DNA of 64,000 nucleotides. Origin: Pedobacter sp. SYSU D00535. Lineage in GTDB: Bacteria > Bacteroidota > Bacteroidia > Sphingobacteriales > Sphingobacteriaceae. Location of the stretch: contig NZ_JAFEWD010000008.1 in the NCBI RefSeq assembly GCF_017355855.1, positions 62,001-126,000 on the forward strand, read 5' to 3'. A program made the position numbers and the translations under genes. A model generated the notes under the pieces. The model ran no database searches, had not been told where the DNA came from, and saw nothing but the letters and a program-made list of their open reading frames with translations. Every line of letters begins with the position of its first letter. Positions within the stretch are counted from its first letter, which is position 1. Shown piece by piece: positions 1-64,000 of the stretch.

Positions 1-1
1 G

Positions 2-637
2 ATGAAGAGAAGGGTGACTTCTACAAACGACGACGGTTTGAACTGGATGTACATGCGTTATGCTGATGTTGTTCTGATGGCAGCAGAAGCGATTAACGAA
101 ATTGATGGTCCCGCAGCAGCGGCACCTTACCTAAGGATGATTATGGAAAGAGCATTTCCATCCAGTCCACAGAAGGTAACTCAGTACATGGCACAGGCTA
201 CAGCTTCTAAACCTGCCTTTTTCAATGCAATAGTAGATCAGCGAGCTTTAGAGTTTACTGGAGAAATGCTTAGAAAAGCCGATCTTATACGCTGGAACCT
301 GCTTGGTTCGAAATTAAATGAGGCTAAAGTTAAATTGGAGCAGTTAGAGAAGAGAGAAGGAAAATACGCTAGCCTTCCTGCTAGAATTTACTATAAAACG
401 GCGGCTGACGGCGAAAAGGTTGAAATCTATGGACTAAATTTTGGGGACACTGATGTGCAGGGAGCTGCATTAGGTTACGCCGCAAACAAAACATGGACTC
501 TTTCTGCAAGTAATGATCAGACAACTTACTGGAATGCTCTGTTCGTCAAAAATCCAGATGCTCAACAGGTTTGGCCAATCTGGCAAATATTCCTTGATAA
601 CTCTAACGGCATGTTAAATAATGCTCATTTAAAATAA
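2..637 (+). CDS. SusD/RagB family nutrient-binding lipoprotein, C-terminal part (5' end outside window)
   Basis: This is the last 211 residues of a SusD-like protein, the surface lipoprotein that caps a SusC TonB-dependent porin and binds glycans. The family signature is visible in the early YMRYADVVLMAAEAINE segment (the conserved helix of the SusD C-terminal domain) and in RALEFTGEMLRKADLIRW, the usual E-F-x-G-E/H-R-x-x-D-L-x-R-W block. Full SusD proteins are about 450-600 residues, so roughly half is missing to the left; the first ATG in the window is most likely an internal Met rather than the start. It lies 13 nt before a beta-helix lipoprotein and upstream of an acetylesterase and a pectate lyase, which points to a pectin locus; the SusC partner should lie just outside the left edge. 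The glycan itself cannot be read from this protein. Confidence 0.9.
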   Translation: MKRRVTSTNDDGLNWMYMRYADVVLMAAEAINEIDGPAAAAPYLRMIMERAFPSSPQKVTQYMAQATASKPAFFNAIVDQRALEFTGEMLRKADLIRWNLLGSKLNEAKVKLEQLEKREGKYASLPARIYYKTAADGEKVEIYGLNFGDTDVQGAALGYAANKTWTLSASNDQTTYWNALFVKNPDAQQVWPIWQIFLDNSNGMLNNAHLK

Positions 638-650
638 TTAAGTTCATAAC

Positions 651-2219
651 ATGATTAATATGAATAAGACATTAGTTGCTCTCTGTATTTCTGCCACTGT
701 GTTCAGTTTTTCCAGTTGCAGCGATGATATTGGAGAGGAGATAACAACTCTTAATGTTAGCAGAACTTTCTCGCCTACCGGCCTTACTGCTACAGTTGTA
801 AATAAAACGGGGGTGAGACTTGTCTGGAAAGCGGTGCCCAATGCAAAGTCCTATACGATTGAAGTCTTTGAAAATGCTGATTTTAGCGGTACGCCGGTAA
901 AAACCGTAACAGGTGTTCCATTTGAGCAGCAGCCCTATACCATTTCGGGCCTGTCGGGCGAGACCCAACATTATGTGCGGGTTAAAGCTGTAGGTGAAGG
1001 CATTGATGATTCAAAATGGGTTACAGCCTCATTTACTACAGATGCTGAACAAATATTTCAGGATATTGATCCGGCGAAATTGACAGCAACGTCGGTAACG
1101 GTAAACTGGCCTGCGGGTGAAACTGCTACTACTATTACTCTGTCTCCAGGTAATATATCACGTGCAGTTACGCCTGCGGAAATTGCCGCAGGGCAAGCAA
1201 CAATTTCTGGTTTAACTGGCGAAACTACATATACGGTGAAATTGATGAATGGCACTAAAACTCGCGGTACGAAGACGTTCACTACCTTGATCGATCTGGG
1301 TGGGGCGATTGCTGTTAATCCTACTGATGATCTCGCAGCATTGATTACTAATGCTCAGGGAGGAGAAGTGTTTGCACTGATGCCGGGAGTTTATAATATC
1401 AATGCCGATGTAATAGTTACCAAAACTATATCTATTAAAGGCGTTAGACCAGCGAATAAACCAGTAATTAATGGTATGGTTTTAAAGATGAGGGCTAACG
1501 CTGGTCTATCTTTGAAAGATCTAGTTCTTAATGGTACAGGCGCACCAACTGCTAGCCAATTAGTTGTGTACGACCAAGCTCTAAATACCGCATACGGCGC
1601 CTTAAGCGTACAGGATTCCGAAATCAAGAATTATAGAGGATTGATTTATGTGAATATAAAGGCCCTTATTGAATCGGTTACCTATAGTGGAAATATCATC
1701 CACGATATAGCCTCTAATGGTGGTGGTTTTGTGGATTTTAGACAGGGCTTGGCGAAAACATTTCTTTTTGAAAACAATACCGTGTACAATGTCACCGAAG
1801 ATGGTAGCAGAGACCTGTTCCGTATGGATGCTGGCTCAGAAGTAACCGCGAACTTCTCAGGAATACCAAGCGTTATCACAATAAGAACAAATACATTCTA
1901 CAACGCTTTGAACCGTGCAGCTGGTCGGTACTTGTATATCCGCCTGCCTTTGCACCAGATACACTTCACAAAAAATTTAATTGCAGAAAGCGCGAATTAC
2001 TATTCGAACCAATCAACTACAACTATCACTACGATGGCGAATAATAATTACTATAACGCGCCTAACTTCACTGCGAGCACTGTCGGGAGTGCTAAGAATG
2101 ATCTTGGACCATTTACAACGCTGGATCCCGGCTTCGTTAGTCCGTCTACAGGAGACTTCACTGTTACCAACTTTGACTTAAAGGCAAATGGTATCGGGGA
2201 CCCTCGTTGGAGACGATAG
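651..2219 (+). CDS. Surface lipoprotein with FN3-like domains and a parallel beta-helix (DUF4957/DUF5123 type)
   Basis: The N-terminus is a lipoprotein signal peptide ending in FSSC (lipid Cys about residue 23). The residues that follow, SDD, resemble the Bacteroidota lipoprotein export signal, so the protein is probably on the cell surface. Residues about 40-125 look like a fibronectin type III domain (VRLVWKAVPNAKSYTIEV), followed by a second FN3-like segment to about 210. The rest has the pattern of a parallel beta-helix (ITNAQGGEVFALMPGVYN, then repeated short strands with Asn turns), as in DUF4957/DUF5123 proteins found with pectin enzymes. Whether it is a lyase or only a binding protein cannot be decided; no catalytic residues are evident to me. 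Start at 651 is used; an in-frame ATG at 660 is equally possible. It probably shares a transcript with the SusD gene and is followed by a strong terminator. Confidence 0.8.
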   Translation: MINMNKTLVALCISATVFSFSSCSDDIGEEITTLNVSRTFSPTGLTATVVNKTGVRLVWKAVPNAKSYTIEVFENADFSGTPVKTVTGVPFEQQPYTISGLSGETQHYVRVKAVGEGIDDSKWVTASFTTDAEQIFQDIDPAKLTATSVTVNWPAGETATTITLSPGNISRAVTPAEIAAGQATISGLTGETTYTVKLMNGTKTRGTKTFTTLIDLGGAIAVNPTDDLAALITNAQGGEVFALMPGVYNINADVIVTKTISIKGVRPANKPVINGMVLKMRANAGLSLKDLVLNGTGAPTASQLVVYDQALNTAYGALSVQDSEIKNYRGLIYVNIKALIESVTYSGNIIHDIASNGGGFVDFRQGLAKTFLFENNTVYNVTEDGSRDLFRMDAGSEVTANFSGIPSVITIRTNTFYNALNRAAGRYLYIRLPLHQIHFTKNLIAESANYYSNQSTTTITTMANNNYYNAPNFTASTVGSAKNDLGPFTTLDPGFVSPSTGDFTVTNFDLKANGIGDPRWRR

Positions 2220-2242
2220 GTTGATCAAACTTTAATTACATC

Positions 2243-2271
2243 AGGTGCGGCTCAATAGCCGCACCTTTTTT
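2243..2271 (+). terminator. Intrinsic terminator after the beta-helix lipoprotein gene
   Basis: A perfect 10-bp stem (AGGTGCGGCT / AGCCGCACCT) with a CAAT loop is followed directly by a T run. It separates the SusD-lipoprotein unit from the acetylesterase gene that starts 15 nt later. Confidence 0.9.
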
Positions 2272-2285
2272 ATATTTATGGACTT

Positions 2286-3038
2286 ATGAATCTAAAATTA
2301 AAACTCGTTGGCTTCCTTGTTGCTTTTATTTTGGCATCTTTCACTTTAGTGCCGCCTTCCAAGACTACCATTTATCTGATTGGTGATTCTACAATGTCTG
2401 ATAAGAATGTGAAGGCTTATCCGGAAGCCGGTTGGGGAATGCCCTTCCGTTATTTCTTCGACTCGACGGTGGTGGTAGATAACAGAGCGATGAATGGTCG
2501 GAGTACGCGAACCTTTATGGAGGAAAACCGTTGGGCACCTGTTGTGGATAAATTGGAGGAAGGCGACTATGTCTTTATTCAGTTCGGTCACAATGATGAG
2601 GTTCAAACGAAACGGAGCGCTACTAAGCCAGAGGAGTTTCGGTCGAACCTTATAAAATATGTGACCGACACAAGAAGCAAAAAAGCACAACCTGTCTTAA
2701 TCACTCCGGTGGCACGAAGAAATTTTGATTCTACAGGAGTTTTTAAACCTACTCATGAAGAATATTCTGCTATTGTGCGGCAAGTGGCCAAAGATCAAAA
2801 GGTGCCGTTGATAGATTTGGATCGGAAGAGCCAGGCGTTACTGGTAGAACTTGGTGCTGAAAAATCTAAATTTTTCTTCAATCACCTGAAAGCAGGCGAG
2901 CACCCTAACTATCCGAAGGGGAAAATAGACGATACGCATTTCAATGAATTAGGAGCAAGGTTGATGGCTCAACTAGTGCTGAAGGAAATACAGGAACTAA
3001 AGCTTGAAATTGCTGACAAGATAGTCAGACGGAATTAA
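2286..3038 (+). CDS. Rhamnogalacturonan acetylesterase-like SGNH hydrolase (CE12 type)
   Basis: This is a secreted esterase predicted to remove acetyl groups from the rhamnogalacturonan backbone of pectin. All SGNH blocks are visible: GDSTM with nucleophile Ser35 (block I), the Gly of NGRSTRTF at about 71 (block II), GHND with Asn103 (block III), and DDTHF with the D215-x-x-H218 dyad near the C-terminus (block V). A hydrophobic N-terminus (residues 7-22) serves as signal peptide or anchor; there is no lipobox. At 250 residues it is the usual length for bacterial CE12 members. It sits between two terminators, so it may have its own promoter, but its place between the beta-helix lipoprotein and a pectate lyase fits pectin breakdown. 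The exact acetylated substrate is inferred from family and context. Confidence 0.88.
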   Translation: MNLKLKLVGFLVAFILASFTLVPPSKTTIYLIGDSTMSDKNVKAYPEAGWGMPFRYFFDSTVVVDNRAMNGRSTRTFMEENRWAPVVDKLEEGDYVFIQFGHNDEVQTKRSATKPEEFRSNLIKYVTDTRSKKAQPVLITPVARRNFDSTGVFKPTHEEYSAIVRQVAKDQKVPLIDLDRKSQALLVELGAEKSKFFFNHLKAGEHPNYPKGKIDDTHFNELGARLMAQLVLKEIQELKLEIADKIVRRN

Positions 3039-3060
3039 GCATAATGAATTGTTCATCATC

Positions 3061-3090
3061 AAGGCCGGAAAATCACTTCCGGCCTTTTTT
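3061..3090 (+). terminator. Intrinsic terminator after the acetylesterase gene
   Basis: Perfect 10-bp stem AAGGCCGGAA / TTCCGGCCTT with a 6-nt loop, followed by TTTT. The remaining 130 nt up to the pectate lyase gene presumably carry its promoter; I could not pick a clear consensus there. Confidence 0.9.
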
Positions 3091-3221
3091 GCTTTTTCTT
3101 CCGGTATCGATTGCGTAAAAATGCCTTGACAATCGTAAGGACCCTCTATTTATATAGTAACTTACTTCAGTTTTCTAATTAATAATAAACTGTTCTGATT
3201 ACTGCCACTACACTTTACAAT

Positions 3222-4748
3222 ATGATAAAAACTTTAACAAAAATCGGCCTGTCGCCAGCTTGTGCCCTTTACTCTTTTACAAAAAGTATCAAGGTCAACC
3301 CGCGTGAAATCGCTGCATTAATAGTCGTAATTTTTTTCTTTTTTAATTTCCTAATTCCGTCTCTTGCTTTGGCCCAGCCTGTAGCTTTTCCCGGGGCAGA
3401 AGGTTTTGGTAAATTCGCTTCCGGAGGTAGAGGTGGGAAGGTTATATATGTCACAAATCTTAATGATAAAGGCCCGGGTAGCTTAAGAGAGGCAGTAACG
3501 GCTGGTTTTCCAAGGATTGTATTATTTTCAGTATCAGGTACCATTCATTTGGCATCTCCCTTAATTATCAATCAAGATAATATAACCATCGCCGGTCAAT
3601 CAGCTCCTGGAGACGGGATAGCTATTGCAGATCACCCTGTCGGTATCGCGGCTAATAATGTAATCCTTCGTTTTCTTCGTTTCCGGATGGGCGACCGCTT
3701 CCAGAATCAAGGGATGGTGCACGGAGCCGGTGCTGACGATGCTTTAAGCAGTGGCCGAAAGAGGAATCTAATTATTGACCACTGTTCGTTGAGTTGGAGT
3801 ACAGATGAAGTTTTTTCTGTCTACGCTGGAGATAGTACTACGCTGCAATGGAATCTTATTGCTGAGCCTTTGGATTATTCCTACCATTTCGAGAAAGGGG
3901 ACACCGATTTTGAACATCATGGATTTGGTGGCATCTGGGGAGGAAAACACCTCAGCGCTCATCATAATTTATTCGCCCATTGTACCAGCAGAACGCCCCG
4001 ATTTGACGGCATTCGCAACGCTCCTTCAGAGTTTGTTGATTTTCGCAACAATGTACTGTACAATTGGAAGAGCAATAACGTGTATGGGGGCGAGGGTGGA
4101 CAGTACAACATCGTTGATAACTACTATAAGTATGGGCCGGAAACGAATAGCAGCGTTCGATTTCAAATCCTAAATCCCTTCAAGCTTGACGGAAGAATCC
4201 CTTTTGGGAAATACTTTGTATCGGGGAATTTTGTAGACGGGTCTGATAATGTAACAAAAGATAATTGGCTTGGTGTGAAAATGGAAAAGGGAACAGATGC
4301 TGACAAGCTGAATTCGAAAATAACCTCGGCATTCCCAGCGGTAGAGATTGCTAGCCAATCCGCCAAGGACGCCTATAAATCTGTTTTGCTTAGTGTTGGA
4401 GCAGTTTTTCCTCGGCGGGATGAGGTTGATGAACGAATATTAAAAGAAGTAGAAACCCGCACGGGGAAAATCATCGATGTTCAGGGGGGCTATCCTCACG
4501 GAACGCCTTACGAGCAAACAAAAGGAGCGTGGCCTCAACTAAGAGCGTCGGCAGCACCCACAGACAGCGACGAGGACGGTATTCCCGACGCCTGGGAAGT
4601 AAGTCATAAGCTTAATCCTAAGAACGCGCTGGACGGGAATAGCTTTGGCTTGGATAAAAACTATAGCAATGTGGAGGTTTATCTAAACTCGCTTGTACAG
4701 CGGCAGGCAATAAAACCAAAACAAACTCAGAAAAAGAGGAAGTCATAA
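3222..4748 (+). CDS. Secreted pectate lyase (PL1-like)
   Basis: This is a predicted calcium-dependent polygalacturonate lyase acting outside the inner membrane. The mature region begins AFPGAEGFGKFASGGRGG and continues with VTNLNDKGPGSLREAV, the standard opening of Bacteroidota pectate lyases, followed by beta-helix repeats (NVILRFLRFRMGD, NLIIDHCSLSWSTDE). RTPRFDGIRN in the middle carries a candidate catalytic Arg. Near the C-terminus DSDEDGIPDAWE is a Ca-binding thrombospondin type 3-like motif. The N-terminus is odd: about 32 polar residues precede the hydrophobic core (residues 33-50), a much longer n-region than usual, and no later in-frame ATG offers a shorter start. The protein is 508 residues. 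It is the last gene of the pectin group and is followed by a long inverted repeat. Confidence 0.88.
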   Translation: MIKTLTKIGLSPACALYSFTKSIKVNPREIAALIVVIFFFFNFLIPSLALAQPVAFPGAEGFGKFASGGRGGKVIYVTNLNDKGPGSLREAVTAGFPRIVLFSVSGTIHLASPLIINQDNITIAGQSAPGDGIAIADHPVGIAANNVILRFLRFRMGDRFQNQGMVHGAGADDALSSGRKRNLIIDHCSLSWSTDEVFSVYAGDSTTLQWNLIAEPLDYSYHFEKGDTDFEHHGFGGIWGGKHLSAHHNLFAHCTSRTPRFDGIRNAPSEFVDFRNNVLYNWKSNNVYGGEGGQYNIVDNYYKYGPETNSSVRFQILNPFKLDGRIPFGKYFVSGNFVDGSDNVTKDNWLGVKMEKGTDADKLNSKITSAFPAVEIASQSAKDAYKSVLLSVGAVFPRRDEVDERILKEVETRTGKIIDVQGGYPHGTPYEQTKGAWPQLRASAAPTDSDEDGIPDAWEVSHKLNPKNALDGNSFGLDKNYSNVEVYLNSLVQRQAIKPKQTQKKRKS

Positions 4749-4762
4749 CGGTAACATTCGGC

Positions 4763-4805
4763 TAGACACTTCGTGGCCTTCTTAGACATCTCCGCGAAGT
4801 GTCTA
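4763..4805. terminator. Long inverted repeat, probable transcription terminator after the pectate lyase gene
   Basis: TAGACACTTCG and CGAAGTGTCTA form a perfect 11-bp stem, extendable to 14 bp through one G-T pair and two G-C pairs, with a loop of about 15 nt. There is no clear T run on the plus side, so termination is inferred from position. The right arm contains the stop codon of a small minus-strand ORF, so the hairpin may serve both directions. Confidence 0.55.
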
Positions 4806-4967
4806 ATCTACCTTATTTCTTTGCTTAGCAAGGTTATAAGTAGGATACAGATAGTTGGGAATTAGCAAATACTGGTTGTTCTTTTGAACGATGAAGGCGT
4901 TTTGAAACTTGCCAACAACTGCAGTCAATTCCCCCTCGATTAAAACGTATAAGTTGCTATTATTCAT
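4803..4967 (-). CDS. Possible small protein, 54 codons, unknown function
   Basis: An uninterrupted ATG-to-TAG frame on the minus strand fills the otherwise empty gap between the pectate lyase and aldo/keto reductase genes. The product starts MNNSNLYVLIEGELTAVVGK and continues with FQNAFIVQKNNQYLLIPNYL. The alternation of hydrophobic and polar residues and the Tyr/Asn content look like a real small beta-rich protein. There is no signal peptide, no family that I recognise, and no Shine-Dalgarno sequence (normal in this phylum). No exact TAnnTTTG box was found upstream. The remaining part of the gap, 4968-5121, is AT-rich and presumably holds promoters for this ORF and for the reductase. Conservation would decide whether it is a gene. 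Confidence 0.4.
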   Translation of the reverse strand: MNNSNLYVLIEGELTAVVGKFQNAFIVQKNNQYLLIPNYLYPTYNLAKQRNKVD

Positions 4968-5121
4968 GGTACGGTAGTTTGACTAGCTTTACGTTTTAGC
5001 GTTTAGTCGGGTTACAGTTTTTTTATCCCTCTAGCGTTATTACTAGATCATTTTCGAAAAATATTCGTAACAATTTTTCCTTTGACGTATTAATACGATA
5101 ATTGTACAGACAGAAATAAAA

Positions 5122-6012
5122 ATGGAAAAAATCTATTTAAGCGACGCCGGACCAAAAGTATCACCGGCAATATATGGTTTTTACAGATGGAGCAGCGAGG
5201 TGAATAATCCTGCGACGATGGAGAAGATCATTAACTTGTGCCTGGAGTTGGGAATCAATACTTTTGATCATGCGGACACTTATGGAGGTTACCAGTGCGA
5301 AGAACTTTTCGGTAATGTGATTAGCCAGAAAACTTTCAAAAGGGAGGATATTGTTCTATTCTCCAAGTGCGGGCTTCGTGTGCCGCATTCAAGTCATCCA
5401 GATGTTAGAGTGAAACATTACGACACGTCCAGAGAACATATTATCAGAAGTGTAGATAATTCTTTAAAAAAGCTTCGTACAGATTACCTGGATATCTTTT
5501 TACTAAATTATCTCGATCCGGTATCAAACCTGGAGGAAACCGCGTATACCCTTGCCCAATTGCGTGATTCCGGAAAGATTAGAAATATCGGCGTTGCGAA
5601 CTTTTCAGTTTTTCAACATCAGCTGCTTGCATCTTATCTCAACAGACCAATCGTAACTAACCACATTGAACTTAATCTTCTGAATACTTCCGCTTTAGAC
5701 AACGGGCAAATCGACTATATTAAACAGCGGTACATGCGCCCACTTGCTTCTGCTCCGCTAGCTGAAGGTCGCATTGCAGAAGGTCTCGACTTCGCTTCGC
5801 TCGGCGTAAGATCAAAGCTGCAGGAACTGGCACCGAAATACGGGGCTGATATTGAGTCTCTGGCGGTAGCTTGGTTGATTAAGTTAGGAGCACTGCCATT
5901 GATAGGAACTACTGATGAACAACGAATCCGGAACATTGCTGGCGCCTTTTCTATTGAACTAGATAAGCAGGATTGGTACGATTTGTACTCAGCTTCCCGG
6001 GGTACGATCTGA
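5122..6012 (+). CDS. Aldo/keto reductase family protein with altered catalytic His
   Basis: A TIM-barrel NADPH-dependent oxidoreductase of the YdhF-like group. The family motif FDHADTYGGY supplies Asp49 and Tyr54, and FSKCGL supplies Lys82, three of the four catalytic residues. The fourth, the His normally in a LLxH motif after the D-Y-L-D strand, is replaced: here the strand reads DYLDIFLLNYLDP, with Asn129. The C-terminal cofactor region (LIGTTDEQRIRNI) is intact. At 296 residues the length is normal. The His-to-Asn change predicts altered or weak carbonyl reduction, perhaps another reaction or a regulatory role; the substrate is unknown. It stands alone between the small minus-strand ORF and the RRM gene. 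Confidence 0.87.
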   Translation: MEKIYLSDAGPKVSPAIYGFYRWSSEVNNPATMEKIINLCLELGINTFDHADTYGGYQCEELFGNVISQKTFKREDIVLFSKCGLRVPHSSHPDVRVKHYDTSREHIIRSVDNSLKKLRTDYLDIFLLNYLDPVSNLEETAYTLAQLRDSGKIRNIGVANFSVFQHQLLASYLNRPIVTNHIELNLLNTSALDNGQIDYIKQRYMRPLASAPLAEGRIAEGLDFASLGVRSKLQELAPKYGADIESLAVAWLIKLGALPLIGTTDEQRIRNIAGAFSIELDKQDWYDLYSASRGTI

Positions 6013-6140
6013 CGGATGTTTTGATATCCGGAACTACTGAATAATTTGCTGTTGGCAGCAACATATTTCTTATTTGGTCGTATAAGCTATATAAGTTCTT
6101 TAATTGGTTAAAAATCATATTACAATTGCCTGAACAGAAT

Positions 6141-6173
6141 ATTGAAGAAATAGGGAATTTATAAGTATTTTTG
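6141..6173 (+). promoter_or_regulatory. Bacteroidota-type promoter for the RRM protein gene
   Basis: An exact TAnnTTTG box (TATTTTTG, 6166-6173) lies 21 nt after ATTG (6141-6144), matching the -7/-33 arrangement of the primary sigma factor of this phylum. The start codon is 65 nt further on, leaving an AT-rich 5' leader of about 60 nt. Confidence 0.6.
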
Positions 6174-6238
6174 TGCTGTTATCTATATTAAGATTCTCAT
6201 TAGAATTTTATCATTTTAATCATTAATAATATTACTCA

Positions 6239-6802
6239 ATGATCAGACTTTTTGCGGGTGGTTTTCCCCGTGACCTTGAAGAATCCGAATTGCAGGAGAT
6301 CTTTGAACAATTTGGGACAGTGCTTGCCGTAAAAATTATTCGGGATAAAAACACAGCAATCAGTAGGAGATTCGGTTTCGTTGATATGGAAACTCAGGAG
6401 GATGCTGAGATGGCAATTAGTCAACTCCACGGAGGTAGTATTGACGACGAAGAAATAAGCGTAACATTTGCAGATAACCGGGCTGAAGAAAAAGCTAAGG
6501 AAAAGGCGAAAGCGAAGGCAAAACCTGTGAAAATTAAAACGGGCGGGTATAACAAGTTTGGTGCTGGTGGAAAGGTAGCAAGCAGCAATGGTAAATCCGG
6601 CGGTTTCAACAGGCAGTCCTCAAATAATCGTTACCAAAAAAGTGGCGGAAACAGTTATGGTAGTAGCTACGGTAATAGCAATGGAAATGGCTATGGCAAT
6701 AGCAATGGAAATAGTTACGGTAACGGGAATAGCTACGGAAATAACCAAGGCAACGGGAATGGCCCAATAAGAGAAAAGCGTCCGCGGACGAAGAGATACT
6801 AG
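6239..6802 (+). CDS. RNA-binding protein: one RRM domain plus Gly/Asn/Ser/Tyr-rich tail
   Basis: Residues 1-82 form an RRM fold: RNP2-like RLFAGGF at 3-9 and RNP1-like RRFGFVDM at about 43-50, the aromatic residues that stack on RNA. A Lys/Glu/Ala linker (EEKAKEKAKAKAKPVKI) follows, then a low-complexity tail of about 75 residues with repeats of GNS/NGY/GNG and Tyr spaced every few residues, ending in a basic EKRPRTKRY. Bacteroidota and cyanobacteria carry such single-RRM proteins, often linked with cold or stress responses, but the RNA target is unknown. The tail resembles disordered, condensate-forming regions of eukaryotic RNA-binding proteins; that is an analogy only. It has its own promoter and a hairpin directly after the stop. 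Confidence 0.88.
   Translation: MIRLFAGGFPRDLEESELQEIFEQFGTVLAVKIIRDKNTAISRRFGFVDMETQEDAEMAISQLHGGSIDDEEISVTFADNRAEEKAKEKAKAKAKPVKIKTGGYNKFGAGGKVASSNGKSGGFNRQSSNNRYQKSGGNSYGSSYGNSNGNGYGNSNGNSYGNGNSYGNNQGNGNGPIREKRPRTKRY
6652..6765 (+). repeat. In-frame short tandem repeats coding for the Gly/Asn/Ser/Tyr tail
   Basis: Degenerate 6-21 nt units of the type GGCAATAGCAATGGAAAT recur through this stretch, all in the coding frame of the RRM protein. Such repeats can change length by slippage, so the tail length may vary between strains. Confidence 0.6.
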
Positions 6803-6821
6803 GGCAAATAGCTTTGCCCTA
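6800..6821. terminator. Short hairpin between convergent genes
   Basis: A perfect 9-bp stem TAGGGCAAA / TTTGCCCTA with a TAGC loop includes the stop codon of the RRM gene and lies 10 nt from the end of the convergent acetyltransferase gene. There is no long T run, so bidirectional termination is likely but not certain. Confidence 0.5.
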
Positions 6822-6830
6822 AGTTAAATC

Positions 6831-7265
6831 TTAGTCGATGTTTTTATACATTTTCAGGTGAGGAATTGTAACTTCTTCAAATTCACCACCTGAAATTTTG
6901 TATCCCAGTTTTTCATAAAAAGGGACAGCATATTTTCTAGCATGCATAAACATTTGCAGACCTCCTTGATCTTTCACAAGCTTTTCTGCAAATCGCACGA
7001 TCTCAGTCCCGATTCCCTGTCCTTGTACATCGTCTTTTACAGCCATCTGTTGGAGCTGGAACGTCGTAAGGTCTTTTTGACGTAACATACAACATCCTAC
7101 CATAGTCTCCTTCTTGAAGCAACCTAGCAGAATGACGTCTTGGTCTTTTTCCAAATAATCACGGGTGAAGGACAAGCCCAGCGGAACTCTTAGGACGTCA
7201 TTCCTAAGTGAGACCATTTTTTCATAGTCTTCTGTTCCGTAAACTATCACTCGAATTTCATTCAT
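6831..7265 (-). CDS. GNAT family N-acetyltransferase
   Basis: A 144-residue single-domain GNAT enzyme transferring acetyl from acetyl-CoA to an unknown amine. Motif A, the acetyl-CoA pyrophosphate loop, is seen as GQGIGTEIVRFAEK around residues 83-96, after the beta-4 strand FQLQQMAVKDD. The C-terminal AVPFYEKLGYKISGGEFEE is the usual GNAT F-Y-x-x-x-G-[FY] end. It overlaps the upstream membrane-protein gene by 4 nt (ATGA), so the two are translationally coupled. Substrate cannot be inferred. Confidence 0.87.
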   Translation of the reverse strand: MNEIRVIVYGTEDYEKMVSLRNDVLRVPLGLSFTRDYLEKDQDVILLGCFKKETMVGCCMLRQKDLTTFQLQQMAVKDDVQGQGIGTEIVRFAEKLVKDQGGLQMFMHARKYAVPFYEKLGYKISGGEFEEVTIPHLKMYKNID

Positions 7266-7663
7266 TTGAAGGGGTATTTTAACAAGCGTTCCTGGCTCAT
7301 TTCATTTTTCTCGTAAACCGCCAGACAGTATTTACGAAACGAATCGGGTACGTTATTGCCTTCCAGCATTAGCTGCTGAGGAACAGGGTTGGACGCATCA
7401 AAAAAGTAAACCCTGGTAAGGCCATATTTAGTATGAGGCATGAGCGCTCCGTATTGTTTCATTGCGGTCCAAATCGTATCCGTAGTTGTAACTGTATAAA
7501 TGCGAACGACTGGCCCGCTGTTCTGCTCGTTCCTGATAAAAGCCGTTTCCTTGAAATTCCCCTCGAGGTCCTGAGTTCCCGGCTGGGTTAAAGAGTCATA
7601 AACGAACCAGGCAACTGCAGCGACTAATAAAATAAAAAGCCATTTTTTTCTACCACTTATCAT
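7262..7663 (-). CDS. Hypothetical protein with single N-terminal membrane anchor
   Basis: I do not recognise a family. The 133-residue product has a basic N-terminus, one hydrophobic segment at about residues 8-23 (WLFILLVAAVAWFVYD), and a soluble part predicted to be periplasmic. That part contains a Thr-rich strand (VRIYTVTTTDTIWTAMKQYG) and a basic C-terminal end. It is the first gene of a two-gene operon with the GNAT enzyme, overlapping it by 4 nt. A divergent promoter region of 160 nt separates it from the next acetyltransferase. Confidence 0.75.
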   Translation of the reverse strand: MISGRKKWLFILLVAAVAWFVYDSLTQPGTQDLEGNFKETAFIRNEQNSGPVVRIYTVTTTDTIWTAMKQYGALMPHTKYGLTRVYFFDASNPVPQQLMLEGNNVPDSFRKYCLAVYEKNEMSQERLLKYPFK

Positions 7664-7823
7664 GCCGCTAAATTCGGCAATTTATCTGTTTCAGACTTTG
7701 GGGTTTGGCCATTGTAATGCAACTTTCTGCCGCTTTATGTTGTTTCTACTCAGTTGAGCACCTTCATGTGTTGGTCAATGCATTGAGCAATCATCAGGTG
7801 GAGTAGTATCAAATAGTAAAGAT

Positions 7824-8105
7824 ATGTTTCAGGAGCTTCCATTATACCATGATGAGCAATTTCGGACATTTGAGATTCGGATTGATCAATCAACTGCCTT
7901 CATCACTTATTCAGAAAAAAATGGTTTGATAGAACTGGAACATACAGTAGTGCCGGATGAACTTCAAGGACGGGGCATTGCCGCTATTTTAGTAGAAAAG
8001 ACGTTGAGATACCTGGATGAAAGGCAGCTGATGATGATTCCTTCATGCTCTTACGTTAAAAGGTTCCTGTTGAAGCACCCAGAGTGGAAATTTCTGGTGG
8101 GGTAA
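7824..8105 (+). CDS. Small GNAT-like N-acetyltransferase (YidJ/Gtn10 type)
   Basis: A minimal 93-residue acetyltransferase of the COG2388 type, about half a normal GNAT domain. The acetyl-CoA loop is GRGIAAILVEKTLRYLDE, preceded by the strand LIELEHTVVPDELQ and followed by the Pro-Ser-Cys-Ser-Tyr-Val-Lys segment typical of this subfamily. Members are thought to act on small molecules or protein termini, with no defined substrate. The start at 7824 gives the usual length. A strong hairpin follows the stop codon. Confidence 0.85.
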   Translation: MFQELPLYHDEQFRTFEIRIDQSTAFITYSEKNGLIELEHTVVPDELQGRGIAAILVEKTLRYLDERQLMMIPSCSYVKRFLLKHPEWKFLVG

Positions 8106-8112
8106 AAAAGAA

Positions 8113-8140
8113 GGGGATTACAGACTTTGTAATCCCCGTT
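8113..8140 (+). terminator. Terminator-like hairpin after the small acetyltransferase gene
   Basis: Perfect 10-bp stem GGGGATTACA / TGTAATCCCC with a 5-nt loop; the following sequence is pyrimidine-rich rather than a pure T run. Confidence 0.75.
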
Positions 8141-8265
8141 CTCTCTACCGAGAAAAGTATAGTCTATATACTTTCTCTTAACTATGAAAACTATTCCCTC
8201 TACAAAGGACGAATGCTTAAATGAAGAGAACATGAAGAATTTTAACTTTTTAATCTTTCTTTAGT

Positions 8266-8712
8266 ATGGAGGCCGTTATTTTTTGTGGCATCCAGGCCTC
8301 CGGAAAAACCAGCTATTACAAAGAGCACTTTTTTAAGACCCACATACGTATTTCGCTGGATATGTTAAATACGCGAAATAAAGAGAACCGATTTTTGGAG
8401 ACGTGCTTCAATACCTGGCAACGCTTTGTCATCGACAACACAAATCCGACCAGGGTAGAACGTGAGCGGTACATCGAAAAAGCGCGGTTGGCAAAGTTCA
8501 AAGTAATTGGGTATTATTTTGAGAGTACTCCGCTTGAATCGATTTCTAGAAACAAGGAACGACAAAAAAAAGAGTTTGTTCCGGAGAAGGGGATTTGGGC
8601 AACCTACAAAAAGATGGAGCCTCCTTCCTTTGAAGAGGGCTTTGATCAGTTGTTCCTAGTAAGGTTGAACGCTGGTGTTTTTACCTCAATCGAAATTATC
8701 AAGTTTGGCTGA
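8266..8712 (+). CDS. P-loop ATPase/kinase-like protein (polynucleotide-kinase-like AAA)
   Basis: A 148-residue P-loop protein. Walker A is GIQASGKT at residues 8-15, immediately after the first strand, and a later FVIDNTNPTRVERERYIEKA segment matches the D-N-T-N/x-x-x-R-x-x-y motif of small phosphotransferases related to polynucleotide kinase. The catalytic Asp region SLDMLNTR (about 32-39) fits a kinase fold. The substrate may be a nucleic acid end or a small molecule. It converges on idi and overlaps its 3' end by 14 nt, with no terminator between them. Confidence 0.82.
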   Translation: MEAVIFCGIQASGKTSYYKEHFFKTHIRISLDMLNTRNKENRFLETCFNTWQRFVIDNTNPTRVERERYIEKARLAKFKVIGYYFESTPLESISRNKERQKKEFVPEKGIWATYKKMEPPSFEEGFDQLFLVRLNAGVFTSIEIIKFG

Positions 8713-9241
8713 AGTATTTCTTTTCGAAGTCGAGCCACTTCTTCACGATAGGGTAGGCTAGATGAAACCAGTAGGTGTAGGAGTCTTTATTTTTTTCCAG
8801 GGAGACTTGGATCTCTTCAAGGCCGAGCCATTGATAATCGCTTACTTCATCCTTATTGGGTAAAACCTTTCCGTTGAATTTTCCCAGGTAAATATGGTCA
8901 TATTCGTGCTCGATTAGGCCGTTCTCAAATTCCGCATAGTATTTGAATGCTTCCAATTTCTGCAAAAAGCAAGTAAACCCCATCTCTTCGCTTAGACGAC
9001 GTTGTGCGGCAACCAGTGTGTTTTCTCCTGGTTGTGGATGGCTGCAGCAAGCATTGGTCCAGAGACCACCTGAATGATACTTGTCTTTGGCTCGTTGCTG
9101 CAATAACATTTTGCCCTCGTCATTGATTATAAATACTGAAAAAGCACGATGTAAGAGACCTTTTTGATGGGCTTCGAGTTTTTCCATTACCCCCTGCTGC
9201 TGATCCAGCTCATCTACTAAAATAACCTCAGGTAACTGCAT
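8699..9241 (-). CDS. idi: Isopentenyl-diphosphate delta-isomerase, type I
   Basis: Interconverts IPP and DMAPP, the C5 units for isoprenoids, in the cytosol. The Nudix-fold type I signature is clear: TNACCSHPQPGEN places the catalytic Cys at about residue 66 and a metal-binding His at 68; the Nudix-like helix RRLSEEMGF supplies metal-binding Glu residues, and HEYDHIYLG is the second catalytic segment. Length 180 matches the family. It starts 6 nt after crtB ends and is therefore in one operon with it, supplying precursor for phytoene synthesis. The gene is not essential where the MEP pathway yields both isomers, so it probably boosts pigment flux. Confidence 0.95.
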   Translation of the reverse strand: MQLPEVILVDELDQQQGVMEKLEAHQKGLLHRAFSVFIINDEGKMLLQQRAKDKYHSGGLWTNACCSHPQPGENTLVAAQRRLSEEMGFTCFLQKLEAFKYYAEFENGLIEHEYDHIYLGKFNGKVLPNKDEVSDYQWLGLEEIQVSLEKNKDSYTYWFHLAYPIVKKWLDFEKKYFSQT

Positions 9242-9247
9242 TGATGC

Positions 9248-10093
9248 TTAAATTAGATTAAGTTGATTTCTCAAGCCTGCTTTCAGTACAATAACCAACT
9301 TGATATGATTAGGAATACGTATTCTTTGCTCTAATATTGCCTCTGCATTTGATTTTTTTACCTTCTTAAATAGAGCCATGTAATATCGGTAGGCGACATA
9401 TACTCCAAACCTGGCACTTACCGGCAGTCTTTTGATTCCCTCGTAAGCCAACTCGAAATCGTTTTCTATATCTTTCTCAATTTGTCTCTTTTGTACCTCG
9501 TTGAAGCTGCCCTTCTTGAAGTTAGGGAAATAGCATCGGTCTAAATCGTCAATGTCTGATTGCAAGTCTCTCAAGAAGTTAATTTTTTGAAAGGCTGCAC
9601 CGAGGGCCTTAGCATAAACCTTTAGGCTATCATAGAGCTTTTGGTCCCCGTCGCAAAAGATGCAAAGGCACATTAAACCTACAACTTCCGCCGACCCGTA
9701 GATGTACTCCTCAAATTCTTCCCGGCTCAGATAGTCCTGTTTCTGAAGATCGAGCTCCATACTTCGAAAAAAGGCTTCGATCAGATCATCGCCGATATTG
9801 TACCTCTTAACGGCTTTTTGAAAACTTTGTAGTATGGGATTTAAGCTTATTCCTTGGGAAATAGCTTCGAATGTGTCTTCCTTGAATTTCTTCAGCAAGG
9901 CCTGCTTATCAAATTCATGAAAGGTGTCTACAATTTCGTCGGCAAATCTCACCATTCCGTAGACTGCATGAATCGGCTCCCTAAGGTCTGGTCTTAAAAG
10001 CTTAATAGCTGAAAAAAAGGAAGTGCTGTATTTTCGGGTTACCGATTGGCTGCAATCATAAGATAGCTGTGTAAATAGGCCAACGTTATTCAT
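9248..10093 (-). CDS. crtB: Phytoene/squalene synthase family protein
   Basis: Condenses two geranylgeranyl diphosphates into phytoene (or two farnesyl units into a C30 precursor). Both Asp-rich Mg-diphosphate binding motifs are present: ADEIVD near residue 51 and DLQSDIDD near 176. KYSTSFFSAIKLL near the N-terminus is the conserved substrate-pocket helix. At 281 residues it is the normal length of bacterial CrtB. It is the first gene of a crtB-idi operon, divergent from a MarR regulator. The desaturase crtI and the cyclase/hydroxylase genes expected for a finished carotenoid are not in the window, so the end product cannot be named. Confidence 0.9.
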   Translation of the reverse strand: MNNVGLFTQLSYDCSQSVTRKYSTSFFSAIKLLRPDLREPIHAVYGMVRFADEIVDTFHEFDKQALLKKFKEDTFEAISQGISLNPILQSFQKAVKRYNIGDDLIEAFFRSMELDLQKQDYLSREEFEEYIYGSAEVVGLMCLCIFCDGDQKLYDSLKVYAKALGAAFQKINFLRDLQSDIDDLDRCYFPNFKKGSFNEVQKRQIEKDIENDFELAYEGIKRLPVSARFGVYVAYRYYMALFKKVKKSNAEAILEQRIRIPNHIKLVIVLKAGLRNQLNLI

Positions 10094-10214
10094 GAAACAA
10101 GATTCTAGTGAATGAGAAACTAAATTAGCACAAATTAGTTTTAATTAAATTTTAAAAAGGACTTTTCTGCTCTTTTTTTGGTACCATTGCGTTTTATTTT
10201 TACAAGAGTTGTTT

Positions 10215-10835
10215 ATGTCTTATGCCCTTTTTAGAGAGCTAATTAAGCTGACAGAAGAATTTGAAATAGAGGTAGGGCCAGCGAACGCTAATGTGTCTCA
10301 GTTTTCGAAGTGGCTCAATCGGCGGATTGAAGCTGAACCAGCAGCTGCAATGGATGAGCCTGTTTGGGAGGGCAAAGAGCAGGGGAGAACTCCGGAAAGT
10401 GTGATTAATACTTTACTGGTACATCTTTTTCGATACGCTAAGATTTATAGCAAGCTCGCTATTGCCGAATCCCCCTTTGCAACTATAGACGACGTTATTT
10501 TTCTTATCAACCTGCGTCACCGCGGAGCGATGACGAAAATAGAACTTATCGAGCTAAATATTCATGAAAAATCGACAGGAATTCAGATTATAAACCGGTT
10601 GATTTCTAGTGGATTTGTAGCTGAGGCGATCAACCCATCGGACAAGAGGAGTAAAAAAATATGCATAACAGAAGCAGGTATAAAGGCACTAGAAGCAAAT
10701 ATGGATAGCGTCAGGGCCGCCAGTAAAATAGTCGTTGGGGATCTAAATAAATCGGAGAAGCTACAATTAATCGGCCTGTTGCAGAAGTTGGAGACTTTTC
10801 ATGCGAGTAACAGGGGAGTATTCAAAGAGATTTGA
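10215..10835 (+). CDS. MarR family transcriptional regulator
   Basis: Winged-helix DNA-binding protein. The HTH region is seen as MTKIELIELNIHEKSTGIQIINRLISSGFV, followed by the wing with NPSDKRSKKICITEAGIKAL, the MarR D-x-R-S/x-K-x-x-x-x-T-x-x-G signature. The ATG at 10215 was chosen; a TTG two codons earlier is less likely. About 200 residues is long for MarR, because of an N-terminal extension. It is transcribed away from crtB-idi across a 121-nt gap, the position often taken by MarR regulators of pigment genes in this phylum; that it controls crtB is inference. A very stable hairpin overlaps its stop codon. Confidence 0.87.
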   Translation: MSYALFRELIKLTEEFEIEVGPANANVSQFSKWLNRRIEAEPAAAMDEPVWEGKEQGRTPESVINTLLVHLFRYAKIYSKLAIAESPFATIDDVIFLINLRHRGAMTKIELIELNIHEKSTGIQIINRLISSGFVAEAINPSDKRSKKICITEAGIKALEANMDSVRAASKIVVGDLNKSEKLQLIGLLQKLETFHASNRGVFKEI

Positions 10836-10873
10836 AGAAGAGTAGTCAAAATTCTTTGACTACTCTTCTTCAA
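10832..10873. terminator. Bidirectional terminator hairpin between marR-like gene and permease
   Basis: Two arms of 19 nt pair perfectly (10832-10850 with 10855-10873) around an ATTC loop. The left arm contains the marR stop codon and the right arm ends 6 nt before the stop of the convergent permease gene. The stem is symmetrical, so it should work on both strands; T runs are weak. Confidence 0.8.
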
Positions 10874-10878
10874 TTGGT

Positions 10879-12339
10879 CTAATGTTCCGCAAGTGGTCCT
10901 CTTAAATCCTTTCTTACTTTACTGTGATGGCGGCTATAGCCGAAATATATCAGAACGCCGATAATCAACCAAATGATCAGTCGTTCCCAGGTGTGCCAAG
11001 GTAAACCCGCCATTAGATAAAGACAAACGGCAATACCAAGGATCGGAACGTATGGGAAAAACGGAGTTCTGAAAGGACGGGGGAGCTGCGGATCGGTATA
11101 CCGCAGTACTAAAATACCTCCACAAACAATAACAAAAGCGAGAAGCGTTCCGATAGACACCAACTCACCCAACAAGTTAATAGGACCGAAGCCTGCCAAC
11201 ACCATAGCTATAATACCGGTAATGATGGTGGTGATATAAGGAGTTTTGAATTTCGGATGAATAGTGCTAAAGAATTTCGGAAGAAGCCCATCGTTTGACA
11301 TGGAGTAAAATATTCTTGGCTGACCGAGGAGCATCACGAGGATAACCGAACTTAGCCCGGCTATCGCCCCAATTTTGATCGGGAATCTTAGCCAGAAGAG
11401 CCCTTCTCCACCTGCATTAACAGCCACTGCAATCGGATCAGGTACATTCAACTGCTCGTAGGGAACCATTCCCGTCATCACAATCCCAACAAGAATATAG
11501 ATGAGGGTACAAATGGCAAGTGAGCCAAGAATACCGCGGGGCATGTCTCGTTGCGGGTTAAGGGCTTCCTGTGCTGCAGTAGATACTGCGTCAAAACCGA
11601 TATAGGCAAAAAATATAATTCCGGCGCCCCTCACTATTCCTTCAAAACCAAAACGACCCGGTCCTTCAGCTTCTGGTATAAAAGGGGTAAGGTTGTCTGT
11701 ATTGATATGCGAGAGGCCAAATCCGATAAAAAGAAGGATAACTGCTACTTTTAACACCACTATCACATTATTAAATTTGGCCGATTCGCTAATCCCGATT
11801 ACGAGAAGGACGGTTATTATTGCGATAATGAACATTGCAGGGAAATTGATGATTGCTCCCGTGGGAGTAAAATCTCCCGTAGCGGCATCATAATTAAATG
11901 GCGCCTGGGCAATACTTGCTGGTACGGTTACTCCGAAATCTTTTAGAAAGCTCACCACGTAGCCCGACCAGGAGACAGCTACTGTTGATGATGCGAAGAG
12001 ATATTCGATGATAAGGTCCCAGCCAATGATCCAGGCAATAAATTCGCCCATGGTTGCATAAGCGTAGGTGTAAGCACTTCCGGCTATCGGTATCATGGAA
12101 GCAAATTCCGAATAGCAAAGACCAGCAAATCCACAGGCAAGTGCAGCCAGAACAAAGGATAGAACAACGGCTGGCCCTGTATGTAGGGCGGCGGCTGTTC
12201 CAGTAAGGGTGAAGATTCCAGCTCCTATGATCGCTCCGATGCCGAGGGAGATCAGATTGTTGGCAGTCAATGTCCTTTTTAGTCCGCCTTCGAATTTGGC
12301 CTCCTTAAGTAACTGGTCAAGAGATTTTTTATAAAACAT
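10879..12339 (-). CDS. APC superfamily amino acid permease (cationic amino acid transporter type)
   Basis: An inner-membrane secondary transporter with about 12 hydrophobic segments in 486 residues. The N-terminal GIGAIIGAGIFTLTG is the unwound TM1 substrate-binding motif of the APC family, and TM6 carries FFAYIGFDAVSTAAQEALNPQRDMPRGI, typical of cationic amino acid transporters (CAT/YfnA-like). The terminal PFRTPFFPYVPILGI segment is also characteristic. The substrate (Arg/Lys or another amino acid) is not fixed by these motifs. It is a single gene between terminators. Confidence 0.9.
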   Translation of the reverse strand: MFYKKSLDQLLKEAKFEGGLKRTLTANNLISLGIGAIIGAGIFTLTGTAAALHTGPAVVLSFVLAALACGFAGLCYSEFASMIPIAGSAYTYAYATMGEFIAWIIGWDLIIEYLFASSTVAVSWSGYVVSFLKDFGVTVPASIAQAPFNYDAATGDFTPTGAIINFPAMFIIAIITVLLVIGISESAKFNNVIVVLKVAVILLFIGFGLSHINTDNLTPFIPEAEGPGRFGFEGIVRGAGIIFFAYIGFDAVSTAAQEALNPQRDMPRGILGSLAICTLIYILVGIVMTGMVPYEQLNVPDPIAVAVNAGGEGLFWLRFPIKIGAIAGLSSVILVMLLGQPRIFYSMSNDGLLPKFFSTIHPKFKTPYITTIITGIIAMVLAGFGPINLLGELVSIGTLLAFVIVCGGILVLRYTDPQLPRPFRTPFFPYVPILGIAVCLYLMAGLPWHTWERLIIWLIIGVLIYFGYSRHHSKVRKDLRGPLAEH

Positions 12340-12397
12340 AGAAAAGTTGAATATTCGGTGATTTTATCGTGTTAAGCTCTTCAAATCTAGATAAATT

Positions 12398-12432
12398 CTC
12401 AAAAAGAAAGGGGACCAATACGATTCCCCTTT
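12398..12432 (-). terminator. Terminator of hppA
   Basis: On the minus strand the sequence after the hppA stop forms an 8-bp stem AAAGGGGA / TCCCCTTT with a 10-nt loop, followed by a T-rich tail. Confidence 0.65.
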
Positions 12433-12441
12433 TACGATGTT

Positions 12442-14658
12442 TTATCGCTTTATAGTTACGGAATTACCAATGTTCTTTTCAGAAACATCGCTTTTGGTCT
12501 CAATTCTATGCTTTGCATTAGCTGAAGCAGTGTTCTCTCCCGGACCTTGAGCGATATGAGGCGCGATAATCAGAGAGACGATTGACATCAGTTTAATTAA
12601 AATATTCATGGATGGTCCAGAAGTATCTTTGAAAGGGTCACCGACGGTGTCTCCAGTCACGGAAGCCTTGTGAGGCTCGGACTTTTTGTAGAACGTCTCT
12701 CCATTAATAACAGCTCCTTTTTCGAAAGACTTTTTTGCATTATCCCAGGCGCCGCCAGCGTTAGACTGAAACATTCCCATCAGAACTCCTGAAACAGTAA
12801 CTCCCGCAAGCAGACCTCCTAGAACCTCCGGGCCGAAAGAAAAGCCGATAATAATAGGGACGATGAGCGCGATCGCACCAGGTAGCATCATTTCACGGAT
12901 AGAAGCTTTGGTTGAGATGGCGACACATTTTTCGTACTCTGGTTCTGCTTTGTATTCCATAATGCCCGGAATCTCTCTAAACTGTCGTCTTACTTCCTGA
13001 ACCATATCCATCGCCGCTTTCCCTACCGCGGAAATGGCCAGGGATGAAAAGATGTAGGGAATCATCCCACCCACAAATAAACCAGCCAGCACGTCGGCTT
13101 TGTAAATATCGATTGAATCAATGCCGGCAATGCCAACAAAAGCAGCAAAAAGCGCGAGAGACGTCAACGCTGCCGAGGCAATTGCAAAACCCTTACCGGT
13201 CGCCGCAGTAGTATTTCCCACAGCGTCCAGGTTATCTGTGCGGTTTCTCACTTCCTCGGGTAGTTGGCTCATTTCGGCAATGCCGCCCGCGTTGTCTGCA
13301 ATCGGACCAAAAGCGTCAATAGCCAATTGCATTGCTGTAGTAGCCATCATTCCAGCTGCAGCGATTGCTACGCCATAAAGACCTGCAAAGTGGTACGAGC
13401 TGAAAATCCCGACGGCCAGCACTATAATTGGCAGGAATGTCGACTCCATACCAACAGCTAAACCACCTATGATATTAGTAGCATGGCCTGTTGATGATTG
13501 ATTGACGATGGACTGAACAGGTCGCTTCCCCATGGCCGTATAGTACTCAGTGATGATACTCATCAACGCTCCAACAATTAAACCTACTACTATGGCAAGA
13601 AAAACGTCTGTACTGTTAAAGGTGAAGCCTCTGATCTCCATGTTTTCTGGCAACATCCATTTCACCGCGAAGAAAGAAGCAATAGCCGTGAAAATAATAG
13701 ATGACCAGTTTCCAATATTTAGGGCTGTTTGTACATTATCGGTCTCATTTTTTATGCGTACAAAGTAAGTGGCTATAATAGAAAAGATGAGGCCGAGGCC
13801 CGCAATTAGCATTGGTAGTAAAATTGGGGCAATCCCACCAAAATTATCATCTGACACAATTTCTCTCCCCAGAACCATGGTAGCCAAAATAGTTGCAACA
13901 TAAGAACCAAAAAGGTCAGCTCCCATTCCCGCCACATCACCCACGTTGTCGCCTACATTATCCGCGATGGTAGCCGGATTTCTAACATCATCTTCCGGAA
14001 TTCCCGCCTCTACTTTACCTACAAGGTCTGCGCCCACGTCTGCAGCTTTCGTATAAATCCCGCCGCCCACACGGGCAAAAAGGGCGATCGACTCGGCCCC
14101 CAGGGAGAAGCCGGCCAGAACCTCCAGCGCTTTTTCCATTTCAACACCGTTCACACTACCGTTCTGTTGCACCACATACACCTGATAAAAAACGATAAAC
14201 AATGAACCCAGACCAAGGACCGCCAGACCTGCTACGCCCAATCCCATGACACTTCCGCCGGTAAACGACACTTTCAGAGCTTTGGCTAAACTTGTCCTTG
14301 CAGCTTGTGTGGTTCGTACGTTTGCTTTAGTCGCTATATTCATTCCAATGTAACCGGCGAAAGCTGAGGTGAAGGCTCCAATTAAGAAGGAAATGGAAAT
14401 GACCCAACTCGAGGTTTCTACCAGGGTGCCCGAATAGGCCAACAGTAGAGCGGCAATTACAGCAAAATAGGAGAGTATTTTCCATTCGGCTTTAAGGAAC
14501 GCCATGGCTCCGCTCGCAATGAAGCCTGCCAGTCGTTGCATGTTTTCATCGCCAGCATCCTGCTTGCTTACCCAAGCAGATTTTACAAGCATCACCACAA
14601 TGCCCACGAGGCCTAAAATGGGGATCAAATAAATTAAATTTTCGTACAGAAAGTCCAT
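12442..14658 (-). CDS. hppA: Membrane-bound ion-translocating pyrophosphatase, K+-dependent type
   Basis: Hydrolyses pyrophosphate and pumps H+ and/or Na+ across the inner membrane. About 16 membrane segments occur in 738 residues. The diagnostic substrate-binding loops are present: [18 protein letters not shown], then [19 protein letters not shown] with its Asp-rich Mg-PPi site, and the C-terminal half with DNAGGIAEM and [13 protein letters not shown]. The [10 protein letters not shown] segment has Ala where K+-independent enzymes have Lys, which points to the K+-requiring class; the pumped ion cannot be decided by eye. A hydrophilic tail of about 35 residues follows the last membrane segment. 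It is transcribed alone and has its own terminator. Confidence 0.95.
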
Positions 14659-15106
14659 AGAAGGTTAGTATAGTTGATTAGAAATTACAAGTTGAAAAAA
14701 GATTTTTGAACCACAAAACGAGTGCTAAAATTTATTTTACCTAAAAAGGCTCAAATGCTCATTTAACAGATTTTTTAATTAAAAGATTTGATTTAGTATT
14801 TAGATAAGCAGTAATTGCCTATTATTCAGGGAATAAATAGGTTCTTTCCAGATAAAGCTTTAGCCTCTGTTCAGGGCTGGAACAGCCGATAAAAGTGAAG
14901 GTACGCCCGGTCGTCTTTCAGTTTGACAACCTGAAGTTTGTCGACAAAGGCGGATGAGAGTCGGTTTTAGGGGCTTTTGCTCCGAATGCAACACGTTTGC
15001 GATGCATGTCGCCGCTTCAGAATTTTCGACGCTGATTACTCATAAATATTTGGTTACTTTGCGATTATTAAGTGAAGTTTAATTAAGATTTAAGAATTTA
15101 TTATTT
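14659..15106. other. 448-nt intergenic region with structured, possibly decayed segment
   Basis: No full gene. The outer parts are AT-rich and presumably carry the divergent promoters of hppA and the methyltransferase gene. The central part (about 14825-15015) is less AT-rich and contains a 12-bp perfect palindrome TTTGTCGACAAA (14937-14948), a hairpin TTCAG/CTGAA (14917-14935) and GGCTG/CAGCC (14876-14886). On the minus strand a 29-codon ORF (14918-15007, starting MHRKRVAFGAKAPKTD) is followed by protein-like stretches in other frames (for example GCSSPEQRLKLYLERTYLF). This looks like a frameshifted relic, a repeated intergenic element or a structured RNA. Confidence 0.45.
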
Positions 15107-15850
15107 ATGCCTCTTAGAGAAGAGTTAGAGTCCAGTGGCAACTGGTTGTTTATCAGGAGAAGTTGGTTGCCGGTTCTGCTATACCCCTTCGCCATTGCTG
15201 TGATGTATTTTTACAACGACAGAACGTTCTCGAAAGTAACCGACGAGAGTTATGGCGCCATTTGCTTGCTTGTTTCCTTTCTGGGTTTGCTCGTGCGAGC
15301 GTTGACTGTTGGTTATACTCCCAAAGGTACATCTGGCCGCAATACTACCTCGGGACAAATTGCCGAAACACTAAATCAAACTGGCATGTACTCAATGGTA
15401 CGCCACCCTTTATACCTGGGTAATTACCTGATGTGGCTTGGCTTGTTTCTTTTTGTGGGCCTTTGGTGGTTCGCAGTTATTTGCTCTCTTCTTTACTGGT
15501 TATATTATGAACGTATAATGATTGCTGAAGAGGAATTCTTGAGGAGAAAATATGGAAGTTCCTACGAAACTTGGGCAGCCCATACTCCTGCTTTTCTTCC
15601 ACGCTTTTCGTCGTTTAGAGCTCCTAACCTTACTTTTTCTATGCGGAATGTATTGAAAAGGGAATATAACGGGGTTTTCGCTGTTGCGATTTCTTTCGCC
15701 GTTATGAATGCTCTGGCTTATTACTTCGTAACAGGAGAAGTCAAAATCGACAATTTCTGGGCTGCAGTGTTCATTGTTTGTTTTCTTGCTTTTATTATTC
15801 TTCGTACTTTGAAAAAGACTACCAGAGTTTTGGAAGTAGAAGGAAGATAG
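15107..15850 (+). CDS. Isoprenylcysteine carboxylmethyltransferase/PEMT-like membrane methyltransferase
   Basis: An integral membrane methyltransferase using S-adenosylmethionine. The SAM-binding signature is MVRHPLYLGNYLMWLG, followed by the EEEFLRRKYGSSYETW segment that closes the ICMT/PEMT fold. Hydrophobic segments lie at about residues 22-37, 48-66, 107-140 and two more near the C-terminus. The GYTPKGTSGRNT motif ahead of the signature resembles, from memory, LmtA-type enzymes that methylate the 1-phosphate of lipid A. A LpxR-like protein elsewhere in the window would fit lipid A remodelling, but the substrate is inference. At 247 residues it is longer than plain ICMT proteins because of the extra C-terminal segments. 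Confidence 0.8.
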   Translation: MPLREELESSGNWLFIRRSWLPVLLYPFAIAVMYFYNDRTFSKVTDESYGAICLLVSFLGLLVRALTVGYTPKGTSGRNTTSGQIAETLNQTGMYSMVRHPLYLGNYLMWLGLFLFVGLWWFAVICSLLYWLYYERIMIAEEEFLRRKYGSSYETWAAHTPAFLPRFSSFRAPNLTFSMRNVLKREYNGVFAVAISFAVMNALAYYFVTGEVKIDNFWAAVFIVCFLAFIILRTLKKTTRVLEVEGR

Positions 15851-15882
15851 TCCACTTTAATAAAATGTCAAATTTTGCAAAA

Positions 15883-15903
15883 TCAGCTTCTTCCCGAAGC
15901 TGA
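15883..15903. other. Hairpin between the methyltransferase gene and the aguB promoter
   Basis: Perfect 8-bp stem TCAGCTTC / GAAGCTGA with a 5-nt loop, without a T run. It is either a weak terminator for the upstream gene or a protein-binding palindrome just ahead of the aguB promoter box at 15909. Confidence 0.4.
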
Positions 15904-15908
15904 ATACG

Positions 15909-15916
15909 TAGTTTTG
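15909..15916 (+). promoter_or_regulatory. -7 box of the aguB-aguA operon
   Basis: TAGTTTTG matches TAnnTTTG exactly and lies 24 nt before the aguB start codon. No good TTTG was found 19-21 nt upstream, where the hairpin at 15883-15903 sits instead. Confidence 0.5.
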
Positions 15917-15940
15917 CAACCTCAAATCGATTAACAAATA

Positions 15941-16816
15941 ATGGATAGAAAAGTAAGAGTGGGACTGGTGCAAACCAGTTGTACGGCTAATAAGCAAGAA
16001 AATTTAGAGAAGACAATTACTAAGATTAGGGAAATTGCCGCGAAGGGGGCTCAAATAGTTTGTTTGCAAGAGCTTTTTACTTCTCTTTACTTTTGCGATG
16101 TAGAAAGTTACGATAATTTTAAACTTGCTGAAAGCATCCCCGGTCCGTCCACTGATGCTTTAAGTGCTGTAGCGGAGGAACTGGGAGTTGTAATTATTGC
16201 TTCTCTCTTCGAAAAACGTACGGAAGGACTTTACCACAATACCACGGCTGTTATAGACGCTGACGGAACTTATATGGGCAAGTATCGGAAGATGCACATC
16301 CCTGATGATCCGGGTTATTATGAAAAGTTTTATTTTACTCCAGGCGACTTGGGCTATAAGGTGTTTAAAACTAAGTTCGCTACAATTGGGGTGCTGATCT
16401 GCTGGGATCAGTGGTATCCTGAAGCAGCCCGGATCACTTCGCTAATGGGAGCTGAAATCTTATTCTATCCAACAGCGATTGGCTGGGCATCATCACAGGA
16501 AGTAGATACCAACACGGAACAGTACAACGCTTGGCAAACTATACAACGCAGTCATGCGGTGGCCAATGGAGTTCACGTTGTAAGTGTTAACAGAATAGGG
16601 GATGAGGGACCCATGAAATTCTGGGGCGGATCCTTTGTTTCCAACCCATTTGGAACTGTTTTATATCAGGCCTCTCATACGGAAGAGGAATTAATAGTGC
16701 AAGAGCTTGATATGTCTAAATCAGACCGTTATAGAACGCACTGGCCATTCCTGAGAGATAGAAGGATTGACTCCTACGGACAGATCACGAAAAGGTACAT
16801 CGACGACGAAGCTTAG
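15941..16816 (+). CDS. aguB: N-carbamoylputrescine amidase
   Basis: Hydrolyses N-carbamoylputrescine to putrescine, CO2 and ammonia, the last step of the agmatine route. It is a nitrilase-superfamily enzyme with the full catalytic triad: Glu44 in LQELF, Lys117 in YRKMHIPDD, and Cys154 in ICWDQWYPE. HIPDDPGYYEKFYFTPGD and SSQEVDTNTEQYNAWQ are typical of the carbamoylputrescine subgroup. Length 291 is normal. It is followed after 9 nt by agmatine deiminase, so the two consecutive enzymes are made together. Confidence 0.95.
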   Translation: MDRKVRVGLVQTSCTANKQENLEKTITKIREIAAKGAQIVCLQELFTSLYFCDVESYDNFKLAESIPGPSTDALSAVAEELGVVIIASLFEKRTEGLYHNTTAVIDADGTYMGKYRKMHIPDDPGYYEKFYFTPGDLGYKVFKTKFATIGVLICWDQWYPEAARITSLMGAEILFYPTAIGWASSQEVDTNTEQYNAWQTIQRSHAVANGVHVVSVNRIGDEGPMKFWGGSFVSNPFGTVLYQASHTEEELIVQELDMSKSDRYRTHWPFLRDRRIDSYGQITKRYIDDEA

Positions 16817-16825
16817 TTTGAAGTA

Positions 16826-17920
16826 ATGAGTGATTTTTTAACGAGCGGAGTACGGGATTTTCCTGATTTATCTGATACTACTCAAACTCCTAAGCAGTTG
16901 GGATACTATTTTCCCGCAGAATTTGCAGCTCACGAAGCAACCTGGTTAAGCTGGCCGCATAAAGAAGCTAGTTGGCCCGGAAAGTTGGAAAGCATTTTTG
17001 CGAGTTATAGCGAATTTGTGAAGGTGCTTGCGCAAAGCGAGCGCGTCAGGATCAATGTGGCCGACGAGCAGATGAAGAATTTTGCTCTGGGACATTTAAG
17101 CAAGGCGGGCGTAAACTTGGATCAGGTTGAATTTTTCTTTCACCCTACCAATGATGCCTGGTGTCGAGACCACGGTCCGGCTTTCCTTATTAACCCAGCA
17201 GCTGACATCAAAAAAGTGATTGTTGATTGGGGCTATAATGCCTGGGGTGGAAAGTACCCTCCCTTTGATTTGGACGATGTAATTCCATCCTTAATAGGAA
17301 AGCATTTTAACATCCCGGTTTTTCATCCCGGTATCGTGATGGAAGGCGGTTCTGTCGAGTTCAACGGAAAGGGAACGGTATTAACGTCTACTTGTTGTTT
17401 GCTGAATGAAAACCGTAATCCGCATCTTAATCAAGGTCAGGTTGAGACCTTTTTATCGGAATATTACGGGATAGACCAGGTATTATGGGTAGAGGAGGGA
17501 ATTGTCGGAGATGATACTGACGGGCATATAGATGATACGATCCGCTTTGTAAATGAGGATACTGTATTGTCAGTTGTTGAAACAAATACGAAGGATGACA
17601 ATTACGAACCCCTTCAAAAAAATATAAAGGCGCTGAGCAAAATGCGGTTGCTGAATGGCAAGCAGTTGAACGTAGTAGAGCTGCCAATGCCGGAAGAGGT
17701 GATTCACGAAGACTTGCGTTTACCTGCTTCTTATGCTAATTTCTACATCAGCAACAAAAACGTTCTTGTTCCCACTTATCGGTCTAAATTTGATCAGCAG
17801 GCTTTGGACATCATCGCAGGCTGTTTCCCAGAGCGGGAAGTGGTAGGTATTGATTCGACAGATATTATCTGGGGACTAGGGAGTTTTCACTGTCTCAGCC
17901 AGCAGGAACCTTCCATTTAA
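16826..17920 (+). CDS. aguA: Agmatine deiminase
   Basis: Converts agmatine to N-carbamoylputrescine plus ammonia. The guanidine-modifying enzyme motifs are present: TWLSWPHKEASWPG near the N-terminus, NDAWCRDHGPAFL (about residues 110-122), GGSVEFNG, GDDTDGHIDDTIRF with substrate-binding Asp and catalytic His, and the C-terminal GLGSFHCLSQQEP with nucleophile Cys356. Length 364 fits. Together with aguB it forms a two-gene putrescine operon; a source of agmatine (arginine decarboxylase) is not in this window. The last 4 nt overlap the 3' end of convergent folC. Confidence 0.95.
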   Translation: MSDFLTSGVRDFPDLSDTTQTPKQLGYYFPAEFAAHEATWLSWPHKEASWPGKLESIFASYSEFVKVLAQSERVRINVADEQMKNFALGHLSKAGVNLDQVEFFFHPTNDAWCRDHGPAFLINPAADIKKVIVDWGYNAWGGKYPPFDLDDVIPSLIGKHFNIPVFHPGIVMEGGSVEFNGKGTVLTSTCCLLNENRNPHLNQGQVETFLSEYYGIDQVLWVEEGIVGDDTDGHIDDTIRFVNEDTVLSVVETNTKDDNYEPLQKNIKALSKMRLLNGKQLNVVELPMPEEVIHEDLRLPASYANFYISNKNVLVPTYRSKFDQQALDIIAGCFPEREVVGIDSTDIIWGLGSFHCLSQQEPSI

Positions 17921-19209
17921 ACCACCTCAGCTACTACAAAAGTACTTCCGCCTACAAAGATGAGATCATCTTTGTAGGCGTTTTTTTTGGCCGCTGCTAG
18001 TGCATCGACCACACTCGCGAAAACTTCACCCTGAAGACCTTGTACCTGCGCTTCTTCGGCTAGTTCACCCGCAGGTTTGGCGCGCTCTATCTGGGGCTGG
18101 CAAAAGTAGTAGCTTGCTTTCTTCGGCAGCAGTGACAATACCTTGCCAATTTCTTTATCCTTTACCATCCCAATCACCATATGAAGCTTGTCGAATTCCG
18201 TTGCCTCAATGTTCTTTAGCACCTCTTTTATTCCATCCTCATTGTGACCAGTGTCGCAGATTACCAGAGGCGCTACACTCAATGTCTGCCAGCGTCCCAT
18301 CAATCCTGTAAGTTCCTTAATACGCGATAACCCTTCCGAAACCCGAGTATCACTTATTCGGAAACCACTTCTTTTTAATTGACCAATGGCGCTTAAAACA
18401 GCTTTTACATTTTTGACCTGATAAGAGCCTGTCAGGTCCAGTGATAAGTTTATCCTGTCGTCCTTGTCTTGAGCTGATTGTAATACGAGCGGACGGCGTC
18501 CTTCTTGTGAGGGGCCTGTTTCAACCTCTTGCCACTCGTCTGATGCAAACGCCAGGGGAGCCTGAACTTCTTTTGCTTTTTTTAGAAAAACCTGTTCAAC
18601 TTCAGGTTGCCTTTCACTAATAATTGCAGGAATTCCAGGCTTTATGATGCCGGCTTTTTCAAATGCAATTTCCGGTAGGGTATTGCCGAGGATGTTCATG
18701 TGATCATAACCAATATTGGTGATCACGGAGAGAACTGGTGTGATGATGTTCGTCGAATCTAACCTGCCTCCCAGCCCTACTTCTATAACTGCTATGTCGA
18801 CCTTCTGCTTTGCGAAATGATCGAAGGCCATCGCTACTGTCACTTCGAAGAATGAAGGTTGCACCTCCTCGATTAGTTGCTTCTGACTATTTACAAATTC
18901 GATGACCAGCTCTTCTGAAATCATCTCGCCATCTACTTTTATCCGTTCCCTAAAGTCACGGAGGTGTGGCGATGTATATAGTCCGGTTTTAAAACCTGCA
19001 GTCTGAAGAACAGCTGCAAGCATATGCGACACCGAACCCTTTCCATTAGTTCCAGCTACATGAATTGTCCGGAACTTCTGCTGCGGATTTCCTAAGGCGC
19101 TGCAAAGAGCTATGGTATTGTATAGATCCTTTTTGATGGCAGCATCACCTATGCGACTAAACATAGGCAACTTCGCATAGAGGTATTGAAGGGTCTGTGA
19201 ATAGCTCAA
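17917..19209 (-). CDS. folC: Bifunctional folylpolyglutamate synthase/dihydrofolate synthase
   Basis: Adds L-glutamate to dihydropteroate and to folates. The Mur-ligase-type ATP loop GTNGKGSVSHMLAAVL is at about residues 52-67, the folate loop SPHLRDFRERIKVDG follows, and the central IEVGLGGRLDSTNII and NIGYDHMNILG motifs carry Mg-binding residues. Length 430 is usual. It starts 15 nt after the TonB-like gene and is probably the last gene of the long leftward envelope operon. PabB and PabC elsewhere in the window supply p-aminobenzoate for the same pathway. Confidence 0.95.
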   Translation of the reverse strand: MSYSQTLQYLYAKLPMFSRIGDAAIKKDLYNTIALCSALGNPQQKFRTIHVAGTNGKGSVSHMLAAVLQTAGFKTGLYTSPHLRDFRERIKVDGEMISEELVIEFVNSQKQLIEEVQPSFFEVTVAMAFDHFAKQKVDIAVIEVGLGGRLDSTNIITPVLSVITNIGYDHMNILGNTLPEIAFEKAGIIKPGIPAIISERQPEVEQVFLKKAKEVQAPLAFASDEWQEVETGPSQEGRRPLVLQSAQDKDDRINLSLDLTGSYQVKNVKAVLSAIGQLKRSGFRISDTRVSEGLSRIKELTGLMGRWQTLSVAPLVICDTGHNEDGIKEVLKNIEATEFDKLHMVIGMVKDKEIGKVLSLLPKKASYYFCQPQIERAKPAGELAEEAQVQGLQGEVFASVVDALAAAKKNAYKDDLIFVGGSTFVVAEVV

Positions 19210-19224
19210 CTACTCTTGAACGAT

Positions 19225-20043
19225 TTAATGTACTTTGAAATTGAATACTACCTTGCCCATCTGGACATCTGGCGCAGACTCTAGCTGGTTTAAACGAGCT
19301 CCTAATACGGCCCGCTCACATTTCTCCCACAGGTCTTTATCAGATAAAGTAGTACCTCGTACTCCCGCACGGGCATATACTACCTGACCAGTTTTATCCA
19401 CTCTGATTTCAACGGCAATTTTTCCGGATCGCTGACCTTCGTCTTCAATTTTAGGAAGGTTTACAAAGCGTCGGCCTGATAAGTCTAACTGCGTGTTTCC
19501 GAAACCAGACCCACCTTTTCCGTAGCTTGAGGCCAGTGGATCTCCGTCTGGGTCGCCCTGGTTTCCTGGTTTATTACCTGTGCCATCTCCCTGGCCGGTA
19601 CCGTTATTCTTTTTGCCTTTGTACAATGCGGCTTCATTGACGGTCGGCTTACTTTCCCTTGTCTGAGGAGAAGTTGAGGGCGTTGGGCTACTGCTCTTTT
19701 TTGATGTCGTAACTACAGGGGCATCTTCTGCATCCTGCGTGACTACAGCTCTGTCGCTGTTTTCCGAAGACGGCGTAGGTTGTGCTTCCGGGTTTTCAAC
19801 TACCTTGTTTGGAGGTGTAGTACTGGCATTGGGTGCAACGGAGGGCTCTTCGATGCTCATAAAATCGCTACCCATGCCTTCATCCACCGTTCCATAATTA
19901 ACTACTATACCTCCGGTTCCAACTATTTCCTGAGGCATGTTCATCCCAAAAACAATAAAGTAGCTTATCAATAGCAATATTGCCATTACTCCGGTAGAGA
20001 AGAGGAGCGCTTTTGGATAGTTATTTTCCTCGCGATACTGCAT
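19225..20043 (-). CDS. TonB-like periplasm-spanning energy transducer
   Basis: A 272-residue protein with a short cytoplasmic N-terminus (MQYREENNYPKALL), one membrane helix at about residues 15-34, a long Pro/Ser/Thr-rich and Gly/Asn-rich periplasmic spacer, and a C-terminal TonB/TolA-like domain (SGKIAVEIRVDKTGQVVYARAG). The ATG at 20043 is preferred because it follows the exbD stop by a single base; a longer reading would run into the upstream gene. It is encoded immediately after ExbB and ExbD homologues and should carry proton-motive force to an outer-membrane partner, most likely the beta-barrel encoded in the same operon. Confidence 0.85.
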   Translation of the reverse strand: MQYREENNYPKALLFSTGVMAILLLISYFIVFGMNMPQEIVGTGGIVVNYGTVDEGMGSDFMSIEEPSVAPNASTTPPNKVVENPEAQPTPSSENSDRAVVTQDAEDAPVVTTSKKSSSPTPSTSPQTRESKPTVNEAALYKGKKNNGTGQGDGTGNKPGNQGDPDGDPLASSYGKGGSGFGNTQLDLSGRRFVNLPKIEDEGQRSGKIAVEIRVDKTGQVVYARAGVRGTTLSDKDLWEKCERAVLGARLNQLESAPDVQMGKVVFNFKVH

Positions 20044-20044
20044 C

Positions 20045-20440
20045 TTATTTATTCTCTGTAGCAAGTACAAGTTTGATACCCAGTTTGTTCGCAATGTCCA
20101 TTACTTGCACCACATCCTGAATAGCAACAGTGCGGTCGACATGGAGCACAATAGTCAGTTCTTGGACTTGTTGCTGCAAGCCACCTAAACGGGGTTGAAG
20201 CTCCTCCAACTGAATTTGCTGCTTATCCAGGAAGTATTCCAGGTCTTTCGTTACTGTTACAGTAACGGTTTTTTTAGAAACAGATTGTCCTGAATCAGAG
20301 CGAGGGAGCAATAGTTTTATAACGTTTGGATTGGTTACAGTAGAGGCAATCAGAAAGAACAACATCAGAAAAAACATGATATCATTCATTGCTGATGAGT
20401 GCACTTCAGCTGTCGGCCGCTTTCTTCTTCTTAAATTCAT
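20045..20440 (-). CDS. ExbD/TolR family biopolymer transport protein
   Basis: A 131-residue inner-membrane protein with one N-terminal helix in which SAMNDIMFFLMLFFLIAS contains the membrane Asp that carries protons in all ExbD/TolR/MotB stators. The periplasmic domain (VTVTKDLEYFLDKQQIQLEEL, then a final LGIKLVLAT strand) is the standard TolR-like fold. It lies between exbB-like and tonB-like genes, 58 nt after the former and 1 nt before the latter. Confidence 0.92.
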   Translation of the reverse strand: MNLRRRKRPTAEVHSSAMNDIMFFLMLFFLIASTVTNPNVIKLLLPRSDSGQSVSKKTVTVTVTKDLEYFLDKQQIQLEELQPRLGGLQQQVQELTIVLHVDRTVAIQDVVQVMDIANKLGIKLVLATENK

Positions 20441-20498
20441 GTTTGGAAGATCCTTCTTTAGTGAAATATTAATTACGGAGTAGGTTCTGCCGGATAAA

Positions 20499-21191
20499 TT
20501 ATCTTCCCGGCTCTTCCAGCAGATCGATGAACTCTACAGCATCAGTCTCCATTTTTAGGATCACTCTGTCTACCATGATATTTAAAACGTGATAGCCAAT
20601 GTAAGCCAGAATACCGATCATCAGTCCCGCTGCAGACGTAATCATCTTCTCGTATAGTCCGCCGGCAATTATACCCATACTGATATTGTCGGAAAGAGAG
20701 ATGTTATAGAAAATCCGGATCACACCCGAGATCGTCCCTACGAAACCAAGCATGGGAGCAATACCCGCTACGATCCCGAGGATACTGATATTTTTTTCAA
20801 GTTTTGATACTTCCAGCTTACCAATATTTTCGATCGCTCCTTCGATGTCTTTTATCGGGCGGCCAATGCGTGTAAGTCCCTTCTGCAACATCCGCCCTAG
20901 AGGGGAATTACTACTGCGGCATATTGCGATGGCCGAGCTAAGATTGCCTGAAAGAATATGTTGCTTAACCTGAGACATCAGATTATTCTCGTCTTTTGAC
21001 GCTTTTCTAATGGTGATATATCTTTCTATAAAGATTACGAGTGCCAGGAAAAACAGAATAGCAATAGGAATCATTACCCATCCTCCCTTAAAAAGAAGAT
21101 CGATGAATCGAAGCTCCTGAGCTGCCTCTACTGTACCCGCTGCTGCTGTAGCTACTGTGTCTTGTAAAACTGTATCTTGTAATAAAAGCAT
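20499..21191 (-). CDS. MotA/TolQ/ExbB proton channel family protein
   Basis: The pentameric channel component that, with the ExbD-like protein, converts proton flow into motion. Three membrane segments are visible: about residues 33-53 (VMIPIAILFFLALVIFIERY), 135-158 (GIVAGIAPMLGFVGTISGVI) and 177-200. The second carries the conserved A-P-x-L-G-x-x-G-T signature. Length 230 is typical. It follows the HU/SPOR gene by 3 nt, inside the same operon. The set is too far from classical tol or exb loci to name the partner from order alone. Confidence 0.92.
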   Translation of the reverse strand: MLLLQDTVLQDTVATAAAGTVEAAQELRFIDLLFKGGWVMIPIAILFFLALVIFIERYITIRKASKDENNLMSQVKQHILSGNLSSAIAICRSSNSPLGRMLQKGLTRIGRPIKDIEGAIENIGKLEVSKLEKNISILGIVAGIAPMLGFVGTISGVIRIFYNISLSDNISMGIIAGGLYEKMITSAAGLMIGILAYIGYHVLNIMVDRVILKMETDAVEFIDLLEEPGR

Positions 21192-21194
21192 GTG

Positions 21195-22244
21195 TTATTT
21201 GTTGTTATTGTTGTTCTTAATGATTAGTATCCAGGCTTCCTTGTTTATTTCCTCATGAATGCGGCGCTTTTCTTTCTGTGCGGCATCATTGTTTGTAAAG
21301 CTTCCAATGCTGACTTTAAACTTTGGTTTTTTGTCGTCTTCAATTACACTGGCATCAATTCCCCTCTTACGCATAATCTTTACGTAGTTATCGGCCTCCG
21401 ACCGCCTGTTGAAGGACGCACTTATAATCTCGTATCTCGTTACCGCTTTTCGCGTCGAGTCGACCGTCGTGGTTGTTTTCGTATTAATGTTAACAGTATC
21501 CCTTGGCTGCTCTACAACAAAACCTTCCTGCTTTAACGTGTTTTCGATAATGCTATCCGCCATTGCGATCGAATCAGCAGTAGTTTTGGGTTGCGGCTTT
21601 GCTACCGGGGTTACTGTTTTGCGTGGATTGCGGGATTCCACCTGCTTCACTAAACTGTTAAAAAGCTCCTGATTGTAAAAATAAATACCAGTGATGGTTG
21701 CCGCTATTACAAATAAGCCGGCAAGTAATACAGCTGGCCAAACTCTTCGTTTTTTATGCACTGCCTCCGTATCGACTACTTCTGCAGGCAGTTCTGCTGG
21801 TAGGGGCTGTCTTCTGTCCGAAGTAAAGAAAGAAGTTTTAATCTCTTTAACAGGAGGTAGAGCAAAGCTACTGAGACTTCCTGAAGCCTCTGTCGCCTTG
21901 AAGGAGAGGCCATGTTCAGCTTTCTGAAGGACGCCTACCGAATTAAGGGATGCAGCGCCTGTAGTCCGAAGGGCATACTGCAGGCTGTCAGTGTACTTTT
22001 CCGCGAAGTACCGGGCAGAGGCAGCTGATATATTTTTTGCTGACCGGATATGTTCAATCAATCCTTCACTCAGGACTGAACCGGCATCTTCCTTAAAGCC
22101 CAACTCGAAAGATGGGGGATAGAAGAGGCCCTTTGATTTGTCAAAAAAAGCAGATTTTTTTTTCCTATAAAAGGTGCCAATACCGGGAAGGCTTACTTCA
22201 TTTTGCTCTTTTAGTAATTCTGAAATAAATAGCCCTACGTCCAT
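21195..22244 (-). CDS. HU-like/CCDC81-type and SPOR domain membrane protein
   Basis: Three parts can be read. Residues 1-135 resemble the tandem HU-CCDC81 domains of Bacteroidota (VGLFISELLKEQNEVSLPGIGTF is the usual opening). One membrane helix follows at about 172-192 (AVLLAGLFVIAATITGIYFY). After a Pro/Thr-rich periplasmic linker, the C-terminal SPOR domain (YEIISASFNRRSEADNYVKI, then KFKVSIGSFTNNDAAQKEK) should bind peptidoglycan strands lacking stem peptides, at division sites. The protein thus links something cytoplasmic to the septal cell wall. It starts 41 nt after the beta-barrel gene and is 3 nt before the ExbB-like gene. Confidence 0.85.
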   Translation of the reverse strand: MDVGLFISELLKEQNEVSLPGIGTFYRKKKSAFFDKSKGLFYPPSFELGFKEDAGSVLSEGLIEHIRSAKNISAASARYFAEKYTDSLQYALRTTGAASLNSVGVLQKAEHGLSFKATEASGSLSSFALPPVKEIKTSFFTSDRRQPLPAELPAEVVDTEAVHKKRRVWPAVLLAGLFVIAATITGIYFYNQELFNSLVKQVESRNPRKTVTPVAKPQPKTTADSIAMADSIIENTLKQEGFVVEQPRDTVNINTKTTTTVDSTRKAVTRYEIISASFNRRSEADNYVKIMRKRGIDASVIEDDKKPKFKVSIGSFTNNDAAQKEKRRIHEEINKEAWILIIKNNNNNK

Positions 22245-22285
22245 CCGGGTAAAATTAGCTTAAATTATCTACCAAGTCAATCTTA

Positions 22286-23956
22286 TCAGAATGAATAATT
22301 AAGACCCCCGAATATGTTGAAGCCATAATTCGGATAGTACAGATATCGTTGGTACTGGCTTCCAAACAGGTTGTTTATTCGGGTAAAAATGCCAATGCGG
22401 TTCTTTAACATGTACTCGGCACCTGCACTCAAATCCACAAAGCTCTTTACAGTTACAACTCTCTGTTCCGCTGGCGATATGTAGGTAAGTGCCTGGGTAT
22501 CTCCATTAAGTACAATTTCTCCGTCGATGTTGAATCGGTCACTGAATGCTAAGCGGGCATTGGAGGTCAGGCGGAATCCGGGACGTAACCAGGCAGCGTC
22601 TTCTGTCGCCATTTTATACTTGTTCATCTGCACTTTCCCCGTCCAGGTTAATGTCTCAGACGCTTTGAAGCTCAATTCTCCTTCTAAACCAGCGATGGTA
22701 CTGTTTCCGGGGTCATAAATAATATCAAACTTTTGGGGTGTGTTGGGATTGGCGGCATATAAAGGAAGATTTTCTACTCTTTTCAAAAACACCATTGCTT
22801 TGAATCCGAATCCTGAGCCTCCATTTCCTTTAATACCTCCGTAGAAATTTGCTTTTTCGACAGCATTACGGATAGTGATATTGCTGGCCAGGAAGGGATT
22901 CTCATTAGCAAAATCTCTGAATGAAGCTTTTTTTACATCGCCAACCAATCCTGCAAAAATGGTTGCAAAGTCTGGCACGATAGGAACTTCTGCGGTTAAC
23001 GCAGGCAGGATAGTGGTTCTTGGATCAAAGCCAAACTCTTGAACAAAATTCAGTCCTAAAGCGACTCTATAGTTTTTTCCCTGAAATTTGATGTACGGAT
23101 TAGCGCGGAAGATATGGTTACCAACGCTATAGGAAGAATCTTTAACGCCAGTGAAATCAAGGGAGCTGTTTAAGCCGATGTTAAATTGTCTCCAGACATT
23201 ATTGAAAAAACCACTTAACGCGAAAGAACTCTCTCTGCCATCAAAGCGATTAGCAAACCGATAAGCATCGGCTTTTACAGCAAAGTCAAGGTTGTTGTCT
23301 TTTTGATAATTTTTCAGTAGTTCCCCCCTGGCAGAAAAGGTACTGAAGCGTTGTCTCTCGGGATTTGTATTAAACAAAGGTTGTTCGGGATTTACTCCGT
23401 AAAAATGAGTCGCAAACCGCTCGAAGCCTATATCCCCATTAAGAGTAATTTTTTCAAGGATACTCTTGCCAAATAGGCCTATTTGCTGACGCGAGATGTT
23501 TTGCTTGTTGAGGTTGCCTTCCTGACCCAAATGTTTAAAAAATACCCCGGCCTGAAGCGCCTGATCCTGCCCCGTGTTGATATAGAATTCACCCAGATTT
23601 GTGCCCAGATTTCCCACCCCAACTTTGGCATAGTTGTTTCTCAAAACTTCGAAGGAGGCCTCTTGTACCGGCTGAGCCTGCAGTTGGGTGATATCGCTGT
23701 TTAACTCCAACTTGTTATCCAGGATAGCGTAGCTAAGCGTGGGTTTAAAGGGTTTGTAGTTGGTTAAATCTGGACTTCTTCTGATTTTGGCGGCATCAGC
23801 TAATACCGGCTTGTATGCCCTTACTACTTCAATCTCTTCGGTCAATGAACCACTCGGTTGCTGCTCTGGCTTTTTCTCGTCCGGCTGAGTTTGGCTCTGC
23901 GCGGTACCTGCAAGTGCAATGCTGAAAATCGCTAATGAAATATATTTGAAGTTCAT
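22286..23956 (-). CDS. Outer-membrane beta-barrel protein, TonB-dependent-receptor-like
   Basis: A secreted 556-residue protein: signal peptide (residues 1-21, ending AQS), a short charged segment with TEEIEVVRAYKPVLADAAKI, and then continuous amphipathic strands alternating aromatic residues. It ends in FTRINNLFGSQYQRYLYYPN and a terminal strand finishing NYSF, the usual C-terminal barrel signal. There is no recognisable plug domain, so it is not a full TonB-dependent receptor. It starts 5 nt after the TPR gene ends and sits ahead of ExbB-ExbD-TonB homologues, which suggests an energised role in the outer membrane; cargo unknown. Confidence 0.8.
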   Translation of the reverse strand: MNFKYISLAIFSIALAGTAQSQTQPDEKKPEQQPSGSLTEEIEVVRAYKPVLADAAKIRRSPDLTNYKPFKPTLSYAILDNKLELNSDITQLQAQPVQEASFEVLRNNYAKVGVGNLGTNLGEFYINTGQDQALQAGVFFKHLGQEGNLNKQNISRQQIGLFGKSILEKITLNGDIGFERFATHFYGVNPEQPLFNTNPERQRFSTFSARGELLKNYQKDNNLDFAVKADAYRFANRFDGRESSFALSGFFNNVWRQFNIGLNSSLDFTGVKDSSYSVGNHIFRANPYIKFQGKNYRVALGLNFVQEFGFDPRTTILPALTAEVPIVPDFATIFAGLVGDVKKASFRDFANENPFLASNITIRNAVEKANFYGGIKGNGGSGFGFKAMVFLKRVENLPLYAANPNTPQKFDIIYDPGNSTIAGLEGELSFKASETLTWTGKVQMNKYKMATEDAAWLRPGFRLTSNARLAFSDRFNIDGEIVLNGDTQALTYISPAEQRVVTVKSFVDLSAGAEYMLKNRIGIFTRINNLFGSQYQRYLYYPNYGFNIFGGLNYSF

Positions 23957-23961
23957 TTCCC

Positions 23962-26900
23962 TTATTTCTTAGTATTAAGCTGATTCAATTTCTCTTTCGC
24001 AGTTGGAATGATCTCATCATTTCCTTCATAGTTATCTATCAAGCTTTGGAGAGTCGCTTTGGCTTGAAAAGTGTCTTTCATTGCTACAAAGTTATCTGAT
24101 AGCAAGAGGAAGCTTTTCGCGATCCAATAGTCGTGAGACGGCATCTTATTGCTCAGCTCGTAAATCGTTTTTTCAGAAGCTTTGTACTGGCCTTTCATGT
24201 GTTGAATCAGGGCCAGGTTGTATTTTGCTTCAGCGGCTGTAGCTGTAGTTGTTTTTGTAGAAACTTCTGTAAATTCTTTCACCGCAGTTGTAGTGTCACC
24301 TTTTGCCATATATGCTTTTCCTGCGTAAAGGCCTGCCAGTAGCTTGTCTTCATTTGAAGCCTTGTCAAATGTCCTGACAAGGTTCACATATTTCAGTACA
24401 TCATCCTGCATCCCCATGTGGTAGTAAGCTTCCATCAGGTTGTTCACTGCAAAGCCGTAGTTTGCTTTGTATTCGGATGTCAACTCCAGCTTCTTCAGGT
24501 ATACGATAGCTTCGTTGTATTTTTTCTGCCTTAGGTACAACTTTGACATACTAATCAACGAACGCTCAGTGTATTCGCTGGTCCAATCGTTTAAAATAAA
24601 GTTGTAATCTGGAATTGCTTCATCTGGTCTGTTTAACTGAACCAAACTTTCTGCCCTTATAAAACGCGCATGTTTATCATGAATTGGGCGTGGAAACTTG
24701 TCGAAGTAGGCGTTTATTGCCTCAAAGGCCGCCTGATATTCGCCTCTCAGGAATCGGTTGTTCGCTGCCTGAAAAGTGATGTTGTCCTGCTCGGCCGTGC
24801 TCAAATTTCCAATGCTTGTTCCATTGGCGTACGCCAGGAAGCCATCCGCATCAGCACGGTCCAGATAAATGTTTTTAATCGATTCAAGGGCAAGCTTAGC
24901 CTCGTCTGTGGTAGAATAGTCCTTAACCACTCTTTTAAACATCTCAAGCGCTGCATCATCGTTATCCTGATTGTAATGAACCAAGCCAATAGTAACGAGT
25001 GCTCGCGGAACGTAGCTGCTTCTTGGGTACTTCTCAACCAAGGCTGTCAGGTCGTTTTTCGACTTGTCATTCTCACCCTTAACAAAATAGGTATAGGCAA
25101 TTTCGAAGCCGGCATCGTCAGCATAATTTGATTTCGGAAACTGCTTAAGTAGCGACTGGTGGGCAGCTATCTTTGCGTCATTGTCTCCCACGAGCCCGTG
25201 AATCATACCTTTTTGAAACAGTGCATAATCCTCGCCCTGGCCGTTTCCGGCGATCACCTTGTTATACTGTTGCATCGCACGGTCGTAGCTTCTCATTACG
25301 AAGTACGAGTCGGCTAGACGGAGATTGGCGTCGTTCACCGTATTTCTGTCTTTGTCATTGCCGTTTAAGAATCTTTCGAAATAGTTAGCTGCCTTAGAAT
25401 AATTGTCGTTCTGGAAGGCAGAATACCCCAGGGCATAATTAGCATAGTTGTATACGTCTGTTTTTTTAGCAGCTGATAAACCGAGGAACTTTTCAAATTG
25501 CTCCACAGACTCACCATACTTTCTTACCTCGAACATTGCCTCTGCCAACCAGTAGGTTGCAAGCGCTTCGATTTCTTCGTCGATAGCATTGTTTTGCGAG
25601 CGCATGAACATAGAGATGCTATTCTCGAAAGCGCGTTCGTTGTAAAACTCCAGGCCTCGGTAGTAGGTGACACGCTGGTAAACTGCCTTGGTTTCCTGAC
25701 TTTTATTAGGTATCGTCTCTAATATGTCAACTGCGTCTTTATAATTTTTTGTAGAAAGGAGGACTTCTCCTAACAAAGTTTTAGCTTCGTTGATTCTTGG
25801 CGACTTCGGATAGGTTTTCAGGAATTCCTGAACAGCATCCAGAGCGACGGCGTGAAACTCCAGTTCGTAGGATAACTTGGCATAGTTCAACAAACCCTCT
25901 TCCTTGAGTTTAGCATCAAAGTCCAGCTTGGAAGCTCTGAAAAACGCATTACGAGCAGCTTGCTTATTATTTGTTTTGATGAAAGCGTCGCCAAGAGTGA
26001 TCATCCCGTGCTGGTAGAATATATCTGGCGCTCCCATTTTTTCCAGTTCGGTAATCGCTTTTTTAGGGTTGTTAAGCCTAAGATGGGTATAACCTATCTG
26101 ATAATTGTCCTGGTTGTTCTGAATTTTTCCCCTGTCGAGGTCCTGAAACTTCTGATAATAGTTCGCTGCTGTTTTAAAATCGTTTTTGGCAAAATAGGTT
26201 GCAGCTACAATCCGGTACATTTCGGCTTTGTACTGTTCATCAATCCGCTCAATAGCGGGGATAGTATAGGCAAGCACGTCGTCGTATCGCTTGTCCAGGA
26301 AGTAAAGTGCCGAAATATAGTAGGGGTAGCTTGCTTCGTATGTTTTAGATCCTTTCAATCGCTCGAACTCTCTCAAGGCAGTTTTGTAGTCGGCATCGAG
26401 GTAGTTGAGGTAGGCATAGTAATAGATTGCGTCTTCGGCGAATTCCCCTTTCTCATCCTTAAGCTTATTGAACAACGGCTCAGCTTCAGTGTACTTTTTT
26501 TGCGTGAAATAGGAGTAGGCTAACTTAAACCGGTATTCATCGCTCTCTTTGGCAGTAAGGGTATTAGCATCGATCTGATTAAACCACTCCACTGCTTTAT
26601 CATAGTTCTTTTTGTCGAAGTAAAACTTACCGAGCTGAAAATAGGCAGATTTAGTATTTGCACTAACAGGATATTCGCGGATAAACCGGAGGAATAAGTT
26701 TTCTGCGTTCTGATTGCCTAATTCCAGCGCACAAACAGCCTGATAAAACTGAGCATTCTCCTTCAATAGTGACACCTGTCGGGTATCTACGGGCTGGGAG
26801 GAGGGAATGATGTGGTAATCTTCAACGCGACTAAACTGTTCGCTGGCTGCCGTGTATTTCTTTTTATGAAAAAGTTCGATCCCACTTTTATAAGCTTCGT

Positions 26901-26988
26901 TCAATTTAAACCATTCTGTTTGCTGGGCTTGAAGAATTGACAGGAAAGAACAGATTATAATGGTAGTTAGCGTAAGTTTCTTAAGCAT
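23962..26988 (-). CDS. Large secreted TPR-repeat protein
   Basis: A 1008-residue protein with a signal peptide (ICSFLSILQAQ) and at least 15 tetratricopeptide repeats read throughout (for example AYFQLGKFYFDKKNYDKAVE, NYALGYSAFQNDNYSKAANY, ALVTIGLVHYNQDNDDAALE). It is therefore a periplasmic or outer-membrane-associated scaffold. It is the first gene of the operon TPR, barrel, HU/SPOR, ExbB, ExbD, TonB, folC. The arrangement recalls the Tol-Pal system, where TPR protein CpoB/YbgF accompanies TolQRA, but no Pal or TolB is here. A promoter box lies about 80 nt upstream of the start. Confidence 0.87.
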   Translation of the reverse strand: MLKKLTLTTIIICSFLSILQAQQTEWFKLNEAYKSGIELFHKKKYTAASEQFSRVEDYHIIPSSQPVDTRQVSLLKENAQFYQAVCALELGNQNAENLFLRFIREYPVSANTKSAYFQLGKFYFDKKNYDKAVEWFNQIDANTLTAKESDEYRFKLAYSYFTQKKYTEAEPLFNKLKDEKGEFAEDAIYYYAYLNYLDADYKTALREFERLKGSKTYEASYPYYISALYFLDKRYDDVLAYTIPAIERIDEQYKAEMYRIVAATYFAKNDFKTAANYYQKFQDLDRGKIQNNQDNYQIGYTHLRLNNPKKAITELEKMGAPDIFYQHGMITLGDAFIKTNNKQAARNAFFRASKLDFDAKLKEEGLLNYAKLSYELEFHAVALDAVQEFLKTYPKSPRINEAKTLLGEVLLSTKNYKDAVDILETIPNKSQETKAVYQRVTYYRGLEFYNERAFENSISMFMRSQNNAIDEEIEALATYWLAEAMFEVRKYGESVEQFEKFLGLSAAKKTDVYNYANYALGYSAFQNDNYSKAANYFERFLNGNDKDRNTVNDANLRLADSYFVMRSYDRAMQQYNKVIAGNGQGEDYALFQKGMIHGLVGDNDAKIAAHQSLLKQFPKSNYADDAGFEIAYTYFVKGENDKSKNDLTALVEKYPRSSYVPRALVTIGLVHYNQDNDDAALEMFKRVVKDYSTTDEAKLALESIKNIYLDRADADGFLAYANGTSIGNLSTAEQDNITFQAANNRFLRGEYQAAFEAINAYFDKFPRPIHDKHARFIRAESLVQLNRPDEAIPDYNFILNDWTSEYTERSLISMSKLYLRQKKYNEAIVYLKKLELTSEYKANYGFAVNNLMEAYYHMGMQDDVLKYVNLVRTFDKASNEDKLLAGLYAGKAYMAKGDTTTAVKEFTEVSTKTTTATAAEAKYNLALIQHMKGQYKASEKTIYELSNKMPSHDYWIAKSFLLLSDNFVAMKDTFQAKATLQSLIDNYEGNDEIIPTAKEKLNQLNTKK

Positions 26989-27068
26989 ATCTATTTGTGT
27001 ATCGCTAAGTTAACAGTTATCGCATGGTGTATAGTCACAGTAGAAATTAACACCTGTTGAAAACCCGG

Positions 27069-27076
27069 CAAAAATA
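27069..27076 (-). promoter_or_regulatory. -7 box for the TPR/ExbBD/TonB operon
   Basis: On the minus strand TATTTTTG matches TAnnTTTG exactly, leaving a leader of about 75 nt before the TPR start codon. No good -33 TTTG is present, so strength is uncertain. Confidence 0.45.
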
Positions 27077-27133
27077 ACTTTTAATTATGCAAAAACGCTA
27101 TATGAGCCCGGAAAAGTATGACCGAAAAATGAT

Positions 27134-28069
27134 TTATTTTTGGCCGGCAAGGAGATAAAGTACCGCCATTCTTACAGCTACGCCATTTTCTACCTGATCT
27201 AAAATGATAGACTGCTTACTATCAGCAACATCGCTTGTAATTTCCACTCCGCGGTTTATTGGTCCGGGATGCATAACGGTAATTTCCTTGTCAAGTGAAT
27301 CGAGGATATTTTTATTTAAGCCGTAAAGCATAGAGTACTCCCGCAGGGATGGGAAGTACTTGATGTCCTGTCGCTCGAGTTGAATTCGCAGCATGTTTGC
27401 TACATCGCACCAGTTCAAGGCTTTCATCAGATCAAACTCCACCTTCACGCCAAGCGTTTTTATATACTTTGGTATTAAAGTGGTGGGGCCGCATACCATC
27501 ACTTCCGCCCCAAGCTTTTGAAGACAGAGGATGTTAGACAAGGCCACCCGCGAATGAAGAATGTCGCCGATGATCGCCACTTTTTTGCCGGCAACATCAC
27601 CATATTTTTCCCGTATCGAAAAAGCATCCAGAAGCGCTTGTGTGGGATGCTCGTGGGCGCCATCTCCGGCATTGACGATTTGAGCTTTTACACGTTTACT
27701 AAGAAAAATGCCGGCACCTGGGTAGGGGTGGCGCATCACCACCATATCTACTTTCATCGCAAGGATGTTATTGACAGTGTCAATAAGTGTCTCGCCTTTG
27801 CTGACAGATGACGATGAGGCTGCAAAATTGATGGTATCAGCAGACAAACGCTTCTGAGCCAGCTCAAATGAAAGTCTTGTACGGGTAGAATTTTCGAAAA
27901 AGATATTGGCAATCGTAATATCGCGTAATGAAGGAACCTTTTTTATCGGACGATTAAGCACATCTTTGAAGGTGTCAGCAGTCTCAAAAATGAGTTGTAT
28001 GTCTTTTTCATTCAAATCTTTGATTCCTAATAAATGCCGGGTGCTAAGAATCTGATTTTGGTCTGCCAT
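27134..28069 (-). CDS. pyrB: Aspartate carbamoyltransferase catalytic subunit
   Basis: Joins carbamoyl phosphate and aspartate, the committed step of pyrimidine synthesis. FFENSTRTRLSFELA holds the carbamoyl-phosphate loop, MRHPYPGAGIF and HEHPTQALLDAFSIREK provide further active-site His and Gln, and HPGPINRGVEI is the C-terminal aspartate-binding loop. Length 311 is usual for the catalytic chain. No pyrI regulatory subunit gene is adjacent. It follows pyrR by 31 nt in the same orientation and shares its promoter. Confidence 0.96.
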   Translation of the reverse strand: MADQNQILSTRHLLGIKDLNEKDIQLIFETADTFKDVLNRPIKKVPSLRDITIANIFFENSTRTRLSFELAQKRLSADTINFAASSSSVSKGETLIDTVNNILAMKVDMVVMRHPYPGAGIFLSKRVKAQIVNAGDGAHEHPTQALLDAFSIREKYGDVAGKKVAIIGDILHSRVALSNILCLQKLGAEVMVCGPTTLIPKYIKTLGVKVEFDLMKALNWCDVANMLRIQLERQDIKYFPSLREYSMLYGLNKNILDSLDKEITVMHPGPINRGVEITSDVADSKQSIILDQVENGVAVRMAVLYLLAGQK

Positions 28070-28100
28070 CGTCCTTGAAGTTTCTTTCTGTAACTATTTT

Positions 28101-28643
28101 TTATTTCTCTGATAATAATACCACTTTATCTTCCTGCTCAGTTTCTTTCCAGCTAACGATCACTCGTTGCGAATTGATCGTGTCTACCTGGATACCGATG
28201 TAATCGGGTTCGATAGGCAGGTGACGAGCAAAGCGTCTATCTACCAGAACCAGTAACTCTACTTTTTCAGGCCGACCGAAAGCAAGCATCGCATCCATAG
28301 CAGAACGGATAGTCCTACCAGTCCACAACACATCATCTACCAAGATGACTTTTTTTCCTTCGATGATAAAATCGATCTCCGTGCTGCTGGGAACTAGCGG
28401 TCCCTCTCGTCGGCGAAAGTCATCACGATAAAAGGTGATATCAAGATTACCGCTTAATATTTTAGCGTTTGGAAGTATTTGTTGCAGTTCTGCCGTAATC
28501 CTTTCTGCCAGGAAAATCCCCCTGGGTTGAATACCAAGGATTACAGAGTTCGAAAAGTCATTATGGTTTTCAATGAGCTGATGACAAAGGCGCTTTATAG
28601 TGATCTGGAATTTCTGTCCGTCAAGAAGAGTTAAGTTTTGCAT
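28101..28643 (-). CDS. pyrR: Bifunctional PyrR: pyrimidine operon regulator/uracil phosphoribosyltransferase
   Basis: A 180-residue PRTase-fold protein. The PRPP loop is VILVDDVLWTGRTIRSAMDA; AILSGNLDITFYRDDFRRREG and the final VDTINSQRVIVSW are PyrR-specific. In Bacillus PyrR binds pyr mRNA to cause termination; here no antiterminator is obvious in the 15-nt leader, so the enzyme activity may be the main role. The ATG at 28643 is preferred over a TTG six codons upstream because a consensus promoter box overlaps that TTG. It leads a two-gene pyrR-pyrB unit. Confidence 0.92.
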   Translation of the reverse strand: MQNLTLLDGQKFQITIKRLCHQLIENHNDFSNSVILGIQPRGIFLAERITAELQQILPNAKILSGNLDITFYRDDFRRREGPLVPSSTEIDFIIEGKKVILVDDVLWTGRTIRSAMDAMLAFGRPEKVELLVLVDRRFARHLPIEPDYIGIQVDTINSQRVIVSWKETEQEDKVVLLSEK

Positions 28644-28658
28644 CAGTTTTGATTTCGG

Positions 28659-28690
28659 CAAAAATAAGAAACGAGCTTGAATTTAGCCAA
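28659..28690 (-). promoter_or_regulatory. Bacteroidota-type promoter of pyrR-pyrB
   Basis: On the minus strand an exact TATTTTTG box (28659-28666) follows TTG (28688-28690) after 21 nt. The predicted leader is about 10 nt, too short for a PyrR-type attenuator between promoter and pyrR. Confidence 0.6.
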
Positions 28691-28756
28691 CTTAGTTTTA
28701 TAAGGCTTTGAAGATATATAGGGACGGCATTGGGGATACATCTGACTTCGAGAAGC

Positions 28757-28800
28757 AAAACTAGAAAGCCCGACATGTTCATGTCGGGCTTTCTAGTTTT
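28757..28800 (-). terminator. Strong intrinsic terminator of rpsA
   Basis: The arms 28757-28777 and 28780-28800 are perfectly complementary over 21 nt with a core GCCCGACATG. Read on the minus strand the stem ends in TTTT, directly after rpsA. It is the most stable hairpin in the window. Confidence 0.92.
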
Positions 28801-28814
28801 ATAAAGATTGCTAA

Positions 28815-30761
28815 TTACTCAGCGTCTTTAGATTTTTTGGCTTTGCTTTCAGCACCTTCCATTTGCTCTTTTAATTGAGCAAGGACACCTAAATCACCTA
28901 AAGTTGATTTTTCAACTGATTCTTTAACTTTCTTCACAGCATTTGTAGCTGCTTTCTGATCGTTTCTCTTCTGAGCGTTTTCAGAAGCTCTAGCCTCAGC
29001 TTTAGCTTCTTCCCAGATACGTGAGTGAGAAACAACGATACGTTTAGCTTCTTTGTTGAATTCAATGATCTTGAAGTCAGCAGTTTCTTCAGCTTTCAAC
29101 GCTTTGCCGTCTTCTTTGATGCTGTGTTTGCTTGGGCAGAAACCTTCAACACCGTAAGGAAGAGCAACTAGAGCGCCTTTGTCAGTAACTTTAAGAACAG
29201 TTCCTTCGTGGATTGAATCTAGCGTGAAGATAGTTTCAAAAGTTTCCCAAGGGTTTTCTTCAAGTTGTTTGTGACCTAAGCTAAGTTTGCGGTTTTCTTC
29301 ATCAAGCTCCAGAACAACAACATCTAATGTTTCACCAACTTTAGTGAATTCGTTAGGGTGGTTGATCTTTTTAGACCATGACAGGTCAGAGATGTGAATC
29401 AAGCCGTCGATGCCTTCTTCGATTTCAACAAATACCCCGAAGTTTGTCATGTTTTTAACAACAGCAGAATGCTGGCTGCCAACAGGGTACTTCTGAGCGA
29501 TATCTTTCCAAGGATCAGGCGTAAGTTGCTTGATACCAAGGCTCATTTTGCGCTCGTCACGATCTAATGTAAGGACTTGAGCTTCCACTTCGTCTCCTAC
29601 TTTAAGGAACTCTTGTGGGTTACGCAAGTTTTGAGACCATGACATTTCTGATACGTGGATCAAACCTTCTACACCTGGAGTGATTTCAAGGAATGCACCA
29701 TAATCAGCAACTGTAACAATCTTACCTTTTACCTTAGAGCCTACTTCGATAGCTGTGCTAAGGGACTCCCAAGGATGTGGAGTAAGTTGTTTTAAACCAA
29801 GGGCAATACGTTTTTTCTCGTCATCAAAGTCAAGTACAACCACGTTGATTTTTTGATCAAGTGCCAATACTTCTTTCGGATGCTCGATACGGCCCCATGA
29901 AATATCTGTAATGTGAAGAAGTCCGTCAACACCACCAAGGTCGATGAAAACACCGAAGTCAGTGATATTTTTAACAGTTCCTTCAAGAACTTGTCCTTTT
30001 TCAAGTTTCGCAACGATCTCAGTTTTTTGGTTTTCAAGATCGTCCTCGATAAGTACTTTGTGAGAAACAACAACGTTTTTGAACTCATGATTGATTTTAA
30101 CAACCTTGAATTCCATTGTTTTTCCTACGTAGATATCGTAGTCACGAATTGGCTTAATGTCAATTTGCGAACCAGGCAAGAAAGCCTCAACACCCATAAT
30201 GTCAACGATAAGACCACCTTTAGTACGGCTTTTTACAAAACCGTTAATGATTTGATCTTTCTCTAAAGCTTCATTGATAAGCTCCCATGACTTCTGAGTT
30301 TTTGCACGTTTACGTGAAAGAACCAATTGACCATTAACGTCTTCCTGTGATTCTACAAAAACATCCACTTTATCACCAACTTTTAAGTCCGGTGTATCGC
30401 GGAATTCAGATAGAGATACCATGCCGTCGGATTTGAACCCGATGTTTAATACCACATCTTTGTTGTTGATATTTACAACCGTACCGGTGATGATTTCACC
30501 TTTGTTGATCTGGTTGAAAGTACCCGCATACATTTGCTCCAGTTTCGCGCGCTCTTCATTGCTGTAGTTGCCGAAACCTTTTTCATTTGAATCCCAGTCA
30601 AAATCACCTGAAGGTGTTACCAGGGTTTTAGACTTAATGTCTTCAATTGACAATGAATCAGCTTCTGATTCAATGTTTTCTTTAACCTGTTTGGTTTCTT
30701 CGCCATGGAGTTCTGCTGATTTAGCAAGTAGCTCCTTTTCTGCTTCTTGTTTTTTGGCCAT
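28815..30761 (-). CDS. rpsA: 30S ribosomal protein S1
   Basis: Binds mRNA on the 30S subunit. In 648 residues there are six S1 (OB-fold) domains, recognisable by repeats such as GVFIDLGGVDGLLHITDISW, GAFLEITPGVEGLIHVSEMS and GVFVEIEEGIDGLIHISDLS, each followed by V-L-x-x-D-x-x-x-x-x-x-L-G-x-K-Q-L. N- and C-terminal ends are charged and probably disordered. The ATG at 30761 is chosen over an upstream TTG: it is preceded by AAGGAG at a 12-nt spacing, rare in this phylum, and by a clear promoter. A 12-bp inverted repeat brackets that promoter, which suggests regulation, perhaps by S1 itself; this is inference. Confidence 0.95.
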   Translation of the reverse strand: MAKKQEAEKELLAKSAELHGEETKQVKENIESEADSLSIEDIKSKTLVTPSGDFDWDSNEKGFGNYSNEERAKLEQMYAGTFNQINKGEIITGTVVNINNKDVVLNIGFKSDGMVSLSEFRDTPDLKVGDKVDVFVESQEDVNGQLVLSRKRAKTQKSWELINEALEKDQIINGFVKSRTKGGLIVDIMGVEAFLPGSQIDIKPIRDYDIYVGKTMEFKVVKINHEFKNVVVSHKVLIEDDLENQKTEIVAKLEKGQVLEGTVKNITDFGVFIDLGGVDGLLHITDISWGRIEHPKEVLALDQKINVVVLDFDDEKKRIALGLKQLTPHPWESLSTAIEVGSKVKGKIVTVADYGAFLEITPGVEGLIHVSEMSWSQNLRNPQEFLKVGDEVEAQVLTLDRDERKMSLGIKQLTPDPWKDIAQKYPVGSQHSAVVKNMTNFGVFVEIEEGIDGLIHISDLSWSKKINHPNEFTKVGETLDVVVLELDEENRKLSLGHKQLEENPWETFETIFTLDSIHEGTVLKVTDKGALVALPYGVEGFCPSKHSIKEDGKALKAEETADFKIIEFNKEAKRIVVSHSRIWEEAKAEARASENAQKRNDQKAATNAVKKVKESVEKSTLGDLGVLAQLKEQMEGAESKAKKSKDAE

Positions 30762-30773
30762 TAAATAATTTTT

Positions 30774-30779
30774 CTCCTT
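30774..30779 (-). promoter_or_regulatory. Shine-Dalgarno-like site of rpsA
   Basis: AAGGAG read on the minus strand, 12 nt before the rpsA ATG. Most genes in this window have no such site, so its presence at rpsA is notable and supports the start at 30761. Confidence 0.5.
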
Positions 30780-30785
30780 TTTCCC

Positions 30786-30825
30786 AAAATTGATTTGGGA
30801 CTGCAAAAGTACGCAAATCAATTTT
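30786..30825 (-). promoter_or_regulatory. rpsA promoter enclosed by a perfect 12-bp inverted repeat
   Basis: An exact -7 box TACTTTTG (minus strand, 30804-30811) lies in the 16-nt space between AAAATTGATTTG (30786-30797) and CAAATCAATTTT (30814-30825), which are perfect reverse complements. One arm falls between -33 and -7, the other at the predicted transcription start. This is the layout of an operator that would block or modulate RNA polymerase. Confidence 0.55.
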
Positions 30826-30942
30826 AATAGAAAGAAATTTTTCTCATTATTTTATTGATATCTAGCTCTTTTCCCGAAAATTCCCAACTGCATCAGTTTG
30901 GTATAATGGTTGTAGAGAGTTAGACGATAAACTTTGTTACTT

Positions 30943-31152
30943 ATGAAGACACCTGAAGAAAGAAACCAGTATATTAAAGACAAGGAACAGGAAATTGATG
31001 CGACGATAACCGATGCCAATGCGGTGGAAAAACCGGCGGATGACGCTTTTAAAACTCCTAACAAACCCGATAGTCACGCGGGGGAGGTTCCATTTGAAGA
31101 GCAGCAGTTTGACGATTATGATTTGAATAATCCGGATACGAAAGGGGACTAG
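30943..31152 (+). CDS. Small acidic hypothetical protein
   Basis: A 69-residue, strongly acidic and hydrophilic product (starts MKTPEERNQYIKDKEQEID, ends DDYDLNNPDTKGD) without membrane segments or Cys; probably disordered. I do not know a family. ATG at 30943 is used; a TTG three codons earlier is unlikely. The minus strand is also open here, but the plus frame has the more natural composition and a free-standing position between rpsA and a glycosyltransferase. Confidence 0.6.
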   Translation: MKTPEERNQYIKDKEQEIDATITDANAVEKPADDAFKTPNKPDSHAGEVPFEEQQFDDYDLNNPDTKGD

Positions 31153-31185
31153 CATCCCTTTTTTTGTTTAGCTTCAAAATGGCTT

Positions 31186-32406
31186 TTAGAGCAACTGTTC
31201 AATAAGTTCTACAGCCTTCTCAATCCCGTTTTCTTCCGAGATTTTATGGGCCATCTCAGTACAGTTGATACCAAGAGAAAGGTTAGTTAATTGCGCAATA
31301 CGTTCTTTAAATACGGAAGCCGTTAATCGGGAAAGAGGGACAGGTTTTACTCCAAGTCCTTTCTTGTAGGCAAGATCACCCCAAAAATATTGGTCGCCCA
31401 CGGGATACAGCACGGGACAGACGAACATCGGCTTTCCCGCTCTAAGACATTCCGCAGTTGTGCCGATACCACCATGATGGACAATGGCTTTAACTCTTGG
31501 AAATAGTAATTCAAAGGGTGCCGTTTCTATGATCTTTACATTCTCTGGCATTTTTATATCCTCCAAATGCCAATCTCCCCAAGAGGCAGCGATCAAAAAC
31601 CGTTCGTTCATTTCACCCGCTGATTCTACAATAACCGCCGCAATTTCCTTTTTAACGGGCATACTGCCGAAGGTAATTAGAATGGGTGGCTCGCCACTAC
31701 TCAGATAGTCATCTAGTTCATATGGAAGACTTCTGGTGTTTTCAGGAAACCAAAAACCAGTCAGCTTATGCTCAGACCCCCAATCTTTCGGCCTCTCTAG
31801 GAAATGCTCGCTGATGCCGTACAGAGACAAGGTGTCTCTCTTTGACGGCTTATGCTCGGGGAGTCCGTTCTGCTGACAAAACTGATTGATGGGCTTTCTC
31901 AAAAATTGGTAACGCAGATTATTCAGTTTGTAGCTCCACCTATTCAGAAAGTTGGGGAGCCAGAAACCGCTAAAAATAGGGTTGATAAAAGCTGTTGTTT
32001 CTTCCATGGCAGGAACCACTGCCGCTCTAACGGATTTTGTTTTCAACTGCCCTGTAAATACGTCCGACAAAGTTTTTGGTCGGTATATAAACAAGTCGCT
32101 CGACTGAGCCAGCTGGTAACATTCATTAAGAGATTGTTCTATCAAAGGAAAAATTAGCTTGTCTAGATTTCGCTGGATAGCAAACAGATTTGCTTTGAGG
32201 ATCTTTTTTCCTTCATCAGAATTTAAGATCTCCTGGTAATCTACGTCGACAGGATGAAAATTTATACCGTAACTCTTTACTAAAGATTCAAAGTTTTTTG
32301 CAGTAGACAAAGTTACCTCATGTCCCCTTTCAGCAAGAGCTTTGCCGAGGATAGCGTACGGTTGCACATCACCGCGAGTTCCGATGGTAGATATAGATAT
32401 TTTCAT
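31186..32406 (-). CDS. UDP-glycosyltransferase-like glycosyltransferase (GT1/GT28 type)
   Basis: A GT-B fold enzyme of the MurG/macrolide/sterol glucosyltransferase group. The N-terminal STIGTRGDVQPYAILGKALAE is the glycine-rich acceptor-domain motif, and the C-terminal HHGGIGTTAECLRAGKPMFV with YPVGDQYFWG is the nucleotide-sugar binding signature. Length 406 is normal. Possible acceptors include sterol-like lipids, carotenoids (CrtX relatives) or secondary metabolites; nothing in the neighbourhood decides. It is transcribed alone; an inverted repeat lies just upstream. Confidence 0.85.
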   Translation of the reverse strand: MKISISTIGTRGDVQPYAILGKALAERGHEVTLSTAKNFESLVKSYGINFHPVDVDYQEILNSDEGKKILKANLFAIQRNLDKLIFPLIEQSLNECYQLAQSSDLFIYRPKTLSDVFTGQLKTKSVRAAVVPAMEETTAFINPIFSGFWLPNFLNRWSYKLNNLRYQFLRKPINQFCQQNGLPEHKPSKRDTLSLYGISEHFLERPKDWGSEHKLTGFWFPENTRSLPYELDDYLSSGEPPILITFGSMPVKKEIAAVIVESAGEMNERFLIAASWGDWHLEDIKMPENVKIIETAPFELLFPRVKAIVHHGGIGTTAECLRAGKPMFVCPVLYPVGDQYFWGDLAYKKGLGVKPVPLSRLTASVFKERIAQLTNLSLGINCTEMAHKISEENGIEKAVELIEQLL

Positions 32407-32420
32407 TGTTCAACTGAATG

Positions 32421-32463
32421 TTTTAGCACAAGCCACAATAGCTAAGCAAAGAGAGTGCTAAAA
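32421..32463 (-). promoter_or_regulatory. Inverted repeat upstream of the glycosyltransferase gene
   Basis: TTTTAGCAC (32421-32429) and GTGCTAAAA (32455-32463) are perfect complements with 25 nt between. The space contains a weak -7-like CTCTTTGC (minus strand). It could be an operator flanking the promoter, or chance. Confidence 0.3.
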
Positions 32464-32572
32464 ACTATCGCTAAGTTTCAGCGCTTCAGTAGCAACAATA
32501 ACCCATATTTCATGACAATGTTTTAATCAGGAGGAAAAGGAATTGCGGTTATATGTAGTGTATTATGTACAG

Positions 32573-33262
32573 TTATTTCTGTTGTCGACTGTTGATAAAT
32601 GGTTCAACTTTGTCGAGCGCAAAGTTCAATTGTTCTTCCGGAGTCAACTCCGTGTTGTCCAGAATAATAGCGTCCTCGGCCCTGGTTAGCGGACTTTCTT
32701 TCCGGGTGGTATCCTGGTAGTCCCGGTGTGCCAGGTTTTCGAATACTTCCTCGAGGGTTACGGGAGAGTTTTTAAGCTGCAGTTCTTTAAACCGCCGTTC
32801 AGCCCGGATTTTGGGATCAGCAGTCATGAAGATTTTTACCTGGGCTTCAGGAAATACAGTGGTGCCGATGTCGCGGCCGTCCATAACAATATCCTTAGAT
32901 TTACCCATACGCTGCTGTTGCTTCACCATCTCCCTTCGTACAGCCTTAATGGCACTCACCTCGCTCACCTGTTCCGACACGGCCATCTCCCGGATTTCAT
33001 CAGAGACTTCTTCTCCGTTCAAGGTAATATGTGTTTGATAGTCTCTGGAATGAAAGTTTAGGTGAATGTCTTTCAAGGCCCGCTCAACATCTGTCATATC
33101 TTCAATGTTGATATTGTTACGTTGGAAAAAGAGAGTAACGGCCCTATACATCGCTCCGCTATCAACATAGATGAAATGAAGCTTTTTAGCTAAGGCCTTC
33201 GCCAGCGTACTTTTTCCGCAAGATGAGTAGCCGTCAATGGCTACGACAATATTATGTGACAT
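32573..33262 (-). CDS. cmk: Cytidylate kinase
   Basis: Phosphorylates CMP and dCMP. AIDGYSSCGKSTLAKALA is the P-loop, YVDSGAMYRAVTLFF the CMP-binding region, and VMDGRDIGTTVFPEA with the RAERRFKEL lid completes the family set. Length 229 is usual. The start codon lies only 7 nt after an exact -7 promoter box, so its mRNA should be leaderless or nearly so. The divergent neighbour is arfB. Confidence 0.96.
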   Translation of the reverse strand: MSHNIVVAIDGYSSCGKSTLAKALAKKLHFIYVDSGAMYRAVTLFFQRNNINIEDMTDVERALKDIHLNFHSRDYQTHITLNGEEVSDEIREMAVSEQVSEVSAIKAVRREMVKQQQRMGKSKDIVMDGRDIGTTVFPEAQVKIFMTADPKIRAERRFKELQLKNSPVTLEEVFENLAHRDYQDTTRKESPLTRAEDAIILDNTELTPEEQLNFALDKVEPFINSRQQK

Positions 33263-33269
33263 GGAACTG

Positions 33270-33277
33270 CAAAAGTA
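33270..33277 (-). promoter_or_regulatory. -7 box of cmk, next to its start codon
   Basis: TACTTTTG on the minus strand (exact TAnnTTTG) ends 7 nt before the ATG; predicted transcription begins at or a few bases before the start codon. Confidence 0.55.
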
Positions 33278-33326
33278 TTGTTTCTACTTTATTATAATGC
33301 AGCATTGTTATTTTCATTTTTGACAT

Positions 33327-33731
33327 ATGGATTTTTTAAAAGAGAAGTTTCTCGAGAATATTAGTTTTAAGACCTCCAGGAGTGGTGGCAAGGGTGGCCA
33401 GAACGTTAATAAAGTGAGTTCGAAAGTTGAACTGAATTTCGATTTTGAATCCTCGCCGAACTTGAAAGACGAGCAGAAAATAATGCTGCGAACGAAGCTT
33501 TCTAAAAGACTTACGGCAGACGGGCAGATTCAAGTAGTGAGTGAGGAGGAGCGGAGCCAGCTTTTGAATAAGGAAAGGGCACTGGAAAAATTATGGCAAC
33601 TCTTGCAGACTGCGCTTACTGTTCAGAAAGCTAGAAAGGCTACCAGGCCGAGAAAGTCTGCGGTTGAGCAGCGATTGAAGGAGAAGCAACAGCAGGCCCT
33701 TAAAAAGATGAACCGCAAGAAGGATTGGTAA
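33327..33731 (+). CDS. arfB: Alternative ribosome-rescue factor (ICT1-type peptidyl-tRNA hydrolase)
   Basis: Hydrolyses peptidyl-tRNA on stalled ribosomes. The catalytic GGQ motif is in SRSGGKGGQNVNKVSSKVEL at about residues 18-37, in the release-factor domain-3 fold. The basic C-terminal tail (KARKATRPRKSAVEQRL then KMNRKKDW), which enters the empty mRNA channel, is present. Length 134 matches ArfB/YaeJ. It is divergent from cmk and convergent with the LpxR-like gene. Confidence 0.93.
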   Translation: MDFLKEKFLENISFKTSRSGGKGGQNVNKVSSKVELNFDFESSPNLKDEQKIMLRTKLSKRLTADGQIQVVSEEERSQLLNKERALEKLWQLLQTALTVQKARKATRPRKSAVEQRLKEKQQQALKKMNRKKDW

Positions 33732-33755
33732 TCGAAAGCAAGATTTGAGGAGGGG

Positions 33756-34703
33756 TTAAAAGCGGTAAAATACGCTTGCAGATCCATACTGGTGTGAATC
33801 TTCTTGATTCCGAGTCTCTTTTGATTGAAAAGTTATTGAGAAGTTGAGAGTCCACCGTTTTTTAGCATACATAACCCCTAGCTCTTGAGAAAACAAAAAT
33901 CTGTTAGGATCATGGGAAACAGGCCCTTTATTTTCACGGAATAGCCCACCCTGGATGGTGGCGTTGTACGCAACGTAATGTAGGCTTGGGCGGGCAAAAA
34001 AGAAAAACTCTTCAGGGGGAATAGTATCAAGTTTACTGTTAGATATCCGACTGGCACTCATAGCGGAGTTGGTGAGTTTGTTAATTGTTCCACTTCGAAA
34101 CAGTAGACCTGCTCCTGCGCCGGAAAACGTGCTGCCAATTAAAGCATAGGAGTTCAGGCTGAAGTCGTTTCTCTGGTTCGGTCTTCCAATTAAGCGGGAG
34201 TAACCGAAAGAAGCATTCAATCCCGATTCGTTATACAACTGATACTGCCAACCCTTTATCTTATAAAAGCCAACGGTATTGTGGAGTGTTTCCTGAACTT
34301 CTTTGCCCAATGCATTTGGACCAATGGTGCCGTATTGCAGAGAGGCCTGATAAATCTGTTCATTCTCTTTCAGCCAGTTCATCCGCACTCCTCCAAACAG
34401 GTAGGCCGCAAAAGGACGATCGACGTCACCAATTAAGGGGCTTTCTCCAGAGTTTGGGTTGTATAGTAATTGTCCGCCTTCTACCTCAAAAATCTTTTTA
34501 ACAGTTTTTGAAACTCGTGTAGATGGCCGTAGTGCATGTCGGAAACTTACAATTAGCCCGTTCGTGTAATATTGATCCTGGCCCAAAGCGAGATATGCAT
34601 CATTGTCGCTTCTGAAACCAAACTCATTCCGAAAGTTTTTCTCCTGTCCCATTAAGAGGGAAGGTAACAGCAGGAGAAAAAATATTTTGAGGAAAAGTTT
34701 CAT
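33756..34703 (-). CDS. LpxR-like outer-membrane lipid A deacylase
   Basis: A signal peptide (residues 1-19, ending MGQ) precedes a predicted 12-strand barrel. The mature start NEFGFRSDNDAYLALGQDQYYTNG matches the LpxR N-D-x-x-x-x-x-D-x-x-Y-T-N-G active-site region, and the final strand ends in VFYRF, as in outer-membrane proteins. LpxR removes the 3'-acyloxyacyl group of lipid A in a Ca-dependent way. Some Bacteroidota homologues are annotated as DUF2219; the activity here is inferred. Length 315 is usual. Confidence 0.85.
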   Translation of the reverse strand: MKLFLKIFFLLLLPSLLMGQEKNFRNEFGFRSDNDAYLALGQDQYYTNGLIVSFRHALRPSTRVSKTVKKIFEVEGGQLLYNPNSGESPLIGDVDRPFAAYLFGGVRMNWLKENEQIYQASLQYGTIGPNALGKEVQETLHNTVGFYKIKGWQYQLYNESGLNASFGYSRLIGRPNQRNDFSLNSYALIGSTFSGAGAGLLFRSGTINKLTNSAMSASRISNSKLDTIPPEEFFFFARPSLHYVAYNATIQGGLFRENKGPVSHDPNRFLFSQELGVMYAKKRWTLNFSITFQSKETRNQEDSHQYGSASVFYRF

Positions 34704-34854
34704 TAGATCAATTGCTCATGTTTTTGATCTGTAAAACGAAAAGGGTAAAGAAAAGTTCCAGCCCCGATAAGGGAGAGGATTTCTTCAAAAGCGCGAGGGG
34801 GTATCATCTGCGGTATTGTTATTTACGTTGAAAGGGAACATGTGCACGAGCATA

Positions 34855-34885
34855 AATGAAAAAGGAGGTTTTTTCAACCTCCTTT
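34855..34885 (-). terminator. Intrinsic terminator of lon
   Basis: Minus strand: 10-bp stem AAAGGAGGTT / AACCTCCTTT with a 5-nt loop, then a T-rich run, immediately after the lon stop. Confidence 0.85.
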
Positions 34886-34890
34886 CTGGA

Positions 34891-37362
34891 TTAAGATGCA
34901 GTTATTTCGTGCGACAACTCTCGTAGTGAAAGGTCAATCGGATCTTTTACCTTTTCATCTGTTAAAGCAATGTCGATTACCTCTTTCATCTCGGTCACAT
35001 AATGAAAAGTCATGTCTTTGATGTAATCCTCTTTGATTTCAAGAATATCTTTCTGATTCGATTTTGCTAGAATTACCTCCTTGATATTTGCCCGTTTTGC
35101 GGCCAAAATCTTCTCTTTTATTCCGCCTACCGGCAGCACTTTACCTCTTAGCGTGATTTCTCCGGTCATGGCCAGGTGCTGTTTTACACGGCGCTGAGTA
35201 AAGGCCGAAGTTAAGGCCGTAAGCATAGTTATACCGGCTGAGGGACCATCTTTAGGGGTTGCGCCAGCTGGAACATGGACGTGTACATCCCATTGATCAA
35301 ACAAGCGGAAGTCGATATTAAATTTAGATGAATGAGCCCGCAGGTACGCCATTGCTATTGTTGCAGATTCCTTCATTACATCACCTAAGTTTCCGGTCAA
35401 TGAAAGTCTGCCTTTGCCAGGGCTTAAACTTGCCTCTATAAAAAGAATATCTCCACCTACTTGTGTCCAGGCGAGACCAGTTACAACCCCTGCAACTTCA
35501 TTGCCTTCATACAGATCTTTGTCGAAAATGGCCGCCCCGAGGATAGTTTCTACATCATTTTTTGATAATGCAGCCGGATGCTCGTCTCCCATTGCAATTT
35601 TAGTTGCAACGCCTCTTACTACTGAACCTATTTTTTTCTCCAAACCACGTACCCCTGACTCACGCGTGTAATCTTCAATGATTTTTTCAATTACTGCTGG
35701 TTTAAGCGTTACGTCTTTCTTTTTTAGCCCATGTTGTTCCAACTGCTTCGGTAGTAAGTGCTGTTTCGCGATCTCGATCTTTTCTTCTATCGTGTATCCG
35801 TTCACCTCAATTACTTCCATCCGATCGAGCAGAGCGGGTTGAATGCTACTTAAAGAGTTTGCAGTTGCAATAAACATCACATTTGAAAGATCGTAGTCAA
35901 GCTCCACATAGTGATCGTAAAAAGCACTATTTTGCTCCGGATCTAAAACTTCCAGCAAAGCAGATGACGGGTCACCCCGGAAATCATTTCCTACTTTATC
36001 AATCTCGTCAAGTACAAAGACGGGGTTGGAGGCTCCAGCTTTTTTTAGCGACTGAATAATCCGTCCCGGCATCGCCCCGATGTAGGTTTTACGATGGCCT
36101 CTGATTTCTGCTTCGTCCCGCACTCCACCCAAAGCAATGCGAACATATTTCCGCCCCAATGCTTTTGCTACTGATTTTCCTAGAGAAGTTTTACCAACTC
36201 CTGGGGGACCGGCAAGGCAAAGTATTGGTGCTTTCATGTTGTTTTTCAACTTAAGCACTGCCAGATATTCAATTATTCTTCGTTTGACTTTCTCCAGACC
36301 GTAGTGTTCCTTGTCCAGGATCTTTTCAGCCCGCTTCAGGTCGAAGTTGTCTTTCGTAGTTTCGTTCCAGGGAAGATCCAGTAGCAATTCGAGGTAATTT
36401 ACTTGTACCGAGTAATCGGCGGCGGCAGGATTCATCCTCGCCAGCTTGTCGAGCTCTTTGCTGAAATGCTGGCCTACCTCCTTACTCCACTGCTTCTTGG
36501 CGGCGCGTTCCCTCAGGTTTTCTAATTCCAGATCGGGTGTGTTTCCCCCCAGCTCTTCCTGTATAGTCTTCAGCTGCTGATTAAGAAAATACTCCCGCTG
36601 CTGTTTGTCTAGATCTGTCCGCACCTTAGACTGGATCTGGTTTTTTAATTCCAGCATTTGCAGCTCGGTAGTCAGATGTTCTAGAACCATCTTCGCCCTG
36701 TCATGTAAATTAGCTACTTCTAACATTTGCTGCTTGACAGGGACGTCAGCATTCATGTTAGATGAAATAAAGTTTATTAGAAAAGAAGGGCTCTCGATGT
36801 TCTTAATAGCAATGCCTGCTTCGCTGGGAATGTTTGGCGAAAGCTGGATGATCTGCATTGCCAGTTCTTTAACCGAAGCAACCAGCGCTTTAAATTCTTT
36901 ATCGGTCTTTGGTCGGATCTCTTCAAACTTGTCGATCGAGGCCTTGATGTAAGGCTCACTCTGCACCTCCTCTCGTAGCCGGAAACGTTGTTTCCCCTGG
37001 ATTATGACAGTTGTACTTCCGTCCGGCATTTGTAGCATCTTAATGATGAGGGCAACAGTACCAACAGCGTTTAGCTGGTCAAAAGCCGGATCTTCGATCG
37101 CTACGTCCCGCTGAGACACAACCCCAATTGTTCTGTCACCTTTGTATGCATCCTTAATTAGCTTTATTGATTTATCGCGGCCGACAGTGATGGGTATAAC
37201 CACACCTGGGAATAAAACAGTATTTCTTAAAGGCAGAATGGATAGAACTTCAGGGGTTTGCTCGTTATTCATTTCCTCTTCGTCTTCTTGCGACATCAGG
37301 GGAAAGAATTCAGTATCTTCATTTATTATAGGCAACGATTGATTAAAATCTAAGCTATTCAT
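34891..37362 (-). CDS. lon: ATP-dependent protease Lon
   Basis: Hexameric cytosolic protease for damaged and regulatory proteins. In 823 residues: an N-terminal substrate-binding domain starting [20 protein letters not shown], a coiled coil, the AAA+ module with Walker [16 protein letters not shown], Walker [10 protein letters not shown] and a sensor region, and the C-terminal S16 peptidase with the catalytic Ser in [10 protein letters not shown] and Lys in [13 protein letters not shown]. The start at 37362 adds a short acidic leader. No heat-shock operator was recognised upstream. Confidence 0.97.
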
Positions 37363-37682
37363 TCAGTTCCTTTCTCAACGTCAAACTGACAGTTGATTTG
37401 TTTTCAGTTTTGTTTCTATTGCTAAATGATTATGGATGCAATGCTTGTGCCAATTGAAATTAAACTACCATTTAATCCGGAAATGCATGCATTACCTGTT
37501 AAAACGTCAGGCAAAACAAAAGTTTTGTAAAGTTTAACAATCCACTAAGAAACAAAAATTATTTTATGCTGTATTAATTGTTTTCCGCCAATAACGAAAG
37601 TCTCTAACATAGAGCACAAACGGTTCCCGGAAATAATATTACCTTTCATCCGTTATAAGATGAGTTCAACTATTGATTACAA
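37363..37682. other. 320-nt divergent intergenic region upstream of lon
   Basis: AT-rich, with regulatory-looking symmetry: a CAAAAC/GTTTTG inverted repeat (37512-37527), a palindrome ATGCATGCAT near 37483-37492 and an imperfect TCAAACTGACAGTTGA near the lon start. No exact TAnnTTTG box was found for either gene. A 34-codon plus-strand ORF lies inside (listed separately). Confidence 0.5.
37426..37530 (+). CDS. Possible very small protein, 34 codons
   Basis: ATG-to-TAA frame coding for a product that contains MLVPIEIKLPFNPEMHALPV and ends GKTKVL. The composition (Pro, Met, alternating hydrophobic residues, basic end) looks natural. A second in-frame ATG two codons downstream gives 32 residues. 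The palindromes noted upstream of lon fall inside it, so they may be coding by chance. No family known to me; conservation is needed for a firm call. Confidence 0.3.
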   Translation: MIMDAMLVPIEIKLPFNPEMHALPVKTSGKTKVL

Positions 37683-38321
37683 ATGAAAGTTTTCACCCCT
37701 CTTTTGTCTCTTTTGTTTTTATTTACTGGTTTAAATGCCCAGCAAAGGGTTGAGTCGCAGAACACTTACGTTAACTTAGGCCAGAAAGCAGTGATGGACG
37801 GTAATTTCAAGCTGGCTGTTACGCATTTGGAGAAGTCTCTTAGTTCTGAAGCTAACAACGCTCACGTTCTTTATATGCTTGCTTATTCCTATTACCATTC
37901 TGGAGAATATGCCAAAGCGGTAAGTACTTTCGGGCAAGTTCTTTCTCTTCGCCCAAATGAAGTGTCAGCTTATTACTATCGAGGTAAAGCGCGGAATGTG
38001 TTAGGTGCACAAATGAGCAGTTCCCTGACAGCTCTCGAGCGAGAAAAGTTACTGCTTGCAGCAATTAAAGACTTTAGCAAAGCGATTGAATTGAACCCTG
38101 AAGATACGAAGCTATATCAGAACAGAGCAATCGCTTATCGCGATTACGGTATTTTGAAAGGACAAAAAGTTCCGAAAGTTTACGATAAAAATGCAGCTGC
38201 CAACGCTTACAGAGCTAGCATGAGTGATCTTCAGCGTCTGCTCGATATAAACCCGGGACGCAAAGATGTTTTAGATGAGATGAAAAAGGCACGAGTTTAT
38301 TTATCGAATCTCGACAACTAA
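37683..38321 (+). CDS. Secreted TPR-repeat protein
   Basis: A 212-residue protein with a signal peptide (cleavage after LNAQ, about residue 20) and four or so TPR units: TYVNLGQKAVMDGNFKLAVT, HVLYMLAYSYYHSGEYAKAV, SAYYYRGKARNVLGAQ and the longer KDFSKAIELNPEDTKLYQNR. It is likely a periplasmic adaptor; the partner is unknown. It is a single gene closed by a strong terminator. Confidence 0.85.
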   Translation: MKVFTPLLSLLFLFTGLNAQQRVESQNTYVNLGQKAVMDGNFKLAVTHLEKSLSSEANNAHVLYMLAYSYYHSGEYAKAVSTFGQVLSLRPNEVSAYYYRGKARNVLGAQMSSSLTALEREKLLLAAIKDFSKAIELNPEDTKLYQNRAIAYRDYGILKGQKVPKVYDKNAAANAYRASMSDLQRLLDINPGRKDVLDEMKKARVYLSNLDN

Positions 38322-38334
38322 CATAAAGTTCACC

Positions 38335-38365
38335 AAAAGGCTACACTGATAAAGTGTAGCCTTTT
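38335..38365. terminator. Bidirectional intrinsic terminator
   Basis: Perfect 13-bp stem AAAAGGCTACACT / AGTGTAGCCTTTT with a 5-nt loop. It has A and T runs on the two sides, between the TPR gene and the convergent CAP-domain gene. Confidence 0.9.
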
Positions 38366-38388
38366 CCTTTTAACAAAGCTGCTGCTTT

Positions 38389-38928
38389 CTACCTTCTTGC
38401 GAACGGATATCTGCCACCAAAATCCTGCACCCAATACGAATTGTAAAATGCGATGCCCACTTCTTTGAAGTCTGGTTTCATCAGATTACGACAGTGAGCA
38501 GGACTTCCGATCCATCCGTCCATCACTTCTTTTATTGAACGTTGTCCCCAGGCAATATTCTCGCCGATTATGAAAGCACGATACCCGGTTGGAGTATAGC
38601 CGGCTCCAGTAATCCGGTCTTTGATAGTTCTTCCGTCTTTACTTTTGTGGTCAAAATACTTATTTCGGTTCATGTCCTGGGCATGAGCAAGAGCAGCTAG
38701 TTCAAGCTGTGTATTCCAGACCAGTGGAGGCGCTGGAGGCATATAGGTGTTACCGCAATTACAGCCTTTTTCTCTTAAGCGGTTGATGCGGGACAAAAAC
38801 TCTTCCTGGAACTTAATCCCCGGATTTCGCACGGTTGCAACTGGCGATTGCGTAGCGAAATTTTCAACTACACAGGAGGCAAGAAGTAAAAAAATAGAAA
38901 TCCCCAGAATAATACGCTTCATCATCAT
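38389..38928 (-). CDS. CAP-domain (SCP/PR-1 family) lipoprotein
   Basis: A 179-residue lipoprotein: signal peptide with lipobox LLASC (Cys about 19). The CAP domain has its usual signatures AAHAQDMNRNKYFDHKSKDG-like (ELAALAHAQDMNRN then YFDHKSKDGRT), GENIAWGQRSIKEVMDGW and SPAHCRNLMKPDFKEVGIAF. The conserved His/Glu cavity residues are present. Bacterial CAP proteins have no settled function. Which of the three N-terminal Met codons starts the protein is open. It lies 29 nt after another lipoprotein gene. Confidence 0.87.
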   Translation of the reverse strand: MMMKRIILGISIFLLLASCVVENFATQSPVATVRNPGIKFQEEFLSRINRLREKGCNCGNTYMPPAPPLVWNTQLELAALAHAQDMNRNKYFDHKSKDGRTIKDRITGAGYTPTGYRAFIIGENIAWGQRSIKEVMDGWIGSPAHCRNLMKPDFKEVGIAFYNSYWVQDFGGRYPFARR

Positions 38929-38957
38929 ACAGACTATGAAACGTACGAGATGTTTAA

Positions 38958-39494
38958 TTATTGGGGAGGAAACTTACCTGAAATTCGGTAGTTATTATTA
39001 CCCAGTACCCGAACGTGTTGCTCTTTATTGATAAGGTACAACGAATCAGGGGAATAGAATAATGTCTCGGTGGAGGTATATAAAGGATTGTTTGTTACGT
39101 TGGTTATCGCTATGGACTTAATCGTCTCGGGTTCCTTAAAGCGCAACTCAATTTTTTGTGTTCTTAAGCTCTTATCGAGGGCGAGATAGGTAACACCGGA
39201 AAGTCCTCTTTTTACCAGGTAACTGTTTTTCCACGCCGGTTTATTAATGTCTGATTCCGTAAATAAGGAAAGCTCGGCCTGCCAATCATCGATCTTGAGT
39301 GTTTTTGCCTCGGAAGCGTCGTTTTGAGATACTGTTTTTGTTATCGAAGGGTTTAACCCGGATAATCGCTTAGCTTCAGCATCAAAAAAGCCGCTGATGT
39401 CAAAAAAACTTTTTACATCAGCAGCTTTCTCTGTGTTATTGCAGGCAAGTAGCCCCGTCGAGATTAATAGTAGACCAACTATTTTTTTATTCAT
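38958..39494 (-). CDS. Hypothetical lipoprotein
   Basis: A 178-residue protein with signal peptide and lipobox (LLAC, Cys at about 18). The mature part begins with SFFDISGFFDAEAKRLSGLN, which looks like an amphipathic helix, followed by a mostly beta pattern (TYLALDKSLRTQKIELRFKE). I do not recognise a named family. It lies 3 nt after gpmI, so it is probably co-transcribed with it and the CAP-domain gene. Confidence 0.7.
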   Translation of the reverse strand: MNKKIVGLLLISTGLLACNNTEKAADVKSFFDISGFFDAEAKRLSGLNPSITKTVSQNDASEAKTLKIDDWQAELSLFTESDINKPAWKNSYLVKRGLSGVTYLALDKSLRTQKIELRFKEPETIKSIAITNVTNNPLYTSTETLFYSPDSLYLINKEQHVRVLGNNNYRISGKFPPQ

Positions 39495-39497
39495 CCG

Positions 39498-41033
39498 CTA
39501 CACCAGGACATTGCCTGTCATTTTTTCTGGTATACCTACATTCAGCAAATGAAGGACCGTAGGAGCAACGTCTCCCAGTTTACCATCTTTGATCTGCTTG
39601 TAGTCTTTATCAATTAGGATACATGGAACGAGATTGGTAGTGTGTGCCGTGTTTGGAGACCCGTCGGCGTTAATCATATAATCCGCATTTCCGTGGTCTG
39701 CCAATATGATGAAAGAATAACCCATCTCTAAGCCGGTTTCCACCACTTTTTGAAGACAGGCATCTACCGTCTCAACCGCTTTTACCACCGCTTCGAATAC
39801 ACCGGTATGGCCTACCATATCAGGGTTTGCAAAGTTAAGGCAAACGAAGTCAGGTTTATTTGCCACAAGTTCTTCGCAGATAGCATCTCTAATACCTTCG
39901 GCGCTCATCTCTGGCTGAAGATCGTAAGTTGCAACTTTTGGTGAAGGGATGAGCAGTCGTTTTTCACCCACAAATTCTTTTTCTCTTCCACCGGAGAAAA
40001 AAAAAGTTACGTGCGGATACTTTTCTGTTTCAGCAATCCTCACCTGGGTTTTACCGGCTCTTTCCAGCACTTCACCTAGCGTTTCGTTTAAATCATCTTT
40101 GGTAAAAACTACCTTAACACCTTTGAACGTATCGTCATAAGTGGTCATGGTAATATAGTTCAAAGCCAACGGCTCCATCTGTTGCTCTGGGAAGGCCTTT
40201 TGAGTTAGAGCTAAGGTGATCTCGCGACCACGGTCTGTTCTAAAGTTGAAACAGATAACTACATCTCCTTCCTGGATCACCGCTAGTGGACGGCCATTCT
40301 CATCTACCCGGACAACCGGCTGCAAAAATTCATCGGTTACCCCTTCAGCGTACGATTTGCTGATGGAGGCAATCAAATCCGTGCTTGGTTGGCCTGTTCC
40401 ATGGACCATCAAATCGTAGGCCTGTTTCACACGCTCCCAGCGATTGTCGCGGTCCATCGCGTAGTATCGTCCAATTAACGAAGCCACTTGTCCGGCAGAA
40501 TTTTTAAGATAGTTTTCAAGATCCGAGATAAACCCTTTTCCTGAGTTTGGATCTGTATCACGACCGTCCAGAAAAGCGTGTATAAACACATCATTTACTC
40601 CATTAGCCTTAGCTGCATCACATAGTCCGTAGATATGTTTGATGTGAGAGTGAACTCCGCCGTTAGATACAAGTCCTATCAGGTGAACTTTTTTATTGTT
40701 GTTCTTTGCGTACTCAAAAGCTTCTGTCAGGACGGGATTCGTGTTAAGTTCTCCGTCGTCAACAGCTTTATGGATTCTCCCGAGCTCCTGGTATACCACT
40801 CTTCCTGCACCCAAATTCATGTGGCCTACTTCAGAATTCCCCATCTGTCCGTCGGGCAAACCCACTGCCATCCCTGAAGCTTCCAGCCTCGAATTCGGAT
40901 ATCTTTCAATCAGAGAATTGAAAAACGGCGTCCTGGCCGCAACAATTGCGTTTGACTTATCAGCGTTACCATATCCCCATCCGTCAAGAATGATGAGGGC
41001 TACTTTTTTATTTTCCACGGAGCAAATATACAT
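39498..41033 (-). CDS. gpmI: 2,3-bisphosphoglycerate-independent phosphoglycerate mutase
   Basis: Interconverts 3- and 2-phosphoglycerate with two Mn ions. LIILDGWGYG at the N-terminus is the first metal site; GQMGNSEVGHMNLGAGR carries the catalytic Ser; FIHAFLDGRDTDPNSG, RTDRGREI and the C-terminal ILADHGNADYM complete the active site. Length 511 is usual. The ATG at 41033 is used; a GTG five codons in would give the more common VENKKVALI start. It probably heads an operon with two lipoprotein genes. Confidence 0.96.
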   Translation of the reverse strand: MYICSVENKKVALIILDGWGYGNADKSNAIVAARTPFFNSLIERYPNSRLEASGMAVGLPDGQMGNSEVGHMNLGAGRVVYQELGRIHKAVDDGELNTNPVLTEAFEYAKNNNKKVHLIGLVSNGGVHSHIKHIYGLCDAAKANGVNDVFIHAFLDGRDTDPNSGKGFISDLENYLKNSAGQVASLIGRYYAMDRDNRWERVKQAYDLMVHGTGQPSTDLIASISKSYAEGVTDEFLQPVVRVDENGRPLAVIQEGDVVICFNFRTDRGREITLALTQKAFPEQQMEPLALNYITMTTYDDTFKGVKVVFTKDDLNETLGEVLERAGKTQVRIAETEKYPHVTFFFSGGREKEFVGEKRLLIPSPKVATYDLQPEMSAEGIRDAICEELVANKPDFVCLNFANPDMVGHTGVFEAVVKAVETVDACLQKVVETGLEMGYSFIILADHGNADYMINADGSPNTAHTTNLVPCILIDKDYKQIKDGKLGDVAPTVLHLLNVGIPEKMTGNVLV

Positions 41034-41133
41034 TTGAAACGGACCTGTACAAAGTGTCTCAAGTCATTAATAGGTGTCTTTTCCTGCCGAACAAATCTAT
41101 AATATTTGTGTATTTGTTATTTTAGCAGCGATT

Positions 41134-41979
41134 ATGGACGAAAAGAACTTACTCGATAAATTTATTCAGGACGCGTTAAGAGAAGATATTGGTGATGGCG
41201 ATCATACATCCCTGTCTACAATTCCTGCAGGCAAACAGGGCTCAGCCCGATTACTAATTAAGGAAGACGGGGTTGTAGCTGGAGTTGAGGTAGCTCTTGA
41301 AATATTTAAGGCAGTTGACCCGGAACTGGAAGTGGAAACTTTAATCAGAGATGGTCAACAGGTAAAAGTGGGAGATGTAGTTCTTCTTGTTAAAGGAAAA
41401 ATCTATTCCATCCTTACAGCAGAAAGGCTGGTTCTTAACACCATGCAACGCATGAGTGGTATTGCGACCACCACGCGCAGAATTATGAATTCGTTGGAAG
41501 GTACTGGCACAAAGGTGCTCGATACACGAAAAACAACTCCGAATATGCGCTTCCTGGAGAAGAAGGCAGTGAAAATTGGAGGAGGTGAGAATCACAGATT
41601 CGGTCTGTACGACATGATCCTGATCAAAGATAATCATGTTGATTATGCGGGCGGAATTAAACAAGCCCTCGGCGCAGCTAAAAATTATCTGAAAGAAAAA
41701 AATAAATATCTGCAAATAGAGATAGAGGTGCGGAATTTGAGCGAGTTGCGTGAAGTGATCGATGAAGGCGGTGCAGACAGGATATTGCTGGATAATTTTG
41801 ATTATGAGCAATTGAAGCAGGCCGTAGATCTTGTTGCGGGCCGCTTTGTGACCGAAGCCTCGGGGGGAATTACCGAGGGCAACGTGCTGGAATACGCGAA
41901 AACGGGTGTTGACTATATTTCGATGGGCGCTCTAACGCACTCTGTTAAAAGTCTGGATATGAGTCTTAAAGCAATTTAG
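41134..41979 (+). CDS. nadC: Nicotinate-nucleotide pyrophosphorylase (carboxylating)
   Basis: Converts quinolinate and PRPP to nicotinate mononucleotide in NAD synthesis. Motifs: REDIGDGDHTS near the N-terminus, LNTMQRMSGIATTTRR, DTRKTTPNMRFLEKKAVKIGG with the PRPP/quinolinate-binding Arg and Lys residues, NHRFGLYDMILIKDNH, and EASGGITEGNV. The ATG at 41134 gives 281 residues, the usual size; an upstream GTG would add 20 hydrophobic residues not known in the family. Only nadC is here; nadA and nadB are elsewhere. Confidence 0.95.
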   Translation: MDEKNLLDKFIQDALREDIGDGDHTSLSTIPAGKQGSARLLIKEDGVVAGVEVALEIFKAVDPELEVETLIRDGQQVKVGDVVLLVKGKIYSILTAERLVLNTMQRMSGIATTTRRIMNSLEGTGTKVLDTRKTTPNMRFLEKKAVKIGGGENHRFGLYDMILIKDNHVDYAGGIKQALGAAKNYLKEKNKYLQIEIEVRNLSELREVIDEGGADRILLDNFDYEQLKQAVDLVAGRFVTEASGGITEGNVLEYAKTGVDYISMGALTHSVKSLDMSLKAI

Positions 41980-42042
41980 GTGCTGTTTTTTTAAATTCTT
42001 ACATCCATTTGACTTTTCTTTTTTAGTATAATTGCAGGCTGA

Positions 42043-42690
42043 ATGATATCTATATATTCTATTTCGGCGCTTTTAGCAGCATATTTATGCGGATCTATTC
42101 CAAGCGCAGTTTGGATCGGTCAGGCATTCTACGGGATAGACGTACGTGAATATGGCAGTGGGAATGCGGGTGCCACCAATACTTTCAGGGTATTAGGTAA
42201 AAAGGCTGGGATTGCAGTAATGATTATTGACATCCTGAAGGGCTGGACAGCAACCAACCTAGCTTATTTAATCGGTCTGTCAGTTACTGGTCCCCAGAAC
42301 TCCATACAATTTACAAACTATCAGCTGGCCTTAGGCATCACCGCCGTGATGGGGCACCTTTTCCCAGTCTTTGCCGGATTTAGAGGAGGGAAAGGAATTG
42401 CTACACTGTGTGGGATGATCTTTGCTGTACATACGCAGGCCGCTCTTCTTTGCGTGCTGGTATTTCTGATTGTTCTTCTGATATCGAAATACGTATCTCT
42501 AAGCTCTATTATGGCTGGCTTTACTTTTCCCCTAAGCGTAATATTTGTATTTCACTCTCCCTTGCGATCGATTGTTTTGTACGGCATGTGTATCTGCATT
42601 CTAATCCTAGTTACCCACCAAAAAAACATAGAACGCTTACTCAAAGGCAAGGAGTCGAAGGTTAATTTTTTTAAGAAAAAAACAGCTTAA
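42043..42690 (+). CDS. plsY: Acyl-phosphate:glycerol-3-phosphate acyltransferase
   Basis: Inner-membrane enzyme starting phospholipid synthesis from acyl phosphate. The three PlsY motifs are seen: CGSIPSAVWIGQ, YGSGNAGATNTFRVLGKKAG and GHLFPVFAGFRGGKGIAT. There are about six to seven membrane segments in 215 residues, as normal. It lies 63 nt after nadC and 35 nt before the M48 peptidase gene, all in the same direction. Confidence 0.96.
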   Translation: MISIYSISALLAAYLCGSIPSAVWIGQAFYGIDVREYGSGNAGATNTFRVLGKKAGIAVMIIDILKGWTATNLAYLIGLSVTGPQNSIQFTNYQLALGITAVMGHLFPVFAGFRGGKGIATLCGMIFAVHTQAALLCVLVFLIVLLISKYVSLSSIMAGFTFPLSVIFVFHSPLRSIVLYGMCICILILVTHQKNIERLLKGKESKVNFFKKKTA

Positions 42691-42725
42691 AAGAAAAAGC
42701 GTTATGTGTTAAAACACACAAGCGT

Positions 42726-43511
42726 ATGAAGAATTTAAAAATAATATCTGTCATTATTCTCACTACAATACTGACAGCGTGCTCTACTGTTCCACTAACA
42801 GGGCGTAGACAATTAAACCTCGCAAATTCAGAGGCCATCCAACAAGAGGCTGAACAAGCTTACCGCCAGTTTTTAAACGACCCAAAGACGACCGTCGTGA
42901 AGAGCGGCTCCGAGTTACAGCGAGTGCGAACAGTTGGAAATAGAATTGCACAGGCCATTGAAACGTATTTGAATCAAAACGGCTATGCTAATCAGTATAA
43001 TTTTAGCTGGGAGTTCAATCTCATCCAAAGTAAGGATATTAACGCCTGGGCAATGCCGGGAGGTAAGGTTGCGGTTTACACCGGATTGATGCCGGTAGCG
43101 CAAACGGATGCAGGTCTGGCAACGGTGATGGGGCACGAGATCGCGCATGCAATCGCGCGACATTCAGAAGAGCGTTACTCCCAGATGATGGGTGCGCAAG
43201 CCATCGGCGGTATTGTAGGAGCTTCTACCGGTTCTCAGGCAATAACGCAGTTGTATGGTCTGGGTGGTCAGCTGGCACTACTTCGTTACGGGCGTAAACA
43301 AGAATCAGAAGCAGACAGGCTGGGTTTGATCTTTATGGCAATGGCCGGTTATAATCCGGAAAGCGCGTTGTCCTTCTGGCAGCGAATGGCTTCTGCAAAA
43401 GAAGGCAATGGAGCCCCACCAGAGTTCTTAAGCAGTCACCCGAGTGATGAAACTAGAATTCGGCAAATACAGCAGAATTTGCCAGAAGCAAGAAAGTATT
43501 ACAGACGATAG
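42726..43511 (+). CDS. M48 family metallopeptidase lipoprotein
   Basis: A periplasmic zinc protease, probably in outer-membrane quality control like LoiP/BepA. Signal peptide with lipobox LTAC (Cys about 19), then STVPLTGRRQLNL, the usual opening of this group. The zinc site is MGHEIAHAIARHSEER with catalytic Glu, and the third ligand is in QESEADRLGLIFMAMAGYNP. The terminal SSHPSDETRIRQI segment is also characteristic. Length 261. A terminator follows. Confidence 0.92.
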   Translation: MKNLKIISVIILTTILTACSTVPLTGRRQLNLANSEAIQQEAEQAYRQFLNDPKTTVVKSGSELQRVRTVGNRIAQAIETYLNQNGYANQYNFSWEFNLIQSKDINAWAMPGGKVAVYTGLMPVAQTDAGLATVMGHEIAHAIARHSEERYSQMMGAQAIGGIVGASTGSQAITQLYGLGGQLALLRYGRKQESEADRLGLIFMAMAGYNPESALSFWQRMASAKEGNGAPPEFLSSHPSDETRIRQIQQNLPEARKYYRR

Positions 43512-43514
43512 AAG

Positions 43515-43543
43515 ATTCCCGGGAAACCGGGAATTTTTATTTT
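43515..43543 (+). terminator. Intrinsic terminator of the M48 gene
   Basis: 8-bp stem ATTCCCGG / CCGGGAAT with a GAAA tetraloop followed by a TTTTATTTT run. It ends inside the last codons of convergent pabB. Confidence 0.85.
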
Positions 43544-44808
43544 AAGACCTTTAAAATTGCCTCTGCCTTTAGGAGGCATTCTTCATATTCTTTCTCTGCT
43601 ACAGAGTCATAGGTGATAGCGCTTCCGGTGGAAAACGATAGATATCCACTTCTAGCGTTGTATAGAATCGTTCGGATAACAACGTTAAAGTCAAAGTCCC
43701 CGAGGCCATCAAAATATCCTACTGCGCCAGAAAATACTCCTCTCCTCGTTTTTTCATACTGCTCGATCAATTCCATTGCCCTGATCTTTGGCGCACCTGT
43801 CATTGATCCCATGGGAAATGTTGCTTTAATTATATCGGTATTATCAAGCGCGGGATTGGCCATACTAGTCACCGTTGAGATCATTTGATGAACCTGCCGG
43901 AAACTATACACTCCGAAAAGTTCCTCCACTCCAACGCTTCCGGGTACAGAGCATTTCGTCAGGTCATTTCGCACCAGGTCAACAATCATCACATTTTCCG
44001 ATTGCTCTTTCTGGCTTTTTCTCAGGTTCTCTTTAAGCTCCTCGTCATCAGTGGGGTTATCTCCCCGTTTAGCCGTTCCTTTTATCGGTTGCGATATTAG
44101 TTTTGTGTGTCTTTTACTTAAAAATCGCTCTGGTGATGCTGAAAGGATATACTTGTCATCCACCTTAAAGAAGTTGGCAAAGGGGGTGGGAGAGAGCTGG
44201 TTTAATTCCTGAAAAATTGCCCTTGGATTTATCGAAATCTTGTCGGCGTAAAATTCCTGGCAGAAATTTGCTTCGTAGATATCTCCGCGTAGGATGTGCT
44301 GCTTAATTTCATTGACACAAGCCAGGTACTCCTCTTTACTAAAGCGGCTCTCTACCTGAATAGAGCGTTCGCCTTCGCTTTTTTCCAACTGCTGGCTTTT
44401 GATATCCTCGTAAACCAGGGGAGCTGCAGTAGACCTGATCTCCAGTTGATTTCCCCTGAGTAGAAGCAAATGCTCAGGCACAAAGAAATAAAGATCCGGG
44501 AAGTGGAGCTTATCCATATTGTTGGATGAAAGCTGCTCGAGTTCGTTTTTCAGGTCGTAGGAAAGAAAGCCCGGCACCAAGGTGTTGTGCTCCGAAAGAA
44601 AGTTCTTTAGAGCATCAAAGGCCGCCCCTTGTTCGTTTACCTGAAGTTCAGCGGTCTTTCCCGCAGCGATCATTACATCGAAAGCGGAGTAGGGGTCGGC
44701 GTAATGATTGGAGTCGTAATAGCAGGCTGTATTAAAAGAACAGGCCCATTTCAGGGCCTGCATCTTGAATATATCTATGTCTTCCGGAGAATTAAAAGTA
44801 CAGATCAT
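43537..44808 (-). CDS. pabB: Aminodeoxychorismate synthase component I
   Basis: Aminates chorismate to 4-amino-4-deoxychorismate on the way to folate. The chorismate-binding fold is seen in FFKVDDKYILSASPERFL and the PIKGTAKRG motif, whose Lys distinguishes PabB from anthranilate synthase (PIAGT). NVMIVDLVRNDLTKCSVPGS and GSMTGAPKIRAMELI are further signatures. At 423 residues it is slightly short at the N-terminus. The glutaminase pabA is not in the window. It follows purA by 17 nt. PabC (55517-56350) takes the next step. Confidence 0.9.
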   Translation of the reverse strand: MICTFNSPEDIDIFKMQALKWACSFNTACYYDSNHYADPYSAFDVMIAAGKTAELQVNEQGAAFDALKNFLSEHNTLVPGFLSYDLKNELEQLSSNNMDKLHFPDLYFFVPEHLLLLRGNQLEIRSTAAPLVYEDIKSQQLEKSEGERSIQVESRFSKEEYLACVNEIKQHILRGDIYEANFCQEFYADKISINPRAIFQELNQLSPTPFANFFKVDDKYILSASPERFLSKRHTKLISQPIKGTAKRGDNPTDDEELKENLRKSQKEQSENVMIVDLVRNDLTKCSVPGSVGVEELFGVYSFRQVHQMISTVTSMANPALDNTDIIKATFPMGSMTGAPKIRAMELIEQYEKTRRGVFSGAVGYFDGLGDFDFNVVIRTILYNARSGYLSFSTGSAITYDSVAEKEYEECLLKAEAILKVLK

Positions 44809-44825
44809 ACGTCCGGGCGGGGTTC

Positions 44826-46100
44826 CTAGTTCAGTACCAGGGTCTGAACACGATCAGGTCCCACTGATAAATACTTTACAGGTACTCCTACATGTTGTTC
44901 GATGTATTTTACATACGCCTCCAATTTAGCAGGGATTTCGCCGATGGTTTTAATTCCTGTTAAGTCTTCATTCCAACCGTCTATTTCTTCGTATATCGGA
45001 TTGGCCGGTACTGAACAGATATCATAAGGCATGTAATCAATCTTCTCGCCATTGTATTCATAATGAGTACAAGCGTAGATTTTTTCGAAGCCACTTAACA
45101 CGTCTGCTTTCGTCATGACCAGTTCGGTAACCCCGTTCAACATGATTGCATATTTTAAAGCAGGAAGGTCAATCCAGCCAGTTCGGCGGGCACGCCCTGT
45201 AGTTGCTCCGAATTCATGCCCGATTTTGCGAAGTTCTTCACCTGTCTCGTCATGCAGCTCGGTAGGGAAGGGGCCGCCTCCAACGCGGGTACAATAAGCT
45301 TTGAATATCCCGATTACGGAGCCAATTTTACCAGGTGCTATACCTAAACCGGTACAGGCGCCTGCAGCGGTAGTGTTAGATGAAGTAACAAACGGATAAG
45401 AACCGAAATCGACATCAAGAAGGGCTCCCTGTGCTCCTTCTGCTAAAACGCTCTTACCTTCACGCAAAAATTGATTTACGTAGTGTTCGCTGTCTACCTG
45501 AGGAATAGTTTTCAAGTACTCAATAGCCTCGAAGAAAGCCTGCTCTTTTTCTGAAAAATCCGGGATTTCTCCATAATGAGCCAAAATAGACTTGTGTTTA
45601 TTTACCAAACGATCGTACTTCTCTTTGAAATCAACCAACATCGTATCTCCAACCCTTAAGCCATTACGGCCGGTTTTGTCCATATAAGTTGGACCGATTC
45701 CTTTTAAAGTAGAACCGATTTTGCCTTCACCCATTTTGCTTTCTGATGCCGCATCCAGCAATTGGTGGGTAGGTAAAATCAAGTGAGCTTTCCTTGCAAT
45801 TACCAGCTTATTAGCAGCAACCGGATCGAACCCACTTTTTTTAAGATTTTCCAGTTCCCGTTTCAGAATAATGGGATCGATCACAACCCCATTTCCGATT
45901 AGGTTCATCGTTTTCTCGTTGAAAATTCCAGATGGAATTGTATTCAAGACATATTTTTGATTGTCAAACTCAAGGGTATGACCAGCGTTTGGCCCCCCCT
46001 GAAAACGAGCAATCAGGTCATATTTAGGACTTAAAACATCAACAATTTTTCCTTTTCCTTCATCGCCCCATTGGAGCCCCAGGAGTACATCAACAGCCAT
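44826..46100 (-). CDS. purA: Adenylosuccinate synthetase
   Basis: Joins IMP and aspartate using GTP, the first committed step to AMP. LGLQWGDEGKGKIVDVL is the N-terminal GTP/catalytic motif, followed by GGPNAGHT, GIGPTYMDKTGRNGLRVGD, and RTGWIDLPALKYA. Length 424 is normal. It starts 11 nt after fur and ends 17 nt before pabB, with spoT further upstream. PurA is a known target of (p)ppGpp inhibition in other bacteria, which makes the neighbourhood meaningful. Confidence 0.97.
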   Translation of the reverse strand: MAVDVLLGLQWGDEGKGKIVDVLSPKYDLIARFQGGPNAGHTLEFDNQKYVLNTIPSGIFNEKTMNLIGNGVVIDPIILKRELENLKKSGFDPVAANKLVIARKAHLILPTHQLLDAASESKMGEGKIGSTLKGIGPTYMDKTGRNGLRVGDTMLVDFKEKYDRLVNKHKSILAHYGEIPDFSEKEQAFFEAIEYLKTIPQVDSEHYVNQFLREGKSVLAEGAQGALLDVDFGSYPFVTSSNTTAAGACTGLGIAPGKIGSVIGIFKAYCTRVGGGPFPTELHDETGEELRKIGHEFGATTGRARRTGWIDLPALKYAIMLNGVTELVMTKADVLSGFEKIYACTHYEYNGEKIDYMPYDICSVPANPIYEEIDGWNEDLTGIKTIGEIPAKLEAYVKYIEQHVGVPVKYLSVGPDRVQTLVLN

Positions 46101-46111
46101 TTATAGGAGTA

Positions 46112-46585
46112 TTAGTTTTTAGAATAAGATTCACAGTAGCCGCTTTTCAATTTAGCGCAGTTACCATAAAGGTTTAAAGAATGGTGCTTTATTTCAAATT
46201 TGAGCAGGTCGCCCATCATACTCTGTATTTGTCCCACACGTGGATCGCAGAACTCAACCACCTTCCCGCAATCAATGCAAATGATGTGATCGTGTTGCTT
46301 ATACCCGTACGATTTTTCAAACTGAGCCATGTTTTTACCAAACTGGTGCTTGGTCACCAAATCACAGGAAACAAGAAGCTCGAGGGTATTGTAAACTGTA
46401 GCACGGCTCACACGATACTTTTTGTTTTTCATGTGGATATATAATGACTCCACATCAAAATGATCTGTTCTGGAATATATTTCTTCTAAAATGGCGAAAC
46501 GTTCGGGAGTTTTTCTGAGATTTTTATTTTCAAGATAAGCCTCAAAAATCTTTTTCACCATTTCAATAGTTTCTTGTGCGGCCAT
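46112..46585 (-). CDS. Fur family transcriptional regulator
   Basis: A metal- or peroxide-responsive repressor. The winged helix covers about residues 15-85 ([27 protein letters not shown]). The dimerisation domain contains [15 protein letters not shown], with one structural Cys pair, and a C-terminal [10 protein letters not shown] pair. Whether it is Fur, PerR or Zur cannot be told by eye. A good promoter box of its own lies 20 nt upstream, and purA follows after 11 nt. Confidence 0.9.
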
Positions 46586-46604
46586 AATGCTTATTAACAG
46601 CTTC

Positions 46605-46612
46605 CAAAGTTA
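46605..46612 (-). promoter_or_regulatory. -7 box upstream of the fur-like gene
   Basis: TAACTTTG on the minus strand is an exact TAnnTTTG, with a T-rich stretch about 21 nt further upstream. It would start transcription about 12 nt before the gene, in the short gap after spoT. Confidence 0.5.
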
Positions 46613-46640
46613 TCCAAAAATTTAGGAATTAATAAAAACT

Positions 46641-48872
46641 TTATGAAGCCTTTACGATATTTTGTGGTTCAGAATCGAAACGAGTGACAGAAGTAACGCC
46701 TTTTACCTGCTTAAGTCTCTTAATGAGGTTATCCAAGTGCTGGGTATCATTAACATAGACCATAATAGAACCTTCGAAAATCCCTTCGTCGCTGTCGACC
46801 GTGATCGAACGCATATTTACTTTGAAGTCGTTAGAAATGACTGTAGTAAGACGGTTAATCAAACCTACCTCATCAATTCCGGTGATGCGAAGCCCGGTAA
46901 GGAAGGCCAGTTCTTTTTGAGAAGTCCATTTTGCCTTAACTACCCGATAGCCATAGTTGGCCATGAGCTTGGTAGCGTTCGGACAGTTGGTCCGGTGGAT
47001 CTTGATCCCGTCATTGACCGTAATAAAACCGAATACGTCATCTCCCGGGATGGGGTTACAGCAGGTAGAAAGCTTGTAATCAATCTTTTGAAGGTCTTCA
47101 CCTATTAGGAGTGTGTCACTATCTTTCGTTTTTACCTTATTGATGAGGCCTTCTATCTGGTGGGCCTCGATTCTATCAGGAGAGCGGTGTTCTACCGCTT
47201 TTTCGGAGGCCTGATACTCTTTCAGGTCTTTCAGGTCAATATGACCTTTAGCTACATTGTAGAAAAGGTCGAGGGTCGACAAAAATTTAAAATAGTTGGC
47301 GATCTTCTGGATATTCTCCGAATTGTAGGTGATCTTAAGGGATTTCAGCTTGCGCTCGAGTATTTCCTTGCCTTCTTCTCCGATCCTTCGTTTTTCTTCC
47401 TTCAAAGAAGATTTAATCTTCGATTTTGCTTTTGCAGTAACTACAAAGTTGAGCCAGTCCTCCTTGGGCGTTTGCTTGCTCGAAGTAATGATCTCTACCT
47501 GATCGCCATTTTGTAACTTATGAGAAAGAGGCACCAGTTTGTGGTTCACTTTTGCTCCTATACATTTAGCACCAAGATCCGAGTGAATCTCGAAAGCAAA
47601 ATCGAGGGCAGTAGCATCAGTGGGCAGCTGCATCAAGGCACCCTTTGGTGTAAAAATGAAAATCTCGTCAGAGAACAGGTTCATCTTGAAGTCATCCAAA
47701 AAGTCGAGCGCATTTGCCTCCGAACTTTTTAAAAGTTCCCGCACTTTCTGTATCCATTGGTCAAGACCGCTGTCCGAAGACGATTCCTTGTATTTCCAGT
47801 GCGCTGCAAAACCTTTTTCAGCGATCTCGTTCATTCGTTGCGTGCGGATTTGCACCTCTACCCACTGGCCTTTGGGTCCCATTACCGTAGTATGCAGAGA
47901 TTCGTAGCCATTGGCCTTCGGCGAAGAAATCCAATCACGAAGCCTGTCTGGATTTGGACGATAGAGATCAGTTACGATAGAATAAGCTTTCCAGCAATCC
48001 GCCTTTTCATTTTCGGGCCGGCTATCAAGGATAATCCGGATCGCGAAAAGATCGTACACTTCTTCAAAAGGAATTCCTTTCTTACGCATCTTATTCCAGA
48101 TGGAGTGGATCGACTTTGGCCGTCCATATACTTCAGCCTTTAATCCTTGTTCTTCCAGAATTTCTTTTATCGGGCCAACAAACTCCCTGACATACTGCTC
48201 CCGTTCGGCTTTCTTCTCATTCAGTTTTCTAGCAATAAATTTGTAGGTTTCCGATTCCATGTACTTCATGGACAGGTCTTCCAACTCAGATTTCATGGCA
48301 TATAAACCGAGCCGATGAGCGAGGGGAGCATACAAGTAGACGGTTTCAGAAGATATTTTCAATTGCTTATCCCGAGGCATAAACTCCATTGTCCGCATAT
48401 TATGCAAGCGGTCGGCGAGTTTGATCAGGATCACCCGTACGTCGTCGGCAAGGGTGAGCAGCATCTTCCTGAAGTTTTCAGCCTGGAGTGAGCTGTTTGT
48501 GTCGAAAACCCCCGAAATCTTTGTTAGACCGTCAATGATGCGGGCTATCTTCTTTCCAAACTCTCTTTCAATATCTTCCAGGGTGATGGCAGTGTCTTCT
48601 ACAACGTCATGTAAAAGAGCACAAACGATAGAAGTAGTGCCCAGTCCGATTTCTTCCGCAGCAATTTGCGCAACAGCGATCGGATGGTATATATAGGGTT
48701 CGCCGGATTTACGGCGCATGTCTTTGTGGCTCTCCAGTGCCATGTCAAAAGCCTGCCGAATCAACCTTTTGTCGCCTTTCTGAAGGTGCGCTTTGCTGGC
48801 CTTCAACAAGGCTCGGTAACGCTTAAGGATCTCTTTTTTTTCGGCCTCCAGGTCAATCACTAATTCCTTCAT
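46641..48872 (-). CDS. spoT: RelA/SpoT family (p)ppGpp synthetase/hydrolase
   Basis: Makes and degrades the stringent-response alarmone. In 743 residues: HD hydrolase domain with YIYHPIAVAQIAAEE and ALLHDVVEDT (intact His-Asp pair), synthetase domain with YDLFAIRII and GYESLHTTVMG, TGS domain (IFTPKGALMQLPTDATALDF), and a C-terminal ACT domain. Both catalytic sites appear functional, so it is bifunctional. The ATG at 48872 is preferred to a TTG eight codons upstream. It is followed, in the same direction, by fur, purA and pabB. Confidence 0.94.
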   Translation of the reverse strand: MKELVIDLEAEKKEILKRYRALLKASKAHLQKGDKRLIRQAFDMALESHKDMRRKSGEPYIYHPIAVAQIAAEEIGLGTTSIVCALLHDVVEDTAITLEDIEREFGKKIARIIDGLTKISGVFDTNSSLQAENFRKMLLTLADDVRVILIKLADRLHNMRTMEFMPRDKQLKISSETVYLYAPLAHRLGLYAMKSELEDLSMKYMESETYKFIARKLNEKKAEREQYVREFVGPIKEILEEQGLKAEVYGRPKSIHSIWNKMRKKGIPFEEVYDLFAIRIILDSRPENEKADCWKAYSIVTDLYRPNPDRLRDWISSPKANGYESLHTTVMGPKGQWVEVQIRTQRMNEIAEKGFAAHWKYKESSSDSGLDQWIQKVRELLKSSEANALDFLDDFKMNLFSDEIFIFTPKGALMQLPTDATALDFAFEIHSDLGAKCIGAKVNHKLVPLSHKLQNGDQVEIITSSKQTPKEDWLNFVVTAKAKSKIKSSLKEEKRRIGEEGKEILERKLKSLKITYNSENIQKIANYFKFLSTLDLFYNVAKGHIDLKDLKEYQASEKAVEHRSPDRIEAHQIEGLINKVKTKDSDTLLIGEDLQKIDYKLSTCCNPIPGDDVFGFITVNDGIKIHRTNCPNATKLMANYGYRVVKAKWTSQKELAFLTGLRITGIDEVGLINRLTTVISNDFKVNMRSITVDSDEGIFEGSIMVYVNDTQHLDNLIKRLKQVKGVTSVTRFDSEPQNIVKAS

Positions 48873-48992
48873 AGTCAATCCGTAAGTTTCTGTCAAAAAA
48901 ATAAGAAACTTATAATTTTTGGGTTACGTTTTCCGTATATTGTATATTAATTATAAACGATGCAAAAGTGTGTTTATGCACTATTTAAAAAT

Positions 48993-49619
48993 ATGAAATT
49001 TTTACTGCTATTCCTCTTTTTTACTTTGTTTTTCGGCTTTTCTTCTCAGTGTCAGGAGAACTTTGACCCAAAGTTGAAGGGCAAAAACGATAGCATTCGG
49101 GTGGCAGTAACAACAGACGAATATGGGAATTTAGTTCCATGGATTCCTCTTGCAGATGTAAATATTTATTCTACCCGCATCTTCCAATCTCCCCAGGCAA
49201 GAGCACAGTATAATCGCTTGCGTTACAATGTGCTGAAGGTATTGCCCTATGCGATGTTTGCAAGAGAGCGATATGCACGTCTAAATCAGCAGTTAGCCAT
49301 TACCAAAGACCGGAGAGAACAGAAGAAGTTGGTGAAGGCTTGTGAAAAGGAGATCAAAGACATGTTTAATCGTGAGATTAAAAACATGACAATCACTCAG
49401 GGAGAGATCTTGATAAAGCTTATTGACCGGGAAACGGGTAACAGTACTTATGATTTGGTGAAAGATTTAAAAGGAGGCTTCACTGCTTTTAGCTATCAAC
49501 TGGTAGCTAAAGTATTTGGACACAATCTAAAGCAGCAGTACGATCCTAATCAGGAGAGAGACATTGAAAATATCATTCAGAGATATGGTTTCTATAGTAC
49601 CCGCGCTGCTCTTAACTAA
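48993..49619 (+). CDS. DUF4294 domain protein, secreted
   Basis: A Bacteroidota-specific protein of unknown function. The hydrophobic signal peptide (FLLLFLFFTLFFGFSSQCQ) follows the ATG at 48993; an ATG at 48960 would add 11 residues. The mature part has VPWIPLADVNIYSTRIFQSP and RLRYNVLKVLPYAMFARERY, which I recall as the conserved core of DUF4294, followed by a charged helical region. 208 residues. Its stop codon shares one base with the gpx start, so translation of the two is coupled. Confidence 0.82.
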   Translation: MKFLLLFLFFTLFFGFSSQCQENFDPKLKGKNDSIRVAVTTDEYGNLVPWIPLADVNIYSTRIFQSPQARAQYNRLRYNVLKVLPYAMFARERYARLNQQLAITKDRREQKKLVKACEKEIKDMFNREIKNMTITQGEILIKLIDRETGNSTYDLVKDLKGGFTAFSYQLVAKVFGHNLKQQYDPNQERDIENIIQRYGFYSTRAALN

Positions 49620-50122
49620 TGATAGAAAAGACAATTTACCAATTTTCAGCTGAAAGGCTGACAGGAGATACCGTTAAATTAGAGGAGTATCGCGGAAAGG
49701 TGCTTTTGATCGTTAATACTGCCTCTCAATGTGGTTTTACACCTCAGCTAGAGGATTTAGAAACTTTACGGGGCTTGTACCTGAGTAATGGTTTCGAAAT
49801 TCTCGCATTCCCATCAAACGATTTTGGACAACAGGAGCCTCTAACAGGTGATGCCATTCAAGAGTTTTGCCAGGTGAACTATGGTGTCAGCTTCCCGGTC
49901 TTCAACAAGATATCCGTGAAAGGGAAGGATGCCCATCCTTTATTCCGCTTCTTAGCTAACAAGCGTTTAAATGGGAGCGTAAGTGCGGTTCCAAGGTGGA
50001 ATTTTTACAAATATCTTATCAATCAGAATGGTCAAGTTTCAGATTTTTTTTATCCCTTTACAAAACCGTCCTCAGGTAGGATAAAGAGAAAAATTGATCA
50101 GCTATTAAATACAAAAAATTGA
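49619..50122 (+). CDS. Glutathione peroxidase family thiol peroxidase
   Basis: Reduces peroxides with a Cys in place of selenocysteine. Cys38 is in NTASQCGFTPQ; FPSNDFGQQEP provides the conserved Gln and WNFYKYLI the Trp-Asn of the catalytic tetrad. Length 167 fits. Bacteria of this phylum generally use bacillithiol, not glutathione, and the next gene is the bacillithiol deacetylase bshB1, with which it overlaps by 4 nt; so a bacillithiol- or thioredoxin-linked peroxidase is more likely than true glutathione use. Confidence 0.93.
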   Translation: MIEKTIYQFSAERLTGDTVKLEEYRGKVLLIVNTASQCGFTPQLEDLETLRGLYLSNGFEILAFPSNDFGQQEPLTGDAIQEFCQVNYGVSFPVFNKISVKGKDAHPLFRFLANKRLNGSVSAVPRWNFYKYLINQNGQVSDFFYPFTKPSSGRIKRKIDQLLNTKN

Positions 50123-50844
50123 AAAAATTAGACATTCTTGTGTTTGCTGCTCATCCTGACGATGCAGAGTTGGGTTGCGCAGGAACAATATTGAAGCATA
50201 AAGCAGAAGGTAAAAAAGTAGGATTAATAGATCTGACGCGTGGAGAACTGGGTACCAGAGGTACAGCAGAAACTCGTCGCGAAGAGGCAGCTGTCGCAGC
50301 TGAAATCCTTGGTTTGGATGTGCGGGAAAATCTCGGAATGCGAGATGCGTTTTTCAAAAATGATGAAGAGCATCAGCTACAAATCATTCAGAAGATCAGG
50401 AAATATCAGCCGGAAATTGTTCTTTGTAATGCCTTATTTGATCGTCACCCCGATCATGGAAAAGCAGGGCAGCTGGTAAATGATGCTGCCTTTCTTTCCG
50501 GGCTATCTAAAGTCTCTACAACTCTTAATGGAGAGCAACAGCAAGCCTGGAGACCGAAGCTTCTTCTTCAGTTTATTCAGGATAACTATATTGAACCTGA
50601 TATATTAATCGATGTCACTGCCTTTTGGGATACCAAAATGGCCTCAATTGAAGCTTTTAAAACTCAGTTTTATACCCCAGGAGCAAGTGTAGAGGGAGAG
50701 CAAACCTATATTTCTACGCCAGAATTTGTAAAGGTTGTTGAGGCACGCGCCAGGGAATTCGGCAAGTACATAGGCGCTACCTTTGCAGAAGGGTTTACTT
50801 CTAAGAAGCTGCTGGGCGTAGAGAGCCTATTTGATCTGAGGTAA
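50119..50844 (+). CDS. bshB1: Bacillithiol biosynthesis deacetylase BshB1
   Basis: A LmbE-like zinc enzyme that deacetylates GlcNAc-malate in bacillithiol synthesis. Metal motif AAHPDDAELGCAGT (His12, Asp14/15), then DLTRGELGTRGTAETRREEA, and DRHPDHGKAGQL with the third metal His, all typical of BshB1. Length 241 is right. Translation must start at the TTG at 50119, which overlaps the gpx stop codon; there is no ATG before the metal motif, so this start is firmly supported. The last gene of a three-gene operon. Confidence 0.93.
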   Translation: MKKLDILVFAAHPDDAELGCAGTILKHKAEGKKVGLIDLTRGELGTRGTAETRREEAAVAAEILGLDVRENLGMRDAFFKNDEEHQLQIIQKIRKYQPEIVLCNALFDRHPDHGKAGQLVNDAAFLSGLSKVSTTLNGEQQQAWRPKLLLQFIQDNYIEPDILIDVTAFWDTKMASIEAFKTQFYTPGASVEGEQTYISTPEFVKVVEARAREFGKYIGATFAEGFTSKKLLGVESLFDLR

Positions 50845-50851
50845 TTGGAAT

Positions 50852-50895
50852 AGAAATGTGATCAGGTGAGGTTGGAGCTTGCCGATCACATTTCT
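50852..50895. terminator. Hairpin between convergent bshB1 and lysine aminotransferase genes
   Basis: 12-bp stem AGAAATGTGATC / GATCACATTTCT with a 20-nt loop; the right arm includes the stop codon of the convergent gene and the following minus-strand side is not T-rich. Probable bidirectional terminator. Confidence 0.55.
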
Positions 50896-52217
50896 GTTAA
50901 AATTTTATCCATTACCATTACTCCCTCATCAATATGTTCCTTCTGCATAATCAGGGCGGGGCGGAAGCGGATCGAGCTTGTTCCACAGCCTATAAACAAA
51001 ACGTTGTTTTCGAAACCTTTGCGGATGAATTTGTCCCTGCTGATTTTGTCGGGGAAGTCAAAAGCTGTCAGTAGCCCTTTCCCACGCACGTTCGACATCT
51101 GTTCATGTCTGTCAGCAAGCTGTCTAAGCTGCTGTTGCAGGTAGGAACCTGTTTCTGCTGCATTCTCCACCAGTCGCTCATCCTGCATGATCTGTAAGAT
51201 TTTCGTCGCCCTTACCATGTCCGTAAGGTTGCCGCCCCAGGTGGAGTTGAGTCTGGACGGGATTGTAAAAACGTTCGTTTCTATTTCATCCACTTTTCTG
51301 CCCGCAAGTATGCCGCAAACCTGCATTTTTTTTCCAAAAGCAATGATGTCAGGCCGTGCGTTTTCTCCAAAGTGCTCGTAACACCAAAACTTTCCTGAAA
51401 GTCCAACTCCTGTTTGAACTTCATCATAAATCAGGAAGCATTCATTTTCATCAGCCAGGAGGCGTAATTGTTCCATGAATTCTCTCCGGAAGTGATTGTC
51501 GCCGCCCTCTGCTTGTACCGGTTCAACGACGATGGCGCAAATATCGTCTTTGTTTTCCTGGAAAGCTTTCTTAATCTGCGCGATTGCCAGCTCCTCTCGC
51601 TTCTGAAGATCAGTAAGTCCCTCGGGAGTCAGGGGGAAATGGACGGCCGGGCTACTGATTCTTGGCCAGGGAAACCTGGCGTACCATTTGGTCTTATCCG
51701 GATGGGTATTGGTGAGGCTCATTGTGTAGCCCGTCCGCCCATGAAAGGCGTGTTCAAAATGGATTACCTGAAATCCCTTTTCAGTTGGGTATCCTTTGCG
51801 GAAGTTTTTTTGAACCTTCCAGTCCATCGCAGTTTTCAAAGCGTTCTCAATTGCAAGTCCTCCTCCGGCGATAAAGAAGGCATGAGGCAGATAGTCAGGA
51901 ATTGCAATAGCTGAGAAAGTTTTCAGGAACTCGGCATATTGCTGGGTGTAGATGTCCGAGTTGGAAGGATTGCTTAAGGCCGCCAGAAGCAGATGTTTCT
52001 TGAACTCTTCATCCGCTAGCATAGAAGGGTGGTTGTATCCGAGCGGAACAGAAGCAAAGCAAGTAAAAAAGTCGAGCATCCTCCTGTTGTATTTAGCATC
52101 GTACATGTACACACCCTGACTTTTCTCCATATCGAAGGTAAGATCAAAACCGTCTGCGAGTATATGTTTTCCGAGGGTGGAGTGAACTTGATCAGGAGGA
52201 ATTGACAGATGGTACAT
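50886..52217 (-). CDS. lat: L-lysine 6-transaminase
   Basis: A class III PLP aminotransferase that moves the epsilon-amino group of lysine to 2-oxoglutarate. The family opening (VHSTLGKHILADGFDLTFD) is characteristic of LAT, as are FFTCFASVPLGYNHP, FHGRTGYTMSLTNTHP and AIVVEPVQAEGGDNHF. DEVQTGVGLSGKFW and DIIAFGKKMQVCG hold the PLP-binding Asp and Lys. The ATG at 52217 (443 residues) is preferred to a TTG upstream, which lies in the promoter box. Its product would enter lysine catabolism toward 2-aminoadipate. Confidence 0.9.
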   Translation of the reverse strand: MYHLSIPPDQVHSTLGKHILADGFDLTFDMEKSQGVYMYDAKYNRRMLDFFTCFASVPLGYNHPSMLADEEFKKHLLLAALSNPSNSDIYTQQYAEFLKTFSAIAIPDYLPHAFFIAGGGLAIENALKTAMDWKVQKNFRKGYPTEKGFQVIHFEHAFHGRTGYTMSLTNTHPDKTKWYARFPWPRISSPAVHFPLTPEGLTDLQKREELAIAQIKKAFQENKDDICAIVVEPVQAEGGDNHFRREFMEQLRLLADENECFLIYDEVQTGVGLSGKFWCYEHFGENARPDIIAFGKKMQVCGILAGRKVDEIETNVFTIPSRLNSTWGGNLTDMVRATKILQIMQDERLVENAAETGSYLQQQLRQLADRHEQMSNVRGKGLLTAFDFPDKISRDKFIRKGFENNVLFIGCGTSSIRFRPALIMQKEHIDEGVMVMDKILTEM

Positions 52218-52232
52218 ACGCCTGCTTTTTAT

Positions 52233-52240
52233 CAAAATTA
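52233..52240 (-). promoter_or_regulatory. -7 box of lat
   Basis: TAATTTTG on the minus strand (exact TAnnTTTG) 15 nt before the ATG. No good -33 was found. It lies between lat and the upstream PLP-enzyme gene, which ends at 52263. Confidence 0.45.
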
Positions 52241-52262
52241 GTAATTAAAGAGTTGAGAGGGG

Positions 52263-53156
52263 TTAAAGGTTCGAAAACTTATCTTTAAATCCTAAGAGTC
52301 CTGTTAATCCCCCCGTGTGGATGGCAAGGAGAGTGCTTTTAGAGGGGAATTGGTCTTTTTTAACAAGGTCAAAAAGTGCAAACATCATTTTACCCGTGTA
52401 AACCGGGTCGAGTAGTATGCCCGTTTGAGCCGAGAACTCTTTTATGAATTGGAGTAATTGAGGTGAAGATTTCGCATAGCCGCCGAAGTGGTAATCAGGA
52501 TAGAAATCAAAGTCAGTTTCAAAAGTTATTTGAGATGCTATTTCTCTCCTCACAAAATCTGCACCCTTTAAAACCGGTACAATACTTACCCGCGATTCAG
52601 GATATTTTTCTGAGACCCCTTTAATGAGTCCTGCGGCAGTCGCTCCGGTGCCTGCTGCACAGAAGATATGATCGTAGGTTTCTGTAAGTTCACTAGCTAA
52701 TTCTGCACAGCCTAGCAAAGCTTCAATCCCCGCACCTCCTTCATCAATGAAATAGGCGGAGTTGTCATTTTCAAACTCATTAGCAAATAGCTTTTTTTTA
52801 TCCCGGTAGCTTTCTCTGTCCGTGAAGATCAGATTCATCCCAAAAAGTTTGCAAAAAAATAGCGCATCTGTCTGGAGCTCTTCACCCCTAATAAAAGCCG
52901 TACTCGTTAATCCAAATTTGGCTGCCGTGCAGGCGGTGGCAACAAGGTGGTTTGACCATACTCCCCCAAAGGTTACGAGGTGGTGTTTTTTTTGTTGTAG
53001 TGCAGTTTGCAGGTGATACTTAAGCTTTCTCCACTTATTACCGGAGATAAAGGGATGGATCATATCGTCCCGCTTAATAAATACCCTTACCGCTTTTTCC
53101 CTGAATAGGGGGAGCGTCAATTCTTCAACAGGACTATGAATTGGAAAGTTTAACAT
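52263..53156 (-). CDS. PLP-dependent enzyme of the ACC deaminase/D-cysteine desulfhydrase family
   Basis: A fold-type II PLP enzyme of 297 residues. SGNKWRKLKYH carries the PLP Lys41, GGVWSNHLVATACTAAKFG the phosphate/substrate loop, and AAGTGATAAGLIKG the Gly-rich PLP-phosphate cup. These features place it with ACC deaminases and D-cysteine desulfhydrases; the residues separating the two were not decided, and desulfhydrase is the commoner activity in bacteria. It lies upstream of lat, 45 nt away. Confidence 0.87.
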   Translation of the reverse strand: MLNFPIHSPVEELTLPLFREKAVRVFIKRDDMIHPFISGNKWRKLKYHLQTALQQKKHHLVTFGGVWSNHLVATACTAAKFGLTSTAFIRGEELQTDALFFCKLFGMNLIFTDRESYRDKKKLFANEFENDNSAYFIDEGGAGIEALLGCAELASELTETYDHIFCAAGTGATAAGLIKGVSEKYPESRVSIVPVLKGADFVRREIASQITFETDFDFYPDYHFGGYAKSSPQLLQFIKEFSAQTGILLDPVYTGKMMFALFDLVKKDQFPSKSTLLAIHTGGLTGLLGFKDKFSNL

Positions 53157-53167
53157 GTATGCAAAAT

Positions 53168-53190
53168 AAAAAAGCCTCTGTTAAGAGGCC
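53168..53190 (-). terminator. Terminator after the DUF6588 gene
   Basis: Minus strand: 6-bp stem GCCTCT / AGAGGC with a 4-nt loop, followed by a T6 run, between the DUF6588 gene and the downstream PLP-enzyme gene. Confidence 0.8.
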
Positions 53191-53217
53191 TTTCAAATAT
53201 AAAACAAAGCAGTTTGA

Positions 53218-54315
53218 TTATTTGCCAAATCCAATGCTTACGCCTGCATTCAGGTATGGGTAAGGTGCAATGTTGTAAGAGGCGTTGATGTGCAGGAGGA
53301 ATAGATTGATATTAAGACCTGCAGCTGCTCTCATACCGCTAATAAATCTGTCGTCGATCTTAACCGGATCTGTAAACACTTCGTATTGTTTGTCGATTGT
53401 ACCAGTTGAAGTGGATGCAGTTGCGGTAGTCGTAATAGGATAGTTTCCGTAAAGACCCGCTTTAGTATTGGAAGTCACGTAACCAACCGACACGAAAGGA
53501 ACGAACATGAAAAGCTTTTTAGAAGCGATCGCCTCTACACTGATACCAGAAAATTCAACTTCGAATTTCTGATTGTCGAAGTTTCTGTTTGCATCAGATG
53601 CATTTTTAGGTCTTGCATCTTCCTCTGGTCTTACGTCGATGTCGTCGTATGCATACTTAATGGAGTTGTAACCTACTGCAACAGCTAGATCAACAGGTAC
53701 CAGCTTAGCGGCAGTTTTGGAAACCAGTTTCAAGGGCTGGAATTTCAGACCTCCACCTTTCATGCCTACCGTTCCGAAATCGTCGCCTGCTTTAATGTCT
53801 GGTGAATAGCGAACCATTGCTTCAAAACCCTTCACTAAGCCAATATTCGCCTGAAGCTGCACTCCTGGCATCGGAATATTAAGACCTTGAGGTAAATTGA
53901 ACTCGGTCACTTTTACGTTGCCCTGGCTATAAACAGCCATCCTTGGTCCCTCTTCCTCTGCGCCCGCAATAGTTGGTGCAATAACATCATTGCTATTAAC
54001 AGGTCTAAGGGTATTCGACAAGCCAATTTTGGTTACATCAAACGTTTTTGCGCTTGTAGGAGGCATTGCTGCAGTAACTCCAACCTTCAAATCGAAACGT
54101 AACAGTTTCTTGGTTGTTCCGGTAGTGGCCCATCCTGAATTAAGCCCCAAGCCGGTTCCTTTGAAGAAAGGTTCCAGATAAGCTCTCGTTAATGCAGTAG
54201 CATCTGCAGGGGAGGCTTTAATCAGGTCTGATATTTCATCCTGTGCCATCGAAGGAATTGAACAACCAAGGCCTCCAAACAGGAGAATCGTTTTTAGTTT
54301 AGTAGAAATTTTCAT
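53218..54315 (-). CDS. DUF6588-type outer-membrane protein
   Basis: A secreted 365-residue protein with signal peptide (cleavage after SMAQ, about residue 25). The remainder alternates hydrophobic strands with Gly/Asn turns (VQLQANIGLVKGFEAMVRYS, PVDLAVAVGYNSIKYAY) and ends in GVSIGFGK, as in an outer-membrane beta-barrel. The AYLEPFFKGTGLGLNSGW segment is, as I remember, typical of DUF6588. Function unknown. The ATG at 54315 is taken; upstream is a TTG. It is divergent from rluD. Confidence 0.75.
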   Translation of the reverse strand: MKISTKLKTILLFGGLGCSIPSMAQDEISDLIKASPADATALTRAYLEPFFKGTGLGLNSGWATTGTTKKLLRFDLKVGVTAAMPPTSAKTFDVTKIGLSNTLRPVNSNDVIAPTIAGAEEEGPRMAVYSQGNVKVTEFNLPQGLNIPMPGVQLQANIGLVKGFEAMVRYSPDIKAGDDFGTVGMKGGGLKFQPLKLVSKTAAKLVPVDLAVAVGYNSIKYAYDDIDVRPEEDARPKNASDANRNFDNQKFEVEFSGISVEAIASKKLFMFVPFVSVGYVTSNTKAGLYGNYPITTTATASTSTGTIDKQYEVFTDPVKIDDRFISGMRAAAGLNINLFLLHINASYNIAPYPYLNAGVSIGFGK

Positions 54316-54430
54316 CAATAACTCATTAATTTTTAGATGCTTTAAAGTTGTCAAAAAAAATTCGAAACAAAAATACCTTGTTTTGGGTATTTGCCAATTG
54401 CTTCCGTTTTTTATACTCAGCAGGAAAGGC

Positions 54431-54438
54431 TAATTTTG
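54431..54438 (+). promoter_or_regulatory. -7 box of rluD, directly before its start codon
   Basis: TAATTTTG (exact TAnnTTTG) ends 6 nt before the ATG at 54445; a T-rich stretch lies about 19 nt upstream. The mRNA would be leaderless or nearly so. Confidence 0.5.
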
Positions 54439-54444
54439 CCGCTT

Positions 54445-55482
54445 ATGTCGGAAGAGCTAAGTTTCACGGAGGCTGAAGAGCAGGATTTATATGAACACTT
54501 TCGCCTTGTGGTAGACAAAGGGCAATCGTTGTTGCGAATTGATAAATTTTTGATGCATAAAATAGAAAATGCATCAAGAAACAGGATTCAAAACGCCATT
54601 GAAGCGGGCAGCGTGCTAGTGAATGAAAAGCCAATTAAATCGAGCTATAAGGTAAAGCCTATGGACCTTATCTCGGTAGTACTAGCTCATCCGCCGAGGG
54701 ATACCGAAGTCTACCCCGAAAACATTCCTTTGGATATCATGTATGAAGACGATGATGTGCTGATTGTGAATAAGCCGGCGGGGATGGTTGTTCATCCCGG
54801 ATATAATAATTATAGTGGCACCTTAGTAAATGCGCTGGTGTATCATTTTCAGCAGTTGCCGCAACTACCCGGCAACGATGGTCGGCCGGGCTTGGTTCAC
54901 CGGATCGATAAGGACACCTCGGGACTGCTGTTGATTGGTAAAAACGAGCGGTCCATGGCTTATCTGGCGAAGCAGTTTTTTGATCATACTATCACCAGGA
55001 GATATATCGCTCTGGCTTGGGGCGACCTCGTCGAAGATGGCACTATTTCTGGCTATATTGGTAGAAGCATGCGCGACAGGAAAATTATGGATGTGTATGA
55101 TGACGAAAGCAAGGGCAAGTGGTCGGTAACGCATTACAAAGTTCTGGAGCGCTTTGGCTACGTAACGCTGATTGAATGTCAGTTGGAGACCGGGAGGACC
55201 CATCAGATCCGGGCGCACATGCAGCACATCGGGCATCCATTATTCAATGATGCTACCTATGGTGGCGACAAGATTTTGAAGGGTACGGTATTTAGTAAGT
55301 ACCGCCAATTCATAGATAACTGTTTCGAAGTAATGCCACGGCAGTCGTTGCACGCGCTTTCCCTCGGTTTTGTGCATCCAAGTACCAAAGAATATATCTA
55401 TTTTGAGTCCCAGTTGCCAGCTGATTTTCAGGGAGTGCTGGAAAAGTGGAGAAATTATATAAAAGCAAACCAATCAGAATGA
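54445..55482 (+). CDS. rluD: 23S rRNA pseudouridine synthase, RluA family (RluD-like)
   Basis: Isomerises uridines in rRNA. An S4 RNA-binding domain lies at about residues 30-90 (LLRIDKFLMHKIENASRNRIQNAI); the catalytic Asp is in GLVHRIDKDTSGLLLIGKN and further family blocks are LIECQLETGRTHQIRAHMQHIGHPL. At 345 residues with an S4 domain it fits RluD (positions 1911/1915/1917) rather than RluA or RluC, but the target was not tested. The ATG at 54445 is chosen because the promoter box is immediately upstream. Confidence 0.92.
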   Translation: MSEELSFTEAEEQDLYEHFRLVVDKGQSLLRIDKFLMHKIENASRNRIQNAIEAGSVLVNEKPIKSSYKVKPMDLISVVLAHPPRDTEVYPENIPLDIMYEDDDVLIVNKPAGMVVHPGYNNYSGTLVNALVYHFQQLPQLPGNDGRPGLVHRIDKDTSGLLLIGKNERSMAYLAKQFFDHTITRRYIALAWGDLVEDGTISGYIGRSMRDRKIMDVYDDESKGKWSVTHYKVLERFGYVTLIECQLETGRTHQIRAHMQHIGHPLFNDATYGGDKILKGTVFSKYRQFIDNCFEVMPRQSLHALSLGFVHPSTKEYIYFESQLPADFQGVLEKWRNYIKANQSE

Positions 55483-55516
55483 CGCTTTTCGGGTTGTTAA
55501 CACATCTATTTACTTT

Positions 55517-56350
55517 ATGAATTTTATCAATTATAACGGTAGCATCCAGCCAGCTAATCAAGCTGTTTTAACTGTAGGAAACCGGGGGTTCAAATATGGA
55601 GACGGCCTATTTGAGTCAATGCGTTTTATGAGAGGGGAACTTCGGTTTGCTGACCTTCACGCTGAGCGTTTGTACCGCGGTATGAAAGCTTTGAAGCTGG
55701 AAGGGTACTATGCTTTCGACGAGTATTTTCTCAAGGATAAGGTGAGAGAGTTGGTGAAAAGGAACGATGCGGGTGCGAATGCCAGGATCCGACTGACCGT
55801 CTACCGGGATTCGGACGGGCTCTACAGCCCTACAAGCAACCAGTCGGCCTACGCTCTGGAACTAACACCAACAAAAGAAGAATTTTATATCCACAATTCG
55901 AAGGGATTGATAGTAGATGTGTATCAGGAGCTTACAAAGCCTATTAACTTCCTCTCCAATCATAAAACTTGTAACTCTTTACCATTTGTAATGGCCGGCA
56001 TTTACCGGACACAGAAAAACCTGGACGAAGTTTTTATACTGAATCAAAATGGCTTTTTGTGTGAAGCAATGAGTTCAAATGTGTTCGTTCTGTATGATAA
56101 GAAGCTGTACACCCCGGCTCTTACCGAAGGTTGTATCGCCGGTGTAATGCGGCAGGTGGTAATGCAGTTGGCAGAAGAAAGTGGCTTGCCAGTGATCGAG
56201 GCACAGATAAACCCCGATATTCTCAATGTTGCGGATGAAGTATTTCTTACAAATGCAAGTAGAGGAATTCAGTGGGTGATGGGCTTTAACAACCGGCGAT
56301 ATTTCAACCAGATGTCTAAAGATTTGCAGGATTTACTGAATAATTTTTAG
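55517..56350 (+). CDS. pabC: Class IV aminotransferase family, probable aminodeoxychorismate lyase
   Basis: A PLP enzyme of fold type IV, 277 residues. The NRGFKYGDGLFESMRF opening, SNHKTCNSLPFVMAG with the PLP Lys, and EAMSSNVFVLYDKKLYTPALTEGCIAGVM are the fold-type IV signatures. Members are branched-chain or D-amino acid transaminases or PabC lyase; short length and the presence of pabB and folC in the window favour PabC, which releases p-aminobenzoate. It follows rluD by 34 nt and is probably transcribed with it. Confidence 0.8.
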   Translation: MNFINYNGSIQPANQAVLTVGNRGFKYGDGLFESMRFMRGELRFADLHAERLYRGMKALKLEGYYAFDEYFLKDKVRELVKRNDAGANARIRLTVYRDSDGLYSPTSNQSAYALELTPTKEEFYIHNSKGLIVDVYQELTKPINFLSNHKTCNSLPFVMAGIYRTQKNLDEVFILNQNGFLCEAMSSNVFVLYDKKLYTPALTEGCIAGVMRQVVMQLAEESGLPVIEAQINPDILNVADEVFLTNASRGIQWVMGFNNRRYFNQMSKDLQDLLNNF

Positions 56351-56372
56351 CTCCCATCAGGGTTTCAATAAT

Positions 56373-56403
56373 AAAGGCGTCGTAGTGGTTACGACGCCTT
56401 TTT
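56373..56403. terminator. Bidirectional intrinsic terminator between pabC and aroC
   Basis: Perfect 12-bp stem AAAGGCGTCGTA / TACGACGCCTTT with a 5-nt loop, then a T run. Its A run on the other side lets it serve aroC on the minus strand. Confidence 0.92.
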
Positions 56404-56413
56404 ATTGTTAATG

Positions 56414-57502
56414 CTACAGATAGCTATTTTGTCTTAAGTAGTGGTCGGCGATAACGAGCGCAGCCATCGCTTCAACGATTGCGACCGCGCGGGGCACCAC
56501 ACATGGATCATGGCGTCCTTTTCCTTTGATCTCGGCAGCGTTCCCCTCTTTGTCTACCGTCTGCTGGTTATGCATCACTGTAGCTACAGGTTTAAATGCA
56601 ACTCTGAAAGATATGTCCATGCCGTTAGAAATTCCCCCCTGGATTCCTCCCGAGAAGTTGGTGAGGGTAGTTACTTTGCCGTCCGCGGCAGGCTGGAAGA
56701 TGTCATTATGTTCCGTTCCCCGCATTTCTGAACCAGCAAATCCGGAGCCGTATTCAAATCCATGTACTGCGTTGATGCTCAGCATCGCTTTGCCCAGGTC
56801 AGCGTGTAGTTTGTCGAAAACTGGTTCACCTAAACCTACCGGGCAATTTCGGATAATACAGCTTACCTTTCCGCCAACAGTATCACCAGCTTTACGAACA
56901 GCGTCAATAAATTCAATCATCTCGTTGGCTGTGGCCGGATCGGCGCACCTTGCAATATTGCTTTCGCGGATTTCCAAGAGCTGGTCCAAATGAGGAGCAT
57001 CGACGATCGGAGCGTCAATCGTTCCTACTGAAGAGACATGTGCAAAAACCTCTATTCCTTTTTGCTTCAAGAAGAGCTTTGCAACTGCTCCGGCTGCTAC
57101 GCGGGCAGCAGTCTCACGAGCGGAAGAACGTCCACCGCCGCGGTGGTCACGAATTCCGTATTTCGACTGATAGGTGTAGTCAGCATGTGATGGGCGGAAA
57201 ATATCTTTGTTATGATCGTAATCTTTTGATTTCTGATCTTCATTCGGGATAAGCAGTGCAATAGGAGTCCCGGTGCTTTTTCCTTCAAAAATCCCGGAAA
57301 GGATTTGAGCACTGTCGCTTTCCTTTCTCTGAGTAGTGATTTTCGATTGTCCCGGCTTACGTTTATCCAGTTCCGACTGAATAAATTCCATATCCAATTC
57401 CACATTTGGAGGGCAGCCATCAATAATCACCCCGATTGCTGTGCCATGTGATTCTCCGAAAGTCGTAATGCGGAATAGTTGTCCGAAAGAGTTACCTGCC
57501 AT
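56414..57502 (-). CDS. aroC: Chorismate synthase
   Basis: Last step of the shikimate pathway, using reduced [24 protein letters not shown] is the standard N-terminus, with FGESHG containing a catalytic His; [20 protein letters not shown] and RGTEHND-type segments are further signatures, and the C-terminal [17 protein letters not shown] is complete. The ATG at 57502 gives 362 residues and the usual MAGNSFG start; the longer reading from 57544 is less likely. It is the last gene of the attenuated aromatic operon. Confidence 0.96.
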
Positions 57503-57568
57503 TGTTTTGGTTTTAGAAGTTAAAGTTGAGAGCCGACTGGCCATCCAATCGAATCTCTCAACCTCAAA

Positions 57569-58825
57569 CTAAATTTCGAATCCTGCTTTTTTCAAATCTT
57601 CCCAGAAAGATGGATAGGATTTGCCTACCACCTCTGGTTCTTCAATTTCAAGCTGGTTTATTTTAAGAGCCAGAGGAGCAAAAGCCATTGCCATTCTGTG
57701 GTCTTCGTAGGTTCTGATAGTTATTTTATCAGGGAAGTGCAGATTGCTGCAGTCCAGATGGTAAAGCTCGTTGTCTTCTCTCAACACAATACCTATTTTA
57801 GCCAGCTCGTTCTGCAACGCTGCTACCCTGTCTGTTTCCTTGATCTTCAACGTTTCTAATCCTGTAAAGGTAGCATTGTGACCAAGGGCTGCACTAACAA
57901 CTATTACAGTCTGGGCTAAATCCGGGCAGTCTTTCAAGTCGAAAAAGCGACCCTGGAGTTCATTGCAGTTTTTTGTCAATTCGAGACCCGTTTCCGTGAA
58001 TTTGGTAACAATCCCAAAGCTCTCCATGATGCTGCTTATCCTGCTGTCACCCTGAAGGCTATTTTCCTTCAGAAAGGGAAGGGTGATGCTGCTTTCATCA
58101 GATAAGGCTGCAATGGCGTACCAGTAAGAAGCAGCGCTCCAATCCGGTTCAATTGTAATTGCAGAGTCTTTGAAAGGCTGAGGAGGAATAGAAATGGTGT
58201 TGCCATCCCATTTGTGGCTTACGCCAGCTTCTTCAAGCATCGCCAAGGTCATTTCCACATAAGGACGAGACGTTAAATCGCCAACGATATTTAAGTCGAG
58301 CCCCTGGGGAAGAGAAGCAGCAACCAACAGCAGGGCAGTGATAAACTGGGAGCTGATGTTGCCCTTAATATCTACCTGCTTGGTAGCTTGTTGGAAGTTT
58401 GATTGGAATTTCAAAGGGGGGTAGCCTTCCTTCTCTACATATTCAATTTCTGCTCCCAAAGTTCTCAGCGCATCTACCAGGATTCCGATGGGACGTTGTT
58501 TCATCCGCTCCGTTCCGGTAATGATCACTTCCTGGCCTGTAACAGCAAAATAGGCGGTAAGAAAACGCATGGCGGTCCCCGCAGGGCCGATGTTCACCAC
58601 CGGAGTTTCTGAAGTTTCAGAAGTCTTTCCGGTAGCCAGATTCCTAAGAATCCCGTCAAGCGTCACCGTATCATCAGCAGAGGAAAGGTTTCGAACTTCC
58701 ACCTTTCCGCTGCTTAATGCATTCAGTATCAAAGCCCTGTTACTCTCGCTTTTTGAACCCGTAAGCTGTATGGTACAAAAAGTCTGTTTAGAGGGCTTTG
58801 AGAGAATTAATTTATTTTCCGTCAT
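57569..58825 (-). CDS. aroA: 3-phosphoshikimate 1-carboxyvinyltransferase (EPSP synthase)
   Basis: Joins shikimate 3-phosphate and PEP. GSKSESNRALILNALS carries the conserved Lys/Ser/Arg of the shikimate site; NIGPAGTAMRFLTAYFA is the PEP-binding loop, in its class II-like divergent form seen in Bacteroidota; LKIKETDRVAALQNELAKIG is the C-terminal active-site helix. Length 418. It overlaps the DAHP synthase gene by 1 nt (TAATG) and lies 66 nt upstream of aroC. Confidence 0.95.
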   Translation of the reverse strand: MTENKLILSKPSKQTFCTIQLTGSKSESNRALILNALSSGKVEVRNLSSADDTVTLDGILRNLATGKTSETSETPVVNIGPAGTAMRFLTAYFAVTGQEVIITGTERMKQRPIGILVDALRTLGAEIEYVEKEGYPPLKFQSNFQQATKQVDIKGNISSQFITALLLVAASLPQGLDLNIVGDLTSRPYVEMTLAMLEEAGVSHKWDGNTISIPPQPFKDSAITIEPDWSAASYWYAIAALSDESSITLPFLKENSLQGDSRISSIMESFGIVTKFTETGLELTKNCNELQGRFFDLKDCPDLAQTVIVVSAALGHNATFTGLETLKIKETDRVAALQNELAKIGIVLREDNELYHLDCSNLHFPDKITIRTYEDHRMAMAFAPLALKINQLEIEEPEVVGKSYPSFWEDLKKAGFEI

Positions 58826-59925
58826 TATTCAACAACGGTTTTGTCGTTCATGATTGCAGTTTGCTTTTTAATTGACTCATCGTGAATCAACTCTAACAAC
58901 TTGGTGGTAAACTCCTCGTCTAAGTTTAAAGCTTTTGCAAAGTTTGCACGTTTAGTGATCAGTTCTTCCCAACGGTTAAGCTGTAGAATCGTGATGTCGT
59001 TATCTCTTTTGTATTCGCCGATCTTCTCAACAACCTTCATTCTTTCAGCAACTTTCTGGATCAGTTGGTCGTCGATTTTGTCAATTTGCTTACGCAGCTC
59101 AGCCAGTTTATCAGATACTGCAGGGTTTTGCGGTTCCTGGTGACGAACGGTTAAGTTGTCGATCAAGTCTGATAAGGCGGCAGGAGTCACTTGTTGTTTC
59201 GCATCGGTCCAGGCAACAGAAGGATCGATATGTGACTCGATCATTAGTCCGTCCATCTCTAAGTCTAATGCTTTTTGAGAGATGTAAGGGATCAGCTCGC
59301 GGTTACCACAAATGTGACTTGGATCGCAGATGATAGGTAATTCAGGGCAAAGAGTCATTAACTGAATAGTCAGTTCCCACATCGGCTCATTACGGAATGC
59401 TGATTTCTCGAAAGAAGAGAATCCACGGGAAATACCAGCAAGCTTAGTAATTCCAGCGCCATTAATCCGCTCTAAAGCACCAACCCATAAAGAAAGATCA
59501 GGATTTACCGGGTTCTTAACCATTACAGGGATATCCACGCCCTTAAGCGCATCTGCAATTTCCTGAACGGTGAACGGATTTACTGTTGAACGGGCACCCA
59601 CCCAAAGGATGTCAACGCCGGCAGCTAAAGCTTCTTCCACGTGTTTTGCGTTTGCAACCTCTACCGTAGTAGGTAATCCGGTTTCTTCTTTAGCACGCTT
59701 TAACCATTCTAAACCAATGCTTCCGATACCTTCAAATTCTCCCGGACGAGTACGAGGCTTCCAGATTCCTGCACGAAGTACAGAGATTTTTCCTGTTTTA
59801 GCTAAAAGGTGTGCCGTAGCTAAAAGCTGATCTTCAGTTTCAGCGCTGCAAGGTCCTGCAATTACCAATGGTTGCTTGTTCGGCATCCATGCGCTTAGTG
59901 GTTCTATGTTCAAATTCAGTTTCAT
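58825..59925 (-). CDS. Bifunctional DAHP synthase/chorismate mutase
   Basis: A fusion of the first shikimate-pathway enzyme (residues about 1-260) with an AroQ chorismate mutase (about 275-366). The DAHP synthase domain of the I-beta type has PLVIAGPCSAETEDQLLATA, VLRAGIWKPRTRPGEFEGIG and GNRELIPYISQKALDLEMDG-type blocks (ICDPSHICGNRELIPY). The mutase domain has LAELRKQIDKIDDQLIQKVA and KIGEYKRDN. The mutase domain also often serves as the feedback sensor in such fusions. It follows pheA after 33 nt. The usual names are aroF/aroG-aroQ; I leave the symbol blank. Confidence 0.94.
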   Translation of the reverse strand: MKLNLNIEPLSAWMPNKQPLVIAGPCSAETEDQLLATAHLLAKTGKISVLRAGIWKPRTRPGEFEGIGSIGLEWLKRAKEETGLPTTVEVANAKHVEEALAAGVDILWVGARSTVNPFTVQEIADALKGVDIPVMVKNPVNPDLSLWVGALERINGAGITKLAGISRGFSSFEKSAFRNEPMWELTIQLMTLCPELPIICDPSHICGNRELIPYISQKALDLEMDGLMIESHIDPSVAWTDAKQQVTPAALSDLIDNLTVRHQEPQNPAVSDKLAELRKQIDKIDDQLIQKVAERMKVVEKIGEYKRDNDITILQLNRWEELITKRANFAKALNLDEEFTTKLLELIHDESIKKQTAIMNDKTVVE

Positions 59926-59958
59926 ACTAATTAAAGAGTTAAATGTTAATGCAATTGT

Positions 59959-60789
59959 CTATACTGTTTCGTTTTTAAGATATTCTCCCATGATCGTGAA
60001 GTTCACGGTATGCCGCAATACCTGACGGATTGCCTGCTCATACTTTTCTTTCGAGCCCCACTCGATATCCACATAAAAATTATATTGATTTCGCTTGCCC
60101 AACACAGGCATCGACTGGATTTTGCTGAGGTTGATTCCGTGCTCTGCAAATACGTTGAGCACTTTCGCCAAAGACCCCACATCGTCTGTCACCTGGAACG
60201 ATAAAGAAGCTTTATTGGCATTTGTTATGTGAATATCTTTATTATCTGTAAGGATAAGGAAACGGGTATAGTTCTTTTTGTTCGACTCTATCCTGCGCTC
60301 CATAATGTCTAACCCGTAAAGTTTAGCTGCTAACTTATTAGCAATTGCCGCTGTGTCCGTTAGTTGTTCATCGCGGATCTTCTTAGCGCAGGCAGCGGTA
60401 TCCGAACTTTCAACCACATTCAGGTGAGGAAATTCACTAAAAAAGTCATCACACTGGCGGATTGCAATCGGGTGTGATTCTACCCGTTTAATCTGCTCGA
60501 ACCTAACACCCGGGAGGGCTAACAAATTAAGTTGAATGTGAAGGTAAACTTCCCCGATAATTGAAAAGTGGTAGTCGCGGAGGAGTGAGTAGTTGGGTAA
60601 AAGACTACCGGCAATTGAGTTCTCAATAGCCATCACTACGAAGTCGGCTTCTTTGTTTTTCAAAACCTCGCAGGTTTTTTTGAAGGAGCTGCACTCGATT
60701 GTTTCGATGTCTTCCCCGAAAAACTTTAAAGCTGCTTCTTCATGAAACGATGCCTTAATTCCCTGTATGGCTACTCTTTTCTTCTCCAT
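59959..60789 (-). CDS. pheA: Prephenate dehydratase with ACT domain
   Basis: Turns prephenate into phenylpyruvate, the Phe branch. It has 276 residues: KASFHEEAALKFFG and FVVMAIENSIAGSLLPNYSL carry the catalytic domain, ERVESHPIAIRQCDDF-type block (KRVESHPIAIRQCDDFF) is the T-R-F region counterpart, and the NKKNYTRFLIL segment carries the family T-R-F motif. The ACT domain (SFQVTDDVGSLAKVLNVFAE) binds Phe for feedback inhibition. No mutase domain is attached; the mutase is on the next gene. It is the first gene after the aromatic attenuator. Confidence 0.95.
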   Translation of the reverse strand: MEKKRVAIQGIKASFHEEAALKFFGEDIETIECSSFKKTCEVLKNKEADFVVMAIENSIAGSLLPNYSLLRDYHFSIIGEVYLHIQLNLLALPGVRFEQIKRVESHPIAIRQCDDFFSEFPHLNVVESSDTAACAKKIRDEQLTDTAAIANKLAAKLYGLDIMERRIESNKKNYTRFLILTDNKDIHITNANKASLSFQVTDDVGSLAKVLNVFAEHGINLSKIQSMPVLGKRNQYNFYVDIEWGSKEKYEQAIRQVLRHTVNFTIMGEYLKNETV

Positions 60790-60794
60790 ATGCT

Positions 60795-60870
60795 AAAAAA
60801 AAAATCCCGGCTGTTTGGGCCGGGACTTTGTATATGAGTTCTTTTAGTCAAAACATATTAGTCCCGGCTC
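60795..60870 (-). promoter_or_regulatory. Attenuator: alternative antiterminator and terminator before pheA
   Basis: Minus strand. Terminator: stem TCCCGGC / GCCGGGA (60805-60811 with 60819-60825, plus-strand coordinates), 7-nt loop, then ten T residues (60795-60804). Antiterminator: the 9-nt GCCGGGACT (60860-60868) pairs with AGTCCCGGC (60819-60827), extendable by a wobble and a G-C pair, and so would sequester the 5' arm of the terminator. The upstream antiterminator arm begins directly after the leader peptide stop codon. A ribosome finishing the leader covers it, so the terminator forms; a ribosome stalled early at aromatic codons leaves it free and transcription continues. Confidence 0.88.
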
Positions 60871-60921
60871 TTACTGATAGTAGTAAAAGTAACCGAACCA
60901 ATATGTAGTGTTGTTTGTCAT
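60871..60921 (-). CDS. Aromatic amino acid leader peptide of the pheA operon
   Basis: A 16-codon ORF, ATG to TAA, coding MTNNTTYWFGYFYYYQ. Eight of nine residues from position 7 to 15 are aromatic (five Tyr, two Phe, one Trp), far above chance. It starts about 10 nt after a predicted transcription start and ends directly before the antiterminator arm, about 80 nt from pheA. Tyr codons dominate, so Tyr or general aromatic shortage should be sensed rather than Phe alone. It is expected to act in cis as a stalling sequence, and the peptide itself has no likely function. Confidence 0.9.
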   Translation of the reverse strand: MTNNTTYWFGYFYYYQ

Positions 60922-60936
60922 TCTTGTCTTGTCTGG

Positions 60937-60968
60937 CAAAAGTAAGTTTCTGGATTTGAAATGGCAAA
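60937..60968 (-). promoter_or_regulatory. Consensus Bacteroidota promoter of the pheA operon
   Basis: TTTG (60965-60968) and TACTTTTG (60937-60944), both exact on the minus strand, are 20 nt apart. This is the best match to the TTTG/TAnnTTTG promoter in the window and predicts a transcription start near 60930, just before the leader peptide. Confidence 0.8.
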
Positions 60969-61009
60969 TGGAAAATGAATTTTTTTAAAACAAATTCACC
61001 TAGCCCTGA

Positions 61010-62887
61010 TTAGTCCTTTGATTCTTTATCCTGCTTCTCTTTTTTACGTTGTTCCCGTTTTTCCTTGCGCTCTTGCTGTTTCGCTTCTTTCTTCTTTTGC
61101 TTGTCGGTATGATCTGGCCCTGAAATAGCGTTCCCGATTTTCAGCAGGATATTTTTGTCGGCACCTTTTCCGTCCTGGTAGACCCCCATCATCGCAGAAG
61201 ACATGCCGTCTACCGAAGCATCGAACAGAAATTTGAAAAATGACTGCCAGGGCTCCCGCTCTACATTTACCGGCCCTTTTTTAAATTCTCCATTTTTACG
61301 CGGATTATCATTGGGTGTGACCATGTTTGATACAAAGGAAAGAAAGCCTTTCCGATCGAGGGTGTCTGTGTCTTTATCTCTTTCCAAAAAGGCAATCTTC
61401 ATACCCGAGTAGTACATGTTAACGTTGCCTGTTCCCCGGTATTCGTTCATCTTCAGGTGAGCTTCCATTTTGTTTAGTCTTCCTTCCTTGACCTCAATCA
61501 GTCCCAGAGGCTTGGACACCGGATTAAATGCGCGGGCATCCATTGGCCCAAGTGCTGAGTAGACGGTATACGAGCCGGCTTTGTCGAGCAGGTTGAAGGT
61601 GTACCAGGTTTTGAGTAGACCGGCGTTCATGACCCGGCTACGGCTAAAGACTTCTACTTGTGGCTTTCTTTTTTTCTGAGCTTCATTGTTAGTAAGGTTA
61701 GCTATTTCAGTACGGGTGTCTATGAACGACAGGGTAGAAACTTTGTCCGATTTGTCGGCCAGGATCCGGTAATAGATATTGCTGTTAAGGATGCTGATTC
61801 TTTTGAAGGTTAGATCAAAGGCGATTGTCTGATAACGTTCCTGGGGATAGGCATTCCGGCGATTCTCTTTTTTCAGCGGATAGTTATAGTTGGAGTAAAT
61901 CTCGACCCAGGCGTTTGAAACATACTTATGATCAACGAAAAGCTGCTGGGTGCGGATAAATTGATCCACATCGATACCCTCGAACCTAATTTTATCGAAT
62001 TTCCAATGATAGCGGTCTTTAGCGAAACCGGCTATTTTATGAAAGCGTTCTTTGCTGTATCGCGGTATTACAGCGGCCTGAGCAATGGTAAGCGTTTTCT
62101 TCGCAGGTAATAATTCCATGTCCCTGGCCACAATGTGGTAGTACTTGTCCGCGCTGGTCATTCGGAAGTAGCCTACTTTCAAATTGGTTCTGCTTTTATC
62201 GCTGGTGCTCTTTACGGGACTGCTGGTAAAATCCTTAATGAGGATATCGATGTTTCGCAGATGGTCGAACTTGTTCCTGTTTTTATTCACATAGCGGAAA
62301 TCAAGGTTGTGTACTTCCATCGTTTTCACATGCATCCTGCTGAACAGGGATTTGAAGGATTTGTACAGCAAAGAGGGGTCGGAAGGACGGTTGTTATTAG
62401 GGCGGAGCTTGTTGGTAATGTGTACTTTCGGACTAAGAACTGAGACTTTTCCCACTCCGAAGCGACGTCCCTCAGGCGTTTTTGTAAACCCAAAATCACT
62501 CATCACCATTTTTTCCACCCTGATATCTGCTACGTTATTGGGTGCTTTGTTGTTAGCAATAAGCTTTTGAAGAACGCGGTTATCGGCAGTCAAGCGCAGA
62601 TTGCTGATGGTGGCATAACCAGAATCAATGTCAATGTTGATGTCTGAGTAGGCAAAGTGATAAAGGCTGTCGCTTGCTTCCACGATCATGTCTTTTATTT
62701 TGTCTTCCAGTTTTGCTTTCAAGATCGGTTTGACCTTAGACGGCCGCGGCTTGCCTGTTTTTTTTGATATAGGTTCTGAAAGATCCCGCTTCAAAAAATA
62801 AAAGGCAGCAATGGCAATAAGCAGGATGGTAACAAGAGCGGCAATTATCCAGGCAGCAATGCGATAGCCTGTTCTTCTTTGTTTCAT
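61010..62887 (-). CDS. AsmA/DUF748-like single-span membrane protein
   Basis: A 625-residue protein with one N-terminal membrane helix (about 9-30, IAAWIIAALVTILLIAIAAF) and a long periplasmic beta-rich part with repeated short strands (ISNLRLTADN, IRVEKMVMSD, VGKVSVLSPKVHITN, MEVHNLDFRYV), the pattern of AsmA-like lipid-transfer proteins. The last 40 residues are an unusually charged Lys/Glu/Gln-rich tail (KQKKKEAKQQERKEKREQ) that is probably a helix. I infer the AsmA-like fold; a function in envelope lipid transport is only possible. It lies between the aromatic operon promoter and aroB. Confidence 0.7.
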   Translation of the reverse strand: MKQRRTGYRIAAWIIAALVTILLIAIAAFYFLKRDLSEPISKKTGKPRPSKVKPILKAKLEDKIKDMIVEASDSLYHFAYSDINIDIDSGYATISNLRLTADNRVLQKLIANNKAPNNVADIRVEKMVMSDFGFTKTPEGRRFGVGKVSVLSPKVHITNKLRPNNNRPSDPSLLYKSFKSLFSRMHVKTMEVHNLDFRYVNKNRNKFDHLRNIDILIKDFTSSPVKSTSDKSRTNLKVGYFRMTSADKYYHIVARDMELLPAKKTLTIAQAAVIPRYSKERFHKIAGFAKDRYHWKFDKIRFEGIDVDQFIRTQQLFVDHKYVSNAWVEIYSNYNYPLKKENRRNAYPQERYQTIAFDLTFKRISILNSNIYYRILADKSDKVSTLSFIDTRTEIANLTNNEAQKKRKPQVEVFSRSRVMNAGLLKTWYTFNLLDKAGSYTVYSALGPMDARAFNPVSKPLGLIEVKEGRLNKMEAHLKMNEYRGTGNVNMYYSGMKIAFLERDKDTDTLDRKGFLSFVSNMVTPNDNPRKNGEFKKGPVNVEREPWQSFFKFLFDASVDGMSSAMMGVYQDGKGADKNILLKIGNAISGPDHTDKQKKKEAKQQERKEKREQRKKEKQDKESKD

Positions 62888-63114
62888 AGTATTCTGGGGT
62901 AGATTAAGTCATAAGGCGTTTATTTTCAGAAGGTTTATAGTAATTGGAATTTCCGTAAAACTACCTGTATCAAGAGCGTTGTGCGACACCTTTGTTCTTG
63001 TGTGATTGCTAATGATGTTGCAGACAGCTGGTCCGGTTGATAAGGCAGTGGGGGGATAAGGATTGGTGGATAGCAGGGCTGGAGGTGATTATTGGTTTAC
63101 TGCCCGTGTCCAAA

Positions 63115-63144
63115 TAAAAAAAGGGATGTTTTAATTCATCCCTT
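63115..63144 (-). terminator. Terminator of aroB
   Basis: Minus strand: 8-bp stem AAGGGATG / CATCCCTT with an 8-nt loop, then a T7 run, directly after the aroB stop. The 260 nt from 62888 to 63149 otherwise contain nothing I could recognise. Confidence 0.85.
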
Positions 63145-63149
63145 GTATT

Positions 63150-64000
63150 TTACCCTTTTACGATGCTGTTGTAAAAGTCGAGACTTTCCAGAATCTTGTC
63201 TTCCTCCAGGTAGTTGTTATAGTCGCATTCGCCCAGTCTTTTTAAGAGTGCGAAGCCGATTTTTCCTGAGGTGTTCTTTTTGTCATTCTTCATGAAATCG
63301 ATCAGGTCCGGATAATTTTCCAGCGGAATTTCGTAATCAGGGAAGACTGCCCGGACTAGCAGTATCAGTTCGTCCAGTTCATCCTGACTGAGGGTGTTGT
63401 ATTTATGCGAAAGATAGGCTTCACAGATCATGCCGACCGCAATAGCCTCACCGTGCAGCAAGGAATTTTTATCGTTTTGAAGCGAGTAGCTTTCTACGGC
63501 GTGACCAATTGTATGCCCGAAGTTTAAAGTCTTACGCAGCCCTTTTTCAAAGGGGTCCGTCGTCACCACGTGGTTTTTGATCTCAACGGAACGATAGATG
63601 ATTTCAGGAGCAACGCTTAACGGCGAAACGCTTTTTAATTTTTCAAGATATTCCTTGTCGGCGATAAAGCCGTGTTTGATAATTTCAGCAAAGCCCGAGA
63701 TCAGCTGGCGATTATCCAGGGATTGCAGGAATTCAGTGGAGATGAAGACGGCTTTTGGTTGCGCGAAGGTTCCCACGATGTTTTTCACGCTACCCAGGTC
63801 AATACCAGTTTTTCCTCCCACCGAGGCATCCACCTGCGACAACAGTGTGGTAGGAATCTGCACGAAATCTATTCCCCTTTTGAAAGTGGAGGCCGCGAAT
63901 CCGCCCAGATCGGTAATAACACCACCACCCAGGTTGATCATCAAACTGTTGCGATCTGCCCCGAAATCCAACAGGTTGTGCCATACCCCGATGCAGTAAT
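63150..64000 (-). CDS. aroB: 3-dehydroquinate synthase, partial (N-terminus outside window)
   Basis: Closes the DAHP chain into dehydroquinate with NAD and zinc. The frame runs on past the window end, reading YCIGVWHNLLDFGADRN at the edge. NLGGGVITDLGGFAASTFKRG is the NAD-binding glycine motif, PTTLLSQVDASVGGKTGID the substrate and metal region, SGFAEIIKHGF and LNFGHTIGHAVE the zinc ligands (Glu and His). About 284 of the usual 350 residues are in the window. aroB is not in the attenuated operon, being separated from it by the AsmA-like gene. Confidence 0.95.
   Translation of the reverse strand, partial: YCIGVWHNLLDFGADRNSLMINLGGGVITDLGGFAASTFKRGIDFVQIPTTLLSQVDASVGGKTGIDLGSVKNIVGTFAQPKAVFISTEFLQSLDNRQLISGFAEIIKHGFIADKEYLEKLKSVSPLSVAPEIIYRSVEIKNHVVTTDPFEKGLRKTLNFGHTIGHAVESYSLQNDKNSLLHGEAIAVGMICEAYLSHKYNTLSQDELDELILLVRAVFPDYEIPLENYPDLIDFMKNDKKNTSGKIGFALLKRLGECDYNNYLEEDKILESLDFYNSIVKG

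Follow-up and report, generated by a model that had tools for sequence, protein, structure and literature searches.

In the window, the 64,000-nucleotide stretch of the genome of the soil bacterium Pedobacter sp. SYSU D00535 that was analysed, the genes for a DAHP synthase-chorismate mutase fusion, aroA, and aroC lie downstream of the prephenate dehydratase gene pheA, in this order and on its strand (Table 1). From their spacing and shared strand, we infer that the four genes form one operon. The gene after pheA encodes DAHP synthase, the entry enzyme of the entire aromatic pathway, in each of the 14 relatives listed. On the other side of pheA, a minus-strand gene for a 625-residue protein (61010-62887), for which there was no Pfam match, is positioned upstream of the regulatory region, between pheA and an aroB-like 3-dehydroquinate synthase gene (63150-63971).

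The interval 60795-60968 was originally predicted to carry a promoter, a leader peptide rich in aromatic residues, an antiterminator arm, and a terminator. Each of these elements can be read directly from the minus strand at the predicted position. The spacer between TTTG (60968-60965) and TACTTTTG (60944-60937) of the putative promoter is 20 nt. Transcription is predicted to start at approximately 60932, resulting in a leader 5' untranslated region of about 11 nt; PMC9723704 gives the position of the promoter box as -12 to -5. The leader open reading frame begins with the ATG at 60921 and ends with a TAA stop codon (60873-60871). Eight of the nine residues in its segment YWFGYFYYY are aromatic, and the corresponding regulatory codons are TAT TGG TTC. 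TAC TTT TAC TAC TAT. Three complementary GC-rich arms lie between the leader and the U tract, and both the sequence and the predicted fold show an intrinsic terminator downstream of the leader and ahead of pheA, the first structural gene. The 3' arm of the terminator, GCCGGGA, occupies positions 60811-60805, and a gap of 5 nt separates the U tract from the ATG of pheA at 60789.

Table 1. Features of the pheA regulatory region and of the genes downstream of it
Feature	Position	Strand	Basis and remarks
-33 element TTTG	60965..60968	-	Putative Bacteroidota-type promoter; sequence, consensus according to PMC7366714
-7 element TACTTTTG (TAnnTTTG)	60937..60944	-	Sequence
Leader peptide ORF MTNNTTYWFGYFYYYQ*, 16 codons	60871..60921	-	Sequence and family conservation
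Protector (1:2) hairpin, formed by leader codons with segment 2 and the adjoining TAATATG	60853..60906	-	Minimum-energy fold
Segment 2 GCCGGGACT, 5' arm of the antiterminator	60860..60868	-	Sequence, covariation; 2 nt past the leader stop
Segment 3 AGTCCCGGC, common to antiterminator and terminator	60819..60827	-	Sequence, covariation
Intrinsic terminator hairpin (3:4)	60801..60829	-	Fold, covariation
Terminator U tract, ten T	60795..60804	-	Sequence; T invariant at several columns in 88 relatives
pheA, prephenate dehydratase with ACT domain	59959..60789	-	Pfam PDT 3.3e-57, ACT 4.3e-08
DAHP synthase-chorismate mutase fusion	58825..59925	-	Pfam DAHP_synth_1, CM_2
aroA, EPSP synthase	57569..58825	-	One-base overlap with the preceding gene
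aroC, chorismate synthase	56414..57544	-	Same strand

The 136-nt leader RNA has a predicted folding energy of -39.8 kcal/mol (z = -6.1), and none of 200 shuffled sequences was equally stable. In a third, competing hairpin of the minimum-energy fold, absent from the original prediction, segment 2 and the adjoining downstream TAATATG are paired with the leader codons ACATATTGGTTCGG...; it is the protector (1:2) hairpin of classical attenuators. A covariance model of the element, when run against the whole genome, had its best match at the pheA site (E 6e-20), and a plasmid search gave no match. The next-best genomic match (E 0.0017), considered as a possible second copy, proved to be a normal terminator located after a gene that resembles those for ribosomal proteins. 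No Rfam family reached its gathering threshold anywhere in the window.

It could be argued that the terminator is constitutive, that the short open reading frame in front of it arose by chance, and that pheA is transcribed from another promoter further downstream, since AT-rich intergenic DNA favours Phe and Tyr codons. Against this, a short open reading frame with eight aromatic residues of nine was never reached in 6300 dinucleotide-shuffled pheA upstream regions, seven of nine were reached in 0.1%, and six or more in 0.7%. The conservation of the leader, the covariation of the arms, and the TAnnTTTG box ahead of the leader in relatives, all described below, also speak against this explanation, which we regard as extremely improbable.

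The pheA gene was found in 135 of the 151 genomes of the same family, Sphingobacteriaceae, and for 90 of these, which represent most genera, the sequence upstream of the gene was compared. As had been anticipated for a genuine attenuator, the aromatic leader is kept at all 90 loci. The best nine-residue stretch contains six aromatic residues in one leader, seven in 48, and eight in 41, with means of 4.3 Tyr and 3.3 Phe codons per leader. Trp codons are present in only 28 of the 90 leaders, and Trp sensing is therefore not general. A strict TAnnTTTG box lies no more than 45 nt upstream of the leader in 75 of the 90 relatives, compared with 26 of 1530 background windows. The context of the leader start is A-rich, and Shine-Dalgarno-like motifs are absent in 88 of the 90 loci. 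Such a start is in line with initiation in Bacteroidetes, where an A at position -3 is a positive determinant (PMC6847099).

The same three arms occur across the 88 same-family loci that were aligned, and the covariance model has matches in all 151 genomes of the order sample. The genome G005 has only weak matches (best E 6e-5) and no pheA match, which indicates that a model match alone is no proof of the element. The nearest named PheA proteins are those of Desertivirga xinjiangensis (87%) and D. arenae (83%), followed among named isolates by Paradesertivirga and Arcticibacter, which marks the source of the window as a Desertivirga species or a close relative. One pheA locus (L139), 79% identical to the present Sphingobacteriaceae PheA, comes from a record titled as a Legionellaceae metagenome-assembled genome, a bin that has probably been mislabelled or contaminated.

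The alternative pairings carry the compensatory changes that the original prediction had called for in related genomes. In the alignment of 88 sequences, 96.1% of the cells of the terminator helix are paired and double changes occur in 7 of its 11 pairs; the corresponding values are 90.6% and 5 of 9 pairs for the antiterminator, and 92.5% and 9 of 17 pairs for the protector. The proposal that segment 3 (60827-60819) is shared by two mutually exclusive hairpins is supported by covariation in both of them. Kinship among the sequences can inflate the comparison with shuffled alignments, in which covariation was 0.239 versus 0.109 for the terminator, 0.148 versus 0.093 for the antiterminator, and 0.233 versus 0.182 for the protector, with none of 500 shuffles as high in each case, yet slid versions of all three helices score much lower (at most 0.089 for the terminator). 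With RNAalifold alone, the terminator and an apical portion of the protector were the only structures recovered, and pairs were therefore counted on the named structures.

The protector also imposes constraints on the leader codons. The wobble position of a Tyr codon pairs with a base before segment 2 as C-G in 67 sequences and as U-A in 18, so that the change of Tyr TAC to TAT is matched by a change of GTA to ATA in the protector. When the codons were randomised synonymously with the peptide fixed, the real codons were found to stabilise the protector, with a mean z of -1.7 and 70 of the 88 sequences below -1. This codon choice in favour of a stable protector indicates a constraint on the RNA in addition to that on the peptide. 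In one genus (g21, probably Daejeonella), the otherwise conserved leader Gly codon GGT is replaced by the Ala codon GCT where AGCC of segment 2 has become AGCG, as if the residue were set by the RNA pairing and not by the peptide. The inner protector helix of this genus has apparently undergone a one-base register shift, which the column counts score as a mismatch.

The positions of a translating ribosome relative to the hairpins were modelled in silico with a footprint that extends 13 nt beyond the first nucleotide of the A-site codon. In all 88 sequences, roughly half of segment 2 or more lies under a ribosome positioned at the stop codon, and at least three aromatic codons per leader can stall the ribosome without segment 2 being covered. 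The antiterminator is predicted to form upon such a stall in 85 of the 88 sequences, and the terminator in all 88 when segment 2 is covered or the ribosome is absent. The leader open reading frame extends into or past segment 2 in 70 sequences and stops just before it in 18, including the one in the window; in the model, both leader lengths would place the finishing ribosome on segment 2. The protector forms in 88 of 88 sequences when the RNA ends just past segment 2. The equilibrium fold of naked RNA ending at segment 3 is the antiterminator in 75 of the 88 sequences, and termination in the absence of translation would thus rely on the protector folding first.

The elements themselves were observed, as were their conservation, their covariation, and their geometry, and from these we propose a model for the use of the promoter, translation of the leader, ribosome stalling, transcription termination, and the amino acid response. 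A ribosome would load onto the leader from the short A-rich 5' untranslated region without a Shine-Dalgarno sequence. When aromatic aminoacyl-tRNAs are plentiful, the ribosome would proceed to the stop codon and cover segment 2, leading to 3:4 pairing and the arrest of transcription at the U tract. When charged tRNAs are scarce, the ribosome may stall on the Tyr, Trp, or Phe codons, break the protector, and release segment 2 for pairing with segment 3, and the polymerase would continue into pheA. In the absence of leader translation, the protector is expected to form and to favour termination. The locus is very probably a classical ribosome-mediated transcription attenuator that detects the charging state of tRNA-Tyr, tRNA-Phe, and, in this organism, tRNA-Trp, and that controls pheA together with the downstream shikimate genes. 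The conserved leader and the alternative pairings with their compensatory changes support the attenuator reading of the original prediction; the close coupling of transcription and translation that it implied is deduced from the architecture, as is the transcription start.

The end of the terminator lies mostly 4-18 nt from pheA in the relatives, and part of the effect could therefore be exerted on the translation of pheA. In most relatives, this distance puts the 3:4 hairpin close enough to the pheA start to fall under the footprint of a ribosome positioned there, as would be expected if the hairpin acted mainly by blocking ribosome access to that start and not by stopping transcription. Such translational attenuation is nevertheless very unlikely as the main mode of action, because the two hallmarks of an intrinsic terminator, a U tract and a GC-rich stem, are conserved in 88 of 88 aligned relatives, and in several relatives the hairpin is 33-55 nt from pheA, too far to block its start (starts were assigned by a simple rule).

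Leaders with other codons precede further amino acid operons of the same genome. The trpE leader MLDSLHTKIWWWQATACAG (C17 near 44917, minus strand) contains three tandem Trp codons and is followed by GCCCGACG..CGTCGGGTTTTTT ahead of trpE and by a GC-rich hairpin with a T run, which makes it a candidate for a second attenuator in the genome. The thrA leader MKKFTYIITTLTTGTQGQGGSTYMV, with Thr and Ile codons (locus L215, C1:113900-115300, minus strand), is followed by a strong terminator composed of a GC-rich hairpin and a T run. A Flavo-1 RNA (RF01705, 50 bits, above threshold) is located just upstream at the same locus (L215:982-1066, minus strand). The ilvD leader, which ends in ...RVLVVLLLNCMSKAY / VLVVLLLNCMSKAY with Val and Leu codons (C8 near 48066, minus strand), also precedes a GC-rich hairpin and a T run and is a candidate branched-chain attenuator. 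Upstream of hisG (C12 near 370729, minus strand), there is a His-rich short open reading frame, MILVFTHHMHAHHRHCGDR, behind which no clear terminator with a T run was found. In another genus of the family (g13, L109-L112), the pheA covariance model finds thrA leaders, for example MNFNTSIITTIIITTGINQRG, with E-values down to 1.7e-8.

These operon-specific cognate codons are best accounted for by ribosome-mediated attenuation and are hard to explain otherwise. They bear on the proposal that attenuation of pheA lies with an RNA-binding protein or with direct sensing of a small molecule and that the aromatic open reading frame is incidental. Aromatic genes are governed elsewhere by TRAP and the T-box, which are known from Gram-positive bacteria. 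At the pheA locus, however, the aromatic codons are kept in 90 of 90 relatives, the distance to segment 2 is tuned to the ribosome, and the leaders of other operons bear their own cognate codons. No Rfam family reached the gathering score in the window, and no T-box was listed at the locus even at E 10. We consider control by such a protein or sensor highly improbable.

Outside the family, pheA leaders with six or more aromatic residues of nine were found in six families, in 6 of 6 loci of f2, 13 of 13 of f4, 5 of 5 of f5, 3 of 5 of f8, 2 of 2 of f9, and 2 of 2 of f11 (family codes are anonymous), but the covariance model served to choose some of the f2, f4, and f8 loci, so that the fractions there are not unbiased. 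A terminator and a pairing antiterminator (p < 0.05) are present in 24 of the 31 leader-bearing loci of these families. A class sample adds leaders in f51, f62, f78, f98, and two more f4 genomes, and isolated pheA leaders occur in f16 and f19. Leaders at pheA were absent from f3, f10, f61, and most sampled families of other classes; 103 of the 139 genomes of the class sample lack a prephenate dehydratase match at E 1e-10, so that absence elsewhere is known from a sample only. In the two leaderless f8 genomes, pheA is directly downstream of aroA and is therefore not the first gene, which agrees with the attenuator reading. The 20 stronger model matches inspected across the phylum are all pheA or thrA leaders except for two (L124 and L127). 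Weak phylum-wide matches (E about 1e-3) were treated as ordinary terminators and left uncounted.

We consider it likely, with less assurance than for the pheA locus itself, that leader-peptide attenuation is a general and ancient mode of control of amino acid operons in Bacteroidia, operating from very short 5' untranslated regions that lack Shine-Dalgarno sequences, and that the pheA element serves as an aromatic sensor for the whole pathway and not as a sensor of Phe alone. The mixture of Tyr and Phe codons in the leader fits the control of DAHP synthase, the pathway entry enzyme. If this is true, separate leaders would read Tyr and Phe at pheA-DAHP synthase, Trp, Thr and Ile, and Val and Leu, and attenuation across Bacteroidia would need close transcription-translation coupling at transcript starts in the phylum. 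The design demands fast ribosome loading without Shine-Dalgarno sequences and ribosomes that stay close behind the RNA polymerase; direct evidence for either in Bacteroidia was not found in the literature searched. What began as a single sighting becomes a class-wide, testable regulatory element without an Rfam model of its own. With the covariance model and the alignment of leaders, pheA operons of Sphingobacteriaceae can be annotated and related elements recognised in sister families.

The regulatory codons of pheL, the leader of the pheA attenuator of E. coli and Salmonella, are for Phe only, whereas the element described here has mixed Tyr, Phe, and Trp codons, lacks a Shine-Dalgarno sequence, and is followed, after pheA, by the gene for DAHP synthase-chorismate mutase. 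The two systems share the leader peptide, the 1:2, 2:3, and 3:4 hairpins, and prephenate dehydratase as the target. The Phe_leader model (RF01859) aligns over its full length (positions 1-125) at the locus with 28.8 bits, below its gathering threshold of 55 bits. The thrL and ilv/leu leaders of E. coli likewise sense several amino acids, but different ones, and E. coli-like Thr/Ile leaders are present at thrA in the genome studied here and in its relatives. Bacteroid-trp RNA (RF01692, PMC2864571) is a cis-regulatory candidate of Bacteroidetes linked to trp by name, and it had no match at the pheA locus, even at E 10.

Within the phylum, short open reading frames reminiscent of attenuation leaders were described in B. 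thetaiotaomicron (PMC7366714). PMC9723704 reports leader-peptide attenuation upstream of amino acid operons in Flavobacterium psychrophilum, together with a structured 5' element of pheA that is conserved in Flavobacteriaceae and has no Rfam match. This element belongs to the same phylum, gene, and proposed mechanism as the one in the window, and the two are probably homologous, since the model and a scan for open reading frames find such leaders at pheA in the Flavobacteriaceae-like family f4. For pheA, neither a leader sequence nor alternative pairing or covariation is given in the text of that paper. The Bacteroidota attenuation literature searched held no pheA alternative structures, covariation, codon constraint, or class-wide spread; the survey of Lopatovskaya et al. 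2010 may list Bacteroidetes cases. The original prediction was right in seeing a clear case in Bacteroidota, but the kind of mechanism is not new to the phylum, as it was already reported for Flavobacterium (PMC9723704). The kind of system is known, and the pheA element described here is a well-supported case of it.
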